From: Brevundimonas sp.
GTDB lineage: Bacteria > Pseudomonadota > Alphaproteobacteria > Caulobacterales > Caulobacteraceae
Reading direction: 5' to 3'
NCBI RefSeq assembly: GCF_030656255.1
Contig: NZ_JAUSOE010000078.1
Span: 1-64,000, forward strand
Length of the DNA stretch: 64,000 bases
Below are positions 1 to 64,000 of the stretch, in pieces. Every line of letters begins with the position of its first letter. Positions within the stretch are counted from its first letter, which is position 1. Made by a program: the position numbers and the translations under genes. The notes beneath the pieces are model-generated. The model searched no databases, had not been told where the DNA came from, and saw nothing but the letters and a program-made list of their open reading frames with translations.

Positions 1-1363
1 GATAGGTCAGTTCGCCGAAGATCGCCGTCTCGGTGATTTCACCGTAACTGACCGAATAATATTCCAGATTGTCAGGGCGGGAGCCGCCCAGATATTCCGC
101 ATAACCGGGCGTATATTCGGCCGAGGAGTTCCAGTAATCCTCCTTGCTGTAATAGCCGCCCACGATCCAGCTCAGCGCGCCGCTGTCAGGCTTGGAGGTG
201 AGTCGCAGTTCCTGGGTGAAGGTGTCGTTGTCCTCGAGCTCCTGGGTATAGGCCGTGAAGGCGGGGAAGGCCTCGTAGCTGTAGCCCAGGCTGATCAGAA
301 GGTCGGTCTGATCGCGCTTCCCATCTTCCTCGAACGTCTGGTAGCCGGAGGCGCTGGTCAGGTCTGCCCAGCCCAGGTCGATCTTCGCTTCCAGGGCCCA
401 GAGGTCGCTGGTGCGCATATTGGGCTCTTCGACGCGCTGGATGGCCTCGTATTCGCCGACCGCGACGGGGAAGCTGTCGACCCGGCGGCCGGACACCTGG
501 CGTCCGCCCACGTCGGATTTCTGGTAGTTGTAGGACAGGGTGGCGTCGAGCCAGGCGTTCGGTCGCCAGCGCAAGGCCGCGCGGCCGGACAGCACGTCCT
601 CGGTATTGACGTCCTCCTTGCCGTACAGGTTGGCGGCGACGGCCTCGGGGCTGGAGAAGTCGTTGGCGAGAGACACGCCGATTTCGCGCACCAGATAGGG
701 CTGATCGATGAAGCCCTTGTCGTTCAACTGGTCCAGGTTGGCGCGGAAGGCGAGGGTGTCGCTGATGGGAAGGTTGGCGGTGAAGCCGAAGTCGGTCGAG
801 ACGCCCGAACCTTCGGAATAGCCGTAGGCGTCGCCCCGAACATCGACGAAGGCCTCGCTGAAGCTCGCCGGATTGGGAATGTAGCGGATCGCGCCGCCCA
901 GCGTGCCGGCGCCGTAAAGCGTACCCTGCGGTCCCAGCAGGAATTCAACGCGCTGGACGTCGTTCAGCTTCAGATCGATCGCGATCGGCACATCGCCCAG
1001 ATAGGTGGCCACCGTGCCGCCGGCGCCCTGGCCGACCGATTCTCCGAGCGGGTCGATGTTCAGGCCGCGCACCACGATGCGGTTGGCGTTGCGAGGGCCC
1101 TGATCCACAACGTACAGGCCGGGCACATAGCGCGAGATTTGGGCCAGATCCGTCACGCCCAACTGATCGATCTGCTCGCTGCCGATGGCGGAAATATTGA
1201 TCGGCGCATCCTGAACGGTCGAGGCTCCCCGCAGTGTGCCGGTGACGATGATGTCATCAACAGTGGCGGGCGCGGCCTCTTGAGCCGCCGCGGCGCCTGA
1301 CGTCAGCGTGACGGCGCTGACCGAGGCGAGAAGCCCCCACTTCATCCGGTTAGACAGTCTCAT
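1..1363 (-). CDS. TonB-dependent receptor (3' end truncated by window edge)
   Basis: Open minus-strand frame from ATG at 1363 running off the window: MRLSNRMKWGLLASVSAVTLTSGAAAAQEAAPATVDDIIVTGTLRGASTVQDAPINISAIGSEQIDQLGVTDLA; signal peptide, TonB-box-like and plug domain motifs. Absent from the ORF track because it has no stop in the window. Confidence 0.9.
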   Translation of the reverse strand, partial: MRLSNRMKWGLLASVSAVTLTSGAAAAQEAAPATVDDIIVTGTLRGASTVQDAPINISAIGSEQIDQLGVTDLAQISRYVPGLYVVDQGPRNANRIVVRGLNIDPLGESVGQGAGGTVATYLGDVPIAIDLKLNDVQRVEFLLGPQGTLYGAGTLGGAIRYIPNPASFSEAFVDVRGDAYGYSEGSGVSTDFGFTANLPISDTLAFRANLDQLNDKGFIDQPYLVREIGVSLANDFSSPEAVAANLYGKEDVNTEDVLSGRAALRWRPNAWLDATLSYNYQKSDVGGRQVSGRRVDSFPVAVGEYEAIQRVEEPNMRTSDLWALEAKIDLGWADLTSASGYQTFEEDGKRDQTDLLISLGYSYEAFPAFTAYTQELEDNDTFTQELRLTSKPDSGALSWIVGGYYSKEDYWNSSAEYTPGYAEYLGGSRPDNLEYYSVSYGEITETAIFGELTY

Positions 1364-1494
1364 GCGGAATCCCCTCGCGCATTGCCCAAAAAGGAATGCT
1401 GCGGTGCGATAAAAGCGGGCGTCAAGCGGGCGGGCTTTTGCTTCGACCCGTTTGCGATCAAGATGACGTTTTTTCGAATGTTTGACCGGCGACT

Positions 1495-3108
1495 GTGCGA
1501 TTAATGAAACAAATGTCCGAAACCTCGTCTCGAAACGCCCATCTGCGGCAAGCGGCGACCCTACTCGCGGCGGGCGACCACAGGGGCGCGCACGCGTCCT
1601 GCCTTGCGGCGCTGCACAACGGCGAGTCTCAGGCCCAGGCCCTGTTTCTGCTGGCCCTGATCGCGGCGGACCATCGCAATCCGACCAAGGCGCTGGAACT
1701 GACGGACAGGGCGCTGGAGACGGAGCAAGATCACATGGGTGCAAGGGCGCAGCGCGCGCGGGCGCTTTTGGCCCTGCACCGTCACGACGAAGCGCGCGCC
1801 GAGGCCGAGGCGGCGGCCGCTTCGGATCCCGAGGACGGCCATGTCCTGGACACGCTGGGGGTCGTGCTGAGTCGGACGGGCGCCTATCAGGCGGCGGCGG
1901 CCCTGTTCCGCCGGGCGACGGCGCGGCGACCCGACCAGGCGGACTGGCAGTATAATCTCGGCGCCGCCCTGCAGTTCACGGGTGAGCTGGATGACGCCCG
2001 CCAGGCCTATCTGGCCGCGCTGAAGACGCGCCCTGACCACCATCGCGCCCTGTCTTCTCTCGTGTCCCTGTCGCGCCAGACAGAGGCGGACAATCAGATC
2101 GCGGCGCTGGAGGCCCTGTTCGACGACGCCGATCCGGACCCGGCCCGCCAGCAGCATCTGGGACACGCCCTGGCCAAGTCGTTCGAGGATATAGGAGACC
2201 ATCCGGCGGCCCTGTCCTGGCTGGTCCGCGCCAAGGCGGGGCGACGACGCACCTCGGCCTATGGGATCGACCGCGACCGGGCGCTGTTTGCGGCGGCCGC
2301 CGAGACCGCGAAACCCGCGATGGCCGGATACGATGATCCGTCTCCGCTGTTTATCGTAGGTCTGCCCCGTACGGGCACGACCTTGCTGGATCGGGTCCTG
2401 TCCAGCCATCCGGACATTGTTTCGGCCGGCGAACTTGGGGACTTCGCCCTGCTGGTGAAGCGGATGGCGGGTACGCCGTCGCCGCTGGTGCTGGACGTCG
2501 AGACCTTCCAAGCCGCCGATCGGCTGGATTTCGCCGCCCTGGGCCGGGCCTATGTCGAACGCTGCCGCGCGGCCGTCGAGGACGGCGCCGGTCTGACGGC
2601 GGCGCGGGTGATCGACAAGATGCCGCTGAACGTTCTCAACGTCGGCCTGATCCATCGCGCCCTGCCTAACGCGCGCATCCTGTGCCTGCGACGCCACCCG
2701 GTCGATAGCGCCCTATCCAACTATCGCCAGCTCTTCGCGACCGATTTTCCCTATTACGACTACGCTTTCGATCTGGCCGACGCGGGGCGTTACTACGCCC
2801 TGTTCGACCGGTTGGTCGCCCATTGGCGCGAGGCCCTGCCGGCGGATCGTTTCGCGGAAGTGGCTTATGAGGACATGGTCGAGGATCTGGAGGGTCAGAC
2901 CCGGCGCCTTCTCGGCTTCATCGGCTTGCCGTTCGATCCGGCCTGTCTGGCCTTCCATGAAAATCGGGCGGCGGTATCGACCGCCAGTTCGGTTCAGGTT
3001 CGCTCGCCGCTGTATTCCACCTCCATCGGCCGGTGGAAACGCTATGGCGACGGTCTCAGGCCCCTGCTCGACGCCTTGAGCGCCGAGGGCGTGGTCGTTC
3101 CAGACTAG
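1495..3108 (+). CDS. TPR-repeat sulfotransferase family protein
   Basis: 537-aa ORF; N-terminal TPR-like repeats, then [31 protein letters not shown] (PAPS-binding P-loop). The start could be GTG 1495 or ATG 1504/1513. Confidence 0.85.
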
Positions 3109-4244
3109 ACGTCGCTCTCCAGCGCCCCGCCCGCGACGCGGACGAACTGGGCGCGGCCGTCCAGGCCGGCGAACAGGCTGCGTTCGGTGCCGGTCATGAA
3201 GGCCTGGAGGTTCAGGGCGACGATCTCGTCGAACAGGGCGGCGCGACGAGCTTCGTCCAGGTGGGCGGGGGCCTCGTCCAGCAGAAGGACCGGGCGGGCG
3301 GCCCCGGCGGCGTCAGGGTGCGACAGGCGGCTGATCTGGGCCAGGATCAGGTTCAGGACCAGGGCCTTCTGTTCGCCGGACGAGCCCTCGGCGGCGGGGC
3401 GGTTCTTCTCGCGGTGAAGGGCGGTAAGGTCGGTGCGGTGCGGGCCGAACAGGGAGCGGCCGGCGGCGCCGTCGCGGGCGCGCGCCTTGGCCAGGCCTTC
3501 GCGGATGGCGGCGGCGATCTCGTCTTCTTCGGCGCCGTCGTCGGCCATTTGTTCGGCGGGACCGTCCAGACCCAGGTCGGCCTGGGGGAAGGGGCGGTCG
3601 CGGCGGGCGTCGATGGCGGCCTGGAGCGCGTGCAGGGCGGCGACGCGGGCCAGGGCCGCGCGGGCGCCGGCCTCGCCCAGCCGGGCCTCCAGGGCGTCCA
3701 GCCAGACGGGGTCGGCCTCGCGTCCGTCCTGGGCGTCGTTCAGCAGCCGCAGCCGCTCGCGCAGGGCCTTTTCGTAGGCGGAGACGGCGGCGGCGTGGTC
3801 GGGATCGGCGGCGAAGACCAGCCGGTCGAAGAACTTCAGCCGTTCGGCCCGGGCGTCGGAGAACAGCCGATCCTGTTCCGGAGTGGCCCAGACGGGCCGC
3901 AGATAATCGAGCAACCGCCCCGGCTGGGCTGTCTCGCCGTCGATGCGGACGATGCGCCGCGCCGCGCCCGCCGTCTGGACGCCGGTGCCCAGCCGCGTCT
4001 CGTCGTCCAGTTCGACCATGACGGCCCAGGCGCGGCCCACCGCCTCGCCGGGCTCGCGCCGCCCCATTTCGGCGGCGGTCGCGCCGCGCAGCCCCTTGCC
4101 GGGGGTCAGCAGGCTGACGGCCTCCAGCAGATTGGTCTTGCCCGCCCCGTTCGGGCCGTGAAGCACCACCGGGCCGGAGGCGAGCTCCAGCCGCGCGCTC
4201 GCATAGGAGCGAAAGTCGGTAAGGGTGAGGGAAATCAGGCTCAA
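3105..4244 (-). CDS. recF: DNA replication and repair protein RecF
   Basis: Walker [19 protein letters not shown]-terminal [11 protein letters not shown]; located downstream of dnaN. Start codon is TTG. Confidence 0.95.
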
Positions 4245-4249
4245 TCTAT

Positions 4250-4291
4250 CCGCTCATCCCGGCGAAAGCCGGGACCCAGTCCTTTCGCTCG
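4250..4291. repeat. Terminal inverted repeat, left copy (GIY-YIG cassette)
   Basis: CCGCTCATCCCGGCGAAAGCCGGGACCCAGTCCTTTCGCTCG. Confidence 0.9.
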
Positions 4292-4298
4292 GCACGAT

Positions 4299-4586
4299 CT
4301 AACCGAGCAGCGTCGGAAACAGATCCGCCCATGCCGGGTTCTTGCGTTCGATCAGTTCCAGCTTCCAGATCCGTTTCCATTCCTTGATCTGCCGTTCACG
4401 CACGAAGGCCGCATGACGCGTCTCGTGCACCTCGTACCAGACCAGAAGCGCGACGCCATATCTACGCGTGAAGCCGGGACGCAGCTTGTCGCGGTGTTCG
4501 GCGATCCGCTTGATCAGATCGTCGGTCGAGCCGGTATAGATCGTACCGTTTCGGCGGCTGGCGATGATGTAGGTGAAGAACGCCAA
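4299..4586 (-). CDS. GIY-YIG nuclease superfamily protein
   Basis: 95 aa: MAFFTYIIASRRNGTIYTGSTDDLIKRIAEHR...FVRERQIKEWKRIWKLELIERKNP; YII/YTG core and RERQIKEWKR motif. Confidence 0.9.
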   Translation of the reverse strand: MAFFTYIIASRRNGTIYTGSTDDLIKRIAEHRDKLRPGFTRRYGVALLVWYEVHETRHAAFVRERQIKEWKRIWKLELIERKNPAWADLFPTLLG

Positions 4587-4600
4587 GCCAGCCTCCGGTA

Positions 4601-4642
4601 CGAACGAAAGAACTGGGTCCCGGCTTTCGCCGGGATGAGCGG
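4601..4642. repeat. Terminal inverted repeat, right copy (GIY-YIG cassette)
   Basis: Reverse complement CCGCTCATCCCGGCGAAAGCCGGGACCCAGTTCTTTCGTTCG; differs from the left copy at two positions. Confidence 0.9.
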
Positions 4643-4653
4643 AAGACTCTTGC

Positions 4654-5772
4654 CTACACCCGCAACGGCATCAGCACATACTGCACGCCCGGATCGCCCG
4701 GATCGAGCACCAGCGTCGGCGAAGCCGGGTCGGCGAAGCGGAAGGCGGCGTTTTCGCCGGTGATCTGGCCGGCGACGTCAAGCAGGTAGCGGGCGTTGAA
4801 GCCGATCTCGAACGGCTCGTCGGAATAGCCGATCTCGACCTCCTCCTCGGCCTGACCGGCCTCCATGTTGCGGACGGTCAGTTTCACCCGATCGTTGTCG
4901 AAGGCCAGTTTCACCGACCGGCTCTTTTCGGCCGAGATGGTGGCGACGCGGTCGACGGCCTTGGCGAACAGGGCGTTGTCGATGTCGGCCTGTTTGTCAT
5001 TGCCCTTGGGAATGACGCGCAGATAGTCGGGGAAGGCGCCGTCGATGACCTTGGAGGTCAGGGACGCCTCGCCCATCTGGAAGCGGATCTTCTGGGCCGA
5101 GACGGTGACCTGGACCGGGCCGCCGGCGTCGTCCAGCAGGCGGCGGACCTGATCGATGGTCTTGCGTGGCACGATGACGCCGGGGCCGCCGGCCGCGCCT
5201 TCGGGCGCCGGGGTCTCGGCCAGGGCCAGGCGGTGGCCGTCGGTGGCCACGGCGCGCAGCAGGGCGACGCCGGCCTCGGCCACCGTGTGCAGGTACAGGC
5301 CGTTCAGATAATAGCGGGTCTCTTCGGTCGAGACGGCGAACCGGGTCTTGTCGATCAGCCGCGCCAGGTCTTCCTTGGGCATGACGTATGAGGCGCCGGC
5401 GCTGTCGGTGGACATGATCGGGAAGTCGCCCGCCGGCAGGACCGGCAGGTTGAAGCGCGACCGCCCGGCCGAAACCACCAGACGGGGATCGTCGCCCGAA
5501 TAGAGCAGCGACACCTCGGCGCCTTCCGGCAGTTTGCGCACGATTTCGTACAGGGTGTGGGCGGGGGCGGTGATCTGGCCCTCGACGTTCACCGTCGCCT
5601 CGGCCTCGTCCACCATCTCCATGTCCAGGTCGGTGGCCGCAAAGGCCAGCCGGTCCCGGCCTGCGCTGAGCAGGACATTGGACAGGATCGGGATGGTGTT
5701 TCGGCGTTCGACGACGCTCTGCACATGGCCCAGGGCCTTCAGGAGCGCGGATCGTTCGATGGTCAGTTGCAT
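4654..5772 (-). CDS. dnaN: DNA polymerase III subunit beta
   Basis: 372 aa MQLTIERSALLKALGHVQSVVERRNTIPILSNVLL...; C-term YVLMPLRV; sits between dnaA and recF. Confidence 0.97.
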   Translation of the reverse strand: MQLTIERSALLKALGHVQSVVERRNTIPILSNVLLSAGRDRLAFAATDLDMEMVDEAEATVNVEGQITAPAHTLYEIVRKLPEGAEVSLLYSGDDPRLVVSAGRSRFNLPVLPAGDFPIMSTDSAGASYVMPKEDLARLIDKTRFAVSTEETRYYLNGLYLHTVAEAGVALLRAVATDGHRLALAETPAPEGAAGGPGVIVPRKTIDQVRRLLDDAGGPVQVTVSAQKIRFQMGEASLTSKVIDGAFPDYLRVIPKGNDKQADIDNALFAKAVDRVATISAEKSRSVKLAFDNDRVKLTVRNMEAGQAEEEVEIGYSDEPFEIGFNARYLLDVAGQITGENAAFRFADPASPTLVLDPGDPGVQYVLMPLRV

Positions 5773-5891
5773 GTCGTCTCGCCCGGAAGCGGCGACTCAG
5801 GCTGGAGCGCCGCGATAGAGGGCCTTGGACACTAGCGGATTGGGCGCAAGGAGCAAGGAAGGCGACGGAAGCCGTTCACAGATTTCTGTTT

Positions 5892-5916
5892 CTCCCTCCC
5901 CATGAAGGGGAGGGAG
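5892..5916. repeat. GC-rich palindrome CTCCCTCCCC-ATGAA-GGGGAGGGAG
   Basis: Perfect 10-bp stem, 5-nt loop, 5 bp beyond the dnaA stop; resembles the ends of the DUF559 cassette at 43687-44136. Confidence 0.7.
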
Positions 5917-5921
5917 ATTGT

Positions 5922-7334
5922 TCAGCCCCGCAGCTTGCGGGTCAGGGCCTCGACGTCGCGGGCGATCTGGTCGTCCTGGGCCATCAGCTCTTCGATCTTG
6001 CGCACGCCGTGCAGGACGGTGGTGTGATCGCGCCCGCCGAAACGACGGCCGATGTCGGGATAGGAGCGGGTCGTGTGCTGTTTGCACAGGTACATGGCCA
6101 TCTGGCGCGGGCGGGCCACCGAACGGGTGCGGCGCTCGCTCAGCAGGTCGGCCTGTTTCAGGTTGAAGTGGTCGGCCACCGTCTTCTGGATCTCGTCCAC
6201 GGTGATGCGACGTTCCGGTCCGCCCCGCAGGGCGGCGCCCAGCAGGATCGAGGCCTCGTCTACCGAGACGGTCGCCAGACGCGAACCGGCGGCGGCGGCC
6301 AGGGTGTTCACGGCGCCCTCAAGCTCGCGCATCGAACCCGGCGTGCGGTCCACCAGCTGGGCCAGGACCTCGGGCGCGGCCTCGCCCTGGACGACGCCGA
6401 GGGCCGACAGGGCCTTCAGACGGTTCTGGGCCACGGCGATCTTCAGCTCGCGGTCGCCCGCCTCGACCGGGCAGGTCAGGCCGGCGGCCAGGTGGCTGCG
6501 CAGACGGGGCTCGACCTCGGTCAGGGCCATGGGCGCGCGGTCGGCCGAGAAGACGATCCGTTTGCCGTCCTCGATCAGGGCGGTCAGGGTCGACAGCAGT
6601 TCTTCCTGGGTGCTCGTCTTGCCGCCGACGAACTGGACGTCGTCCAGCAGCAGCATGTCGGCCGAGCGCAGGCTTTCCTTGAAGGCGGCGGTCGAGCGGT
6701 CCTGCATCGCCTTGACGAAGGTCGACAGGAAGCGTTCGGCGGTCAGATAGACCACCTTGGCCTCGGGCCGCAGGCGCTGGGCCTCCCAGGCGATGGCGTT
6801 CAGCAGGTGGGTCTTGCCGTAGCCGTAGGGGCCGCAGAAGAAGACCGGGTTGAAATGGCCGTCGGCCCAGCTGGCCACCTGTTTGGCGATGGCCAGGGCG
6901 AAGGCGTTGCCCTGACCTTCGACGAAGCTGTCGAAGGTCAGCCGCTCCTGCAGACCGGCGGCGCGCACGGCGCGGGCGCCGTCGGCGATGGGGGCCACGG
7001 TCGGGCTGGCGAAGGCCGCCAGACGCGGCGTGGCGTCCAGGACATTGCCCGCGATGACGGCCGAGGCCGGAGGGGCCGAGCCCACCTCGGCGCGGCAGCG
7101 CACGTCCAGGCGGCGGTTCAGGCCGTCCAGGCCCAGCCACAGCTCGTTCATGCGACGCAGGGCGTTCTTGCGGACCCAGTCGCGGGCATAGGCGGTGGGG
7201 GTGACCAGGATCAGCTGACCGGAGGAATCCACGCGAACGGCGGAAGGGGCGATGTAGGACGAGAAGGGACCGTCGCCGATCTCGGCGCGCAGACGCACCG
7301 AGGCCTCATTCCAGATGCGATCCGGATCCGTCAT
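5922..7334 (-). CDS. dnaA: Chromosomal replication initiator protein DnaA
   Basis: MTDPDRIWNEASVRLRAEIG..., Walker A GPYGYGKTHLLNA, C-terminal DnaA signature RDHTTVLHGVRKI. Start ATG at 7334 chosen over the longer ORF start at 7409. Confidence 0.97.
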   Translation of the reverse strand: MTDPDRIWNEASVRLRAEIGDGPFSSYIAPSAVRVDSSGQLILVTPTAYARDWVRKNALRRMNELWLGLDGLNRRLDVRCRAEVGSAPPASAVIAGNVLDATPRLAAFASPTVAPIADGARAVRAAGLQERLTFDSFVEGQGNAFALAIAKQVASWADGHFNPVFFCGPYGYGKTHLLNAIAWEAQRLRPEAKVVYLTAERFLSTFVKAMQDRSTAAFKESLRSADMLLLDDVQFVGGKTSTQEELLSTLTALIEDGKRIVFSADRAPMALTEVEPRLRSHLAAGLTCPVEAGDRELKIAVAQNRLKALSALGVVQGEAAPEVLAQLVDRTPGSMRELEGAVNTLAAAAGSRLATVSVDEASILLGAALRGGPERRITVDEIQKTVADHFNLKQADLLSERRTRSVARPRQMAMYLCKQHTTRSYPDIGRRFGGRDHTTVLHGVRKIEELMAQDDQIARDVEALTRKLRG

Positions 7335-7459
7335 GTTCGATCCGTTCACACCGCCTGCCATCGCCGTCGCACCCCCAACCATAATTCCGCCACCCGCTTC
7401 AAAAACCATTCCGACCTTCGGCGCTTCAGGGCGATGGTTCAGGGACGACTTCTCCTGCG

Positions 7460-7480
7460 CCGAAAAGCGATGCTTTTCGG
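7460..7480. promoter_or_regulatory. Perfect 9-bp hairpin in the dnaA upstream/leader region
   Basis: CCGAAAAGC-GAT-GCTTTTCGG. Confidence 0.5.
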
Positions 7481-7610
7481 TCGGGGCCGAGCTCCTGGAC
7501 AGACATCTCCCGCCAACGCGAAACTATTGTCCCGCGCCGTCTTCATCCGTGTTGGGATGGAAGTGCGTTAGAGGCCAAAACTTACGCTGCGAGCCGGTTG
7601 GGTCAACGCT

Positions 7611-7699
7611 GATTCGTTGGTCGATTCGCAGTTAAATTGTTTGACTCCGTCAAACGCTAATCCTGCTTGAGAATTTCGCCTCCAAGGCGGCCTGGAGTC
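7611..7699. promoter_or_regulatory. GANTC (CcrM-type methylation) site cluster upstream of dnaA
   Basis: GATTC 7611-7615, GATTC 7623-7627, GACTC 7643-7647, GAGTC 7695-7699; the third lies in the palindrome GTTTGAC-TCC-GTCAAAC (7639-7655). Confidence 0.5.
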
Positions 7700-7737
7700 C
7701 GTATTCCTGCGTAGAGAGGGTTAACGACCAAACGCAA

Positions 7738-7769
7738 AACGGCGAAGGAGCATATGCCCCTTCGCCGTT
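7738..7769 (-). terminator. Putative rho-independent terminator of rpsT
   Basis: AACGGCGAAGG/CCTTCGCCGTT 11-bp stem; T-rich tract (TTTTGCGTTT) follows on the minus strand. Confidence 0.75.
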
Positions 7770-7836
7770 GAAAACTCTGCATAATCCCGTAACGGAACAG
7801 CGACAGCCGTTCCGTGTCCGGGAAATCCCTAAAGGA

Positions 7837-8106
7837 TTAAGCGGCCGACAGCTTCTTCAGCTGGGCGGCCAGACGCGACACCTTGCGCGAGCCGGTGTTC
7901 TTGTGAACGACGCCCTTGGAGACGGCGCGCATCAGCTCGGATTGAGCTTCCACGAAGGCGGTCTTGGCGGCCGTGGCGTCGCCGCCGGCCAGAGCTTCTT
8001 GGAACTTGCGCAGATAGGTGCGGACGCGCGAGCGGCGCGCCTTGTTCACTTCGGTCCGCGCTTCGATCTTGCGGATCGCCTTGCGGGCGCCGGGGTTGTT
8101 AGCCAT
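7837..8106 (-). CDS. rpsT: 30S ribosomal protein S20
   Basis: [39 protein letters not shown]...; start 8106 inside the longer ORF. Confidence 0.97.
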
Positions 8107-8273
8107 TTCAAACCTTCGAACGGAAAACGCCGCGGAGCACACGTCCACGGCGCGGAAATCTCAAGAGGGCGGGCCTATAGCCGAAAGCCCGGGGGCGGTC
8201 AACGCGCAGTTCCGACAAAGGTCGTCGTGCGCGCCAGCCCTCATCGCCTCGATAAACCTTATTCAACCAAAAC

Positions 8274-10826
8274 ATGACAGCTTCCGATCAGATCGGAAGC
8301 CGTATGCCTATAAAAGCCGCAGTGTTTGCCCTCGCCTTCGTCCTGACGGCGGTCTTCGTGCAGGACGTCTCAGCTCAGTCTGCGGCGCAAACGCGCACAC
8401 CCCTGCAACTGGCCGAGGCCGTCGAACGGCGGGCCGGGGCGACGGATTTCAAGGCGCTGGAGGCTTTTGGCCACGAGGCGATGCGCCGCAACGACCGCGA
8501 AGGTCTGCAACGCCTCTATCATGTCGCCTGGATATTCACGAACCAGGGCGAGTTCGACACGGCCGGGATCTGGAACGACCGGCTCATGGAGGCCGCGCGT
8601 CACCAGGGCGACCGTCGCTACATCCAGATTGCGCGGCTGAACGCCCTGGCCCTGCGGTACGACGAGGGGGAGACGGCCGCCGCCGACGAGATGCGCCGGC
8701 TTGCGTCGATGGAGCCCGACTGGTTCGCACGCACGCACGCCATCCGGCTCTGGGCGCTGGCCCTGATGGACCGCGATCAGATCGGGGAGGGGCTGAAGCT
8801 GCTGACCGACGCCGACGCCTTGATCCCAGAGGACGCCCCCTATGCGCAGATTGCGCAGGCGGGCCTGTGGGAGATGACCGGCATCGGCTTGATGAAGCTG
8901 AACGACATTGATGGGGCCACTGCGGCTTTCGGGCGGTTCGAGATCGACTTCGCCAATCCGGACTACCCCCGACCGGACTTCGACGCCGTCTATAATCTGG
9001 CTCGGCTCTCGACCCAATTGGGCGATGTCGAACAGGCGAAGCGCCTGTATCAGGCCCATCATCGGCTGACGCTGCGCGCGGGCCTGCCCAGCCTGGCGGT
9101 CTATGACGCCCGCCTGTGCGCCATGGTGGCCCAGAGCGCCGATGCCCCGCAGGACGTGCTGCAATGCCTGGCGCCCTATGGCGAGAGCCTGGGGGAGGCC
9201 TCTTTCCTGGCGACGCAACTGCTTCCGGCCCGCGCCATCGCCCGCGCCCAGACCGGACAGATCGAGGCCGCCCGGAGCGATCTTGCGAAAATCCGCCGTC
9301 GCATCGCCGCAGACCGTTTCCGAGAGGAAGGGCGGCTGGAAGGGGCGCATGTCGAGGCCGAGATCCTCTTCGCCGAGGGGCGGGCCGCAGAAGCCTACGC
9401 CAAGCTGCGCGCCTACAGCCGTGCGGAGCGGGTGGCCGAAGCCCGCATCTTCAGCGGAGGGATCCGCCAGGTCACCGGCGACATGCAGCACAAGCTGACC
9501 GAACGCCGCGCCCAGCTGGAGACCGCGCGCTCGAACACGAGACTGCAGGGCATGGTGTTGGCCATCGCCGCAATCTTCGTCCTGTCGGCCTTGGGGGCCC
9601 TGTTGTGGATGGGTAGCCAGGCCAAGGACCTGCGCATCGCCCGTCGCCGCGCGGAAGACGCCAGCCGGGCCAAGTCGGAGTTCCTGGCCAATATGAGCCA
9701 CGAGATCCGCACGCCCCTGAACGGGGTCGTGGCCATGGCCGACACCCTGTCGCGCGCCCGGTTGGAGCCGCGTGAACACGAGATGGTGGAAGTGATCCGG
9801 TCCTCGGCCGTGACCCTGGAGCGGCTGCTGTCCGACATTCTTGATACGTCCAAGATCGAGGCGGGCCAGATCGTTCTGGAACGGTCGGTCTTTGATCTGG
9901 GCGACACGGTGCGCGGCGCGGCGGCCCTCTATCGGCCGCGCGCCGATGAAAAGGGCGTCGCCCTGCGGGTCGAGGTCGAGCCGGCGATCGAAGGCGCCGT
10001 CGAAGGCGACGTGGTCCGGGTGCGCCAGGTCCTGTCGAACCTGATCTCCAACGCCTTGAAGTTCACCGAAACGGGAGCCGTCGTCGTCGCCGCCGTCGCG
10101 GTGGACGAAGAGCGGGTCCGGTTCACCGTAAGCGATACCGGCTGCGGCTTTGATGCGGACCAGAAGGGCCGGATCTTCAATCGCTTCCAACAGGCCGACG
10201 GCTCCATTACCCGCCGGTTCGGCGGCACGGGCCTAGGCCTGGCCATTTCGCGTGACCTAGTCGAACTGATGGGCGGCCTGCTGGATTGCGACGGACGGCC
10301 GGGCGAGGGCGCCGACTTCTGGTTCGAAATTCCTCTGACCAGGGTCGGGAGCGTCCAGTCGCCTTCCGCGCCCGCCGGCCCGGGCGAAGGCGACAAGGAC
10401 GAGACGGATGCGCGCGCCTTCCCGGCGCGGATCCTGCTGGCCGACGATCATCCGGCGAACCGCAAGGTCGTCGAGATCCTGCTGACCGACATGCCAACCG
10501 AACTGGTGGTGGTGGAGGACGGGCGGCAGGCCGTGGAGGCCTTCCGAAAGGGCGACTTCGACCTGGTGTTGATGGACATGCAGATGCCGGTGATGGACGG
10601 CCTGACCGCCACCGCCGCCATTCGCGCCCTGGAGGCCGGGGAAAATCGCGCACGCACGCCGATCATAATGCTGACCGCCAACGCCCTGCCGGACCATGTG
10701 GAAGCGGGACGGGTTGCGGGCGCGGACGGCCACCTGTCCAAGCCGATCACCCTGGTCGGCCTGCTCGACGGCGTGGCTGCGGCCCTGGCGGCGGCCGAAC
10801 GACGGGAAAACCCCGTCACTGCTTGA
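8274..10826 (+). CDS. Hybrid sensor histidine kinase (TPR-like sensor, HisKA, HATPase, receiver)
   Basis: SEFLANMSHEIRTPLNGV H-box, FNRFQQADGSITRRFGGTGLGLAI, receiver DLVLMDMQMPVMDG. The start may instead be ATG 8304. Confidence 0.92.
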   Translation: MTASDQIGSRMPIKAAVFALAFVLTAVFVQDVSAQSAAQTRTPLQLAEAVERRAGATDFKALEAFGHEAMRRNDREGLQRLYHVAWIFTNQGEFDTAGIWNDRLMEAARHQGDRRYIQIARLNALALRYDEGETAAADEMRRLASMEPDWFARTHAIRLWALALMDRDQIGEGLKLLTDADALIPEDAPYAQIAQAGLWEMTGIGLMKLNDIDGATAAFGRFEIDFANPDYPRPDFDAVYNLARLSTQLGDVEQAKRLYQAHHRLTLRAGLPSLAVYDARLCAMVAQSADAPQDVLQCLAPYGESLGEASFLATQLLPARAIARAQTGQIEAARSDLAKIRRRIAADRFREEGRLEGAHVEAEILFAEGRAAEAYAKLRAYSRAERVAEARIFSGGIRQVTGDMQHKLTERRAQLETARSNTRLQGMVLAIAAIFVLSALGALLWMGSQAKDLRIARRRAEDASRAKSEFLANMSHEIRTPLNGVVAMADTLSRARLEPREHEMVEVIRSSAVTLERLLSDILDTSKIEAGQIVLERSVFDLGDTVRGAAALYRPRADEKGVALRVEVEPAIEGAVEGDVVRVRQVLSNLISNALKFTETGAVVVAAVAVDEERVRFTVSDTGCGFDADQKGRIFNRFQQADGSITRRFGGTGLGLAISRDLVELMGGLLDCDGRPGEGADFWFEIPLTRVGSVQSPSAPAGPGEGDKDETDARAFPARILLADDHPANRKVVEILLTDMPTELVVVEDGRQAVEAFRKGDFDLVLMDMQMPVMDGLTATAAIRALEAGENRARTPIIMLTANALPDHVEAGRVAGADGHLSKPITLVGLLDGVAAALAAAERRENPVTA

Positions 10827-10858
10827 GGGGCGTCGCTTAAGGAGGCGTCGCTTAGGTG

Positions 10859-12193
10859 TCAGGCGCGGAAGTCGGCGGGTTTCAGGCCGTGGCGCTGCAG
10901 CTTGTCGTACAGGGTCTTTCGCGGAATCCGCATCTCGTCCAGCACGGCGACGATGTCGCCCCTATGGGTCTGAAGCGCGCCGCGCAGCAGCTCGCCTTCG
11001 AACCGATGCAGCCGGTCCGGCAGGCTCAGATCGGCCTCGGCGCCGCCGGCCCCCTCGTCCAGGCCCAGGACGACCCGTTCGGCGAAATGGGCCAGTTCGC
11101 GGATATTGCCGGGCCAGTCCTCTTCCAGCAGTCGACGCCGGACGCCGTCGGTCACGCTCGGCGGCTCGACGCCGTGGCGGTCTGCGGCGCGACGCAGGAA
11201 ATGGGCGAACAGCAGGGGGATGTCCTCGCGCCGCTCACGCAGCGGCGGCACGCGCAGCCGCACCACGTTCAGCCGGTAATAGAGATCTTCGCGGAAATCG
11301 CCGCGCCGCGCCGCCTCGCTGAGGTCGATCTTGGCCGAGGCCAGGATACGCAGGTCCAGCACGCGCGGCTCATTTGCGCCGATCGGGTGGATCTCCCGCT
11401 CCTCCAGCACCCGCAGCATCTTGACCTGGACCGCCAGGGGCATGCTCTCGACCTCGTCCAGAAACAGCGAGCCGTTGTGGGCGCGCTCCACATGCCCCAC
11501 CCGCCGCCGCATCGCCCCGGCGAAGGCACCCAGCTCGTGACCGAACAATTCGCTCTCGATCAGGCCGTCGGGCAGGGCGCCGCAGTTGACGGCGACGAAG
11601 GGCGCCAGCCGGCGCCGGCCCCCGTTGTGCAGGGCGCGCGCGACCGCCTCCTTGCCGACTCCGGTCTCGCCCTCGATCAGCACGTCCATTCGCGCGTCGG
11701 CGATCTGGGCGATGGTGGCCCGCAGCGCCGTTATGGCGCGCGACGATCCGGCCAGCGGCAGTTCGTGCCCGCCTTCTGCGGCCATGGCGATCAGGCGGCG
11801 GTTCTCCAGCACCAGACTGCGCTTCTCCAGCGCCCGGTTCAGACTGTCCTGCAAGCGCTCGAACGGAAAAGGCTTGGCCACGAAATCATAGGCGCCGTCG
11901 TGCATGGCGGCGACGGCGTCGCCGATGTCGCCGTGGCCGGTGATCATGATGACCGGCAGGCTCGGATCCAGCGCCTGCAGCCGCGTCAGCAGCTGGCGGC
12001 CGTCCATGCCGGGCATCCGCAGGTCGGTGACGACCACGCCGGAGAAGTCGGCGTCCAGGGCCTTCAGCGCAGGCTCGGCCGCCGTGAAGGCGCGGACCTC
12101 CAGCCCCTCCAGGGTCAGACGTTCGACCAGGGCCTGGCGAAAGTCGGCGTCGTCCTCGATCAGGGCGACGGTCTGGGGCGAGGAGGGGCGCAT
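10859..12193 (-). CDS. dctD: Sigma-54-dependent response regulator (DctD-type)
   Basis: Receiver [16 protein letters not shown]+ [15 protein letters not shown] and [15 protein letters not shown] (GAFTGA variant); C-terminal Fis HTH; paired with a DctB-like kinase and divergent dctA. Confidence 0.85.
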
Positions 12194-14052
12194 CAGGCGG
12201 CTTTCAAGACGGCGACGAAGGTTGCCCCCCGTTTGGCGGGGACCAGATCCAGCTCGCCCCCGAAACTGGCGACGATGTCGCGGCAGATGACCAGGCCCAG
12301 GCCCAGGCCGTTGGTGCGGGTCGTGACGAAGGGGGTGAACAACTGGCTCGCCACCTCGGGCGCGACTCCGGGGCCATTGTCGGCGAAAATCAGACGCACC
12401 CGCTCGCCCCGCCGCTCCACCGTCAGCGTCAGTCGGGCGTCGTCCTGACCCTCAAGGGCCTCGGCCGCGTTCTTGACCAGATTGACGATGACCTGTTCCA
12501 GCCGGAACTGGTCGGCGTGGACCTTCACCTCGCCGTCGCCGATCCGCTCCAGCGCCACATTGCGTTCCTCCAACCTGCCGCGGGTCAGTTGCAGCGCGCC
12601 CTGAATGGCGTCCTCCAACTGGATCTCGTCGATGGTCGGGGCCGCCTTGCGTGCGAACAGCCGCAGGTCCTGGGTGATGGCGCCGATCCGCCGCGTCAGG
12701 TCGCCGATCCGCCGCAGGGCGTCGCGGGCCATGTCCGTCTGACCGCGTTCCAGCAACAGGACGGCCGTGTCTGCGTGGGTCCAGATGGCTGCGACGGGCT
12801 GGTTGATCTCGTGCGCCACGCTGGCGACGATCTGGCCCAGGGCGGCCAGCTTGCTGGCCTGGACCAGTTCGTCGCGCAACAGCTCCCGCGCGGCCTCGGC
12901 GCGCCGCCGCTCCTCGATCTGGCGGTTCAGAGCCAGATTGGCGTCGTGCAGTTCGCGGGTGCGTTCGTGGATGCGGCGTTCAAGCTCCAGCCGGCCTTCC
13001 TCCTCAGCCCGGGCCTTGGCGCGGGCCAGATGACGTCGGCGAAGCAGCACGGCGACGCCCAGGGCCAGCAGGCTGGTGATCAGCAGGGCCAGTCCGCGCG
13101 CGCCGGCCACGGCCGTCCCGACGGCGCCCCGTTCGGGCGTCAGCAGATGCAGGGTCCAACCCGGCGTGGCCGTGCCGGTCTCGGAATGCATCCAGGTCTG
13201 GGGCCGGCCGTCGCCGACGGCCGTTCGCACCAGTCGGGGCCGGTCGCCGTCCGGCGTCTGGAAGGGCAGGGGCGTCAGGGCCCCGGGGCTCAGGGTCAGG
13301 TCGGTCAGGCTGAGGCGACGTCGGCGTTCATCCATCGGTTCGGTCGCCCGGAACCGCCAGTCCGGGATGCTGGAGACCAGCACGACCCCGCCGGGGTCGG
13401 CCACCCAGGCCGGTTCGCCCGAGCCGCGCCATTCAGCTTCCAGGGCGTCGAACTCGACCTTCAGCACCACGACGCCCAGGGGCGTTCCGTCGGCGGCGTC
13501 CACACGCCGCGACAGATACAGGCCGGGGCGGCCGCTGCGCGTGCCCAGGGCGTAGAATTCGCCTTGGGCGTCGCGCATCGCATTGATGAAATAGGGCCGG
13601 AACTCGTAGCGCGAGCCGACGAAACTGGTGGGGGTTCGCCAGTTGCTGGACGCCAGGGTCAGACCTTCGGCGTCCAGCACATAGATGACGGCGGCGCGGG
13701 TCTGGGTCGCCAGCCGTTCAAGCTTGCGGTCCACCCCGGCGGCGGCCCGCGCGCCGGGCCGCGTCAGCAGGGCGGCCACATCAGGATCGCCGGCCAGAAC
13801 GATCGGGATGGCCCGCTGCTTGTCCAGTTCGCTGCGCAGCACGGCGGCGTGCAGGGCGGCGCCGGCCGTCGCCTGGCGTTCCAGCTCGCCCACGGCGTCG
13901 CGGCGCGCAGCCTCCCCGGCCACGCCCGCCAGGACCGCGCTGGCGATCAGCCAGCCCAGGCCCAGCAGAATCCATGGTCGCAGCTCTATTGTCGAAAGTC
14001 TTTCGATAATTCGGCGAAAGCGCGGGCGGGTCATGGCGGTGTTGTGCGACAT
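12193..14052 (-). CDS. dctB: C4-dicarboxylate sensor histidine kinase (DctB-type)
   Basis: N-terminal TM plus periplasmic sensor; LGQIVASVAHEINQPVAAI H-box; overlaps the dctD start. Confidence 0.85.
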   Translation of the reverse strand: MSHNTAMTRPRFRRIIERLSTIELRPWILLGLGWLIASAVLAGVAGEAARRDAVGELERQATAGAALHAAVLRSELDKQRAIPIVLAGDPDVAALLTRPGARAAAGVDRKLERLATQTRAAVIYVLDAEGLTLASSNWRTPTSFVGSRYEFRPYFINAMRDAQGEFYALGTRSGRPGLYLSRRVDAADGTPLGVVVLKVEFDALEAEWRGSGEPAWVADPGGVVLVSSIPDWRFRATEPMDERRRRLSLTDLTLSPGALTPLPFQTPDGDRPRLVRTAVGDGRPQTWMHSETGTATPGWTLHLLTPERGAVGTAVAGARGLALLITSLLALGVAVLLRRRHLARAKARAEEEGRLELERRIHERTRELHDANLALNRQIEERRRAEAARELLRDELVQASKLAALGQIVASVAHEINQPVAAIWTHADTAVLLLERGQTDMARDALRRIGDLTRRIGAITQDLRLFARKAAPTIDEIQLEDAIQGALQLTRGRLEERNVALERIGDGEVKVHADQFRLEQVIVNLVKNAAEALEGQDDARLTLTVERRGERVRLIFADNGPGVAPEVASQLFTPFVTTRTNGLGLGLVICRDIVASFGGELDLVPAKRGATFVAVLKAA

Positions 14053-14060
14053 TTCGCACT
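14043..14060. promoter_or_regulatory. Putative DctD upstream activator site 1
   Basis: TGTGCG-ACATTT-CGCACT. Confidence 0.5.
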
Positions 14061-14075
14061 AAAGGGCCATCCGTC

Positions 14076-14093
14076 TGTGCGTACAATCGCACA
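14076..14093. promoter_or_regulatory. Putative DctD upstream activator site 2
   Basis: TGTGCG-TACAAT-CGCACA, perfect inverted repeat 33 bp (center to center) from site 1. Confidence 0.55.
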
Positions 14094-14269
14094 TCGGGCG
14101 GCGGGCCTGGGCTGGATGCGACTAGTTCATAAAATCAGCCTTTTAGACTGTTCTTCGAATGAATTTGGACCCGATCCAGGGCTGCTGGACACTGGATGTC
14201 GGAGTCTCGCCGCAGAGCGAGGCCCGCCGAGGAAACCGCGGGATGGTCCCGCAGTGACAGGAGCCTTCC

Positions 14270-15625
14270 GTGATCGCGCTTCCCTCCACCGCAGAGCCGG
14301 CCGTCCGCCGCCCCTTTTATCAGCATCTCTATTTCCAAGTCCTGACCGCCATTGTGGCGGGCGCGATCATCGGCCATTTCTGGCCGGGCTTCGGTGAAAG
14401 TCTGAAACCGCTGGGCGACGCCTTCATCAAGCTGGTGAAGATGATCATCGCCCCGGTCATCTTCCTGACCATCGTCACCGGCATCGCCGGCATGAGCGAC
14501 ATCGGCCGGGTCGGCCGGGTGGCGGCCAAGGCCTTCGCCTATTTCTTCACCTTCTCGACCCTGGCTCTGATCGTCGGCCTGATCATCGCCAACCTGGTCC
14601 AGCCGGGACGCGGCCTGAACATTGACCCCGCGACCCTGGATGTCGGCGCCGTCGCCAAATATTCGGAACAGGCGCACGAGACGACCATCACCGGCTTCCT
14701 GATGGGCATCATCCCGGACACCATGGTTTCGGCCTTCTCCGAGGGCAATATCCTTCAGGTCCTGTTCGTCTCGGTCCTGTTCGGCCTGGCCCTGGCCCTG
14801 GTCGGCGACGTCGGCAAGCCGGTGCTGAGTTTCCTGGAATCGATCAGCCACGCCTTCTTCAAACTGGTCGCCATCCTGATGAAGGCCGCGCCGATCGGGG
14901 CCTTCGGCGCCTTCGCCTTCACCATCGGCAAGTACGGCATCGGCTCGATCGCCAACCTCGCCGCCCTGGTCGCCACCTTCTACATCACCGCCATCATCTT
15001 CGTGGTCGGCATCCTGGGCCTGGTGGCCTGGGCCAACGGCTTCAACATCCTGAAGCTGATCCGTTATCTGAAGGAAGAACTGCTGCTGGTCCTGGGCACC
15101 TCTTCGTCGGAAGCCGCCCTGCCGTCGCTGCTGAACAAGATGGAACGCGCCGGCGCCTCCAAGTCGGTCGTCGGCCTGGTCGTGCCTACCGGCTATTCGT
15201 TCAATCTGGACGGCACCAACATCTATATGACCATGGCGGCCCTGTTCATCGCCCAGGCGCTGAACATCGAGCTGACGCTGCAGCAACAGATCCTGCTGCT
15301 GCTGGTGGCCATGCTGTCGTCGAAGGGCGCGGCCGGCATCACCGGCGCCGGCTTCATCACCCTGGCGGCGACCCTGTCGGTGGTTCCGACTGTTCCAGTG
15401 GCGGGCATGGCCCTGATCCTGGGCATCGACCGCTTCATGAGCGAGTGCCGGGCCCTGACCAACTTCATCGGCAATGCGGTGGCTACCATCGTCGTCGCCC
15501 GATGGGAGGGCGAACTGGACCAGGACGCCTTGCATGCGGCGTTGAACGGCCCGGCCCAACCGATCGCGGCCCAGCCCGATCCGGCGGCCGGCCCCGGTGA
15601 CAAAGAGCTGGTCACCGCCGACTGA
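14270..15625 (+). CDS. dctA: C4-dicarboxylate transporter DctA (DAACS family)
   Basis: [24 protein letters not shown]..., [42 protein letters not shown]. Confidence 0.95.
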
Positions 15626-15639
15626 TTTCCTCCCCGGAA

Positions 15640-15672
15640 AACAGGCGCCGTCGCGAAAGCGCGGCGCCTGTT
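15640..15672 (+). terminator. Putative terminator downstream of dctA
   Basis: AACAGGCGCCG/CGGCGCCTGTT 11-bp perfect stem. Confidence 0.6.
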
Positions 15673-15763
15673 CTGCATCCGGCGTCGTCTCAACCGATGA
15701 TACGCATTTCTGCTTATTGCCGCTTGGGCCTTCCTTAACAATCGCACCCTAAGAGTGTTATCC

Positions 15764-17158
15764 ATGATCATCCACCGCTCCCTCGCGGCGGGTGTCGGCC
15801 TCGCCGCGCTCGCCACCTCCGCCTTCGCCCAGTCGTCGACGCCGACGGCGGAAGAAATCTCCGCCCTGCGCGCCCAGGTGCAGGCCCTGTCCGCGCGCCT
15901 CGAACAGCTTGAGGCCCAATCGCAGGTCCAGGCTCAGGCTCAGGCGACCGCCGCCGCAGGAACGCCGGCTCCGGTGACGGCCGCCGCGCCGCGCCCGGTC
16001 GTCCAGGCCGCCAGCGCGCCCTCCAGCGTCGACTGGTCGAGCGGGCTTCCCGAACTGCGCAGCCCCGACGGCGCCTTCACCTTCAAGCCGCGCATCCGCG
16101 TCACGGCCGACCTGTCCAACACCTTCGGGTCGGACTTCGACGGCCGCAACCTGACCACCACCGAACTGCGCGGTCTGCGCCTGGGCGCCCAGGGCAAGAC
16201 CCCCGGCGGCTTCACCTACTGGATCGAAGGCGACATCGCCGACAACGCGGTCAGCGTCGCCAACGCCTTCATGGCCTATAATCGCAAGCTGGGCGGTCGT
16301 GACCTGGAAATCTCCGCCGGCCAGCGCCTGAACGACCGTGGCGTCGAAGGCGGCACGGCCGAAGACGTCACTCCCTTCCTGGAACGCAGCCTGATGGTCT
16401 CGACCATCGGCCCCGAGCGCGGCGCCTACGGCGTCGGCCTGTCGTCCAAACTGACCGGCAGCGTCTGGCACGCCTCGCTGTCGGTGACCGGCGACGCCAT
16501 CAGCACCGGCACGGCCAATGACAGCGTCACCCTGATGGGCCGCACCCACTGGTCGCCGTTCAAGACCGACGCCGGCTTCCTGCATCTCGGCGGCTGGGGC
16601 TTCGTCGAGGATCTGACGCCGAATGCGTCGATCGCGTCGCGCAGCCTGGTCGTCTCGTCGCGCGGCAATGATAATCTGCGCCTCTCGGGCGGAACCTACG
16701 CCGATCCCAAGGGCAGCAAGGGTCTGGGGCTGGAACTGGGCGGCGTGCATCGTTCGGGCTGGCTGATGGCCGAAGGCGGCAAGCGCGTCGTCGAGACCGC
16801 CGCGCGCGACTTCGATCAGGACGCCTACAGCATCTCCGCCGGCTTCTTCATCACCGGTGAAAAGCCGCCGCTTTCGGCCCGCACCGGCACCTGGGGACGT
16901 CCCAAGGTGCTGAACCCGCTGGGAACCGACGGCTATGGCGCGGTCGAGATCGTCGGCCGTTACGACACCGCCGACTACAGCGACAACCCGACCGGCGGCG
17001 AAGGCGACACCTGGTTGCTGGGCGTCAACTGGTACCCCACGAACAACACCCGCGTCTCCGCCCACTGGAGCGCCTGGTCGGTCGATAACCGCACCGGGAC
17101 CTTCATCGGCGACGACAGCGGCAACACCGCCACTGTCCGCGTCCAAACCGCCTTCTAG
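15764..17158 (+). CDS. Porin (OprO/OprP-like phosphate-selective porin family)
   Basis: Signal peptide, coiled-coil EEISALRAQVQALSARLEQLEAQ, beta-barrel with C-terminal Phe. Start ATG 15764 chosen over 15755. Confidence 0.85.
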   Translation: MIIHRSLAAGVGLAALATSAFAQSSTPTAEEISALRAQVQALSARLEQLEAQSQVQAQAQATAAAGTPAPVTAAAPRPVVQAASAPSSVDWSSGLPELRSPDGAFTFKPRIRVTADLSNTFGSDFDGRNLTTTELRGLRLGAQGKTPGGFTYWIEGDIADNAVSVANAFMAYNRKLGGRDLEISAGQRLNDRGVEGGTAEDVTPFLERSLMVSTIGPERGAYGVGLSSKLTGSVWHASLSVTGDAISTGTANDSVTLMGRTHWSPFKTDAGFLHLGGWGFVEDLTPNASIASRSLVVSSRGNDNLRLSGGTYADPKGSKGLGLELGGVHRSGWLMAEGGKRVVETAARDFDQDAYSISAGFFITGEKPPLSARTGTWGRPKVLNPLGTDGYGAVEIVGRYDTADYSDNPTGGEGDTWLLGVNWYPTNNTRVSAHWSAWSVDNRTGTFIGDDSGNTATVRVQTAF

Positions 17159-17168
17159 ACTACACCTT

Positions 17169-17194
17169 GCCCGGAACGGTCCGCCGTTCCGGGC
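17169..17194 (+). terminator. Putative terminator downstream of porin
   Basis: GCCCGGAACG-gtccgc-CGTTCCGGGC perfect 10-bp stem. Confidence 0.55.
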
Positions 17195-17223
17195 TTCCGC
17201 CCTAAAGCCGCCGAGATGATCGC

Positions 17224-19152
17224 ATGAACCCGAAGAACATCCCGATGCAGCGGAAACTGGCGATCGCCTTCGCCCTTCTGCTGACCGTCGCGGCCGCCAT
17301 GATCGGGGCGGTCTTCTTCCAATTGTCGGCGATGAAGACGGCGGCTGAACTGAACGCCGAGAGCAAGTCGATCATCGACCACACCCATGTGGCCGAGAAG
17401 GGCTTCATTCGCCTGAACTCGCAGATGCGCGGCGTGCTGCTGACCGGGAACGCCGACTATCTTGAGGTTTACCGCAAGGGCTGGGAACAGTTCGAAGCCT
17501 CGGTCGCCGCTCTTGGCGCCGCCAATCTGACCCCGGAAGAGAAGACCCTGGTTGAGAAGGCCCAGGCCGACGCCGCCGCCTGGCGCACCGAGTTCGGCAC
17601 GCCGCTGACAGAAGCGGCGCTGGACCCCGCCCGTATCGAGGCCGCGCGCCGCGTCGTGATCGATTCCGGCGACCGGGTGCGCGTCACCCACATCACCAAA
17701 GCCATCACCGACCTTCGCGATATGGAAGTCGAGCGGATGAACGTGCGTGACGCCGAACAGGCGTCGGCGATCACCGCCTCCTTCATCGCCCTGGCGGTCG
17801 GGGGTCTGATCCTGGTCGCCGCCGCCGTCTTCCTGGGCGTGCAACTTTCCATCCTGATGGTCGCGCCCGTCCGTCGCATGACCGGCGCCATGTCGGTCAT
17901 GGCCAACGGCAAGCTGGACGTCGCCATCCCCGACACCGACCGCAAGGACGAGGTCGGCGCCATGGCCCAGGCCATGCAGATCTTCCGCGACAACAGTCTG
18001 CGCGCCAAGGCGCTGGAGCTCGAAACAGAAGCGATGCGCGACGAGTCGGAAGTCGAGCGCCGTCGCCGCGAAGCCGCCGCCGCGAAGGAAGCGGCCGAGA
18101 ATGCGGTCGTGATCGAAAGCCTGGGCAAGGGCCTGTCCGCCCTGGCGGACGGCGATCTGGTCTATCGCATCGACGCCCCCTTCCCGGAACGCAGCGAAGT
18201 CCTGAAAACCGATTTCAACCGCTCGATCTCCCGTCTGGAAGAGACGGTGACCGGCGTGCTCGGCTCGGTTCGCGGCATCGACTCCGGCGCCGGCGAGATC
18301 AGCCAGGCCTCCGACGACCTGTCGCGCCGCACCGAACAACAGGCCGCCAGCCTGGAAGAAACCGCTGCGGCCCTGGATGAAATCACGGTCACGGTCCGCA
18401 AGACCGCCGAGGGCGCCACCCAGGCCGCCACGGTCACCAGCGGCGCCCGCCAGAGCGCCGAGGCCTCGGGCGCCGTCGTGATGAACGCCGTCGAGGCCAT
18501 GCAGAAGATCGAGGGCGGTTCGCGCCAGATCAGCCAGATCGTGGGCGTCATCGACGAAATCGCCTTCCAGACCAACCTGCTGGCTTTGAACGCAGGCGTC
18601 GAGGCGGCGCGGGCCGGCGAGAGCGGACGCGGCTTCGCTGTCGTGGCCTCGGAAGTGCGGGCCCTGGCCCAGCGCTCGGCCGAGGCCGCCAAGGAGATCA
18701 AGGCCCTGATCAACAGCTCGGGCGCTGAAGTCGAGAACGGCGTGCGCCTGGTCAGCGAGGCCGGTTCGGCCCTGCAGGCCATCGCGTCCCAGGTCAATGA
18801 CATCAGCAATCTGGTGGTCGAGATCGCCGCCTCCGCCAAGGAACAGGCGACCGGCCTTCACGAGATCAATATCGCCGTCAATCAGATGGACCAGGTGACG
18901 CAGCAGAACGCCGCAATGGTCGAACAGGCGACGGCGGCCAGCAACGCCCTGCGTCAGGAGACCGCCGAACTGTCGGCCCAGGTGTCCTTCTTCCAGGTCT
19001 CGGGCGGAAAACCGGCCTCCGCCGCGCCGGCGACCCCGTCGGCGCGCTCTACGCCTCGCCCGGCCCCGCGCGCGGAACAGCGCGTGGTCAAGGTCGCCAA
19101 CGGACCCGACATGGCGGTCGGTTCGAACGCCGACGGCTGGGAAGAATTCTGA
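17224..19152 (+). CDS. Methyl-accepting chemotaxis protein
   Basis: TM, HAMP region, signaling hairpin [49 protein letters not shown]. Confidence 0.95.
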
Positions 19153-19374
19153 TCAGACCCGGGGCGGGACAAAGGTTCCGCCTCGTCCCCGTCATGGGGC
19201 GCATTCAGACCGGCCAAACTCTATTGAACGCGGCATCGATCCGTTTCCGTCGCACAAGTTCCGGCTGTGTGGAGTGCATGCAACGCTTTCCAAAACGTCA
19301 TGAATTCCGCCGCTTTCCAGCCATGTTTGTCACGCCCAAAGGGGCTGAAATCTTCACTCTGGAACACGGTTTTC

Positions 19375-21909
19375 ATGACTCCGACCGCGCTCATGCTGCT
19401 CGCACTCGCTCCGACCGCCAGCGCCGCCGATATCCAGCCCTTGCAGCAGGAAGAGCCGACGGCGGTTCTGCCCGACATCGAGGTGACGGCCGCAAGGCGC
19501 GGCGTGGCCCTCGGCGGTCAGGAGCCGATCGTCTCTTATGACTCGACCCAGATTCAGGCCTTCGGCGCGACCAATATCGGCGAACTGGTGACCCTGCTGG
19601 AGGCCCAGACCCGCAGCGCGCGCGGCGGGTCGCCGGTCTTCCTGGTCAACGGTCGCCGCATCTCCGGCTTCCGCGAAATCCGCGGCATTCCGCCCGAGGC
19701 CATCGAGCGGTTCGAAGTCCTGCCGGAAGAGACGGCCCTGTCCTATGGCTACAGCGCCAACCAGCGCGTCGTGAACATCGTGCTGAAGGCCGACTTCCGC
19801 TCGCTGACCGCCTCGGTCAACGTCAGCCGGTCGGACCAGGGCGGCCGCACCACGACGGCCAGCGAAAACAATCTGCTGAAGATCGCCGGGGCCGACCGCT
19901 GGTCGCTGGACATCAACGGCGAGAGCAGCAACGCTCTTTACGAGACTGAACGCAATATCGACCGATCCGCGTCGAACACGGTCGACTCGGCGGGCGACAA
20001 TGGCGAGCGGAACGCCTACCGCACCCTGCTGCCGCGTGCGGCCGAGGCGTCGGTCGCCGGCACCTACAAGCACGATCTGAACGACAAGGTCGGCATGACC
20101 CTGAGCGGCAGCCTGGAGGACAGCAGCAGCCGCAGCTATCTGGGCCTGCCTGGCTTCACCCTGAACCTGCCGGAGAACAATCCCTGGTCGGCGGGCGGCG
20201 ACGCCGCGACCCTGTATCGCTATGTGGACCTGCCGGACGCCCTGACGCGTCAGACCAACACCCGCGCCGCCGAGCTGGGCACGGTGTTCGACGGCTATCT
20301 GGGCGACTGGCGCTGGACGGCGACGGGCGAATACAGCCGCACCGAGACGGACACCACCACAGGCCGCGGCGTTAACGAAACCGCGCTGCAGGACGCGATC
20401 ATGGCGGGCGACACGACCGTGAATCCTTACGGCGATCTGTCCAGCGCAGTGACGACCGTCGCGCGCGACACGGCCAACTCGATCTCCCAATCGGCTGAGG
20501 CCGAACTGGTGCTGAACGGCACGGCCTGGGAACTGCCGGCCGGGGGCGTCACCACCACATTCAAGGTCGGGGCCGAACACCAGTCTCTGGATTCCGAAAG
20601 CGTCAGTTCAGGTGACACGACCGACCGGTCGCTGTCGCGCGACCTGGGCAGCCTGCAGGCCAATTTCGACCTTCCGATCTCCAGCGTGGATCGCGGCGTC
20701 TTGCCCAAGATCGGCGATCTGTCGGCCAATATGAACCTGGCCTATCAGGAGCTGTCGGACTTCGGCGGCGTCTCCACCGTCGGCGCCGGTCTGAACTGGT
20801 CGCCGGTCGAACGCTTGTCGCTGTCGGCCAACTATTCGAACGAGGGCAAGGCCCCGACGATCCAGCAACTGAACGATCCCACGATCTCCACGCCCAATAC
20901 TGCGGTCTTCGACTATTCGACCGGCCAGACCGTCGAGGTCACACAGGTCACCGGCGGCGATCCCAACCTGAAGGCCGAGGATCGGCGCATCCTGAAGCTG
21001 GGCGTCAACTGGCAGCCCTTCTCGGCGACCGACTTCCGACTGAACCTGGCCTATACCCGCACCGAGGCGGAAGACGAGATTTCGAGCTTCCCGGCCATCA
21101 CCCCCGATCTCGAGGCCGCCCTGCCGGACCGTTTCGTCCGCGACGCCGACGGCAACCTGGTGTCGATCGACGCCCGCGCCCTGAACTTCTCCAGCCGCAA
21201 GCAGCAGGACGTGCAGTGGGGCTTCAACTTCTCCAAGCCCTTCGGCAAGGCCAATCCGGCCCTGATGGGCCAGGGTCCCGGCGGCCCGGGCGGTGGTCCG
21301 CCCCCCGGCGGCGGACGTCCTGGCGGCGGAACGACCGTGGTCATGAGCGGACCCGGCGGCGGACCCGGCGGTCCGGGCGGCGGACGTCTGCGCGGTTCGC
21401 GGGGGCCGGGCATGCAGCCCGGACAGGGCATGTTCAACCTCTCCGTGACCCACACCTGGCGTGTCCAGGACGAGGTGGTTATCCGCGACGGCCTGGCGCC
21501 GCTGGACCTGCTGGACGGGGATTCCATCTCCGGCTCGGGCGGTCAGTCGCGCCACGAGGTCCAGCTGCAGACCGGCGTGTCCAAGAACGGCTTCGGCGCC
21601 TTCGTCAACGCCAACTGGAAGTCGGGCACGAGGGTTGACGGCGACACCGCCGGCTCGGCTGATCTGGACTTCTCGGGCCGGACGACGATCAATCTGTTCA
21701 CCTTCGCCGACCTGACCCAGCGCACCGCCCTGGTCGAGCGTTTCCCCTTCCTGAAGGGCGCCCGCATCGGCATGGGGGTGCAGAACATCTTCGATGACCG
21801 GGTGTCGGTGACCAGCAGCGACGGCGCCACGCCGGTCAACTATCAGAGCGACTATCTGGACCCGCAGGGTCGGGTCTTCCGGATCAACCTGCGCAAGATC
21901 CTGTACTGA
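19375..21909 (+). CDS. TonB-dependent receptor with Gly/Pro-rich insertion
   Basis: Plug domain IEVTAARRGVALGGQEPIVSYDSTQIQAFGATNIGELVTLL..., C-terminal FRINLRKILY; start ATG 19375 after a longer ORF start. Confidence 0.88.
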   Translation: MTPTALMLLALAPTASAADIQPLQQEEPTAVLPDIEVTAARRGVALGGQEPIVSYDSTQIQAFGATNIGELVTLLEAQTRSARGGSPVFLVNGRRISGFREIRGIPPEAIERFEVLPEETALSYGYSANQRVVNIVLKADFRSLTASVNVSRSDQGGRTTTASENNLLKIAGADRWSLDINGESSNALYETERNIDRSASNTVDSAGDNGERNAYRTLLPRAAEASVAGTYKHDLNDKVGMTLSGSLEDSSSRSYLGLPGFTLNLPENNPWSAGGDAATLYRYVDLPDALTRQTNTRAAELGTVFDGYLGDWRWTATGEYSRTETDTTTGRGVNETALQDAIMAGDTTVNPYGDLSSAVTTVARDTANSISQSAEAELVLNGTAWELPAGGVTTTFKVGAEHQSLDSESVSSGDTTDRSLSRDLGSLQANFDLPISSVDRGVLPKIGDLSANMNLAYQELSDFGGVSTVGAGLNWSPVERLSLSANYSNEGKAPTIQQLNDPTISTPNTAVFDYSTGQTVEVTQVTGGDPNLKAEDRRILKLGVNWQPFSATDFRLNLAYTRTEAEDEISSFPAITPDLEAALPDRFVRDADGNLVSIDARALNFSSRKQQDVQWGFNFSKPFGKANPALMGQGPGGPGGGPPPGGGRPGGGTTVVMSGPGGGPGGPGGGRLRGSRGPGMQPGQGMFNLSVTHTWRVQDEVVIRDGLAPLDLLDGDSISGSGGQSRHEVQLQTGVSKNGFGAFVNANWKSGTRVDGDTAGSADLDFSGRTTINLFTFADLTQRTALVERFPFLKGARIGMGVQNIFDDRVSVTSSDGATPVNYQSDYLDPQGRVFRINLRKILY

Positions 21910-21946
21910 TCCTCGGCGGGGCGGGCGTCAGGCCCGTCCCAGCCCG

Positions 21947-22024
21947 TCAGGGCCAGACGACGGCGAGGGCGATCAGCAGGACGACGGTGGCCAGGGCCAG
22001 GGGAAAGAACAGGCGGTCGGACAT
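21947..22024 (-). CDS. Small predicted membrane protein (25 aa)
   Basis: ATG...TGA: MSDRLFFPLALATVVLLIALAVVWP; one hydrophobic TM-like segment; below the ORF-track cutoff. Confidence 0.4.
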   Translation of the reverse strand: MSDRLFFPLALATVVLLIALAVVWP

Positions 22025-22170
22025 GGCCAAAGCCTAGCGGCCGGTCTGCGGCGCGGCAAGCGGCGCGACCGCAGCGCGGGCGTGCGATGCAGCATCGCCT
22101 CGCGGCGCAAACCTTGACCCCTTCATGACAGCGGCTTACCCGAACAGTCTGTTTGCATAGGACCGACCGA

Positions 22171-22884
22171 ATGCCGCGCCTGATCCTGCTCCGCCATGGC
22201 CAGAGCCAATGGAACCTCGAAAACCGTTTCACCGGCTGGGTCGACGTCGATCTGACGGCCGAGGGCGAGGCCCAGGCGCGTCGCGGCGGCGAACTGATCG
22301 CCGAGGCGGGGTTCACGCCGGCGGTCATGTTCACCTCGGTCCTGACGCGCGCCAAACGCACCGGCGCTCTGGCCCTGCAGTCGGCGGGTCTGACCGACAT
22401 CCCGGTGATCGAGGACTGGCGCCTGAACGAGCGCCACTACGGCGGTCTGACCGGGCTGAACAAGGCCGAGACGGCCGAGAAGCACGGCGAGGACCAGGTC
22501 AAGATCTGGCGTCGCAGCTATGATGTCCCCCCGCCGCCGCTGGCGCCGGGCGGCGAGTTCGATTTCAACACCGACCCCCGCTACGCCGACAAGCCGATCC
22601 CGGACACCGAAAGCCTGAAGACCACGCTGGAGCGGGTCGAACCCTATTGGGACGCCGAGATCGCGCCGCGCCTGAAGGCGGGCGAAGACGTGCTGATCGC
22701 GGCCCACGGCAATTCGCTGCGCGCCATCGTCAAACTGCTGTTCGCCGTGCCGGACGACAAGATCGTGGGCGTGGAGATCCCGACCGGAAATCCGCTGGAG
22801 ATTGACCTGGACGCCGATCTGAAGCCGACGGCGGCCCGTTACCTCGACGCTGACCGCGCCGAAGCGCTGCCGACCGTCGCATGA
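22171..22884 (+). CDS. gpmA: 2,3-bisphosphoglycerate-dependent phosphoglycerate mutase
   Basis: MPRLILLRHGQSQWNLENRFTGWVDVDLT...; RHG motif, LNERHYGGLTGLNK. Confidence 0.95.
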   Translation: MPRLILLRHGQSQWNLENRFTGWVDVDLTAEGEAQARRGGELIAEAGFTPAVMFTSVLTRAKRTGALALQSAGLTDIPVIEDWRLNERHYGGLTGLNKAETAEKHGEDQVKIWRRSYDVPPPPLAPGGEFDFNTDPRYADKPIPDTESLKTTLERVEPYWDAEIAPRLKAGEDVLIAAHGNSLRAIVKLLFAVPDDKIVGVEIPTGNPLEIDLDADLKPTAARYLDADRAEALPTVA

Positions 22885-23510
22885 GCTGGACCGACGCAGA
22901 CCGCGCCTTCATGGCCCAGGCCATAGGCCTGGCCACCGCTCGCATGGGCGAGACCTGGCCGAACCCGGCCGTGGGCTGCGTCATCGTCAAGGACGGCCGG
23001 ATCATCGCCCAGGCCGCTACGGCGCCGGGCGGGCGGCCTCATGCCGAGGAGCAGGCCGTGCCGGCCGCCGGGGCCGAGGTCGCGGGTTCGACCGTCTATG
23101 TCACGCTGGAGCCCTGCGGCGCCCGGTCGTCGGGTCGCCAGTCCTGCGCCCATTTCCTGACCGAGGCGGGGGTGGAGCGGGTCGTCATCGCCTGCCTGGA
23201 TCCGTCGCCCTTCGCCGCCGGGCGCGGCACCGAACGTCTGCGCGCCAAGGGTCTGACGGTCGAGACCGGCCTGATGTGCGACGAGGGCGCGACCCTGTGC
23301 GAGGGCTTCCTGCACCGGTTGGAGACGGGACGGCCCATGGTGCGGATCAGCACGGACGGCGTCGGCTTCGACGGCCGGTTCGTCGCTGCGGCCAAGGCCG
23401 ATCTGGTGACAGAGCTGAAGCGGCTGGGCGAGGCAGGCTACACCCGCCTTTGGACCTCTGCGGGGGATCTGGCCGACGCCCTTCGCGAACAGGGTCTGCT
23501 GACCGAGTGA
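22881..23510 (+). CDS. Deaminase-domain protein (RibD N-terminal/cytidine-deaminase-like)
   Basis: MGETWPNPAVGCVIVKDGRIIAQAATAPGGRPHAEEQAV...VTLEPCGARSSGRQSCAHFL; Zn-binding HAE and PCxx...C; no full reductase domain. Confidence 0.8.
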   Translation: MSWTDADRAFMAQAIGLATARMGETWPNPAVGCVIVKDGRIIAQAATAPGGRPHAEEQAVPAAGAEVAGSTVYVTLEPCGARSSGRQSCAHFLTEAGVERVVIACLDPSPFAAGRGTERLRAKGLTVETGLMCDEGATLCEGFLHRLETGRPMVRISTDGVGFDGRFVAAAKADLVTELKRLGEAGYTRLWTSAGDLADALREQGLLTE

Positions 23511-23563
23511 CAACCGCCTGTTGCGCAAGGCTTTCTTAAGTCGGTTGCGGTTAATCTGGCTGA

Positions 23564-24835
23564 ATGGTCCAGGCTGCTGAACCCCTTGTGCGCAAGCGCC
23601 TGACCCAGGCGGAACTGGACGTCGTCTGCGCCCGGCACGACCGTCTGTTTCAGGCCCGTCCCGGCGGCGCGCGCGCGGTCTTCGCCTGGCTCGACATCTC
23701 GGGTCTGAGCCTGAAGGGGCGCAACCTGGCCGACGCCGACTTCGCCGCCGCCTGTCTTGAGGGTTGCGACCTGACCGGGGCCAAGCTGGACAACGCCAAC
23801 TTCTTCGGCGCGGACATGCAGGACGCCGTCCTGGCCGACGCCAGCCTGCGCCGCGCCGACCTTCGCGGCGCCTGTCTGCGCGGCGCCGACCTGTCGGGCG
23901 CCGACCTGTTCGAGGCCGATCTGCGCGAGGGCACCATCGCCGCCGCCGACGCCAAACTGGGCTTCAAGGTCATCGAGCCGCGTCAGCGCGAGGAGACCGA
24001 GGCGACCGGGGCCTGTCTGGCCGGCGCCAATCTGCAACGCTCCAAGATGTCGGGCATCATCGCCATCAAGGCCGACTTCTCAGGTGCGGTGATGAAGGAC
24101 TGCAAGATGGTCCGCGCCAACCTGAAACAGGCCGATTTCCGCGGCGCCGACCTGGCGGGCGCAGACCTCTCGGGCGCCAACCTGTCCGGCGCCGATATGC
24201 GCGACGCCATTCTGGTGGGCTGCAAGATGACCATGTGGTGCGCCGACGGCGCCAATATGGAAGGCGCCCTGACTGACAAGAGCACGGTCGGCGAGTCTGT
24301 GGCCCGGATGCCGGCGGCGGAGATGCTGCGCGAACACGCCCGCTGGTGTGAAACGGGCGGAAGCGAAGGTCAGCCCTCGGTGTTCGACGGCGTGGACCTG
24401 CGACCGCTGAAGTCGATCACCGGCCTGAACCTGACCGCCCTATCGGCCAAGGGGGCCATCTTCTACGGCCTGGATATGGAGGGGGTGCAGCTGCAAGGCG
24501 CACACCTGGAGAACGCCGACCTGCGTTCGGCCAAACTCTATCGCGCCGACCTGCGCGGGGCGCGACTGAAGAACGCCAAGCTGAACGGCGCCGACATGCG
24601 GGGCGCCCAGCTCGGTCCCCTGCTGATCGCGGCCGATCGGCTGCTGTCGGCGGACCTGACCGGGGCGGTGTTGAGGGGGGCGGATCTGTCGGGCGCCGAT
24701 TTGCGCCGGGCCGTCATGACCAACGCAGACCTTGGCCGCGCGACCTTGCACGGCGCCCAGACCCGTCAGCTGGACCTCACGGGCGCCAATCTGACGGGCG
24801 TTCGCGGCCTGACCCTGGACGATCAGGCCACCTGA
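23564..24835 (+). CDS. Pentapeptide repeat protein
   Basis: Multiple A(D/N)LxG tandem pentapeptides (LRRADLRGACLRGADLSGADLFEADL...) in two blocks. Confidence 0.9.
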   Translation: MVQAAEPLVRKRLTQAELDVVCARHDRLFQARPGGARAVFAWLDISGLSLKGRNLADADFAAACLEGCDLTGAKLDNANFFGADMQDAVLADASLRRADLRGACLRGADLSGADLFEADLREGTIAAADAKLGFKVIEPRQREETEATGACLAGANLQRSKMSGIIAIKADFSGAVMKDCKMVRANLKQADFRGADLAGADLSGANLSGADMRDAILVGCKMTMWCADGANMEGALTDKSTVGESVARMPAAEMLREHARWCETGGSEGQPSVFDGVDLRPLKSITGLNLTALSAKGAIFYGLDMEGVQLQGAHLENADLRSAKLYRADLRGARLKNAKLNGADMRGAQLGPLLIAADRLLSADLTGAVLRGADLSGADLRRAVMTNADLGRATLHGAQTRQLDLTGANLTGVRGLTLDDQAT

Positions 24836-24839
24836 GCGA

Positions 24840-26045
24840 TTAGGCCAGCGCCTTCAACTGATCGACCAGATCGGTCTTTTCCCAGCTGAAACCGCCGTCG
24901 GCGTCCGGCTCGCGGCCGAAATGCCCATAGGCGGTGGTGCGGGCGTAGATCGGCTTGTTCAGCCCCAGATGGCTACGAATGGCGCGCGGGGTCGCCCCGC
25001 CGATCAGGCCCAGCAGCTTCTCTTCCAGCAGGGTTTCAGAGATCTTGCCGGTGCCGTGCAGGTCGACGTGGATAGACTGGGGCTTGGCCACGCCGATGGC
25101 GTAGGAGATCTGGATGGTGCAGCGGTCGGCCAGGCCGGCCGCGACCACATTCTTGGCCAGGTAGCGGCAGGCGTAGGCGGCCGAACGGTCCACCTTGGTC
25201 GGGTCCTTGCCCGAGAAGGCGCCGCCGCCGTGGGGCGCCGCGCCGCCGTAGGTGTCGACGATGATCTTGCGGCCCGTCAGGCCGGCGTCGCCGTCCGGTC
25301 CGCCGATCTCGAAGATGCCGGTCGGATTGATGTGCCAGACGGTGTTCTCATCGGTGAAGCCTTCCGGCAGCACGTCGAGGATATGGGGTTTGACGATCTC
25401 GGCGACCTGTTCCGAGCTCAGGCCCTTGGCGTGCTGGGTCGACAGGACGATGGAGGTGGCGCGCACCGGCTTGCCGTCCTCATACTGGATCGTCACCTGG
25501 CTCTTGGCGTCCGGCTCCAGTTGCGAGCCGCCCGCGTGGCGGACCTCGGCCAGACGTTTTAGGATGTTGTGGCTGTACTGAAGGGTGGCCGGCATCATTT
25601 CCGGCGTCTCGTTAGAGGCATAGCCGAACATGATGCCCTGATCGCCCGCGCCCTCGTCCTTCTCATTGGTCGAGTCGACGCCGACGGCGATGTCGGCCGA
25701 CTGGGCGTGCAGGTGGCAGGCGTAGTCCGCCGTCTCCCAGTGGAAGCCGTCCTGCTCGTAGCCGATGTCCTTGATTGCGGCGCGGACCAGGGGCTCCAGG
25801 CTGTCGATGATGGACTGGGTGAAGGCCTCGTTTTCTTCCTTGGTGTTGCCCGGCTGGGTCGCGCGGACCTCGCCGGCCAGGACGATGCGCTGGGTGGTGA
25901 CCAAGGTCTCACAGGCCACGCGGGCCTCGGGATCCTTCGACAGGAAGGCATCGACGACGGTGTCCGAGATACGGTCGGCGACCTTGTCGGGGTGGCCCTC
26001 GGAGACGCTTTCCGAGGTGAAGAAGAAGGAAGAACGAGCGGCCAA
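24840..26045 (-). CDS. metK: S-adenosylmethionine synthetase
   Basis: [53 protein letters not shown]. Confidence 0.97.
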
Positions 26046-26075
26046 AAGAGGCTCCTGTCAATGTCAGCCCGGCAA

Positions 26076-26099
26076 ACATATAAAGACATGCTTATATGT
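26076..26099. promoter_or_regulatory. Palindromic operator upstream of metK
   Basis: ACATATAA-AGACATGC-TTATATGT: perfect 8+8 inverted repeat 30 bp upstream of the metK start. Confidence 0.6.
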
Positions 26100-26180
26100 T
26101 CAAGTGATCTTCCCGTCTTTGGTCACGCCGTGTCTGGTCGTGGCGGCGAAATCCGCTATGACCAAGCGGGGGAGCGCGTG

Positions 26181-26627
26181 ATGCCTGAGAGCCTGTCGCC
26201 AAGAGAGATCGAGTGCGTTCGCCTGGCCGGCCTGGGCCTCGAGGACAAGGAGATCGCTGCGCGATTGGGCATTTCCCCACGCACGGTCGGCAATCACCTG
26301 CATCGCGCCTATGTCAAACTGGGCGTGTCGGACCGCAGACTGGCGGCCCGCCGGCTGAGTAACGGCTACTCAGGGAAACCGATACTCATTCCCGAACCGG
26401 CGGAAGACGGGCTTGTTGATGCGGCGTCGGCCGAACGATCGGACGACGACGGCCCGCTCGTTCGGTCCGCCTGGTCCTTGCCGGCTCCGCCTCGCGGCGT
26501 CGGCGCACGACTGGCGGTCATCGTGGCGGGGGCCGCCGTCGCCCTCTTGCTCGCCATCGGGATCGTGACGGCAGGCATGGTGGTTCCCTCCCTGTTTGAC
26601 CGGATCGCTCCCGAATGGGCCCGCTGA
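26181..26627 (+). CDS. LuxR-type HTH protein with C-terminal transmembrane segment
   Basis: MPESLSPREIECVRLAGLGLEDKEIAARLGISPRTVGNHLHRAYVKLGV (GerE-type HTH); C-term ARLAVIVAGAAVALLLAIGIVTAGMVV hydrophobic segment. Confidence 0.85.
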   Translation: MPESLSPREIECVRLAGLGLEDKEIAARLGISPRTVGNHLHRAYVKLGVSDRRLAARRLSNGYSGKPILIPEPAEDGLVDAASAERSDDDGPLVRSAWSLPAPPRGVGARLAVIVAGAAVALLLAIGIVTAGMVVPSLFDRIAPEWAR

Positions 26628-26655
26628 CGCGGGGATCCTTTTGGAGGACGGCAGA

Positions 26656-26997
26656 ATGCGAAACATGAACGTCGGGGTGAAAGTCGCTCGCCAGGTCAGG
26701 ACCGCCGAACACGCGATCGACCAGGCCATGATCGAGGTCAGCAAGCTGATCCAGACCGCGCTCGAGGGGCGGGTCGAGGCGCGGCTGGCGGCCGAGGTCG
26801 GTCAGGCGGCGCTCGAGGATATCGTGACCGGTCTGAACCGGCTCGCGACGGTTCGAGCGGCGGTCGCCGCCGGCCACGCGGGGCTGTCGATGGTGGCGGA
26901 CGACCACGCCATCGGCTGGCGTCTGGAAGGCATGGGCGAAGACAAGAGCAAACCCCAGGCGTCGGCGTCGTCCGGCGTGTTGCATCTGGCCGCCTGA
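26656..26997 (+). CDS. Hypothetical protein (113 aa, helical)
   Basis: MRNMNVGVKVARQVRTAEHAIDQAMIEVSKLIQTALEGR...; GGAG 8 nt upstream of the ATG; same strand, 28 bp after the LuxR-type gene. Confidence 0.7.
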   Translation: MRNMNVGVKVARQVRTAEHAIDQAMIEVSKLIQTALEGRVEARLAAEVGQAALEDIVTGLNRLATVRAAVAAGHAGLSMVADDHAIGWRLEGMGEDKSKPQASASSGVLHLAA

Positions 26998-27010
26998 TCG
27001 GTCCGACGGA

Positions 27011-27460
27011 ATGCCTTCGCCGCTCTGGATATTCGGCACGGCCCTGACCATCCTGGCGCTGGGGCTGCTCATCTGGAAGGGCGGTCGGCCCGAGCGCGAG
27101 GCCGCCGTGGGCCTTTTCGTCGCCCAGCTGGCTTCCGGCTGGGTCGATCATCTGGTCATCGGTCAATTCCGATGGGCGGTCGCCGTCGTTTCCGTCAGTC
27201 TTCTGGCCTGGTTCGTCCGGCTCAGTCTTCGCTACGATCGGTGGTGGCTGCTGTTCGCGGCCGGGGCCCAGCTTCTCGCGCTCGGCACCCATGCCGCGTC
27301 GTTGTTTGGATCCGACGTCCTCACCTGGTCGATCGTGACGACGCGGATGGTGGTCTGGGTGGAGATCATGATCCTGGGTCTGATCGGCGTCTGGGAAGCG
27401 ACCTCGGCCCCCTACGCCAGACCTCAAACATCCCTTAGCGCCAAGTCGCGCATCGCCTGA
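27011..27460 (+). CDS. Hypothetical multi-pass membrane protein (149 aa)
   Basis: About four hydrophobic segments (LWIFGTALTILALGLLIW, WAVAVVSVSLLAWFV, WWLLFAAGAQLLALGTHAASLF, VVWVEIMILGLIGVW). Confidence 0.75.
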   Translation: MPSPLWIFGTALTILALGLLIWKGGRPEREAAVGLFVAQLASGWVDHLVIGQFRWAVAVVSVSLLAWFVRLSLRYDRWWLLFAAGAQLLALGTHAASLFGSDVLTWSIVTTRMVVWVEIMILGLIGVWEATSAPYARPQTSLSAKSRIA

Positions 27461-27481
27461 AATCTACAAGGACATCACAGC

Positions 27482-27841
27482 GTGAATACCCAACCTCTGA
27501 AGACCTTCATGCCGCTTTTCCGGTCCTGGTTCGACACGGCCCGACTGGCCGACAAGCTCGGCGGATCGGGCCTCTCGGGCAGCGAAGACAATCTGCTGGC
27601 CGACCTGGATCTCGGACCGATGGTCGAGGCGGAGACCAGCTTGCTCAACCACCAGCCTGTCAACGCCGCCGAGGCCGCCTGTCTGCTCGAGGTCGTGCGC
27701 CAGAACATCGCCGATGCGGGACGTTCTGACGGTCTCGATCTTCGTGCGATCGTCGCGGTCCAGACCTGGCTGGCGGACGCCTCGGCCGGCGCGCTGGGCG
27801 GCGAACCGGTGGAGCGCGTGCTGAGACAGACTCAGGTCTGA
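27482..27841 (+). CDS. Hypothetical protein (119 aa, GTG start)
   Basis: MNTQPLKTFMPLFRSWFDTARLADKLGGSGLSGSEDNLLADLDLG...; 21 bp after the upstream gene. Confidence 0.65.
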   Translation: MNTQPLKTFMPLFRSWFDTARLADKLGGSGLSGSEDNLLADLDLGPMVEAETSLLNHQPVNAAEAACLLEVVRQNIADAGRSDGLDLRAIVAVQTWLADASAGALGGEPVERVLRQTQV

Positions 27842-27845
27842 CGGG

Positions 27846-28199
27846 TCAGCCGCGCAGGCCCTTGGCCACGATCAGCAGGGCGTCGCGCTTTTCGGCGTCA
27901 CGGATGCTGCGGAAGGCGGACAACAGTTCCGCCACGCCCGGCGCGGCCAGAACCAGTTCGTCGCCCTCGGCCGTCTCGAGTTCGCCCAGAAGAGCCGCGC
28001 CCGTGGACTTGAGCACAGCAGCGATCTGAAGCAGGCGTGCGGCCGAGACGCGGTTGACGCCTCGCTCATACTTTTGAATCTGCTGGAAGGTCACGCCGGC
28101 GCCGGCGGCCAGTTGCGCCTGGGTGATGCGGAGTTCCTCGCGACGGGCGCGAATGCGGGCGCCGATTGCGATGTCTACAGGGTCGACTGCGTCGTTCAT
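27846..28199 (-). CDS. XRE-family HTH transcriptional regulator
   Basis: IGARIRARREELRITQAQLAAGAGVTFQQIQKYERGVNRVSAARLLQIA. Confidence 0.92.
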   Translation of the reverse strand: MNDAVDPVDIAIGARIRARREELRITQAQLAAGAGVTFQQIQKYERGVNRVSAARLLQIAAVLKSTGAALLGELETAEGDELVLAAPGVAELLSAFRSIRDAEKRDALLIVAKGLRG

Positions 28200-28331
28200 C
28201 TTGGCCTTCGGGGGAGCGAGAATACCAGCGTCAGGCCTGAAAACGACAGGTGCGTCAAGCCAAAGCTCGACGATACAGGAATCCTACGTACCGCAAATAG
28301 GTAAATATTCAACTTGAGGGAGAGGTTCTGA

Positions 28332-28565
28332 GCGAATCTTTCGCAACTGAAACGAAAGTAACCAAGACTGTTCCGGCTGATGCTGGTGTTTCAAACTCGC
28401 ATCAGGTTAACGGGATAGCTTGTGACGTCCCTCCCAGGGACTGAAAGCCGGGCCCGAGGAAAGCCCGACAACTACTGGTCGGATCCGATTCCGATATTTT
28501 TCCTGCAGCGGTGCGATGCTGGATCTTCGCATCGAAGTCTCGGGGCCATAAGCCCTCTGGAGACT
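28332..28565. other. Hairpin-rich non-coding region (candidate structured RNA; strand unknown)
   Basis: Seven consecutive short perfect inverted repeats, listed in findings; no convincing ORF. Confidence 0.35.
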
Positions 28566-28575
28566 CGGGAAGTGG

Positions 28576-28651
28576 TGGTGCCGCTTAGGTGACTCGAACA
28601 CCTGACCCCATCATTACGAATGATGTGCTCTACCGGCTGAGCTAAAGCGGC
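28576..28651 (-). tRNA. tRNA-Thr (CGT), CCA encoded
   Basis: GCCGCTTTAGCTCAGCCGGTAGAGCACATCATTCGTAATGATGGGGTCAGGTGTTCGAGTCACCTAAGCGGCACCA; cloverleaf folds, anticodon loop TTCGTAA. Confidence 0.95.
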
Positions 28652-28691
28652 CCGGTCGCGAGGGCGAAGCGGCCCGCGCGAGAGGGGCTCT

Positions 28692-29429
28692 TTATACGGG
28701 CGTATCGCGCTTGCCAAGCGCCGCTTTCAAGGTTGCGAGCAATGTCGTCTCGTCCGGGGTCCCCGCCGTCGCCGAGGTCAGGCCGACGGCGGTCAGGGGC
28801 GCGGCCGCGGCGGGCGAGATACAGGCGATCACGGCTCCAGCCAGGCGCAACGCAGACGGCGTGCCGGCAACCAGGACGGCCAGGGCCTGAGCGGCGCGCG
28901 GCGAATGGATCAGCACAGCGTCAAACGCCTCTGGCGGCGCAGCGGCGGTCGGGATGGTGCGATAGACGGCCAGGGGATACAGGCTGACGGCGTGGGCGCC
29001 GGCGGCGGCCAGGGCGGCGGCCAGGTCACCGGCGGGCGTTTCGGCCTGGGGCGCCAGCAGGGCGGCGTCGCTCAGTTCGGCGGCGATTTGGCGGGCGAGG
29101 GCGGTCAGGTCGCCCGAGGCGGAGCGGACGGCGACGAAGCCGGCCTCGCGCGCCGCCTGGGCGGTGGCGTCCCCGACGGCGAAGACCGGCCGGTCGCGCC
29201 GGGGCGTCAGGGCGGCGAAGGCGGCGACGCCGTTCCGGCTGGTGAAGGCCAGGGCCGCGAACCGATCCAGATCCGGGACCAGCGGCGTCAGGGCCTCGAC
29301 CGCCAACAGGGGCTGGATCAGGGGCGTGAACCCCATGTCGCGCAGGCGGGCGGCGGTGCGCGATGCGCCGGGCTCAGCGCGGGTGATCCAGACACGGGGG
29401 CTCCGATCCGCGGCGCCCGGGGCGGTCAT
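28692..29429 (-). CDS. hemD: Uroporphyrinogen-III synthase
   Basis: MTAPGAADRSPRVWITRAEPGASRTAARLRDMGFTPLIQPLLAVE...; overlaps the 3' end of hemC by 4 nt. Confidence 0.85.
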   Translation of the reverse strand: MTAPGAADRSPRVWITRAEPGASRTAARLRDMGFTPLIQPLLAVEALTPLVPDLDRFAALAFTSRNGVAAFAALTPRRDRPVFAVGDATAQAAREAGFVAVRSASGDLTALARQIAAELSDAALLAPQAETPAGDLAAALAAAGAHAVSLYPLAVYRTIPTAAAPPEAFDAVLIHSPRAAQALAVLVAGTPSALRLAGAVIACISPAAAAPLTAVGLTSATAGTPDETTLLATLKAALGKRDTPV

Positions 29430-30379
29430 CCGTCCAGGGTCGCCGGATCGACTTCCTGGTCGCCGGCGAAGCCGTGGACCTCGCCGCCCAGCCGCTGTCC
29501 CAGGGCGCGGGCGTCGGCTTCGGTCGGCTGGAACAGTTCGCCGACACGGCGCCAGCGGGCCGAGCCGTCGGGGCTGAGCATTTCGGTGGTCAGACGCAGG
29601 GTGTCGCCCTCGATCAGCGCATAGGCGCCGACGGCGGTGCGGCACGACCCCTCCAGCGCCGTCATGGCCCCGCGCTCGGCGGCGACGGCGACGGCAGTCT
29701 CCGGGTGGTTCAGGGCGGCGACCCAGGGGGCGTCGATGTCGGCGGCGCGGGTCTGGATGGCCAGGGCGCCCTGGCCCGGCGCCGGCAGGAAGGCGTCCAG
29801 CGACAGTTTTTCACGGATATGGTCGGTCACGCCCAATCGGGCCATGCCCGAGACCGCTAGCAGTATGGCGTCGAAGTCGCCCTCGGCCGCGCGGCGCAGC
29901 CGGGTGTCGATATTGCCGCGCAGCATCTCGATCTGCAGGTCGGGCCGCAGGGCCAGGGCCTGGGCCTGGCGGCGCAGGCTGGCCGTGCCCAGGCGCGCGC
30001 CGAAGGGCAGGTCGTCGAAGGCGGCGAAGTCGCGGCTGATGAAGGCGTCCCGGGCGTCCTCGCGTTCCGGGATGGCGGCGATGCACAGACCTTCGGGCTG
30101 TTCGGCGGGAACGTCCTTCATCGAGTGGATGGCGATGTCGATCCGCCCGGCCAGCAGGGCCTCTTCGATCTCCTTGGTGAACAGGGCCTTGCCGCCCAGC
30201 TCCATCAGGCGGCGGTCCTGGATGCGGTCGCCGGTGGTGACGATCTCGACCAGGGGCACGGCGGCCTCGATCTCGGCCTCGGCCACGCCCAGGGCGCGGC
30301 CGATGGCCCGCTGCATCATGCCGGATTGCGCCAGGGCCAGCTTGGAGCGCCGGGTGCCGATGCGGAGAGGAAAGGTCAT
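29426..30379 (-). CDS. hemC: Hydroxymethylbilane synthase (porphobilinogen deaminase)
   Basis: LRIGTRRSKLALAQSGMMQRAIG, HSMKDVPAEQPEGL, LEGSCRTAVGAYA cofactor motif. Confidence 0.97.
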   Translation of the reverse strand: MTFPLRIGTRRSKLALAQSGMMQRAIGRALGVAEAEIEAAVPLVEIVTTGDRIQDRRLMELGGKALFTKEIEEALLAGRIDIAIHSMKDVPAEQPEGLCIAAIPEREDARDAFISRDFAAFDDLPFGARLGTASLRRQAQALALRPDLQIEMLRGNIDTRLRRAAEGDFDAILLAVSGMARLGVTDHIREKLSLDAFLPAPGQGALAIQTRAADIDAPWVAALNHPETAVAVAAERGAMTALEGSCRTAVGAYALIEGDTLRLTTEMLSPDGSARWRRVGELFQPTEADARALGQRLGGEVHGFAGDQEVDPATLDG

Positions 30380-30431
30380 GGTCTTCGCTTGGGTCGTTGC
30401 GTGCAGGGCGCCGGATCGCTACCTCGACCCG

Positions 30432-31592
30432 ATGGAGAGTTCCGCCGACTATAGCAGCGGCGCCGCAGCGGCAACTGGACGGGATGTCCCCCCCGTTCCT
30501 GGTGAAGCCCTGACGGTGCTGGGCCTCGAGACCAGCTGCGACGAGACCGCCGCCTCGGTGGTGCGCCTGCACCCGTCCGAACGGGGCGGCCGGGCCGAGG
30601 TCCTGTCCTCGGTCGTTCACAGCCAGATCGACGATCACGCGGCCTATGGCGGCGTCGTGCCCGAGATCGCCGCCCGCAGCCATGTCGAGATGATCGCCGG
30701 GGTCACACGCCGCGCGATGGCCGAGGCCGGCCTGGGCTATGACGGCCTGGACGGGATCGCCGCGACGGCGGGGCCGGGCCTGGTCGGCGGCGTTATGGTG
30801 GGCCTCAGCTTCGGCAAGGCGGCGGCCCTGGCGCGGGGCCTGCCCTTGGTGGCGGTCAACCATCTGGAGGGGCATGCGGTCTCGGCCCGGTTGGGAGAGG
30901 AGGTCGCCTATCCCTTTCTGCTGCTGCTGGTGTCGGGCGGTCACTGCCAACTGCTCGAGGTGCGCGGCGTCGGCGACATGAGCCGGATCGGCGCCACCAT
31001 CGACGATGCGGCCGGCGAGGCCTTCGACAAGATCGCCAAGGCCTTGGGCCTGGGCTATCCCGGCGGCCCGGCGCTGGAGCGGCTGGCGCAGCAAGGCGAC
31101 GGATCGAAGATCGATCTTCCGCGCGCCCTGCTGGGCCGTAAGGACTGCGACTTCTCCTTCTCGGGTCTGAAGACGGCCGCCTTCCGCATCGCCCAGACCT
31201 GCGAGACCGAGCAGGACAAGGCCGATCTGGCCGATGCGGTCCAGAGCGCCATCGCCCGCCAACTGTCGGATCGCTCCGAGCGGGCCCTGGCCGCCTATGC
31301 CGAGACCCATGATCACCGGCTGTTCGTGGTGGCGGGCGGCGTGGCGGCCAACAAGACCATTCGCGCTACCCTGCAGGCGACGGCGGCGAAACACGGCTTC
31401 GACTTCCTGGCGCCGCCCCTGGCCTATTGCACCGACAATGCGGCCATGATCGCCCTGGCGGGGGCGGAACGGTTGGCCCTGGGGTTGACCAGCGACATCG
31501 ACGTGGTCGCCCGGCCGCGATGGCCGCTGGACGAAGCGCGCGCCCTGGCCGATCCTTCGCACAAGCCGGGTCGCAAGGGCGCGAAAGCATGA
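30432..31592 (+). CDS. tsaD: tRNA N6-adenosine threonylcarbamoyltransferase
   Basis: [45 protein letters not shown]. The start may lie downstream of 30432. Confidence 0.95.
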
Positions 31593-32617
31593 CCAACGAG
31601 ACCGCCTCGGGAGGGCGCATGGAATTCCGCACCGCAGGGGTCATCGGCGCCGGCGCCTGGGGCACGGCCCTGGCCCAGGTCTGCGTCCGCGCCGGACTGG
31701 AGACGACGCTTCAGGCGCGCGAGCCGCGACTGGTCGAGGCCCTGACGGCGACGCGGGCTAACGACCTGTACCTGCCGGGCGTGACCCTGGCGGAGGAGCT
31801 GCGGTTTACTGCGGATCTGGCCGATCTGGCCGACTGCGACCTGATCCTGGCCGTGCCCCCGGCCCAGCATATGCGGGCGACCCTGTCGGCCTTTGCGCCC
31901 CATCACCGCGCCGGCGTACCGGTGGTGCTGTGCTCCAAGGGGGTCGAGCGCGGCACGATGAAGCTGATGACGGAGGTGTTGGCCGAGACCCTGCCGGACG
32001 CCCCGGCCGCAGTCCTGTCCGGCCCCAGTTTCGCCGGCGAGGTGGCGCGCGGCCTGCCGACGGCCGTCACCCTGGCCTGCGCCGATCCGGTGCTGGGCCA
32101 GGCCCTGCTGAACACCCTGTCGGCGCCGGGCTTCCGGCCGTATCTGGCCACCGACCTTGTCGGGGCCGAGGCGGGCGGGGCGCTGAAGAATGTGCTGGCC
32201 ATCGCCTGCGGCGTGTCCGAGGGGCGTCAGCTGGGCCGCAGCGCCCACGCCGCCCTGATCACGCGCGGTTTTGCGGAAATGACCCGTCTGGCCGTCGCCA
32301 TGGGCGGTCAGGCCGAGACGGTGGCGGGCCTGTGCGGCCTGGGCGACCTGGTCCTGACCTGCTCCAGCCCCCAGTCGCGCAACATGAGCCTGGGGCTAGC
32401 CCTGGGCCAGGGCCAGACGGTCGAACAGGCCCTGGCCGGCAAACGTTCGGTGGCCGAAGGCTATGAGAGCGCGCCGGCCGTGCGCGCCTTGGCCGCGCGC
32501 CTGGGCGTCGAGACCCCCATCGCCGAGGGCATCGCCGCCCTTCTGGCCGGGGAAATCACCGTGGACGGCCTGATCGACGGCCTGCTGTCGCGCCCGCTGA
32601 AGGCCGAACGTGTCTGA
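31589..32617 (+). CDS. gpsA: Glycerol-3-phosphate dehydrogenase [NAD(P)+]
   Basis: [51 protein letters not shown]. Confidence 0.95.
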
Positions 32618-32987
32618 CCAGGCGCCGAGCGAGCGCAAACGGGTCTGGAAGACGCCGCCGAACGTGGCCCTGTGCGCCGAGGCCGACATCGCCGAGCCCG
32701 GCGCGCGCGGCTTCGTGCTTCAGATCGGCGAGGCCTTCTTCCACGGTTTCGTGGTGCGCAAGGACGGGGCGGTGGCCGGCTGGGTCGACCGCTGTCCCCA
32801 CGCCGGTTTTCCCATCGCCATGGAGATCGACCGTTATCTGACCCCGGACGGCGCCCTGATCCTGTGCGGCTGGCACGGGGCGGTGTTCGAGCCCCTGACC
32901 GGCGAATGCAAGGGCGGGCCCTGCGCCGGCGGGCGGCTGACGCCCTGGCCGGTGACGGCCAGCGGCGGCGTCATCCGCACGGCCTAG
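32610..32987 (+). CDS. Rieske [2Fe-2S] domain protein
   Basis: CPHAGFP ... [15 protein letters not shown] Rieske cluster ligands. Confidence 0.9.
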
Positions 32988-32992
32988 CTGTT

Positions 32993-34105
32993 TCAGTCCA
33001 GCGGCTGGGGCCGGGTCACGACCGGGGCGTTCGGATCGGTCTGGGGCGGACGCGCGGCGGTCGGCGCAGGCGCGACGACGACGACCGGGGCCGGCGTTGC
33101 AGGCTGGGGAGTCGCGACGGCCGCCGGGGTCTGAGCCGCAGGGACACGGGGCGCCGGGGTTTGAGTCGTGGATTGCGCCGGCGTCTGCGGACGCGTCGTC
33201 GTCGCGGGTCGAGCGGACGAAGTCTGGGCGGCGGTCGGCGCCGGGGTGGCCGCAGGCCGGGCGGCCGGGACGGCGGGTGTTTCCTCGACCGGCGCGGCTT
33301 CGACGGGCGCGGGCGCAGCGGTCTCGACCGGCGGGGTTTCCACAGGCGCGGCGGCCGGCGTCACGGCTTCGGGCGCTGCCGCCGGGGCGGGCGCGACCGG
33401 CGCGGCCACGGGGGCGGGACGCATAGCGAACCACAGGCCGCCGCCGACCGCCAGAACCGCCAGGAGGCCGACGCCGATGTACAGCGGCAGGCGCGACGGC
33501 CGTCGGGTCGCGGCGCGCGCGAAACTGGGCGTGACCGAAGGGGCGGCCTCAACAGCAGGAGACGGCTCAACTGAGGCCAAGGCTGGGGCCAAGGCGGCGG
33601 GGGCGACCACAGGCGCCGTTCGCGGCTCGGCCGATACGGGGGGCAGGGGGGCGGGCGCCGAAGGGGCGTCTGCCACAGCCGCGCCGGGCAGGGGCCGCAC
33701 GGTGGTGTCGGCGCTGGGCGCGGGTGTGGGTTCTGGCTGTGGCGCAGGCGCCGGCGTCAACGGACCGGCGCCCTGACGCGCCTGGGGGATCAGCGAGCCG
33801 CTCAGGATATTGCCGCCGGCGCGCGGCGCAGGGACACGACGCGGCGGCTCCTGAGCCTGTCTCGAAACCTGGCCCGAAACCGGGCCCTCGCCCTGGCCTG
33901 TCTGGCCCAGCGGCGTCTTGCGCAGCGGGCGATCAGGAATCCGGTCCAGCGGATTGGGCGCGATCGGCACGGGGCCGACGTGGAAGGTGGTCGTGGGCAT
34001 ACGCCCCCAGGTCACCTGTTTGCGCACGAACGGCTCCGGCGGTCCCCCCGATGGACCGTTCGAGGCGGGCGGCGTGGCGGGGGTGATCTTGGAGTCGTCG
34101 GACAT
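32993..34105 (-). CDS. Pro/Ala-rich protein with single TM segment
   Basis: TM RLPLYIGVGLLAVLAVGGGLWFAM flanked by long P/A/T-rich low-complexity regions. Confidence 0.6.
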   Translation of the reverse strand: MSDDSKITPATPPASNGPSGGPPEPFVRKQVTWGRMPTTTFHVGPVPIAPNPLDRIPDRPLRKTPLGQTGQGEGPVSGQVSRQAQEPPRRVPAPRAGGNILSGSLIPQARQGAGPLTPAPAPQPEPTPAPSADTTVRPLPGAAVADAPSAPAPLPPVSAEPRTAPVVAPAALAPALASVEPSPAVEAAPSVTPSFARAATRRPSRLPLYIGVGLLAVLAVGGGLWFAMRPAPVAAPVAPAPAAAPEAVTPAAAPVETPPVETAAPAPVEAAPVEETPAVPAARPAATPAPTAAQTSSARPATTTRPQTPAQSTTQTPAPRVPAAQTPAAVATPQPATPAPVVVVAPAPTAARPPQTDPNAPVVTRPQPLD

Positions 34106-34146
34106 GATACTCTAATCGCTGGCGATCTGGCCGGTTTCGTGACGGC

Positions 34147-34914
34147 TCAGCTCTTGAGGCGGTAGCCGGTCTTGAACATCCACATGACCACGGCCAGGCA
34201 GACGACGAAGAAGCCCACGGTGGCGGCCACGCTGATGCCGATGGGAACGTCGCCCTGGCCATAGAAGGTCCAGCGGAAGCCCGAGATCAGATAGACCACC
34301 GGATTGAAATGGGCCACCGTGCGCCAGACGTCAGGCAGCATATTGATCGAATAGAAGGAGCCGCCCAGGAAGGTCAGGGGCGTCACGATCAGCATGGGGA
34401 TGAAGTTCAGCTGTTCGAAACTGCCGGCCCAGATGCCGATGATGAAGCCGAACAGGCTGAAGGTCACCGAGATCAGCACCAGCATGGCCAGCATGCCTAC
34501 AGGGTGCAGCACCTGCAGCGGCACGAACAGGGTCGAGGTGGCCAGGATGATCAGGCCCAACACCGCCGACTTGGTCGCCGCCGCCCCGACATAGGCGATC
34601 ACCACCTCCAGCGACGACACGGGAGCCGACAGGATCTCGTAGATGGTGCCGGTGAATTTGGGGAAATAGATGCCGAACGAGGCGTTGAAGATCGACTGGG
34701 TGAACAGGCTCAGCATGATCAGGCCCGGCACGATGAAGGCGCCGTATGCCACGCCGTCGATGGCCTCCATTCGGCTGCCGATCGCGCCGCCGAAGACGAT
34801 GAAATACAGGGCGGTGGTGATCACCGGCGTGACCACGCTCTGCCAGATGGTGCGCAGGGCGCGGGCCATTTCGAACCGATAGATGGCCCAGACGCCATGT
34901 CCGTTGAAGTTCAT
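34147..34914 (-). CDS. ABC-2 type transporter permease
   Basis: 255 aa, multi-[40 protein letters not shown] signature. Confidence 0.9.
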
Positions 34915-35846
34915 CAGACGGTCTCCCCATCGCGGTGGACCAGGCTGACGAAGATGTCTTCCAGCGAGCTCTGGCGGGTGTTCAGATCCTTGAAGCCGAT
35001 GTTCAGCCGTTCCAGGCTGCGGATCAGCGAGGGCACGCCGGTGTCGTCGGCCTGGGCGTCGAAACTATATTCCAGCTCGCTTCCGTCGGCCTTCAGCGCC
35101 AGATCCCAGTCGGACAGATCGGCCGGTAGGGCGGGCAGGGGTTCGATCAGGTTCAAGGTCAGGGTCTTCTTGCCCAGCTTCTTCATCAGGGCGGTCTTTT
35201 CCTCGACCAGGATCAGTTCGCCGTTCAGGATCACTCCCACCCGGTCGGCCATTTCCTCGGCCTCCTCGATATAGTGGGTGGTCAGTATGATGGTGACGCC
35301 CCGCTCGCGCAGCTTGCGGACCATGGCCCACATGTCGCGGCGCAGTTCGACGTCCACCCCGGCGGTCGGCTCGTCCAGGAACAGGATGTCCGGCTCGTGG
35401 CTCAGGGCCTTGGCGATCATCACCCGGCGCTTCATCCCGCCCGACAGGGTCATGATCTTGGCGTCGCGCTTGTCCCACAGCGACAGGTCTTTCAGGATCT
35501 GTTCGATCAGGGCCGGGTTCGGCGCCTTGCCGAACAGTCCCCGGCTGAAGGTGACGGTGGCCAGCACGGTCTCGAAGGCGTCGGTGGTCAGTTCCTGCGG
35601 CACCAGGCCGATCTTGGTGCGGGCGGCGCGGAAATCCTTGCGTATATCATGGCCGTCGGCGATCACCGTCCCCGTCGTGGCGTTGACGATGCCGCAGACG
35701 ATGGAGATCAGGGTGGTCTTGCCGGCCCCGTTCGGACCCAGCAGGGCGAAGATCTCGCCCTTCTCTATAGTCAGATCCACGCGCTTCAGCGCCTGAAGCC
35801 CGGACTTGTAGGTCTTGGTCAGGCCTTCGATCTCGATAACCGGCAT
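34914..35846 (-). CDS. ABC transporter ATP-binding protein
   Basis: [25 protein letters not shown], Walker [19 protein letters not shown], Walker [13 protein letters not shown]. Confidence 0.95.
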
Positions 35847-36010
35847 GGGCGCTCCTGATCCGAGGCGGAAGCGCCTGGCGTCGTCGTGGCGGGAATATGG
35901 CGTTCCGACCGCCCGGCTCAAGGGGCGCCGGTCTTTGTAAGAAAGAGAAGCCGTTGTTAACCCGAAGACGGCACGGTGGCGTCTTCGTCGCTCGCAGACG
36001 GGAGTGCCTC

Positions 36011-37402
36011 TTGTCCTCGCTGTCCGCCGCCCACCGCGCCGCCCTGCAGGCGGTCGTCCAGGCCGCGCCGGACGCCGCCCTGACGCAGCTGGGCGCGGCT
36101 ATGCCGTCCCTGGGCGGGGACAAGGCCGCAGAATTGGCCGTGATGATCATGCAGGAGGCCCGCGATCGCGCCCGGCGCGATCTGGCCTTCGCCCCCCTTC
36201 TGCCCCTGTTCCAGCCCCGCGCCGACGGAACCCCGGCCCTGATCTTTCCCCCGGCCGTCCTGGCGCGGGTCTGGCGCGAGGCGCGGACGGGCGAGGAGGC
36301 CTTCCTGGGCTTGCTGGACGGGGCGGGCGCGGTCGAGGGCGAATGGACCCTGGCGGCGGATCGGCTGTGCGCGCGGGCTGCGGCTGTGCTGCGCGACCGG
36401 CCGCACGACGTCTGGCCGGACGACCAGTGGCCCGGCCGCACGACCGGTCAGGCGGGAACCCCGGCCGCCAGCCCGGCGGAGCTGGCCGGCTGTTTCGATC
36501 TGGTGCCCCTGGCGCGAACCGCCGTGGCCCGCCTGCCGGTCTGGCTGGAGCGGCCTGACGACAATCAGCTGGCGGGGCTACGGCTGCTGATCCAGGACTG
36601 TCTGGCGATATCGCCCGAGGGCGGGCGGCGGATGATCGACATCCTGTTCGCCCATGTCGCCGACGCCGAGCGGATGCTGCGGATCGTCACCCGCACCAGC
36701 CGTCTGGCCGACACCGAGGCCATTCTCAGCCATTCCGAAATGGGCGTCTTCGTCGAACGCCTGCTGGCCTCGGTCCAGACACGGGTCCAGCGCATCGCCG
36801 CCTGTCTGTCGCCCCGCGAGGGGGCGGACATGACCCAGGCGGTGGAGGACGCGACCTGGTGCGCCGGGGTGCTGGCGGAAATGGACATGACCCTGATGGT
36901 CCGGCCCGACTCGCCCTGGGGCAAGACGGCGCGGATGGCGCGGGTCCAGATGGCGGGCCAGCTTTCGGGCCTGATGAAATCGACGTCTGCCGCCGTCCAC
37001 GCGGCCCTGCCGATGAAGCGCCAGGTCCTGACCGGGCGGATGACGCGCCTGTGCCCCTGGCTGGAGGCGCCGGCCAAGGGCGAACCCATCGAGGCGGCGG
37101 CGGCCCTGTTGGGGGCGGTCTCGGGCCTGCGCGGCGCGGCCAACACCTTCGGCTGCGAGGCGGACCGGATGGCGCTGAAGACCGAACTGACCGACTATCT
37201 GTCCACCTGGGCCAATGAGGCGCTGGACAGTATATCGGACGGGGATGTGGCCGATCCGGACCAGGCCCTGCGTCTGGTCGGGACGGCGGCCCGCTTCCTG
37301 ACCCTGATCGAGGCGCTGGAGGCGGCGCGGGCGGTGCGACGACGCGCCGCCGCTGCCGAGGCGGCACGGGCGACGCGAGGGGCCTCGCCCGGCGTCGTCT
37401 GA
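36011..37402 (+). CDS. Hypothetical protein (~460 aa)
   Basis: Long ORF with host-like codon usage; TTG start at 36011 preceded by GGGAG; ATG at 35897 is the alternative. Confidence 0.65.
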
Positions 37403-37419
37403 TGCGATAGACGGCGGGG

Positions 37420-38241
37420 ATGATCGTCTTCTGGATAATGACCGGTCTGGCGGCGGCGATGGCCGGCCTGCTGGTGCTGACCGGGGCGCGACGCGGGGCC
37501 GATCCGGCCGGCGCCGACGCCGATGTCGGCGGTCGCGAACTGGACGAACTGGACCGGCTGAAGGCGCGCGGCCTGCTGGACGAGGCGGCCCACGCCGCCG
37601 CTCGGGCCGAGGCGGGGCGGCGGCTTCTGGCGGGACAGGCCGTGGCTGCAGCTGCGCCGGTCGTCGGTCGCCAGGACCGGTTCTGGGTGCTGGGCGGGAT
37701 CGCGGCGACGACGGCGGGGGCGCTGGCCCTCTATGTCCTGACCGGATCGCCGGGCCTGCCGGACCAGGCCTATGAGCGGCGGGTCGATCAATGGTCCACC
37801 CAGCTGGAAACCCTGGAGCCGGCGCAGCTGGCGGCGGTGACGGCGCGGGTGGCCCGCGACAATCCGCAGGACCGCCAGGCCCTGGCCATGCTGGGCGCGG
37901 CCCGGTTCGCGGCCGAGGACCCGCTGGGCGCCGCCTCGGCCTTTCGCCGGCTGATCGAACTGGAGCCCGACGACGCCCAGGCCTGGGCGCGACTGGGCGA
38001 AAGCCTGGTGCGGGCCAATGACGGCCGGATCGGCGGCGACGCTGAGGCCGCCTTCCGTCAGGCGGTGAACTTGGACCCGGATCAGTTGGGCGCGCGCTTC
38101 TTCCTGGGGCAGGCGGCGTTCGAGCGGGGCGATGCGGCGGCGACGCGCGCCCAGTGGACGCCCCTGATCGCCGCCCTCTACCCGGCCGACCCCCGCCGGA
38201 TCGATCTGGAACGGCGTCTGCCGGCGGATAAGGCGCAATGA
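37420..38241 (+). CDS. ccmI: Cytochrome c biogenesis protein CcmI
   Basis: N-terminal TM, RELDELDRLKARGLLDEAAHAAARAEAGRRLLAG, TPR region; upstream of ccmE/ccmF. Confidence 0.85.
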   Translation: MIVFWIMTGLAAAMAGLLVLTGARRGADPAGADADVGGRELDELDRLKARGLLDEAAHAAARAEAGRRLLAGQAVAAAAPVVGRQDRFWVLGGIAATTAGALALYVLTGSPGLPDQAYERRVDQWSTQLETLEPAQLAAVTARVARDNPQDRQALAMLGAARFAAEDPLGAASAFRRLIELEPDDAQAWARLGESLVRANDGRIGGDAEAAFRQAVNLDPDQLGARFFLGQAAFERGDAAATRAQWTPLIAALYPADPRRIDLERRLPADKAQ

Positions 38242-38311
38242 CGCGTTGGCGGCCGGCCTCCGCCGCTATAGACCCAAGAAAAATTCCGTCTGGGAGCGGA
38301 AACGCCGAGTC

Positions 38312-38788
38312 ATGAGCTGGCTGCCGAAATCGCCGAAGGCGCGCCGTCGTCTGTGGGTCGTCGCCGCCGTGGCGCCGATCCTGGCACTGGCGGTCGGCCT
38401 GTCGCTGTGGGCCATGCAGGACAGCGTGACCTTCTTTTATTCCCCGTCCGAAGCCACCGCCGACACGGCGCCGGAGGGGCGCAACATCCGCCTGGGCGGG
38501 CTGGTCGAGACCGGCAGCGTGCAGAAATCCGGCGACGGGGTCGTGGTCTTCACCGTCACCGACAATATCGCGACGACCCAGGTTCAGTATCATGGCGACC
38601 TGCCCGACCTGTTCCGCGAAGGGCAGGGGATCGTGGCCCAGGGTTCGTTCGGGGCCGACCGCGTCTTCCACGCCAGCCAGGTCCTGGCCAAGCACGACGA
38701 AAACTATATGCCGCGCGAGGTCGCCGACCGGATCAAGGCCAAGGGCGAGTGGCGGCCGGACGCTTCGACCAAGACCGCCCCCCTATGA
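38312..38788 (+). CDS. ccmE: Cytochrome c maturation protein CcmE
   Basis: NIRLGGLVETGSVQKSGDGVVVFTVTDN..., VLAKHDENYMPREV (heme-binding HDENY). Confidence 0.96.
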   Translation: MSWLPKSPKARRRLWVVAAVAPILALAVGLSLWAMQDSVTFFYSPSEATADTAPEGRNIRLGGLVETGSVQKSGDGVVVFTVTDNIATTQVQYHGDLPDLFREGQGIVAQGSFGADRVFHASQVLAKHDENYMPREVADRIKAKGEWRPDASTKTAPL

Positions 38789-40773
38789 TCGCCGAACTCG
38801 GGGCCTTCGCCCTCTCTCTGGCCCTGGCTCTGTCGATTCTGCAGACGGCCTTGTCCGCGGCGGGACGGGCGCGGCGCAGTCCGGTGCTGGCCGGTGCGGG
38901 GCAGGGTGCGGCCCTGGCGGCGGCGGCGGCTGTCGCCCTCAGTTTCGCGGCCCTGATCTACGCCTTTGTCGTGTCCGACTTCTCGGTCTCCAACGTCGCG
39001 GCCAACAGCCACACCGACAAGCCGATGCTGTACAAGATCGCCGGCGCCTGGGGCAGTCACGAAGGGTCGCTGCTGCTGTGGTGCCTGGTCCTGACGGTCT
39101 TCGGCGGCGCCCTGGCCCGCGCGCGGGGTCTGCCGTTCGGGCTTAAGGCCTCGGCCGTGGCGACGCAGGGCGCGTTGGGCTCGCTGTTCCTGGCCTTCGC
39201 CGTCTTCACCTCCAGCCCCTTCACCCGTCTGGACCCCGCCCCCTTCCAGGGGGCGTCGCTGAACCCCTTGCTGCAAGACCCGGCCCTGGCCGTGCATCCG
39301 CCGCTGCTCTACGCCGGCTATGTCGGCTTCTCCGTCTGCTTCTCCCTGGCCGTCGCCGCCCTGATCGAGGGCCGGGCGCAGACGGCCTTCTGGCCCGCCT
39401 GGGGCCGGTGGGTGCGGCCCTGGGCCCTGGCCAGCTGGGCCTTTCTGACTGTCGGCATCACCCTGGGGTCCTTCTGGGCCTATTACGAGCTGGGCTGGGG
39501 CGGCTGGTGGTTCTGGGATCCGGTCGAGAACGCCTCCTTCATGCCCTGGCTGGCGGGCGCGGCCCTGCTGCACAGCGCCGTGGTGACCGAGCGGCGCGGG
39601 GCCCTGGCGGGCTGGACCGTTTTCCTGGCCCTGCTGGCCTTCAGCTTCTCCATGCTGGGCGCCTTCCTGGTGCGCTCCGGCGTCCTGACCAGCGTCCACG
39701 CCTTCGCCGTAGACCCTCAGCGCGGCCTGATGCTGCTGGCCATTCTCGGGATCACGGCCGGCGCCGCCTTCGCCCTGTTCGCCTGGCGCGCGCCCCAGCT
39801 GAAGGGCGGCGGCCTGTTCGCTCCCGTCAGCCGCGAGGGCGCCTTGGTGCTGAACAACCTGTTCCTGACTGCGGCCGCCGCGACAGTGCTGCTGGGCACC
39901 CTCTATCCCCTGATCCTGGAGGCGGCCTCCGGCGCCACCATCTCGGTCGGCCCGCCCTATTTCGCCGCCACCTTCGTTCCGCTGATGACGGTCGCCTTCA
40001 TCATCCTGCCCGCCGGGCCGCTGCTGGCGTGGAAGCGCGGCGACCTGACCGGGGCGATGCAGAGGCTGGCCGTCGCAGCGGGCCTGGCCCTGGTTTCGGC
40101 CCTGGCCGCCTACGCCCTGTGGGAGCCGAAGAAGGCCCTCGCCGCCGCCGGGATCGGCCTGGGCGCCTGGCTGATCCTGGGCTCGTTGGCCGAGGTCGCC
40201 GAACGGGCGCGGCTGTTCCGCGCCTCGGGCGCCGAGACCTTGCGCCGGCTCAAGGGCCTGCCGCTGGGCGCCTGGGGCATGAGCCTGGCCCACCTGGGCC
40301 TGGGCGTCTTCATCCTGGGGGCGGTGGTCGAGACCGGCTTCAAGGCCGAGGCCGCGCGCGCCCTGTCCTTGGGTCAGAGCGTCTCCGCCGGCCCCTGGAC
40401 CGTGACCCTGGATCAGGTCCGCGTGGTCGAGGGGCCGAACTATCTGGCCGAACAGGGCCGGCTGACGGTGCGGCCGTCCAACGACCGGGGCCGGGCCAGC
40501 ACCGTCACGGCCGAGCGCCGCTTCTTCCCCGCCGGGGGCCAGACGACGACCGAGGTCGGTCTGGATTTCCGGGGCCTGGACGACGTCTATGTGGTGATGG
40601 GCGAGCGGGCGGGAACGCCGGATCAACCCGCCTGGGTCGTGCGCCTGTACTGGAACCCCTGGGCGCGGCTGATCTTCCTGGGGCCGATGATCATGGCCTT
40701 GGGCGGCCTGCTGTCCCTGCTGGACCGCCGCCTGCGGCTGGGCGTCGGCGCGCGGCGGAGGACGGCGGCGTGA
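38785..40773 (+). CDS. ccmF: Cytochrome c heme lyase subunit CcmF
   Basis: GAWGSHEGSLLLW, WGGWWFWDPVENASFMPWL (WWD motif). Confidence 0.97.
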   Translation: MIAELGAFALSLALALSILQTALSAAGRARRSPVLAGAGQGAALAAAAAVALSFAALIYAFVVSDFSVSNVAANSHTDKPMLYKIAGAWGSHEGSLLLWCLVLTVFGGALARARGLPFGLKASAVATQGALGSLFLAFAVFTSSPFTRLDPAPFQGASLNPLLQDPALAVHPPLLYAGYVGFSVCFSLAVAALIEGRAQTAFWPAWGRWVRPWALASWAFLTVGITLGSFWAYYELGWGGWWFWDPVENASFMPWLAGAALLHSAVVTERRGALAGWTVFLALLAFSFSMLGAFLVRSGVLTSVHAFAVDPQRGLMLLAILGITAGAAFALFAWRAPQLKGGGLFAPVSREGALVLNNLFLTAAAATVLLGTLYPLILEAASGATISVGPPYFAATFVPLMTVAFIILPAGPLLAWKRGDLTGAMQRLAVAAGLALVSALAAYALWEPKKALAAAGIGLGAWLILGSLAEVAERARLFRASGAETLRRLKGLPLGAWGMSLAHLGLGVFILGAVVETGFKAEAARALSLGQSVSAGPWTVTLDQVRVVEGPNYLAEQGRLTVRPSNDRGRASTVTAERRFFPAGGQTTTEVGLDFRGLDDVYVVMGERAGTPDQPAWVVRLYWNPWARLIFLGPMIMALGGLLSLLDRRLRLGVGARRRTAA

Positions 40774-41276
40774 GGCGGCTGTCGATCCTGCTGGCCGCGC
40801 CGGTCCTGGCGATCATGCTGACGGCGGCCGAACCCGCCGCCGCACCCGACCGGCCCCTGGCCGACCCGGCGCAGGAGGCCCGCGCCCAGGCCCTGTTCGA
40901 AGACGTGCGCTGCGTCGTCTGCCAGCACGAGGCCATCGCCGACAGTCCGGCGGGCGTCGCCGGCGACATGCGCCGCCTGATCCGCGAACAGATCGCCACA
41001 GGCGCCAGCGATCAGGCGGTGCGCGGCGATCTGGTGCGGCGGTTCGGCGACTATGTGCTGTTCACCCCGCCGATCCGGGCGGGAACCTGGCTGTTGTGGT
41101 TCGGGCCTTTCGCCCTGGTCCTGTCGGCCGCCGTCGTCCTGATGCTGCGCGCGCGCCGCCGCCCGGTCGAGGCCGCCCCCCTGTCGCCGGACGAAGAGCG
41201 CCGCCTGGACGAAGCTCTGCAAAATGAGAAGCTTCGCCGCGATCTGGACGCAACCTCGCCTCACGACGGGCGCTAG
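40770..41276 (+). CDS. ccmH: Cytochrome c maturation protein CcmH
   Basis: GTG start; VRCVVCQHEAIADSPAGVAGDMRRLIREQI (CxxC) and RFGDYVLFTPP. Confidence 0.93.
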   Translation: MRRLSILLAAPVLAIMLTAAEPAAAPDRPLADPAQEARAQALFEDVRCVVCQHEAIADSPAGVAGDMRRLIREQIATGASDQAVRGDLVRRFGDYVLFTPPIRAGTWLLWFGPFALVLSAAVVLMLRARRRPVEAAPLSPDEERRLDEALQNEKLRRDLDATSPHDGR

Positions 41277-41382
41277 TCGGGATCATCCATCGAACGCTGG
41301 AATTGGCGTCTCGCCGGATCCATCTATATCAAACGCGAACGCGGGGCCCGCTCGGCCCTGACAGAGGATCGCAAGGACCACG

Positions 41383-42921
41383 ATGCTGAAGCGCAAAGAG
41401 TTCATTCTCGGGGCCGCGGCCGGCCTGACCCTGGCGGCGGCGGCGACCGCCGGCGGCGTCATCAACTGGCCCGGCGCCCACGCCGACCCCCAGGCGGTGA
41501 ACCGGATCACCCCTGTCCCGGCCAATGGAAACAGCTTCTCGCCCCCGCCCGGCGCGCCCAACAGCTTCGCCAACATCTTCGAACAGGTGGCCCCGGCCGT
41601 CGTTCAGATCGACGTGACGGTCAAGGTCGAACAGCCCCAGGGCGGCGCCTTCCAGATCCCCGGCCTGCCGTTCCAGTTCGTCCCGCCGCAAGGTCGCGGC
41701 GGTCAGGGCGAGGACGACGAACCCCAGACGACCCAGGGCGCCGGTTCGGGCTTCTTCATCTCCCAGGACGGCTTCATCGTCACCAACAACCACGTCGTCG
41801 CCGACGCCACCGAGATCAAGGTCAAGATGTCGGACGGCCGCGAGCTTCCGGCCCGCCTGATCGGCCGCGATCCGGGCACGGACCTGGCCGTGATCAAGGT
41901 CGAGGGAAGCGACTTCAAATACGTCAGCTTCGAAGAGACGGCCCAGCCCCGCGTCGGCGACTGGGTCATCGCGGTCGGCAACCCCTTCGGCCTGGGCGGC
42001 ACGGCGACCGCCGGCATCGTCTCGGCCAAGGCCCGCGACATCGATCCGTCCGGCTATAACGACTACATCCAGATCGACGCCGCCATCAACCGGGGCAACT
42101 CGGGCGGCCCGACCTTCGACATCTATGGGCGCGTCATCGGCGTGAACTCGGCCATCTATTCGCCCACCGGAGCCTCAGTCGGCATCGGCTTCGCCATTCC
42201 AGCCGAAGTCGCCAAGACCGTCACGTCCCGCTTGATGCAGGGACAGACCATCGAGCGCGGCTATGTCGGCGTTAGCATTCAAAATATCCCTGACGGCGGC
42301 GTTGGCGCGCTTGGTCTGCCGGCGGGTACGAAGGGCGCTTATGTCGGTGAAGTCACGCCCGATGGTCCGGCGCAGAAGGCCGGCGTTCAGGTCGGTGACG
42401 TCGTCATCCAGGTAAACGGCCGCGATATCGATGGATCGACCGAATTGCGCCGACTCGTCGCCGCAACCGAAGCTGGGCAGAATGTGCGTTTCACCATCCT
42501 TCGCGACGGGCGGCGCCAGGAGCTCAACATTCGTGCTGCGAAACGCCCGCCGGAAGACGAGCTTGAATCCGCTTCGGGTGGCGAAAACGGGCCGTCCGTT
42601 CCGGGGGCTACGTCCGGTGCGACGGTTGAGGGAATGAAGGTCTCGCCGCTGAGCGCCGCCGTCCGCCAACGTCTCGGCCTTTCCGACGATGTTCAGGGCG
42701 TGGTTGTGACCGAAACCGTGCCCGGCTCGAAGGCCGCGCAACTCGGTATTCCGGCCGGCTCTATTATTCAGCGCGCGAACAACCAGGTGGTCGCCACCCC
42801 CGCCGATCTGGAACGCGCCATTGCAGCCGCTCGCGCCGCGGGACGTCCTGGTGTTCTTCTCATGGTTCGGAGCCAGCGAGGCGGCGCGATCTCGGTAGTG
42901 CTGGAACTTTCGCGCGAATGA
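41383..42921 (+). CDS. Do/DegP-family periplasmic serine endoprotease (two PDZ)
   Basis: DGFIVTNNHVVADA (His), GTDLAVIKV (Asp), NRGNSGGPTFD (Ser); two C-terminal PDZ domains. Confidence 0.93.
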   Translation: MLKRKEFILGAAAGLTLAAAATAGGVINWPGAHADPQAVNRITPVPANGNSFSPPPGAPNSFANIFEQVAPAVVQIDVTVKVEQPQGGAFQIPGLPFQFVPPQGRGGQGEDDEPQTTQGAGSGFFISQDGFIVTNNHVVADATEIKVKMSDGRELPARLIGRDPGTDLAVIKVEGSDFKYVSFEETAQPRVGDWVIAVGNPFGLGGTATAGIVSAKARDIDPSGYNDYIQIDAAINRGNSGGPTFDIYGRVIGVNSAIYSPTGASVGIGFAIPAEVAKTVTSRLMQGQTIERGYVGVSIQNIPDGGVGALGLPAGTKGAYVGEVTPDGPAQKAGVQVGDVVIQVNGRDIDGSTELRRLVAATEAGQNVRFTILRDGRRQELNIRAAKRPPEDELESASGGENGPSVPGATSGATVEGMKVSPLSAAVRQRLGLSDDVQGVVVTETVPGSKAAQLGIPAGSIIQRANNQVVATPADLERAIAAARAAGRPGVLLMVRSQRGGAISVVLELSRE

Positions 42922-43006
42922 TCGGCAATCTGACTAAGCCGTAACTCACTGAATCGCCGCCGATGCGTTACCATCGGCGGCGATTTTGATTCCGGGAGGG
43001 GTTTCG

Positions 43007-43678
43007 ATGCGGATTTTGGTGGTCGAAGACGACGCAGAGGCGGCGACCGCCATGGTGCGGGGCCTGTCCGAAGCCGGACATGACGTCACCCATGCCGTGG
43101 ACGGGGCCTTCGGCCTGCTGGAAACCCAGAAGGGCGGCTATGACGTCTATGTGGTCGACCGGATGATGCCCCGCCTGGACGGCGTCGGCATGGTCGAGAC
43201 CGTCCGCAAGGGCGGCGACCAGACCCCGGTCCTGTTCCTGTCGGCCCTGGGCGAGGTCGAGGACCGGGTCACGGGCCTGAAGGCCGGCGCCGACGACTAT
43301 CTGGTCAAGCCCTACGCCTTCGCCGAACTGATCGCCCGCGTCGAGGCCCTGTCGCGCCGTCGCGAGACCGGCGGCGTCCAGACCGTGCTGAAGGTCGGCG
43401 ACCTGGAAATGAACCTGATCGCCCGCACCGTCCATCGCGGAACGACTGAGATCGATCTCCAGCCGCGCGAATTCCAGCTGCTGGAGTTCCTGATGCGCCA
43501 CGCCGGCCAGTCGGTGACCCGCACCATGTTGCTTGAGAAGGTGTGGGAATATCATTTCGACCCCCAGACCAACGTCATCGACGTCCATATCAGCCGCCTG
43601 CGCTCCAAGATCGACAAGGGCTTCGACCGGGCGATGCTGCAGACGGTGCGCGGCGCGGGTTATCGGTTGGAGGCGTAG
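43007..43678 (+). CDS. OmpR/PhoB-family response regulator
   Basis: MRILVVEDDAEAATAMV, VVDRMMPRLDG, winged-helix VWEYHFDPQTNVIDVHISRLRSKID. Confidence 0.95.
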   Translation: MRILVVEDDAEAATAMVRGLSEAGHDVTHAVDGAFGLLETQKGGYDVYVVDRMMPRLDGVGMVETVRKGGDQTPVLFLSALGEVEDRVTGLKAGADDYLVKPYAFAELIARVEALSRRRETGGVQTVLKVGDLEMNLIARTVHRGTTEIDLQPREFQLLEFLMRHAGQSVTRTMLLEKVWEYHFDPQTNVIDVHISRLRSKIDKGFDRAMLQTVRGAGYRLEA

Positions 43679-43686
43679 CCATAATT

Positions 43687-43737
43687 CTCCCTCCCCCTCG
43701 GGGGAGGGGGGACGCGTAGCGTCCGGGTGGGGAGGGC
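43687..43737. repeat. Left TIR of DUF559 cassette
   Basis: CTCCCTCCCCCTCGGGGGAGGGGGGACGCGTAGCGTCCGGGTGGGGAGGGC. Confidence 0.8.
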
Positions 43738-43745
43738 AGGGCGAC

Positions 43746-44147
43746 ATGGCGATCATTGCTCGGGCGCGCGCCATGCGGAAAGCGCTCACCCCGGCGGAAG
43801 CCCGTCTGTGGGTCGCCCTTCGCGCTCTCCGATCTGACGGTCTGCATTTTCGTCGACAGGCGCCCCTGCGGGGCTACTACCTTGATTTCTTTTGTTGGGC
43901 CCGAGGGGTGATCGTGGAAGTGGACGGCGGGTCTCATCTCGACGAAGACCGCGCCCGGCAAGATCGCGTGCGTGACGCGGTCTTTGCCCGAGAGGGGCTG
44001 ATAACCTTGCGCTATGACAATCTCAGGGTCCGGGATCAGTTGGCCCAGGTCATCGAAGATGTGCGCGCGCATTGCCTGGCCCGCCCCACCCGGTCGCCGC
44101 AGCGCGGCGACCCCCCTCCCCCGCAGGGGGAGGGAGAGTTCTCTTAA
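43746..44147 (+). CDS. DUF559 / Vsr-like endonuclease-domain protein
   Basis: ARAMRKALTPAEARLWVALRALRSDGLHFRRQAPLRGYYLDFFCWARGVIVEVDGGSHLDEDRARQDRVRDAVFAREGLITLRYDN; 133 aa from ATG 43746. Confidence 0.93.
   Translation: MAIIARARAMRKALTPAEARLWVALRALRSDGLHFRRQAPLRGYYLDFFCWARGVIVEVDGGSHLDEDRARQDRVRDAVFAREGLITLRYDNLRVRDQLAQVIEDVRAHCLARPTRSPQRGDPPPPQGEGEFS
44079..44136. repeat. Right TIR of DUF559 cassette
   Basis: Reverse complement CTCCCTCCCCCTGCGGGGGAGGGGGGTCGCCGCGCTGCGGCGACCGGGTGGGGCGGGC matches the left TIR. Confidence 0.8.
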
Positions 44148-44150
44148 CCC

Positions 44151-45569
44151 ATGCGTCTTCCCTCCCTCCTTCGCCGCACGCCCTTCCGGCTGACCCTGCT
44201 GTTCCTGGCCCTGTTCGTGGCGGCGGCGGGGGCGAGCCTGGCCTATGTCTATTTCGCCTCGGCGTCCGAGGCCCAGACGCGGGCGCGGACCGATGTCGAG
44301 ACGGAACTGGCCGCCCTGACCGCCGTCCACCGCACGCGCGGGATCGACGCCCTGAACCAGGCCCTGGTCGAACGCACGATCCGGGGCGGTCCCTATCTGT
44401 ATCTGCTGACCGGACCGGACGGTAAGATCGTCACCGGCAATCTGTCGGTCATGCCGTTCGACCTGAAGGAGGCGCGTCGGCCGGGGACCGGCGAATGGAG
44501 CACCTTCCGCCTGACCAGCACCGATCCCGACGGTCGGGTCCAGACCCGCCGCTCCATCGGGGTGATCATGCCGCTGGCGGGGGGCGACACCCTGTTCGTC
44601 GGCGAGGATATCGGCGGGATCGAGGAATATCTGTCGCGCCTGACCCAGGCCCTGTGGGGGGCGATGGCCCTGGTCATGCTGCTGGGCCTGGCGGGCGGGC
44701 TCTACATCAGCCGCCGGGTCGAAAGCGCCATGGCCGGGCTGAACCGCGTGGTCCAGGCGGTGCAGGAGGGCGACCTGAAGGTCCGCGCCCCCATCCGCAA
44801 CTCCGGCGACGAACTGGATGAACTGGGCCAGGGGCTGAACGCCATGCTGGACCGGCTTGAGGGGTCCATGGCCTCTATCCGGCACGCCGGCGACGCCATC
44901 GCCCACGACCTGCGCTCGCCGTTGACCCGGATGCGCGCCAAGCTGGAGGTGGCCCTGATCGACGCCGAGGCGGGCAAGATCGACGGGGTGGACGCCCTGG
45001 GCATCGCCCTGGACGAGGCCGATCACCTGCTGAAGACCTTCAACACCGTCCTGGCCATCGCCCGCCTGCAAGCCGGCGGAGCGCCGGATCCCAAGCCGAT
45101 GGACGCGGGTGAACTGGCGGCCGACATGGCAGAGCTCTACGAACCTGCGGCCGAGGACAAGTCGATCGACTTCTCGTCCGAGGTGGAAACCGGCCTGATG
45201 ATCGAGGGCAACCAGCCCTTCCTGGCCCAGGCCCTGGCCAATCTGATCGACAACGCCATCAAATACACCCCGGCCGGCGGGGCGGTGAAACTACGGGCGC
45301 GGCGGCGATCGTCGGGCGAGATCGAATATTCGGTCACCGACACCGGCCCCGGCGTGCCGGAAGAGGACCGCGAGCGCGTCGTCCAGCGGTTCGTCCGCCT
45401 TGACAACAGCCGCACCGAGCCGGGCTCGGGCCTGGGCCTGTCGCTGGTGACGGCGGTGGCCGAGGCCCACGGCGGCCGGGTGGTGCTGGACGAAGGCCCC
45501 GGCGCCTATGGGGGCTTCGGACCAGGTCTGCGGGTGGCCCTGGTGCTGCCCCCCGCGGGGCAGGCTTAG
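44151..45569 (+). CDS. Sensor histidine kinase (HAMP, HisKA, HATPase)
   Basis: HAMP ISRRVESAMAGLNRV, H-box AGDAIAHDLRSPLTRMRAKLE, N-box LANLIDNAIKYTP; partner of the 43007 regulator. Confidence 0.95.
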   Translation: MRLPSLLRRTPFRLTLLFLALFVAAAGASLAYVYFASASEAQTRARTDVETELAALTAVHRTRGIDALNQALVERTIRGGPYLYLLTGPDGKIVTGNLSVMPFDLKEARRPGTGEWSTFRLTSTDPDGRVQTRRSIGVIMPLAGGDTLFVGEDIGGIEEYLSRLTQALWGAMALVMLLGLAGGLYISRRVESAMAGLNRVVQAVQEGDLKVRAPIRNSGDELDELGQGLNAMLDRLEGSMASIRHAGDAIAHDLRSPLTRMRAKLEVALIDAEAGKIDGVDALGIALDEADHLLKTFNTVLAIARLQAGGAPDPKPMDAGELAADMAELYEPAAEDKSIDFSSEVETGLMIEGNQPFLAQALANLIDNAIKYTPAGGAVKLRARRRSSGEIEYSVTDTGPGVPEEDRERVVQRFVRLDNSRTEPGSGLGLSLVTAVAEAHGGRVVLDEGPGAYGGFGPGLRVALVLPPAGQA

Positions 45570-45575
45570 AGATTT

Positions 45576-45703
45576 CCGCTCATCCCCGCGAAAGCCGGGA
45601 CCCAGTTCTTTGGGCGCGCGGCCTTGTGGCGCGTGTCAGGATTGTGGTCCAACGGCGGCGCCGAGCGAAAGCACTGGGTCCCGGCTTTCGCCGGGATGAG
45701 CGG
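45576..45703. mobile_element. 128-bp gene-less element sharing the GIY-YIG cassette TIRs (MITE/REPIN-like)
   Basis: Left CCGCTCATCCCCGCGAAAGCCGGGACCCAGTTCTTTGGGCG; right reverse complement CCGCTCATCCCGGCGAAAGCCGGGACCCAGTGCTTTCGCTCGG. Confidence 0.75.
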
Positions 45704-45712
45704 AAGAGTTGA

Positions 45713-48649
45713 ATGCCCGATCCCAAGCCTCAGCCCCTGTTCCAGATCCTGACCCCCGCCGGGCCTGTCGCCAATCCCGCCGCCGCCGACCGCCTGCTGG
45801 AGACCCTGATCGAGGCCGCCGACGCCGACGGTTGGCGCGAGACCCTGGACGCCGCCTGGCCCGCCCTGGCGCCGGTGGCGGGCGCCTCGCCCTATCTGGC
45901 GGGCCTGATGCGTCGCCGCCCCGCCCATCTGCGCCGGATTCTGGAACGAGACCCGACCTCGGGCTTGATCCGGATCCTCGCCGACACCGACGCCCTGGAC
46001 GACGAACCCGACGCCGTGCGCGCCCCGTTGCGGGTGCTGAAGGCTGATCTGCACCTGCTGACGGCGCTGGCCGATCTGGGCGGGGTCTGGGACCTGGACC
46101 AGGTGACGGGCGCCCTGTCCAGCTTCGCCGACGCCGCCTGCCGCGCCGCCCTGCGCGCTGTCGCCGCCGAGCAGCGCGCGCGGGGCCGACTGATTTCGCC
46201 CCCCGACGATTCGCGCGGCCCCATCCCCGGCCTGTTCGGCCTGGCCATGGGCAAGCATGGCGCGAACGAGCTGAACTATTCGTCCGACATCGACATCTCG
46301 CTCTTCTTCGAGCCGCGCCTGATGGGCCTGGCCCTGCGCGAGGGCGAAGAGATGCAGGACTTCGCCAATCGCGTCGGCAAGGGGATCGCGACCCTGCTGA
46401 CCGAACGGACGGCCGACGGCTATGTTTTCCGCGTCGATCTGCGCCTGCGGCCCGATCCGTCCTCGACCCCGCCGGTGGTGTCGGGTCCGATGGCCCTGGC
46501 CTATTACGAGAGCGTCGGTCAGAACTGGGAGCGGGCGGCCTTCATCAAGGCCCGGCCGGTGCTGGGCGACCCGCGCGCCGCCGTCCGGTTCGTGAAAGCC
46601 CTGCGCCCCTTCATCTGGCGTCGCAGCCTCGACTACGCCGCCGTCCTCGACATCCAGGCCATCAAGCGCCAGATCCACGTCCACAAGACGGGCGAGGGGC
46701 TGCAGGCCGCCGGGGCCAATCTGAAACTGGGCCGGGGCGGCATCCGCGAGATCGAATTCTACGCCCAGACCCAGCAGTTGATCCTGGCCGGTCGCGACCC
46801 CGCCCTGCGCGCCACGCGCACCCTGGACGCCCTGACGGCCCTGGCCCAGGCCGACCATATCCCCGCCGCCGTCGCCGAGGAGATGTCGGCCGCCTATGTC
46901 GAACTGCGCGGTCTGGAGCATCGGGTCCAGATGCTGGACGACGAACAGACCCACCGCCTGCCTGAGGATCCCCAGCGCCGCGCCGCCGTCGCCGCCCTGG
47001 CCGGCTGGACCGATCTGGCCGCCTTCGACGCCCATGTCGAGGCCCTGCTGGTCCGGGTCAACACCCGCTACGGCGAACTATTCGAGGGCGGGGAGGAGCT
47101 GGATTCCGCCTATGGCAGCCTGGTCTTCACCGGGGTCGAGAACGATCCTGAGACCCTGGACACCCTGCGCCGCATGGGCTTTTCCGAGGCGCCGTCGGTG
47201 GCGGACACCATCCGCTCCTGGCACCACGGCCGCATTCCCGCGACCCGCACCGAGCGGGGCCGTGAGCTGTTCACCCGCCTGGCGCCCCGCCTGCTGGAGG
47301 CCCTGGCCCGGTCCGGCGCGCCCGACGAGGCCTTCCGCCGGTTCGCCGTCTTCTTCTCCGGTCTGGCGGCGGGGGTTCAGGTCCAGGCCCTGTTCCTGAA
47401 CCAGCCCAAACTGTTCGAAATGGTGCTGGGCGTCATGGCCTTCGCGCCGCGCCTGGCCCGGACCCTGGGGCGTCAGCCGGCGGCCCTGGACGGGGTGCTG
47501 GACGCTCGTTTCCTGGCCGACCTGTCGGAAGAGACCGGCCTGACCGAACAGATTCTGCGCGAAGCCGGCGAGACCGAGGATTTCGAAGGCGCCATGAACG
47601 CCGTGCGCCGCCTGCACCGCGAACAGATGTTCCGCATCGGCATCCACGCCATGACCGGCCGCGCCGGCCCAGAGGCCGCCGGTCGCGCCTACGCCGCCCT
47701 GGCCGACGCCGCCATGCGCACCCTGTCGCCCGCCGCCCTGGCCGAGACCGAACGGCTGGGCGGGGCCTTCCCCGGCGCGGTCGCGGTGGTGGCCCTGGGC
47801 AAGGCGGGCTCGCGCGAGATGACGGCCGGGTCCGACCTGGACCTGATGACCCTGTACGACGCCCCGCCCGAGACCGTGTCCGAGATCAAGGGCTGGACCG
47901 CCGACGTCTTCTACGCCCGCTTCACCCAGCGGCTGATCGCCGCCCTGTCGGCCCATACCGCCGAGGGCGGCCTGTACGAGGTGGACATGCGGCTGCGCCC
48001 CACCGGGTCCAAGGGGCCGGTCTCGGTGCGGCTGTCCACCTTCGACGACTATTACGCCGGCGAGGCCGAGACCTGGGAGTTCATGGTCCTGACCCGCGCC
48101 CGCGTCGTCTGGGCCAGCGATCCCACCTTCGGCGACCGGGTCTCGGCGGCGATCGAGGCGGCCCTGCGTCGGCCGCGTCCCGGCGTGGACGTGCCCGCCG
48201 ACATCCGCAAGATGCGCGCCCTGATGGATCGGGAGCGCCGCCCGCACGGCTTCTGGGACCTGAAACTGTCGCCCGGCGGCCAGGTGGACGCCGAGTTCGC
48301 GGCCCAGTACCGCCAGCTCCAGGCGGCGGTACTGGGCGAGCCCCTGACCCTGTCGACGCTGGAGGCCCTGCACGACGACCCGGTCCTGGCCGAGGCCTGG
48401 CGGGTGCAGCAGCGGCTGGCCCATCTGCTGGCCGCCGCCTTCGAAGGCCGGGTCGATCCCGAGGCCGAACCCTCGGTCTTCCGGCTGCGGCTGGCCGAGG
48501 CGGCGGGCGCTCAGGACTTCGAGTCGTTGAAGACCGAACTGGCTGAACTGCGGGCCAGGGCGCGCAAGGCCTTCGAACGTGCGGTGCCCCTCACACGCGA
48601 AGAGATCAGTCGCGACGGAGAGTCCGAAGAGCCGCGTTCAATCTCCTGA
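45713..48649 (+). CDS. glnE: Bifunctional glutamine synthetase adenylyltransferase/deadenylylase
   Basis: 978 aa; GLAMGKHGANELNYSSDIDISLFFEP and ALGKAGSREMTAGSDLDLMTLYDAP duplicated nucleotidyltransferase motifs. Confidence 0.96.
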   Translation: MPDPKPQPLFQILTPAGPVANPAAADRLLETLIEAADADGWRETLDAAWPALAPVAGASPYLAGLMRRRPAHLRRILERDPTSGLIRILADTDALDDEPDAVRAPLRVLKADLHLLTALADLGGVWDLDQVTGALSSFADAACRAALRAVAAEQRARGRLISPPDDSRGPIPGLFGLAMGKHGANELNYSSDIDISLFFEPRLMGLALREGEEMQDFANRVGKGIATLLTERTADGYVFRVDLRLRPDPSSTPPVVSGPMALAYYESVGQNWERAAFIKARPVLGDPRAAVRFVKALRPFIWRRSLDYAAVLDIQAIKRQIHVHKTGEGLQAAGANLKLGRGGIREIEFYAQTQQLILAGRDPALRATRTLDALTALAQADHIPAAVAEEMSAAYVELRGLEHRVQMLDDEQTHRLPEDPQRRAAVAALAGWTDLAAFDAHVEALLVRVNTRYGELFEGGEELDSAYGSLVFTGVENDPETLDTLRRMGFSEAPSVADTIRSWHHGRIPATRTERGRELFTRLAPRLLEALARSGAPDEAFRRFAVFFSGLAAGVQVQALFLNQPKLFEMVLGVMAFAPRLARTLGRQPAALDGVLDARFLADLSEETGLTEQILREAGETEDFEGAMNAVRRLHREQMFRIGIHAMTGRAGPEAAGRAYAALADAAMRTLSPAALAETERLGGAFPGAVAVVALGKAGSREMTAGSDLDLMTLYDAPPETVSEIKGWTADVFYARFTQRLIAALSAHTAEGGLYEVDMRLRPTGSKGPVSVRLSTFDDYYAGEAETWEFMVLTRARVVWASDPTFGDRVSAAIEAALRRPRPGVDVPADIRKMRALMDRERRPHGFWDLKLSPGGQVDAEFAAQYRQLQAAVLGEPLTLSTLEALHDDPVLAEAWRVQQRLAHLLAAAFEGRVDPEAEPSVFRLRLAEAAGAQDFESLKTELAELRARARKAFERAVPLTREEISRDGESEEPRSIS

Positions 48650-48695
48650 CAGGGCTGTCAACGACCGCTCAACGCGGTTCGAGGAGATTATCGAG

Positions 48696-49394
48696 ATGAG
48701 AAAGATCGTTCTGAACGGCTTCAGCGCCATGGCCTTGGCCGCCGTCCTCGACGCCGGCGCCGGGGTCGCCACCGCCCAGGTTCCGCCGCCCCCGGCCGAC
48801 GGTCCTCCGCCGCCCCATGCGCGCGGACCCGCAGACCGCGACGCCGACCTGACCCGCGCCGCCTTCATCGAGGCTCGCGTCGCCCGCCTGACCGCGCTCG
48901 ACGCCGACCGCGACGGCACGGTCAGCGTGGCCGAGCGTGAGGCCGCCATGCAGGCCAAGCGGGCCGAGCGCGCCGACGACCGTTTCGCCAAGCTGGACGC
49001 CAACAGCGACGGCTCCATCAGCCGTGCCGAGTTCGACGCCGGCCACGCCGCCCGCCCGGACCGTGCCGACCGCGGCCCCGGTCCTGAACGCGCTCGGTCC
49101 GGTCCTCGCGGCGGTCCCCGTCACGCCATGCGCGGTCACGGCGGTCCGGAAGGGCGCGGTCCCGAAGGGCGTGAACGCGGCCCCGTGGTGATCTCCGAGG
49201 TCGCCGCCAAACTGGGCGAGCAGTTCGACAAGATGGACGCCGACCGCAACGGCGTGGTCACCGCCGACGAACGTCGGGCCGCCATGACCGCCCATCGTGC
49301 GGAACGCCAGGCCGAGCGTGGGGCCGAGCGTCAGCAACGCCGCGCCGGCCGTCCGGTGCAACAACCCGCTTCCCCGGCTCCGGCTTCGGAGTAA
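48696..49394 (+). CDS. EF-hand domain secreted protein
   Basis: Signal peptide; EF-hand loops DADRDGTVSVAE, DANSDGSISRAE, DADRNGVVTADE. Confidence 0.88.
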   Translation: MRKIVLNGFSAMALAAVLDAGAGVATAQVPPPPADGPPPPHARGPADRDADLTRAAFIEARVARLTALDADRDGTVSVAEREAAMQAKRAERADDRFAKLDANSDGSISRAEFDAGHAARPDRADRGPGPERARSGPRGGPRHAMRGHGGPEGRGPEGRERGPVVISEVAAKLGEQFDKMDADRNGVVTADERRAAMTAHRAERQAERGAERQQRRAGRPVQQPASPAPASE

Positions 49395-49460
49395 GAACGG
49401 TGTCGGGGTCGGCCGTATCGTGCGAATCGGTCCCTTTCGTCAGCAGCGGAAGAGGCGGGT

Positions 49461-50045
49461 TTGGTCGCGATCGTCGACCCCGACGAGGATCTGGTGCGCC
49501 GCGTGGGTCAGGGCGATCCGGCGGCCGCGCAGACGCTTGTCGCGCGCAAGCTGCCGCGAATCCTGGCCCTGGCCCAGCGCATGCTGGGCGACGCGGGCGA
49601 GGCCGAGGACGTGGCCCAGGAGACGCTGCTGAAGGCCTGGCGACAGGCGCCAAAATGGACCCCCGGCCAGGCCAAGTTCGACACCTGGCTGCACCGGGTG
49701 GCGCTGAACCTCTGCTACGACCGGCTGCGGCGACGGCGCGAGATCCCCACGGAGACGCCGCCGGATCGCCCCGACGACGGTCCGGCGCCGGATCGCGGCC
49801 TGTTGGCGGCCGAGACGGGCGCACGGGTCGATGGGGCGCTGAAACGCCTGCCGGACCGCCAGCGCGAGGCGGTGGTCCTGTGTCATTATCAGGAGCTGAC
49901 CAATATCGAGGCGGCCGCCCTGATGAGCGTCAGCGTCGAGGCGCTGGAGAGTTTGCTGTCGCGCGGACGCCGCGCATTGCGTCTAGCCCTGGCGGACATC
50001 GCGCCGGGGATGGAGCCAGGGATGACTAAGGGAGACGGACGATGA
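49461..50045 (+). CDS. ECF-type RNA polymerase sigma factor
   Basis: Region 2 LAQRMLGDAGEAEDVAQETLLKAWRQAP, region 4 RLPDRQREAVVLCHYQELTNIEAAALMSVSVEALESLLSRGRRAL; TTG start. Confidence 0.93.
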   Translation: MVAIVDPDEDLVRRVGQGDPAAAQTLVARKLPRILALAQRMLGDAGEAEDVAQETLLKAWRQAPKWTPGQAKFDTWLHRVALNLCYDRLRRRREIPTETPPDRPDDGPAPDRGLLAAETGARVDGALKRLPDRQREAVVLCHYQELTNIEAAALMSVSVEALESLLSRGRRALRLALADIAPGMEPGMTKGDGR

Positions 50046-50452
50046 AGGCGGATCGGTTGCACGCCCTGGCGGAGGCTTACGGCGCCGACCTGCGTCGGTG
50101 GCCCGCGTCTGAACGCGCCTTCGCCGAAAGCCTGATCGCCGCCGATCCGTCGCTGAAGACGGTGCTGGCCCAGGCGGCGGCGCTGGACGCCCTGCTGGAC
50201 GCCTCGCCCGCCCCGACGCCCTCGGCCGACCTGACGGCGCGCCTGCTGGCCGCCGCGCCGAAGGCCAGGGCCCGTCGCTTCCATCTGGATCGGATCGCCT
50301 TTTATCTCGGCGCCGGCTGGGCGGCGGCGGCCTGCGCCGGCGTGGTCGCGGGCGTGGGCCTGACCACCCATGTCACCGCGGACGAACGGGCCGACGCGGT
50401 GCTTTACCAATCCTCCCTGGTCGGGGTGGACGATACGGAGGTTCTGGGATGA
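50042..50452 (+). CDS. Putative anti-sigma factor-like single-TM protein (136 aa)
   Basis: Overlaps the ECF stop by 4 nt; one TM (AGWAAAACAGVVAGVGLTTHV). Confidence 0.6.
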   Translation: MKADRLHALAEAYGADLRRWPASERAFAESLIAADPSLKTVLAQAAALDALLDASPAPTPSADLTARLLAAAPKARARRFHLDRIAFYLGAGWAAAACAGVVAGVGLTTHVTADERADAVLYQSSLVGVDDTEVLG

Positions 50453-50982
50453 GCGGACGCAGCCTGAAGATCGCCCTGGCGGCGTCGGTGGCCCTGAACC
50501 TGTTCGCCCTGGCCGGCGGAGTCGCCTTCGCCGTCAGCCGGGCCAAGGTGGACGAACGGGTCGCCGAACTGCGCCGCCCCGCGCGTCCCGGCCCCTTCCG
50601 AGAGGTGATGGCCCAGCTCGAGCCCGAGGTGCGGCGCGACGTCCGCGCCAAGATGCGGGCCGCCGCGCTCGCGGCCCGGCCCGATTTCGAGGCCGCCCGC
50701 TCGGCGCGGGATCAGGCGGTTCAGGCGGCCGCCGAACCCCGGATGGACGCAGCCCGTGTCCAGGCCCTGCTGGATCAGTCGCGCACGGCCGAGATGCGGG
50801 GCCGCGCCCGTCTGGAAGGCGGGGCCATCGCCATGCTGGAAAACCTGGATGTCGAGGACCGCAAGGTTCTGTCCGGCCTGCTGATGCGACGTGGCCCCGG
50901 TCCCGGCGCCCAGGCGCCCGAGACCGGCCGCAACGCCGCGCCCCCGCCGCCGGGACCGGACGGCCCCGACGGTCCGGGTTAA
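50449..50982 (+). CDS. Periplasmic heavy-metal-resistance/sensor-like protein (Spy/CnrX/ZraP-like)
   Basis: N-terminal TM; helical PFREVMAQLEPEVRRDVRAKMRAAALAARPDFEAARSARDQA; 4-nt overlap with upstream gene. Confidence 0.7.
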   Translation: MSGRSLKIALAASVALNLFALAGGVAFAVSRAKVDERVAELRRPARPGPFREVMAQLEPEVRRDVRAKMRAAALAARPDFEAARSARDQAVQAAAEPRMDAARVQALLDQSRTAEMRGRARLEGGAIAMLENLDVEDRKVLSGLLMRRGPGPGAQAPETGRNAAPPPPGPDGPDGPG

Positions 50983-50989
50983 GGCGGGT

Positions 50990-51670
50990 TCAGCCCTTTT
51001 TCGACGCCCGATAGGCGGCGACGGCGTCCACGGTGGCGCGGACCTTGGCCTCGATGGCGGCCCAGTCGCCCGATTTGACGGCCTCGTCGGTCACCAGTTT
51101 TGAGCCCATGCCCGCCGCCACGATGCCCGCGCCGAACCATTTGGCGATGGAGGCTTCATCCGGATCGACCCCGCCCGTCGGCATGATCTTGGCCCAGGGC
51201 ATGGGCGCCCGGACCGCCTTGACGAAGTCCGGTCCGCCGACCGACGACCCAGGGAACAGTTTGACGATGTCGCAGCCCAGCTCGTGCGCCTCGCCGATGT
51301 CGGTCACCGAGCCGCAGCCGGGGAAATAGGCCACCATGCGCCGGTTGCACACCTTGGCCACGTCGGGGACCAGGCAGGGGCTGACCACGAAACGCGCGCC
51401 GCGGTTCAGGTAAAGCGACGCCGTGCCGCTATCGACCACCGAACCGATGCCCAGCACCACGTCCGGGTCGGTCCTGATCAGTTCGCGATTGATCTCGCCG
51501 AACAGGTCGCAGGCGAAATCCCCGCGATTGGTGAACTCCACCACCGGCGCCCCGCCGCGCGCGCAGGCGCGGATGACGTTCAGGCTGATCTCGGGATCGG
51601 AATGATAGAAGACCGGGCAGACGCCCTGGGTCTCCAGCGCCTGAAGCACGCTGACGCGATCATGGGCCAT
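50990..51670 (-). CDS. KDPG/KHG-type aldolase
   Basis: GVCPVFYHSDPE, VLGIGSVVDS, GCDIVKLFPGSSVGG, IMPTGGVDPD; Schiff-base Lys context. Confidence 0.88.
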   Translation of the reverse strand: MAHDRVSVLQALETQGVCPVFYHSDPEISLNVIRACARGGAPVVEFTNRGDFACDLFGEINRELIRTDPDVVLGIGSVVDSGTASLYLNRGARFVVSPCLVPDVAKVCNRRMVAYFPGCGSVTDIGEAHELGCDIVKLFPGSSVGGPDFVKAVRAPMPWAKIMPTGGVDPDEASIAKWFGAGIVAAGMGSKLVTDEAVKSGDWAAIEAKVRATVDAVAAYRASKKG

Positions 51671-52070
51671 GTCTCAGTCTCCGCCTGTTCCGACCCGCGC
51701 CGGAACGCCTGTGTTGCACCGACCGGTCGCCCGGCGTCGCCCCTGCTTATCCCAGCCAACGCGGAAAGCGAAAGCGGCGGGGCCGGGTTTACGACGACGC
51801 AGCGGAACATATTGTTTCACCGGTGTCAGAGGCGCGAGGCTCAGTCCCCAGGATGTCGGCGCGCGGGCTTGAAATGCGAGTGTTCAGATGACGAGGCGCT
51901 CGCCGGGGGGCCGAGCCATCAGGGCGTCTATGGCGCCCTTTATCGTCAAGCTTCCGGCCGCCGGGGCGCGGCATGTGCGTCGCACTGCGGCGCGAGTTAG
52001 AGACAACGCGTACGCGCAACGAAACGGCCGCTTAACCCGCGTTATCTAAAACCAGCCGCAGGAGGGTCAC

Positions 52071-54140
52071 ATGATCCAGCTGCCAAGCGCGCAAGACGAA
52101 GTCCGCAGGTTAGCCATGCTTCAGTCCCTGGGGCTGAGTGATTGCGCGCCGGACGCCAGTCTTCAGGCGCTGGCCCGACTGGGCGCCGATCTGGCCCAGA
52201 CGCAGATCGGTCTGGTGAATCTGATCGAGAGCGATCATATCCGCATCGTCGGGGCCGAAGGCTTCCCCGCGTCTCCGATCTGTCGGTGGGACTCCTTCTG
52301 CAATCATGCCCTGTTGAACCCCCGAGACCTGTTGTGGGTGTCGGACGCGCGCGCCGATCCGCGCTTCAGCGCCGGGCGTTACGTCGTCGGGGAACCGCAC
52401 ATCCGCTTCTATGTCGGCGTGCCCCTTCTGGTGAACGACTGCATGGTCGGCACCCTGTGCGTCCTTGATCCTGAGCCCCGCCCCTTCGACGCCGGGCTGG
52501 CCGCGCGGCTCAGGCTGATCGGCGACGCCTGCGCGGCTGAACTCGCCGAGCGGCACCGCACCAACGCCATGCGACAGGCGCTGGCGGCCTCGGCCGACGC
52601 CCTGGTGGACTGTGACCGCGACGGTCGCATCATCGGCTGGTCGGACGGCGCCGAGCGACTGTTCGGCTTCAGCTGTGACGAGGCCCTGAACGCCGAAGTC
52701 TCGATCATCATTCCTGCGGAACACAAGGAGGGGCATCGACAAGGCATGCGTCGCTGGCGAGACAGCGGGGCCGCCAGACTGGGCCGTCGTCTCGAGCTTC
52801 CCGCAATCCGACGCGACGGCTCGCCCATCGACATCGAACTGTGGATGTCGGTGTCGCACGAGGACGGGCGGCCGCAGGTGCATGCCAACATCCGCGATAT
52901 CTCCGAACGCCGCGCCCAGGCGCGCGAACTGGCCGCCGCCGTCGCCAAGGCCGAAGAAGCCAACCGAGCCAAGACGGCCTTCCTGGCCAATATGAGCCAC
53001 GAACTGCGAACGCCGCTGAACGGCGTGACCGCCTGCGCCGGGCTGCTGTCGAGTTCCGTCCTGACGCCGGATCAACAGCGTCTGGTCGGCATCATCACCG
53101 GCGCCGCGGACCATTTGAGCGGCCTGATCGCCGACATTCTCGACCTGGCGCGCATCGAATCCGGCGAGCTGAAGCTCAATCCGGCCCCCGTGGACCTGGA
53201 GGACTTGGTCAGGGGCGCCGCCGACCTGTGCCGGCTGAAGGCCGATGAAAAGGGCGTGGGCTTGAGGCTGGATCTGAGAGACATCCTCGGCGAACGGGTT
53301 TGGCTGGATTCAGCACGCTTCAAACAGGTGCTGGTCAACCTGTTGGCCAACGCCATCAAATTCACCGACTCGGGCGAGGTTCGCCTCAATGTCTCTCGCA
53401 AGGGAGACAGGTTCCGGTTCGAGGTCCGAGACACCGGAATCGGCTTCAGCCCGGAACAGCGAAACGCCATCTTCGACCGGTTTCAGCAGGCCGACGCGAC
53501 GATCACGCGCCGGTTCGGCGGCACGGGTCTGGGCCTGGCGATCTGCCGCGACATCGTGCAGGCCATGGGCGGGGTCATGGACTGCCGCTCGACCCCCGGC
53601 AAAGGTTCGGTCTTCTGGGTCGAGCTGGACCTGCAGGCGGTCATTCGGGCCGAACAGTCAGTTCGCTCCGCCGATGAAGGCGCCGGGACGGGCGCCGGGA
53701 CAGAGCTTGCCGGATTGCGGGTCCTGGTTACGGACGACAATGACACCAATCGGCAGGTGGTGGGCATGATCCTCGAAGCCGCAGGTCTGAGCCCGCAGTT
53801 CGCCGAAAATGGACGCGAGGCGCTGGAGGCCGTGGCCCGGGAAGATTTCGATCTCATCCTGATGGACATGATGATGCCGGAGATGGACGGCGTGGAGGCC
53901 ACCCGTCGATTGAGGGCAGGGGAGGCGGGAGAAACGGCTCGCCACATCCCCCTGATCATGCTGACCGCGAACACCCTGCCCGAACATATCGCCGAAAGCG
54001 TCGCCGCCGGCGCAAACGGCCATCTGGCCAAACCGATCACGCCGGCGATCCTGCTGCAGCGCGTTCTCGACGTGCTGGACGATGGGGCCGCCGAGGCGGC
54101 GGACCCTCGCCATGAGCGACGCTTCGGGTCCGCCGCCTGA
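52071..54140 (+). CDS. GAF-PAS hybrid sensor histidine kinase with receiver
   Basis: GAF (WVSDARADPRFSAGRYVVGEPHIRFYVGVPLLV), PAS, FLANMSHELRTPLNGV, FDRFQQADATITRRFGGTGLGLAI, LILMDMMMPEMDG. Confidence 0.93.
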   Translation: MIQLPSAQDEVRRLAMLQSLGLSDCAPDASLQALARLGADLAQTQIGLVNLIESDHIRIVGAEGFPASPICRWDSFCNHALLNPRDLLWVSDARADPRFSAGRYVVGEPHIRFYVGVPLLVNDCMVGTLCVLDPEPRPFDAGLAARLRLIGDACAAELAERHRTNAMRQALAASADALVDCDRDGRIIGWSDGAERLFGFSCDEALNAEVSIIIPAEHKEGHRQGMRRWRDSGAARLGRRLELPAIRRDGSPIDIELWMSVSHEDGRPQVHANIRDISERRAQARELAAAVAKAEEANRAKTAFLANMSHELRTPLNGVTACAGLLSSSVLTPDQQRLVGIITGAADHLSGLIADILDLARIESGELKLNPAPVDLEDLVRGAADLCRLKADEKGVGLRLDLRDILGERVWLDSARFKQVLVNLLANAIKFTDSGEVRLNVSRKGDRFRFEVRDTGIGFSPEQRNAIFDRFQQADATITRRFGGTGLGLAICRDIVQAMGGVMDCRSTPGKGSVFWVELDLQAVIRAEQSVRSADEGAGTGAGTELAGLRVLVTDDNDTNRQVVGMILEAAGLSPQFAENGREALEAVAREDFDLILMDMMMPEMDGVEATRRLRAGEAGETARHIPLIMLTANTLPEHIAESVAAGANGHLAKPITPAILLQRVLDVLDDGAAEAADPRHERRFGSAA

Positions 54141-54233
54141 GTCGAAGCGGGCCTGAGTTGAAGCGCAAGGGGTGGAGCCGCTACCATTGGATGATGGGAC
54201 GGTTCGTGCGGCTCCATCGGGTCCCTGTCCGGG

Positions 54234-56327
54234 TTACGCCAGCATGCGCACCTTCGGCTCGCGGTCCCACTGACGGGTGCGGGCCGGCGTCAGGAAGGCG
54301 TCGGCGCCCGACGACAGGTCGATCACCCCCTCGTCCGGCTCGACCCCGGCCTTGTCCAGCAGGGGCTGGGCCTCGGCGGTGAAACCGACGGCCTTCAGGT
54401 GGCCGAAGGCGTCCTTGGCGAAATCGACGGCGGCGCCTTCCTTCATCAGTTGCGCGCAGCCGTCCGCCGACAGGACGATGGCCACGGCGTCGAACAGCAC
54501 CGAGGGACTGCCGGCCAGTTGACCGTCCGCCGCCAGGGTCGAACCGTCCGCCAGCTTGGCCCCGCCGATCTTGGGCGCGACGACGAAGACCGAACCCCCG
54601 TCGCCCTCCACCGCCTTGCGGACCTGGGCGACCACCGCCCCGTCGGACCCGTCGGCGACCAGGATGGCCACCTTGCGACCCTTCAGGATGTCCGGATATT
54701 TGCCGATGATCCGCAGCGCCGGCGACGGCTCCAGATTGATGGGGGCGACCGCCGGCTTGGACGCCTTGGGCAGGGGCAGGTTCAGCCCCTCGGCCACCCG
54801 CTGGGCCAGTGTCTGATCGACGTTGATCAGGTTGGACAGAATCCGCTCGCGCACGTGCGGCAGCGACACCTTGGACAGCTCGAACACGATGGCGCTGGCC
54901 AGGTGGGCCTGTTCGGGCGCGGTCTGGGACTGGAAGAACAACCGCGCCTGGCTGTAGTGGTCGGCGAAACTCTCGGCCCTCAGCCGCACCTTTTCGCCCT
55001 CGACCGGCGCCGGCGCTGTGCGGAAGCCGCCCTTGGGATCCTCGCGCGGGCCGCCGTCCTCGCCCGCCTCGGCCAGGCTGTTGGGCTCATAGTTGGCGCG
55101 GCCCTTGAAGACCTGGGTCTGCATATGACCGTCGCGCTGGAAGTTCTGGAAGGGGCAGCCCTTGGCCTGGTTGATCGGGATCTGGTGGAAGTTGACCGTG
55201 CCCAGACGCGACAGCTGGGTGTCCTGATAGGAGAACAGCCGCCCCTGCAGCAGCGGGTCTTCGGAAAAGTCGATGCCGGGCACGATATTGGTCGGCAGGA
55301 AGGCCGCCTGTTCGGTCTCGGCGAAGAAGTTGTCCGGGTTGCGATCCAGCACCATCCGTCCGATCACCCGGATCGGATAATCCTCTTCCGGCACCAGTTT
55401 GGTCGCGTCCAGAATGTCGAAGGGCAGGGCGTCGGCCTCTTCCTGGGTGAACAGCTGAACCCCGAACTCCCACTCCGGGAAGTCGCCCTGGGCGATGGCC
55501 TCATACAGGTCGCGGCGGTGATAGTCGGGGTCGGCGCCGGCGATCTTGACCGCCTCGTCCCAGCAGGTGGACTGGGTCCCCAGCTTGGGCCGCCAGTGGA
55601 ACTTGACCAGGGTCGCCACGCCCTCGGCGTTGATCAGGCGGAAGGTGTTGACCCCGAACCCCTCGATCATCCGCAGGGATCGGGGAATGGCCCGGTCCGA
55701 CATGGCCCACATGACCATATGGGTGCTTTCCGGCATCAGCCCGATGAAGTCCCAGAAGGTGTCGTGCGCGCTGGCGGCCTGGGGATAGCCCTTGTCGGCC
55801 TCCATCTTGACCGCATGGATCAGGTCCGGGAACTTGATTGCGTCCTGGATGAAGAAGACGGGGATGTTGTTTCCGACCAGGTCCCAATTGCCCTCGGTCG
55901 TATAGAATTTGACTGCAAAGCCGCGCACGTCGCGCGGCGTATCCACCGACCCGGCGCCGCCCGCCACGGTCGAGAACCGGGTGAACAGTTCGGTCTTCTT
56001 GCCGACCTCGGTCAGGATCTTGGCGGTGGTGAAGTCCGACAGACTATCGGTCAGTTCGAAGAAGCCATGCGCGGCAGAGCCTCTGGCGTGGACGATCCGC
56101 TCGGGGATCCGCTCATGGTCGAAATGCTGGATCTTCTCGCGCAGGATGAAGTCTTCCAGCAGGGGCGAGCCGCGCGGCCCGGCCTTCAGCGAATTCTGGT
56201 TGTCGCTGATCGGCGTCCCGTGGTTGGTCGTGGTGCGCGTCTGCGGCGTCGAGGCGGTTTGATGCAGTTCGCCTGCCTCGCCCGGTAGGCTCGCGATTCC
56301 TCCGGCGTTCGTCGGTGTCTTGGCCAT
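54234..56327 (-). CDS. katE: Large-subunit catalase (HPII-like, C-terminal GATase1/DJ-1 domain)
   Basis: [59 protein letters not shown]-term [14 protein letters not shown]. Confidence 0.95.
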
Positions 56328-56514
56328 GTCGGATCCTGTTTTTCGGGCAGCCCAGACCCGTCACAAAGGCGGGCGGCGCCAGACCAACGTCATGGGGCGG
56401 CAAACGTTCTGACCGGTTGCGCACAGACGCGTGTTTGGAAGCGCCGGAACGACTTGCCTGGGCCGTGCGCCACCCCATCTGACGCGGCGAGCCACTGGAG
56501 GCGGCGAGGGCTGT

Positions 56515-56565
56515 TTCAGACATTTCAGACGATTCAGACTGTGTTTTTTCTCCCCCGGGTCTGAA
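56515..56565. promoter_or_regulatory. TTCAGAC repeat array in katE/Lrp-like divergent intergenic region
   Basis: TTCAGAC at 56515, 56524, 56533 (9-bp period) and inverted GTCTGAA at 56559-56565. Confidence 0.4.
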
Positions 56566-56604
56566 TTCCGCTAGGAAGCCGCGGAACCCAAGGAACCGCC
56601 TGCC

Positions 56605-56862
56605 ATGATGACCGCCATCTTCGTCTTCATCAAAACCGAGCTGGGCTACGCCAATGAGGTGGCGGCCGATATCGTGGACAATGTCGAGAACGTCTCCGAG
56701 GTCTATTCCACCTCGGGTCAGCACGACCTGCTGGCCAAGTTCAACCTGCCGCGCGACGCCGACATCGGGACCTTCGTGACCAAACAGGTGCAGACCCGGC
56801 CGCATGTCCGCGACACCTTCACCGTCATCACCTTCTCGCCCTTCCTGCCGAAACAGGCCTAG
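56605..56862 (+). CDS. Stand-alone Lrp/AsnC ligand-binding (RAM) domain protein
   Basis: 85 aa; ENVSEVYSTSGQHDLLAKFNLPRDADIGTFVTKQVQTRPHVRDTFTVITF; no HTH. Confidence 0.85.
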   Translation: MMTAIFVFIKTELGYANEVAADIVDNVENVSEVYSTSGQHDLLAKFNLPRDADIGTFVTKQVQTRPHVRDTFTVITFSPFLPKQA

Positions 56863-57371
56863 GACTTCCGGGCGTCGGCCTTGCGCTTGACCTCGTCCTT
56901 GCGCTCCTCCGCCTCGTCGTCGTCGCCGACCTTCTCCTCGACCGTGGCCGAGAAGCGCTGGAAGGCGCCCAGGCCGACCAGCACCAGGACGGCGGCGATC
57001 AGCAGGGCGGAGGGATAGATCAGCAGGGCCACATCCTCGCGCGCCGTCTTGAACACCACCACCAGCGCCTCAAGGAACAGGGCGATGACGATGGTGGACA
57101 GGAATTTCGTCAGGCTGCGCCGGGCCTCGGCGGCGCTGCGCCGCTCATTGCCGCGCCGCACCTCATCCTCGAAGATGTATTTGGCCACGTCGAAGACGGC
57201 GATGGCGACGATGATATAGCCCAGCATGTCCAGAACGGCGTCGGCCCCCGACTGATCCGGGCGTCCGATCCCTTCCAGCGCGTCCTTCACGCCGAACCCG
57301 ATCAGGGCCATGGCCGAAAGCAGCAGCAGAAGACTGGCGAAGCCGAAGACGGCGCGGGTCAAATAGGTCAT
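56859..57371 (-). CDS. Predicted membrane protein (170 aa)
   Basis: Four hydrophobic segments; charged C-terminus. Confidence 0.75.
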   Translation of the reverse strand: MTYLTRAVFGFASLLLLLSAMALIGFGVKDALEGIGRPDQSGADAVLDMLGYIIVAIAVFDVAKYIFEDEVRRGNERRSAAEARRSLTKFLSTIVIALFLEALVVVFKTAREDVALLIYPSALLIAAVLVLVGLGAFQRFSATVEEKVGDDDEAEERKDEVKRKADARKS

Positions 57372-57486
57372 GGCGGTGCAACTCCCTGGCGGCTGTCAAC
57401 GCGCGAACGGCCAAGCTGTTGCCTCGCCGCAAAAGGGTGACGATGGCCCAAGGGACGGCTAAACCGACGCCATAGGGAGACACGAC

Positions 57487-58782
57487 ATGACGCGATCCAA
57501 CGCGCCCGCCTATCTGACCGGCTTCGGCAACCATTTCGCGACCGAGGCTGCGCCCGGCGCCCTGCCCGTGGGCCAGAACTCGCCGCAGAAGACGCCGATG
57601 GGCCTGTATGCCGAACAGCTGTCCGGCACCGCCTTCACCGCCCCGCGCGCCGAGAACCGGCGCAGCTGGCTTTACCGCCTGCGCCCCTCGGCCCAGCACG
57701 GCCCTTATGTGGCCTTCGACCAGGGCCGCGTCCGCTCCGGCCCGTTCGACGAGACCCCGCCCAACCCCAACCGGATGCGCTGGGACCCTCTGCCCATCCC
57801 CGAGACCTCGACTGACTGGATCGAAGGTCTGGTGAGCTATGGCGGAAACGGCGAGCCCGACGCCGGAACGGGCGCCGGTATTCACCTGTATGTCGCCAAC
57901 CGGTCGATGACCGACCGCGTCTTCTACGACGCCGACGGCGAACTGCTGATCGTGCCCCAGCAAGGCGCGCACCGGTTCGTCACCGAGATGGGGGTGATCG
58001 AGGCCGAGCCCGGCCATGTGGTCCTGATCCCGCGCGGCGTCCGCTTCCGCGTCGAGATCGACGGACCGGTTCGCGGCTATGTCTGCGAAAACTACGGCAG
58101 CCCCTTCCGCCTGCCGGACCTGGGGCCGATCGGCGCCAACGGCCTGGCCAATCCGCGCGACTTCGAAACCCCGGTCGCGGCGTTCGAGGACGTCGATCGC
58201 CCGACCCAGTGCGTCCAGAAATACGGCGGCCGTCTGTGGGCTACGACCTTCGACCACAGCCCGCTGGACGTGGTGGCCTGGCACGGCAATCTGGCCCCCT
58301 GCCGCTATGATACGGCGCGGTTCAACACGATCAACACCGTCAGCTACGACCACCCCGATCCGTCGATCTTCACCGTCCTGACCAGCCCGTCCGAGACGCC
58401 GGGCACGGCCAATATCGACTTCGTCATCTTCCCGCCGCGCTGGATGGTGGCCGAGCATACGTTCCGCCCGCCCTGGTTCCATCGCAACGTCATGAGCGAA
58501 TTCATGGGCCTGGTGACCGGCGCCTATGACGCCAAGGCCGGCGGCTTCGCGCCCGGCGGGGCTTCCCTGCACAACCGGATGAGCGGCCATGGTCCCGATC
58601 AGGCCAGCTATGAAGGCGCGATCCGGGCGGAACTGAAGCCGCACAAGATCACTGACACCCTGGCCTTCATGTTCGAGACCCGGGCGCCGATCCGTGTCAC
58701 GAAATGGGCGTCAGAATCACCCCAGATGCAGCTCGACTATGACGATGTCTGGTCGGGCTTCACCAAAGGACAAGTCGAATGA
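57487..58782 (+). CDS. hmgA: Homogentisate 1,2-dioxygenase
   Basis: [26 protein letters not shown]..., [27 protein letters not shown]. Confidence 0.97.
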
Positions 58783-59141
58783 TCCGCATTTCCCTCATCG
58801 CCGCCGCCGCCCTGCTGGCCGCCGCCTGCACGCCCCAGACGACAGGCGCCGGCTCCGACGCCCCGATGCAGAGCGCCGAAGCCTCGGCCTGCGCCACGCG
58901 CGGCGGCACGATGAAACAGGTGGGCCGGATGCAGTCCTGGCAGTGCGTGATCAGCTACGCCGACGCCGGCAAGCGCTGCACCGACGGCGACCAGTGCCAG
59001 GGCGACTGCCGCGTCGAGGGCAATACCGGCATCGAGGCGGGCGCGGCCACAGCTGGCGTCTGCCAGGCCACCAGCGACCGCTTCGGCTGCAATACGCCGG
59101 TCGAGGACGGCAAGGCCGGCCCGACCCTCTGCATCGACTGA
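58779..59141 (+). CDS. Small lipoprotein-like Cys-rich hypothetical protein
   Basis: [16 protein letters not shown] lipobox-like; CCxx-rich [14 protein letters not shown]. Confidence 0.7.
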
Positions 59142-59332
59142 GGAAGGCAGCCGCTACACGCCTACCCATTCCCGAAATCCTGGCCCTGAAATGAGGGGTG
59201 AATCGGTACCGGCTGACACGGACGGCTGGAGCCGAGAGCGGACATGCCAAAGGTCTGTTCGGGGTGAAAGCAGAAGATCCCGTTTCGCCGCAACAGCGGA
59301 TGGCGACCGTTGCGGAGTGTCCGCTTGGGACG

Positions 59333-60250
59333 TCAGGCCTTGTTATAGTCCCAGGCCCCCGCTGCGCTGAGCGCTTGCTCGAATGCGTTGCGGCCGGATC
59401 CTGCGAGCCATGAGTGAAAAATCTGCATCTCCGGGTTGATTTCTCGCAGGGCGTCAAGGTCGGCGTTCCCTGCGAGAGGTCCCGCGTCAACCAGCGCGGT
59501 CAGGCCCGCCAAGAATGGGTTTGCCGCCAAAACCGCGTCGGAGAAGCGAGAATAGGCGATGGGACTCCCTGCCGCTTCGGTGAAACCGGCTTCCAGGTCG
59601 GCGCCGGTCACCGCGTCGCTGGCGATCTCAAGCGTTTCGCCGCCGAAGCGCGCTGGATCCGCAAGAATGGCGGCCACGAACTTGCCGATGTCTTCGACCG
59701 CCAGGAATTGCATCACCTGGTCTCGGCGGGGGAAGAAGTTGAACCGACCCTCGTCCAGCCCGAAGCCCGGCATCGTCAGCATCTCCATGAACGCCGCCGG
59801 ACGGACCACCGTGGCGGTGATGGGCAGGGTGCGGATATGCGCTTCGATCCGGCTCTTCGTGTCGAAATGAGCCATCCCGGTCGGGGTGTCGCCGACACCA
59901 TTGCCCGAGCTATAGACGAGGTGCTTCACCCCGCTCTCGACCGCGAGATCGGCGACGGTGACGCCATAGCGGACTTCTTGCGCATCGGTCACGGCGCCGC
60001 CCGGCGAACTCGGCTGCACGCTGAAGACGCCGTACGCACCCTTCATCGCCATCCGAATTTCATCGACGTCGTCGAAATCGCCCTGGAAGAGTTCAACCCC
60101 GGCTTCTCCAAGCGCCGCCGATTGCGGCGACGTCGTATCGCGAACCAGGGCGCGAACCGGCCAACCGGCTTTCAGAAGGGAAGCGGCGACCGATCCGCCC
60201 TGTTGGCCGGTGGCGCCGAACACCAGGATCGGCTGTTTGATGTCAGACAT
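59333..60250 (-). CDS. NmrA-family NAD(P)-binding protein
   Basis: ILVFGATGQQGGSVAASLLKAGWPVRALVRD...; Rossmann GxxGxxG. Confidence 0.9.
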   Translation of the reverse strand: MSDIKQPILVFGATGQQGGSVAASLLKAGWPVRALVRDTTSPQSAALGEAGVELFQGDFDDVDEIRMAMKGAYGVFSVQPSSPGGAVTDAQEVRYGVTVADLAVESGVKHLVYSSGNGVGDTPTGMAHFDTKSRIEAHIRTLPITATVVRPAAFMEMLTMPGFGLDEGRFNFFPRRDQVMQFLAVEDIGKFVAAILADPARFGGETLEIASDAVTGADLEAGFTEAAGSPIAYSRFSDAVLAANPFLAGLTALVDAGPLAGNADLDALREINPEMQIFHSWLAGSGRNAFEQALSAAGAWDYNKA

Positions 60251-60337
60251 GAATACCCTCGCTTGCTCGAAGGTTACCTATATATACTGCTGGGAATGGG
60301 CCGGAAGACGGCACATTTTTGAGCCTCAGGCACAAGG

Positions 60338-60751
60338 ATGATACGCGTGCACCGATCGATCCACGGGCGCCCCTATGCGGAGACGGAGGACGGCCCCCGA
60401 TTTACGCCCTGTGCGCCCAACAGCGTCCTGGCGCGGCTTGGCGACAAATGGACCATTCTCGTCATGTCCCACCTCGCGGTGGCGGACGGCCATCGACTCC
60501 GTTTCTCGGCCCTTAAGAGCGGTATCGACGGGATCACTCAGCGGATGCTGACGCTGACCCTCCGCAATCTGGAGCGCGACGGTCTGCTCACGCGGCACTA
60601 CTTTCCGGAAGTGCCGCCGCGCGTCGAATATGAGCTGACCGAGATGGGGGCGAGCATGCTGCCCGCGCTGGAGGGGTTTACCTCCTGGATCCGGACTAAC
60701 TGGCCGCGAATTGCCGAAAGCCGCGCCGCCTATGACAACGCTCAACGGTAG
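60338..60751 (+). CDS. HxlR-family transcriptional regulator
   Basis: LARLGDKWTILVMSHL...RFSALKSGIDGITQRMLTLTLRNLERDGLLTRHYFPEVPPRVEYELTEMG. Confidence 0.95.
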   Translation: MIRVHRSIHGRPYAETEDGPRFTPCAPNSVLARLGDKWTILVMSHLAVADGHRLRFSALKSGIDGITQRMLTLTLRNLERDGLLTRHYFPEVPPRVEYELTEMGASMLPALEGFTSWIRTNWPRIAESRAAYDNAQR

Positions 60752-60768
60752 AGCGCAGGTCTCGCCCC

Positions 60769-61155
60769 TCAATCCCCGTGCTTGCCGTTGCTGGAGAATT
60801 CCGGCGGCGCCGCCTTGTGGATGAACTGCTCCGCCACCAGCCAGGCCTTGAACGGCCGCAGGCAGCCCAGGCACATGATCACCAGGATCGGCAGGGTCAC
60901 CACGGCATGCACCCAGATGGGCGGCTTCACGCTGAAGTCGAATATCATCAGCAGGATCATTCCGACTACGCCCACCGCCGTCATGACGAAGAAGGCGGGA
61001 CCGTCGGCCGGGTCGGCGAACCCATAGCTCAGCCCGCATTTGGGACAGGCCTCGCGCAGGGTCAGATAGCCCTTGAACAGCGGCCCCTCGCCGCAGCGGG
61101 GACAGCGACAGGCCAGGCCGGTCTTCAGGGTGCTGAGGCGCGGATAATCGGTCAT
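60769..61155 (-). CDS. DUF983 family membrane protein
   Basis: CRCPRCGEGPLFKGYLTLREACPKCGLSYGFADPADGPAFFV. Confidence 0.92.
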   Translation of the reverse strand: MTDYPRLSTLKTGLACRCPRCGEGPLFKGYLTLREACPKCGLSYGFADPADGPAFFVMTAVGVVGMILLMIFDFSVKPPIWVHAVVTLPILVIMCLGCLRPFKAWLVAEQFIHKAAPPEFSSNGKHGD

Positions 61156-61273
61156 GGCCCCATCATGGGCCGGATCGCGCCGCCTGTCGCCGGACGAACC
61201 GTCCTATCCGTAGAATCACGGTCACTGTCGGTTAACCGCGATTAAAGAGCTTGTGGGGCAAGGCTCGACGGAT

Positions 61274-64000
61274 ATGTCCGGGACCCCGCACAGCAAGCGT
61301 ATCCTGAAGTCGACCGTGGCGGCCGCCGCGGCCGGCGCGGTTGTGTTCGCGCCGCTGGCGCCGCTGGCCCAGGAAGCCGGCCGGTCGCGCGATCCGCTGT
61401 CGATCAACATCGGTCAATCCAGCGAATTCACCCGTGTCGAGTTCGGCGGCGTCATCGGCGCGCGCAGCCAGGTCCGGCGCGAGGGCGACAAGGTCATCGT
61501 CCGCCTGGGCGTCTCGGCCGCGCCGGATGTCTCGCGTCTGCGCGTCGATCCGCCGGAGGGGGTCAAGGCCGTCGAGACGCGGCTGGCGCGGGGCGGGGCG
61601 ACCGATCTGGTCATCACCCTGGCCGAGGGCGCCGATGCCCGGTCCGGGGCGGCTGACGGCGCGGTCTGGCTGAACCTTTACGCGCCCGGCAAGGCGCCGG
61701 AGCCGACGCAGGAAGAGCGGGCGGCGCTCGTCAATTCCGTCGTCCCCGTCCGCGCCGTCTCCTCGCCGGAGAAGACCGTCCTGACCTTCCAGTGGGGCGC
61801 GCCGGTCGGCGCCGCCGTCTTCCGCCGGGGCGAGGCGGTCTGGGTCGTGTTCGACACCGCCGCCAAGATGGACCTGACCGGGGCCAAGGCCCTGGGACCG
61901 GCCAAGGAGGCCCGCTGGGCCGCCGGGCCGGACTATACCGCCGTCCGCATCGCCGCTCCCGACGGCCTGGCCGTGGCGGCCGAGGGCCAGGGCGGAACCT
62001 GGACTGTGACCATCGGCGGTTCGCCCGCCGGCGCTTCGGGCGTCGAGGTGGAGCGGTCTGACGACGGGTCCGCCACCCTGGTGGCGCGGATGGCCGGGGC
62101 GACCAAGACCGTCTGGCTGACCGATCCCCTGGTCGGCGACCGTTTCGCCGCCGTCACCGCCCTGGCGCCCGGCAAGGGGTTTGCGGGCGCGCGCAGCACC
62201 GTCGATCTCAGCCTGATCCCCACGGCCCAGGGGCTGGCGGTCGAGACCACGACCGACGATCTGAAGATCGAGGCGGCGGGCGACCTGGTCACGCTCAGCC
62301 GTCCGCAAGGCCTGACCCTGTCGCCGCCGTCGGCGACCCTGGAGGCCGCCGCCCATGAGAGCGACGCCCCCAAGCCCGCGCCCCATCCGGCCCTGATCCT
62401 GGAGGAATGGGCGACAGCGGGCGAGGACGGCTTCTCGCAACGCTATCGCCGCCTTCAGGATGCGGCGGCTCAGGAAACCATCGCCGGAACTGACAATCCC
62501 CGCGCCCCCATCGCGGCGCGGATGGCCCTGGCCCGTTTTCTGGTCGGGTCCGGCCTGAACTATGAGGCGATCGGCGTCATCAACGCCCTGGTCGCCAAGG
62601 CCCCCAACATGCAGGGTGAGCCCGAGGTGCGCGGCCTGCGCGGCGCCGCCCGCGTCGGCGTCGGCCGGCTTGAAGAGGCCCAGGCCGACTTCGCCGGCTC
62701 GGCCCTGTCCAACGATCCCGCCTCCAAGGTCTGGCAGGGCTATATCGCCGCCGAACAGGGCGACTGGGAGGGCGCGCGCCGCGCCTTCGCCGCCGGGGCC
62801 TCGGTCATCGACGACTTCCCCAAGGAATGGCGCGCCCGCTTCGGCGCCGCCCACGCCCTGGCCGCCATCCAGACCAACGACTTGCCGGCTGCGCGCCAGC
62901 TGCTGGCCTATGTCTTCAGCCAGAACGCCTCGGCCGCCGATCAGCTGACCGCCCGCGTGGTTCAGGCGCGTCTGTTCGAACTGTCCGGCGACACGGATCG
63001 GGCGCTGGCGGTGTACAAGGCCGTTGCCCGCGCCCCGCTGGACGGCATCGCCACCCCCGCCAAACTGGGCGCCATCGGGCTGGAGCTGGACAAGGGCGTC
63101 CTGACGCCGGATCAGGCGGCCCAGCAGTTGGAGCAGTTGAAATGGCGCTGGCGCGGCGACGCCACCGAACTGGCGGTCATCCGCAAACTGGCCAATCTCT
63201 ATCTTCAGCAAGGCCGCTATCGCGAGGCCCTGGACGCCCTGCGCGGCGCCGGCAAGCGGATGTCCGGGGTGCCCGGCGCCGCCGAGATCTACGCCGACCA
63301 GTCCAACGCCTTCCGCGCCCTGTTCCTGGAAGGCGCGGCCGACGGCCTGCAGCCCGTTCAGGCCCTGGCCCTCTTCTATGATTTCCGCGAACTGACTCCC
63401 ATCGGCGCCGACGGCGACGAGATGGTGCGCCGTCTGTCGCGCCGCCTGATCGACGTCGATCTGCTGGACCAGGCCGCCGAACTGCTGAAACACCAGGTGG
63501 ACGAGCGGCTGGACGGGGTGGCCAAGGCCCAGGTCGCCACCAATCTGGCCACCGTCTATCTGATGGATCGCCAGCCGGAGAAGGCGCTGCAGGCCATCTG
63601 GAGCTCGCGCACCACCCTGCTGCCCAACGCCATCAACAGCGAGCGCCGGGCGCTGGAGGCGCGCGCCCTGATGGACCTTGGCCGCTACGACCACGCCCTG
63701 GAGGTTCTGGACCGCGATCAGTCCGGCCCGGCGCGCGAGGTGCGCGGCGACATTCTGTGGAAACAGCAGAAATGGGCCGAGGCCGCGCCCCTGTACGAAG
63801 CGCGTCTGGGCGATCGTTACAAACAGGGGGATGCGCCCCTGACCCAGGCCGAGGAAAGCTGGCTGATCCGCGCCGGCGTCGGTTACTCGCTGAGTGGAAA
63901 CCCCGCCGCCCTGGATCGTCTGCGCGGCCAGTATTCGCCCTTCATCGCCCGGGCGCGGTCGGCCAATGCGATCCGCGTGGCCCTGGACGACAATCTGTCG
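61274..64000 (+). CDS. Large TPR-repeat exported protein (3' truncated by window edge)
   Basis: Uninterrupted frame from ATG 61274 (MSGTPHSKRILKSTVAAAAAGAVVFAPLAPLAQEAG...) with TPR-like repeats (ELAVIRKLANLYLQQGRYREALDALR); no stop in window, hence absent from the ORF track. Confidence 0.85.
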   Translation, partial: MSGTPHSKRILKSTVAAAAAGAVVFAPLAPLAQEAGRSRDPLSINIGQSSEFTRVEFGGVIGARSQVRREGDKVIVRLGVSAAPDVSRLRVDPPEGVKAVETRLARGGATDLVITLAEGADARSGAADGAVWLNLYAPGKAPEPTQEERAALVNSVVPVRAVSSPEKTVLTFQWGAPVGAAVFRRGEAVWVVFDTAAKMDLTGAKALGPAKEARWAAGPDYTAVRIAAPDGLAVAAEGQGGTWTVTIGGSPAGASGVEVERSDDGSATLVARMAGATKTVWLTDPLVGDRFAAVTALAPGKGFAGARSTVDLSLIPTAQGLAVETTTDDLKIEAAGDLVTLSRPQGLTLSPPSATLEAAAHESDAPKPAPHPALILEEWATAGEDGFSQRYRRLQDAAAQETIAGTDNPRAPIAARMALARFLVGSGLNYEAIGVINALVAKAPNMQGEPEVRGLRGAARVGVGRLEEAQADFAGSALSNDPASKVWQGYIAAEQGDWEGARRAFAAGASVIDDFPKEWRARFGAAHALAAIQTNDLPAARQLLAYVFSQNASAADQLTARVVQARLFELSGDTDRALAVYKAVARAPLDGIATPAKLGAIGLELDKGVLTPDQAAQQLEQLKWRWRGDATELAVIRKLANLYLQQGRYREALDALRGAGKRMSGVPGAAEIYADQSNAFRALFLEGAADGLQPVQALALFYDFRELTPIGADGDEMVRRLSRRLIDVDLLDQAAELLKHQVDERLDGVAKAQVATNLATVYLMDRQPEKALQAIWSSRTTLLPNAINSERRALEARALMDLGRYDHALEVLDRDQSGPAREVRGDILWKQQKWAEAAPLYEARLGDRYKQGDAPLTQAEESWLIRAGVGYSLSGNPAALDRLRGQYSPFIARARSANAIRVALDDNLS

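Follow-up and report, generated by a model that had tools for sequence, protein, structure and literature searches.

The window, that is, the whole stretch of 64,000 nucleotides of Brevundimonas sp. DNA that was analysed, carries a small gene between dnaN and recF that is enclosed by inverted repeats. This gene (4299..4586, minus strand), taken from the open reading frame list, has a TTG start and encodes a predicted GIY-YIG nuclease of 95 amino acids. The left arm, a REP on the plus strand at 4250..4291 (CCGCTCATCCCGGCGAAAGCCGGGACCCAGTCCTTTCGCTCG), has its hairpin core at 4258-4273 and is of the type that we refer to as G-stem, with a GAAA loop; the right arm (4601..4642, minus strand, hairpin core 4619-4634) is its inverted copy. 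These 42-nt inverted repeats are identical at 40 of 42 positions, and the arms of the dnaN-recF unit are lengthened by one further T/A pair. The open reading frame leaves 7 nt to the left arm and 14 nt to the right arm. On the outer sides, the left arm lies 5 nt from the recF start codon at 4244 (recF, 3105..4244, minus strand; named from its sequence and its position near dnaN/dnaA), and the right arm lies 11 nt from the dnaN stop at 4654 (dnaN, 4654..5772, minus strand; with a DNA match in 100 of the 101 genomes of the genus). The coordinates, distances and arm identity given in an earlier note on this DNA all hold. Two features can be added to it: a second, gene-less pair in the window, which is 128 bp long, intergenic and REPIN-like (45576..45703, left arm with a mixed C/G stem), and a second GIY-YIG gene inside such a pair in the genome.

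The hairpin core has four matches in the window against 0.37 expected, and none of 100 shuffles reached four. Since, in addition, none of 320 control spots had flanking repeats (see below), a chance origin of the window repeats was rejected. The fold computed for the short pair at 45576-45703 is a single long hairpin (-58.7 kcal/mol, z -9.7 relative to shuffles), and an Rfam search of the region gave no match.

The window protein matched Pfam PF01541 (E=1.2e-15) and contains all the GIY-YIG catalytic-motif residues Y6, G14, Y17, G19, R27, H31 and E64; the active-site residues are intact in nearly all homologues as well. Its structure was modelled with a pLDDT of 94.7. The nearest solved folds are those of the UPF0213 GIY-YIG proteins (1zg2) and the branched-DNA nuclease Slx1 (4xlg), to which the identity is only 27% and 21%, respectively, while the best-matching named protein is that of B. 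intermedia (94%). An NCBIfam search with the window protein returned no family above cut-off, and no relative was found in phage records. A homing endonuclease would lie within an intron or intein of its target gene; this candidate was rejected since the GIY-YIG gene is intergenic, between dnaN and recF.

Inverted repeat pairs in the genome and the genus

The earlier note had suggested counting copies of the 42-nt arms, and pattern searches revealed that these do recur throughout the genome. The 16-nt hairpin core, with at most one mismatch allowed, had 13 matches genome-wide and its reversed-pattern control had none, while the 30-nt full pattern was present in 14 forward and 15 reverse copies. 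Together the copies make up 15 inverted pairs, counting one partner with an indel (on contig C104). Thirteen of these pairs contain no gene and measure 120-130 bp, and an alignment of their interiors across sites was not possible. The other two carry a gene, which in both cases is GIY-YIG: the window copy has the stem CCCGGC-GAAA-GCCGGG ('G-stem'), and the pair at C170:2603-2975 has the stem CCCCGC-GAAA-GCGGGG ('C-stem'). Among the short pairs, three are of the G-stem type, the one at 45576-45703 is mixed, and the remainder are C-stem or C-stem-like. Forward and reverse repeat counts were also about equal across the 101 genomes of the genus, where control counts were zero. The unit is the inverted pair and not the single repeat. 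Stem positions covary among repeat variants, with 31 cells changed on both sides, a number that none of 500 shuffles reached; in view of these compensatory changes, selection acts on the hairpin structure.

Two peculiarities of the pairs were observed. In most of the short pairs in Brevundimonas, the sequences just inside the two arms differ, one arm continuing with CTTTGGGCG and the other with CTTTCG, in either orientation (for example at 45576-45703). Furthermore, a 273-bp repeat pair in a related genome (G008:C1:758219-758491, L333) contains nested palindromic DNA in place of a gene.

The second GIY-YIG copy of the genome (G000:C170:2653-2931, L128) has a proline at the catalytic R27. This position is an arginine in 48 of 49 Brevundimonas homologues. 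The copy may be inactive through the loss of R27, even though its C-stem repeats are the commoner ones in the genome. A more distant copy (G000:C100:8918-9193, L019), with 54% identity, has another palindrome on its flanks, CGTCATCCTCGGGCTTGACCCGAGGATC, which suggests that the two form a third enzyme-repeat pair in this genome.

Association of the repeats with GIY-YIG genes

Inverted repeats (score of at least 16) flank 56 of 80 GIY-YIG loci in relatives from the alpha-, beta-, gamma- and delta-proteobacteria and other phyla, against none of 320 control spots on the same contigs; about 30% of these 80 distant loci have no strong flanking repeat. When REPs were defined by structure (stem 8-9, loop 4-5, CCA-like tail), CGTC-type REPs were found on both sides of 41 of the 80 genes and on one side of another 22, compared with 0 and 6 of 312 controls, and REP density near the GIY-YIG genes was 36-fold above that in the rest of the same loci. 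A generic pattern revealed the REP in all 20 diverse genomes searched, mostly in near-equal forward and reverse numbers and with zero control matches.

According to the earlier note, the link between gene and repeat would be coincidental if the repeat were absent elsewhere, or equally frequent in genomes lacking the gene. The repeat does occur elsewhere, and it is rarer in Brevundimonas genomes without a close GIY-YIG gene (median of 6 repeats, ten genomes with none) than in those with one (median of 28, never zero; Mann-Whitney p 1e-9, a test that ignores relatedness). Exceptions were found in both directions, with repeat-rich genomes that have no close GIY-YIG match (G002, 59 repeats; G088, 67; G068, 49; G045, 40) and one with a close gene and only 2 repeats (G063). 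The link is not a coincidence.

The repeat variant also follows the enzyme clade. The copies at dnaN-recF group on a single, moderately supported branch (86/92) of a tree built from 49 Brevundimonas proteins. Of the 46 readable copies, all 19 at dnaN-recF have the G-stem and all 27 others the C-stem, which amounts to one change on the tree, and wherever both arms were readable their stem type was equal. The three paralogues of G007 have the loops GAC, CAC and GAG, each identical on both its arms, and all 39 repeats listed for G026 are of the two variants that go with its two close GIY-YIG genes. The median genome-wide share of G-stems was 1.0 in genomes with the dnaN-recF clade only, 0.53 in genomes with both clades and 0.15 in genomes with the C clade only (p=2.6e-5 for dnaN-recF clade only versus C clade only, by a rank test that ignores phylogeny). 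Here, too, there were exceptions, as many G-stem copies (G084, G093) or some C-stem copies (G044, G036) were present without a matching gene in hand. Enzyme and repeat are very probably cognate partners.

These associations bear on two other explanations. As the repeats are hairpins and the short pair folds very stably, they might be only transcription terminators or RNA stability hairpins that are unrelated to the enzyme. Their enrichment beside one gene family across phyla, the matching of the variants and the lack of an Rfam match argue against this, and we consider it highly unlikely. The short pairs could also be MITEs of another transposase or be moved by a RAYT, with the GIY-YIG gene captured by chance; terminal inverted repeats and a fixed length are indeed MITE-like. 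However, both gene-carrying pairs of the genome hold GIY-YIG, no transposase lies inside any of its 15 pairs, and the stem type tracks the GIY-YIG clade. A search for the Y1/RAYT domain (PF01797) found none in this genome or in 98 of the 101 genomes of the genus, the domain being present in the other three, and RAYT-driven repeats were rejected on this ground. The pairs of the genome that were read did not reveal a parent IS sharing their ends. This explanation is just as improbable as that of terminators.

Residence of the gene and turnover of the pairs

A comparison of flanks located GIY-YIG copies at four conserved places, common to 20, 11, 6 and 6 loci, the largest of which is dnaN-recF, where the junction is occupied by the same gene clade in 20 species. 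The gene is therefore a resident, and the GIY-YIG genes are vertically inherited at fixed sites. A reading of the TIR-gene-TIR unit of the earlier note as a transposon, freshly inserted at dnaN-recF or still active, was rejected because 20 species have the gene at this site and the other three sites show similar conservation. In the close relatives G090 and G011, dnaN-recF contains other DNA, so that losses of the gene are likely. Within the genus the dnaN-recF junction (window 4245-4653) is variable, with unrelated inserts of ~500-1100 bp or GCCACTCGCCACTCG arrays in other species.

In Devosia sp. 66-14, the GIY-YIG gene lies between two whole pairs (REPINs), and 20 sampled genomic copies have an equal length of 82 bp and an alignable interior. 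This shared length and interior are consistent with what copying would leave, which raises the question of true REPIN mobilisation by the GIY-YIG enzyme. In that case the pair would replicate, and nicking at both arms would release the element or copy it to new intergenic sites. Besides the likeness of the Devosia copies at different sites, several observations favour this: pairs and not singles are the unit, a Brevundimonas genome may hold anything from 0 to about 64 of them, and relatives lack some elements of the genome studied here at the matching place. However, the gene itself is stationary, and the interiors of the Brevundimonas pairs cannot be aligned between sites. When the flanks of nine pairs were compared with those in eight relatives, neither a clean empty site nor a target duplication could be made out, the matching junctions being too diverged. 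In addition, GIY-YIG enzymes are not known to have strand-transfer activity. Mobilisation by such an enzyme is plausible, and as an account of the whole system it is one that we entertain only tentatively.

The two arms of an element resemble each other more closely than arms belonging to separate elements of one genome do (over 43 elements, 22 mismatches versus a shuffled mean of 54.7, p 2e-4). In one orthologous pair (C108 in this genome, C3:178257 in G008), the interior was kept while both arms had switched stem type in step. Both observations suggest arm-to-arm conversion or else a selection that one enzyme exerts on the two arms together. A single 32-bp palindrome is all that is left of one pair in G020, a collapse for which a deletion between short direct repeats could account; similar collapses of REPINs were mentioned by Bertels and Rainey 2011 (PMC3116915).

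Relation to known REP systems and a proposed mechanism

As in the REPIN/RAYT system (Bertels and Rainey 2011, PMC3116915), inverted REP doublets with a fixed spacing are the unit and also lie beside the enzyme gene, the enzyme is single-copy and distinctive for each repeat type, and a pair can collapse into a long palindrome (here in G020). The RAYT enzyme, however, is an HUH/Y1 transposase and its REPs have a GTAG tag, whereas the Brevundimonas enzyme is a GIY-YIG nuclease and the arms lack GTAG and begin with CCGCTC. In its working, the GIY-YIG system resembles RAYT/REPIN: a resident enzyme gene is enclosed by its own repeats, and non-autonomous pairs lie at other places. It does not belong to REPIN/RAYT, since no Y1 domain was found in this genome and the GTAG tag is absent. 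The idea of the earlier note of a domesticated REP-associated unit, analogous to RAYT/REPIN with a GIY-YIG enzyme, agrees well with the genome-wide inverted pairs, the GIY-YIG association and the clade-tracking variants. Unlike for RAYT, no covalent chemistry is known to us for the GIY-YIG system.

In 2013, a survey distinguished two groups of bacterial REPs, GTAG repeats with their RAYT transposases and CGTC repeats, to which no enzyme could be assigned (PMC3733652). Of the CGTC repeats, Di Nocera et al. 2013 stated that they 'apparently lack a dedicated transposase', and they identified the Neisseria dRS3 repeats as CGTC-1 REPs (PMC3733652). A 2025 REP survey mentions neither a transposase nor a nuclease (PMC12306157), and, among the papers that our literature search covered, none was found that links GIY-YIG nucleases to REP, REPIN, dRS3 or CGTC repeats. 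With the CGTC-REP superfamily (PMC3733652) the Brevundimonas repeats share a stem of 8-9 bp, a loop of 4-5 nt, a CCA tail, a mostly head-to-head dimeric arrangement and an alpha-proteobacterial bias, but their tag is CCGCTC rather than CGTC and A-C is a frequent first pair of their stem. In the window, the stem is preceded by the four bases GCTC, the superfamily tags being CGTC, TGTC and CCTC; a CGTC-type tag is present in Azospirillum, Neisseria, Rhizobium and Sinorhizobium. CGTC-type REPs are found next to GIY-YIG genes in Azospirillum lipoferum, Sinorhizobium, Rhizobium, Micavibrio and Neisseria. By these sequence features, the Brevundimonas repeats are best placed with the CGTC-REP superfamily. 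On pSymB of Sinorhizobium meliloti (L251), the GIY-YIG gene is bordered by CCTC-tagged palindromes with a 9-bp stem and by a second palindrome, GCGCCGCGTCTGCGGCGC, a mosaic reminiscent of the rhizobial intergenic mosaic elements.

The homologue from Neisseria gonorrhoeae (53% identical) lies inside a dRS3 array with 16 copies in 5.3 kb. Among its plasmids, PLSDB lists two N. gonorrhoeae records that, at 2.17 Mb, are the size of whole chromosomes; the one that was read, NZ_CP119140.1 (L250), carries a dRS3 array. In a 2025 paper on Neisseria, the 'Ssn' enzymes are reported to be GIY-YIG nucleases that cleave ssDNA site-specifically, have cognate repeats (NTS) and modulate natural transformation; the gonococcal protein in the dRS3 array may be Ssn. 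What the Brevundimonas system would have in common with Ssn is a small single-domain GIY-YIG protein with an intact active site, cognate repeats and a Neisseria homologue in a dRS3 array, and the nucleases are probably related. The pair/REPIN architecture, the several enzyme-repeat pairs per genome and the arm homogenisation would go beyond Ssn.

This relationship opens the possibility of genome marking or control of DNA uptake, in which an Ssn-type ssDNA nuclease would cut transforming or replicating ssDNA at REPs, and the repeats would be address tags and not mobile. The catalytic residues are conserved, and the Ssn/NTS work is said to have such a nuclease acting on natural transformation. 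Moreover, the array around the gonococcal homologue is a dense one of dRS3 repeats, which are CGTC-1 REPs (PMC3733652). Left unexplained are the fixed-length inverted pairs, the presence of the gene inside such a pair and the alignable interiors in Devosia; we put the chance of this explanation slightly below even.

The explanation that we favour, and consider likely, is an enzyme-plus-repeat system in which the resident gene of a small GIY-YIG nuclease lies within hairpin REPs, for which it is specific and which are otherwise spread as gene-less REPINs. In such a system, the enzyme would recognise the REP hairpin as single-stranded or extruded (cruciform) DNA and hydrolyse it near the tag, at replication forks or on incoming transforming DNA. 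Repair of the cuts would use the other arm or another copy as its source and would thereby homogenise the arms; it may occasionally seed a new pair, perhaps spreading pairs. Enzymes of the GIY-YIG superfamily hydrolyse DNA without a covalent intermediate, and because of this any spread would proceed via host replication and repair and not by classical transposition. Of these steps, cleavage of the hairpin or of ssDNA by the enzyme is rather probable, while an enzyme-driven spread of pairs is possible but doubtful. The GIY-YIG nuclease is probably the missing partner of CGTC-REPs in Proteobacteria and some other phyla. That GIY-YIG nucleases are the dedicated enzymes of CGTC-REPs across bacteria, and both maintain REPINs and drive their spread by cutting REP hairpins hydrolytically, is a speculative extension that we advance with reserve.

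Brevundimonas offers cognate and non-cognate enzyme-repeat pairs in one genome, one stem base pair apart, which makes specificity and mobilisation directly testable. If the Ssn work is as reported, enzyme-repeat pairing is known in kind, and the REPIN architecture, the parallel cognate pairs and the arm homogenisation would be the addition made here. Should the GIY-YIG nuclease indeed be the missing partner, the dRS3 arrays of Neisseria and the alpha-proteobacterial REPs would be joined under one enzyme family. Hydrolytic cutting of REP hairpins, if true, would be a chemistry unlike that of every known REP or transposon system.
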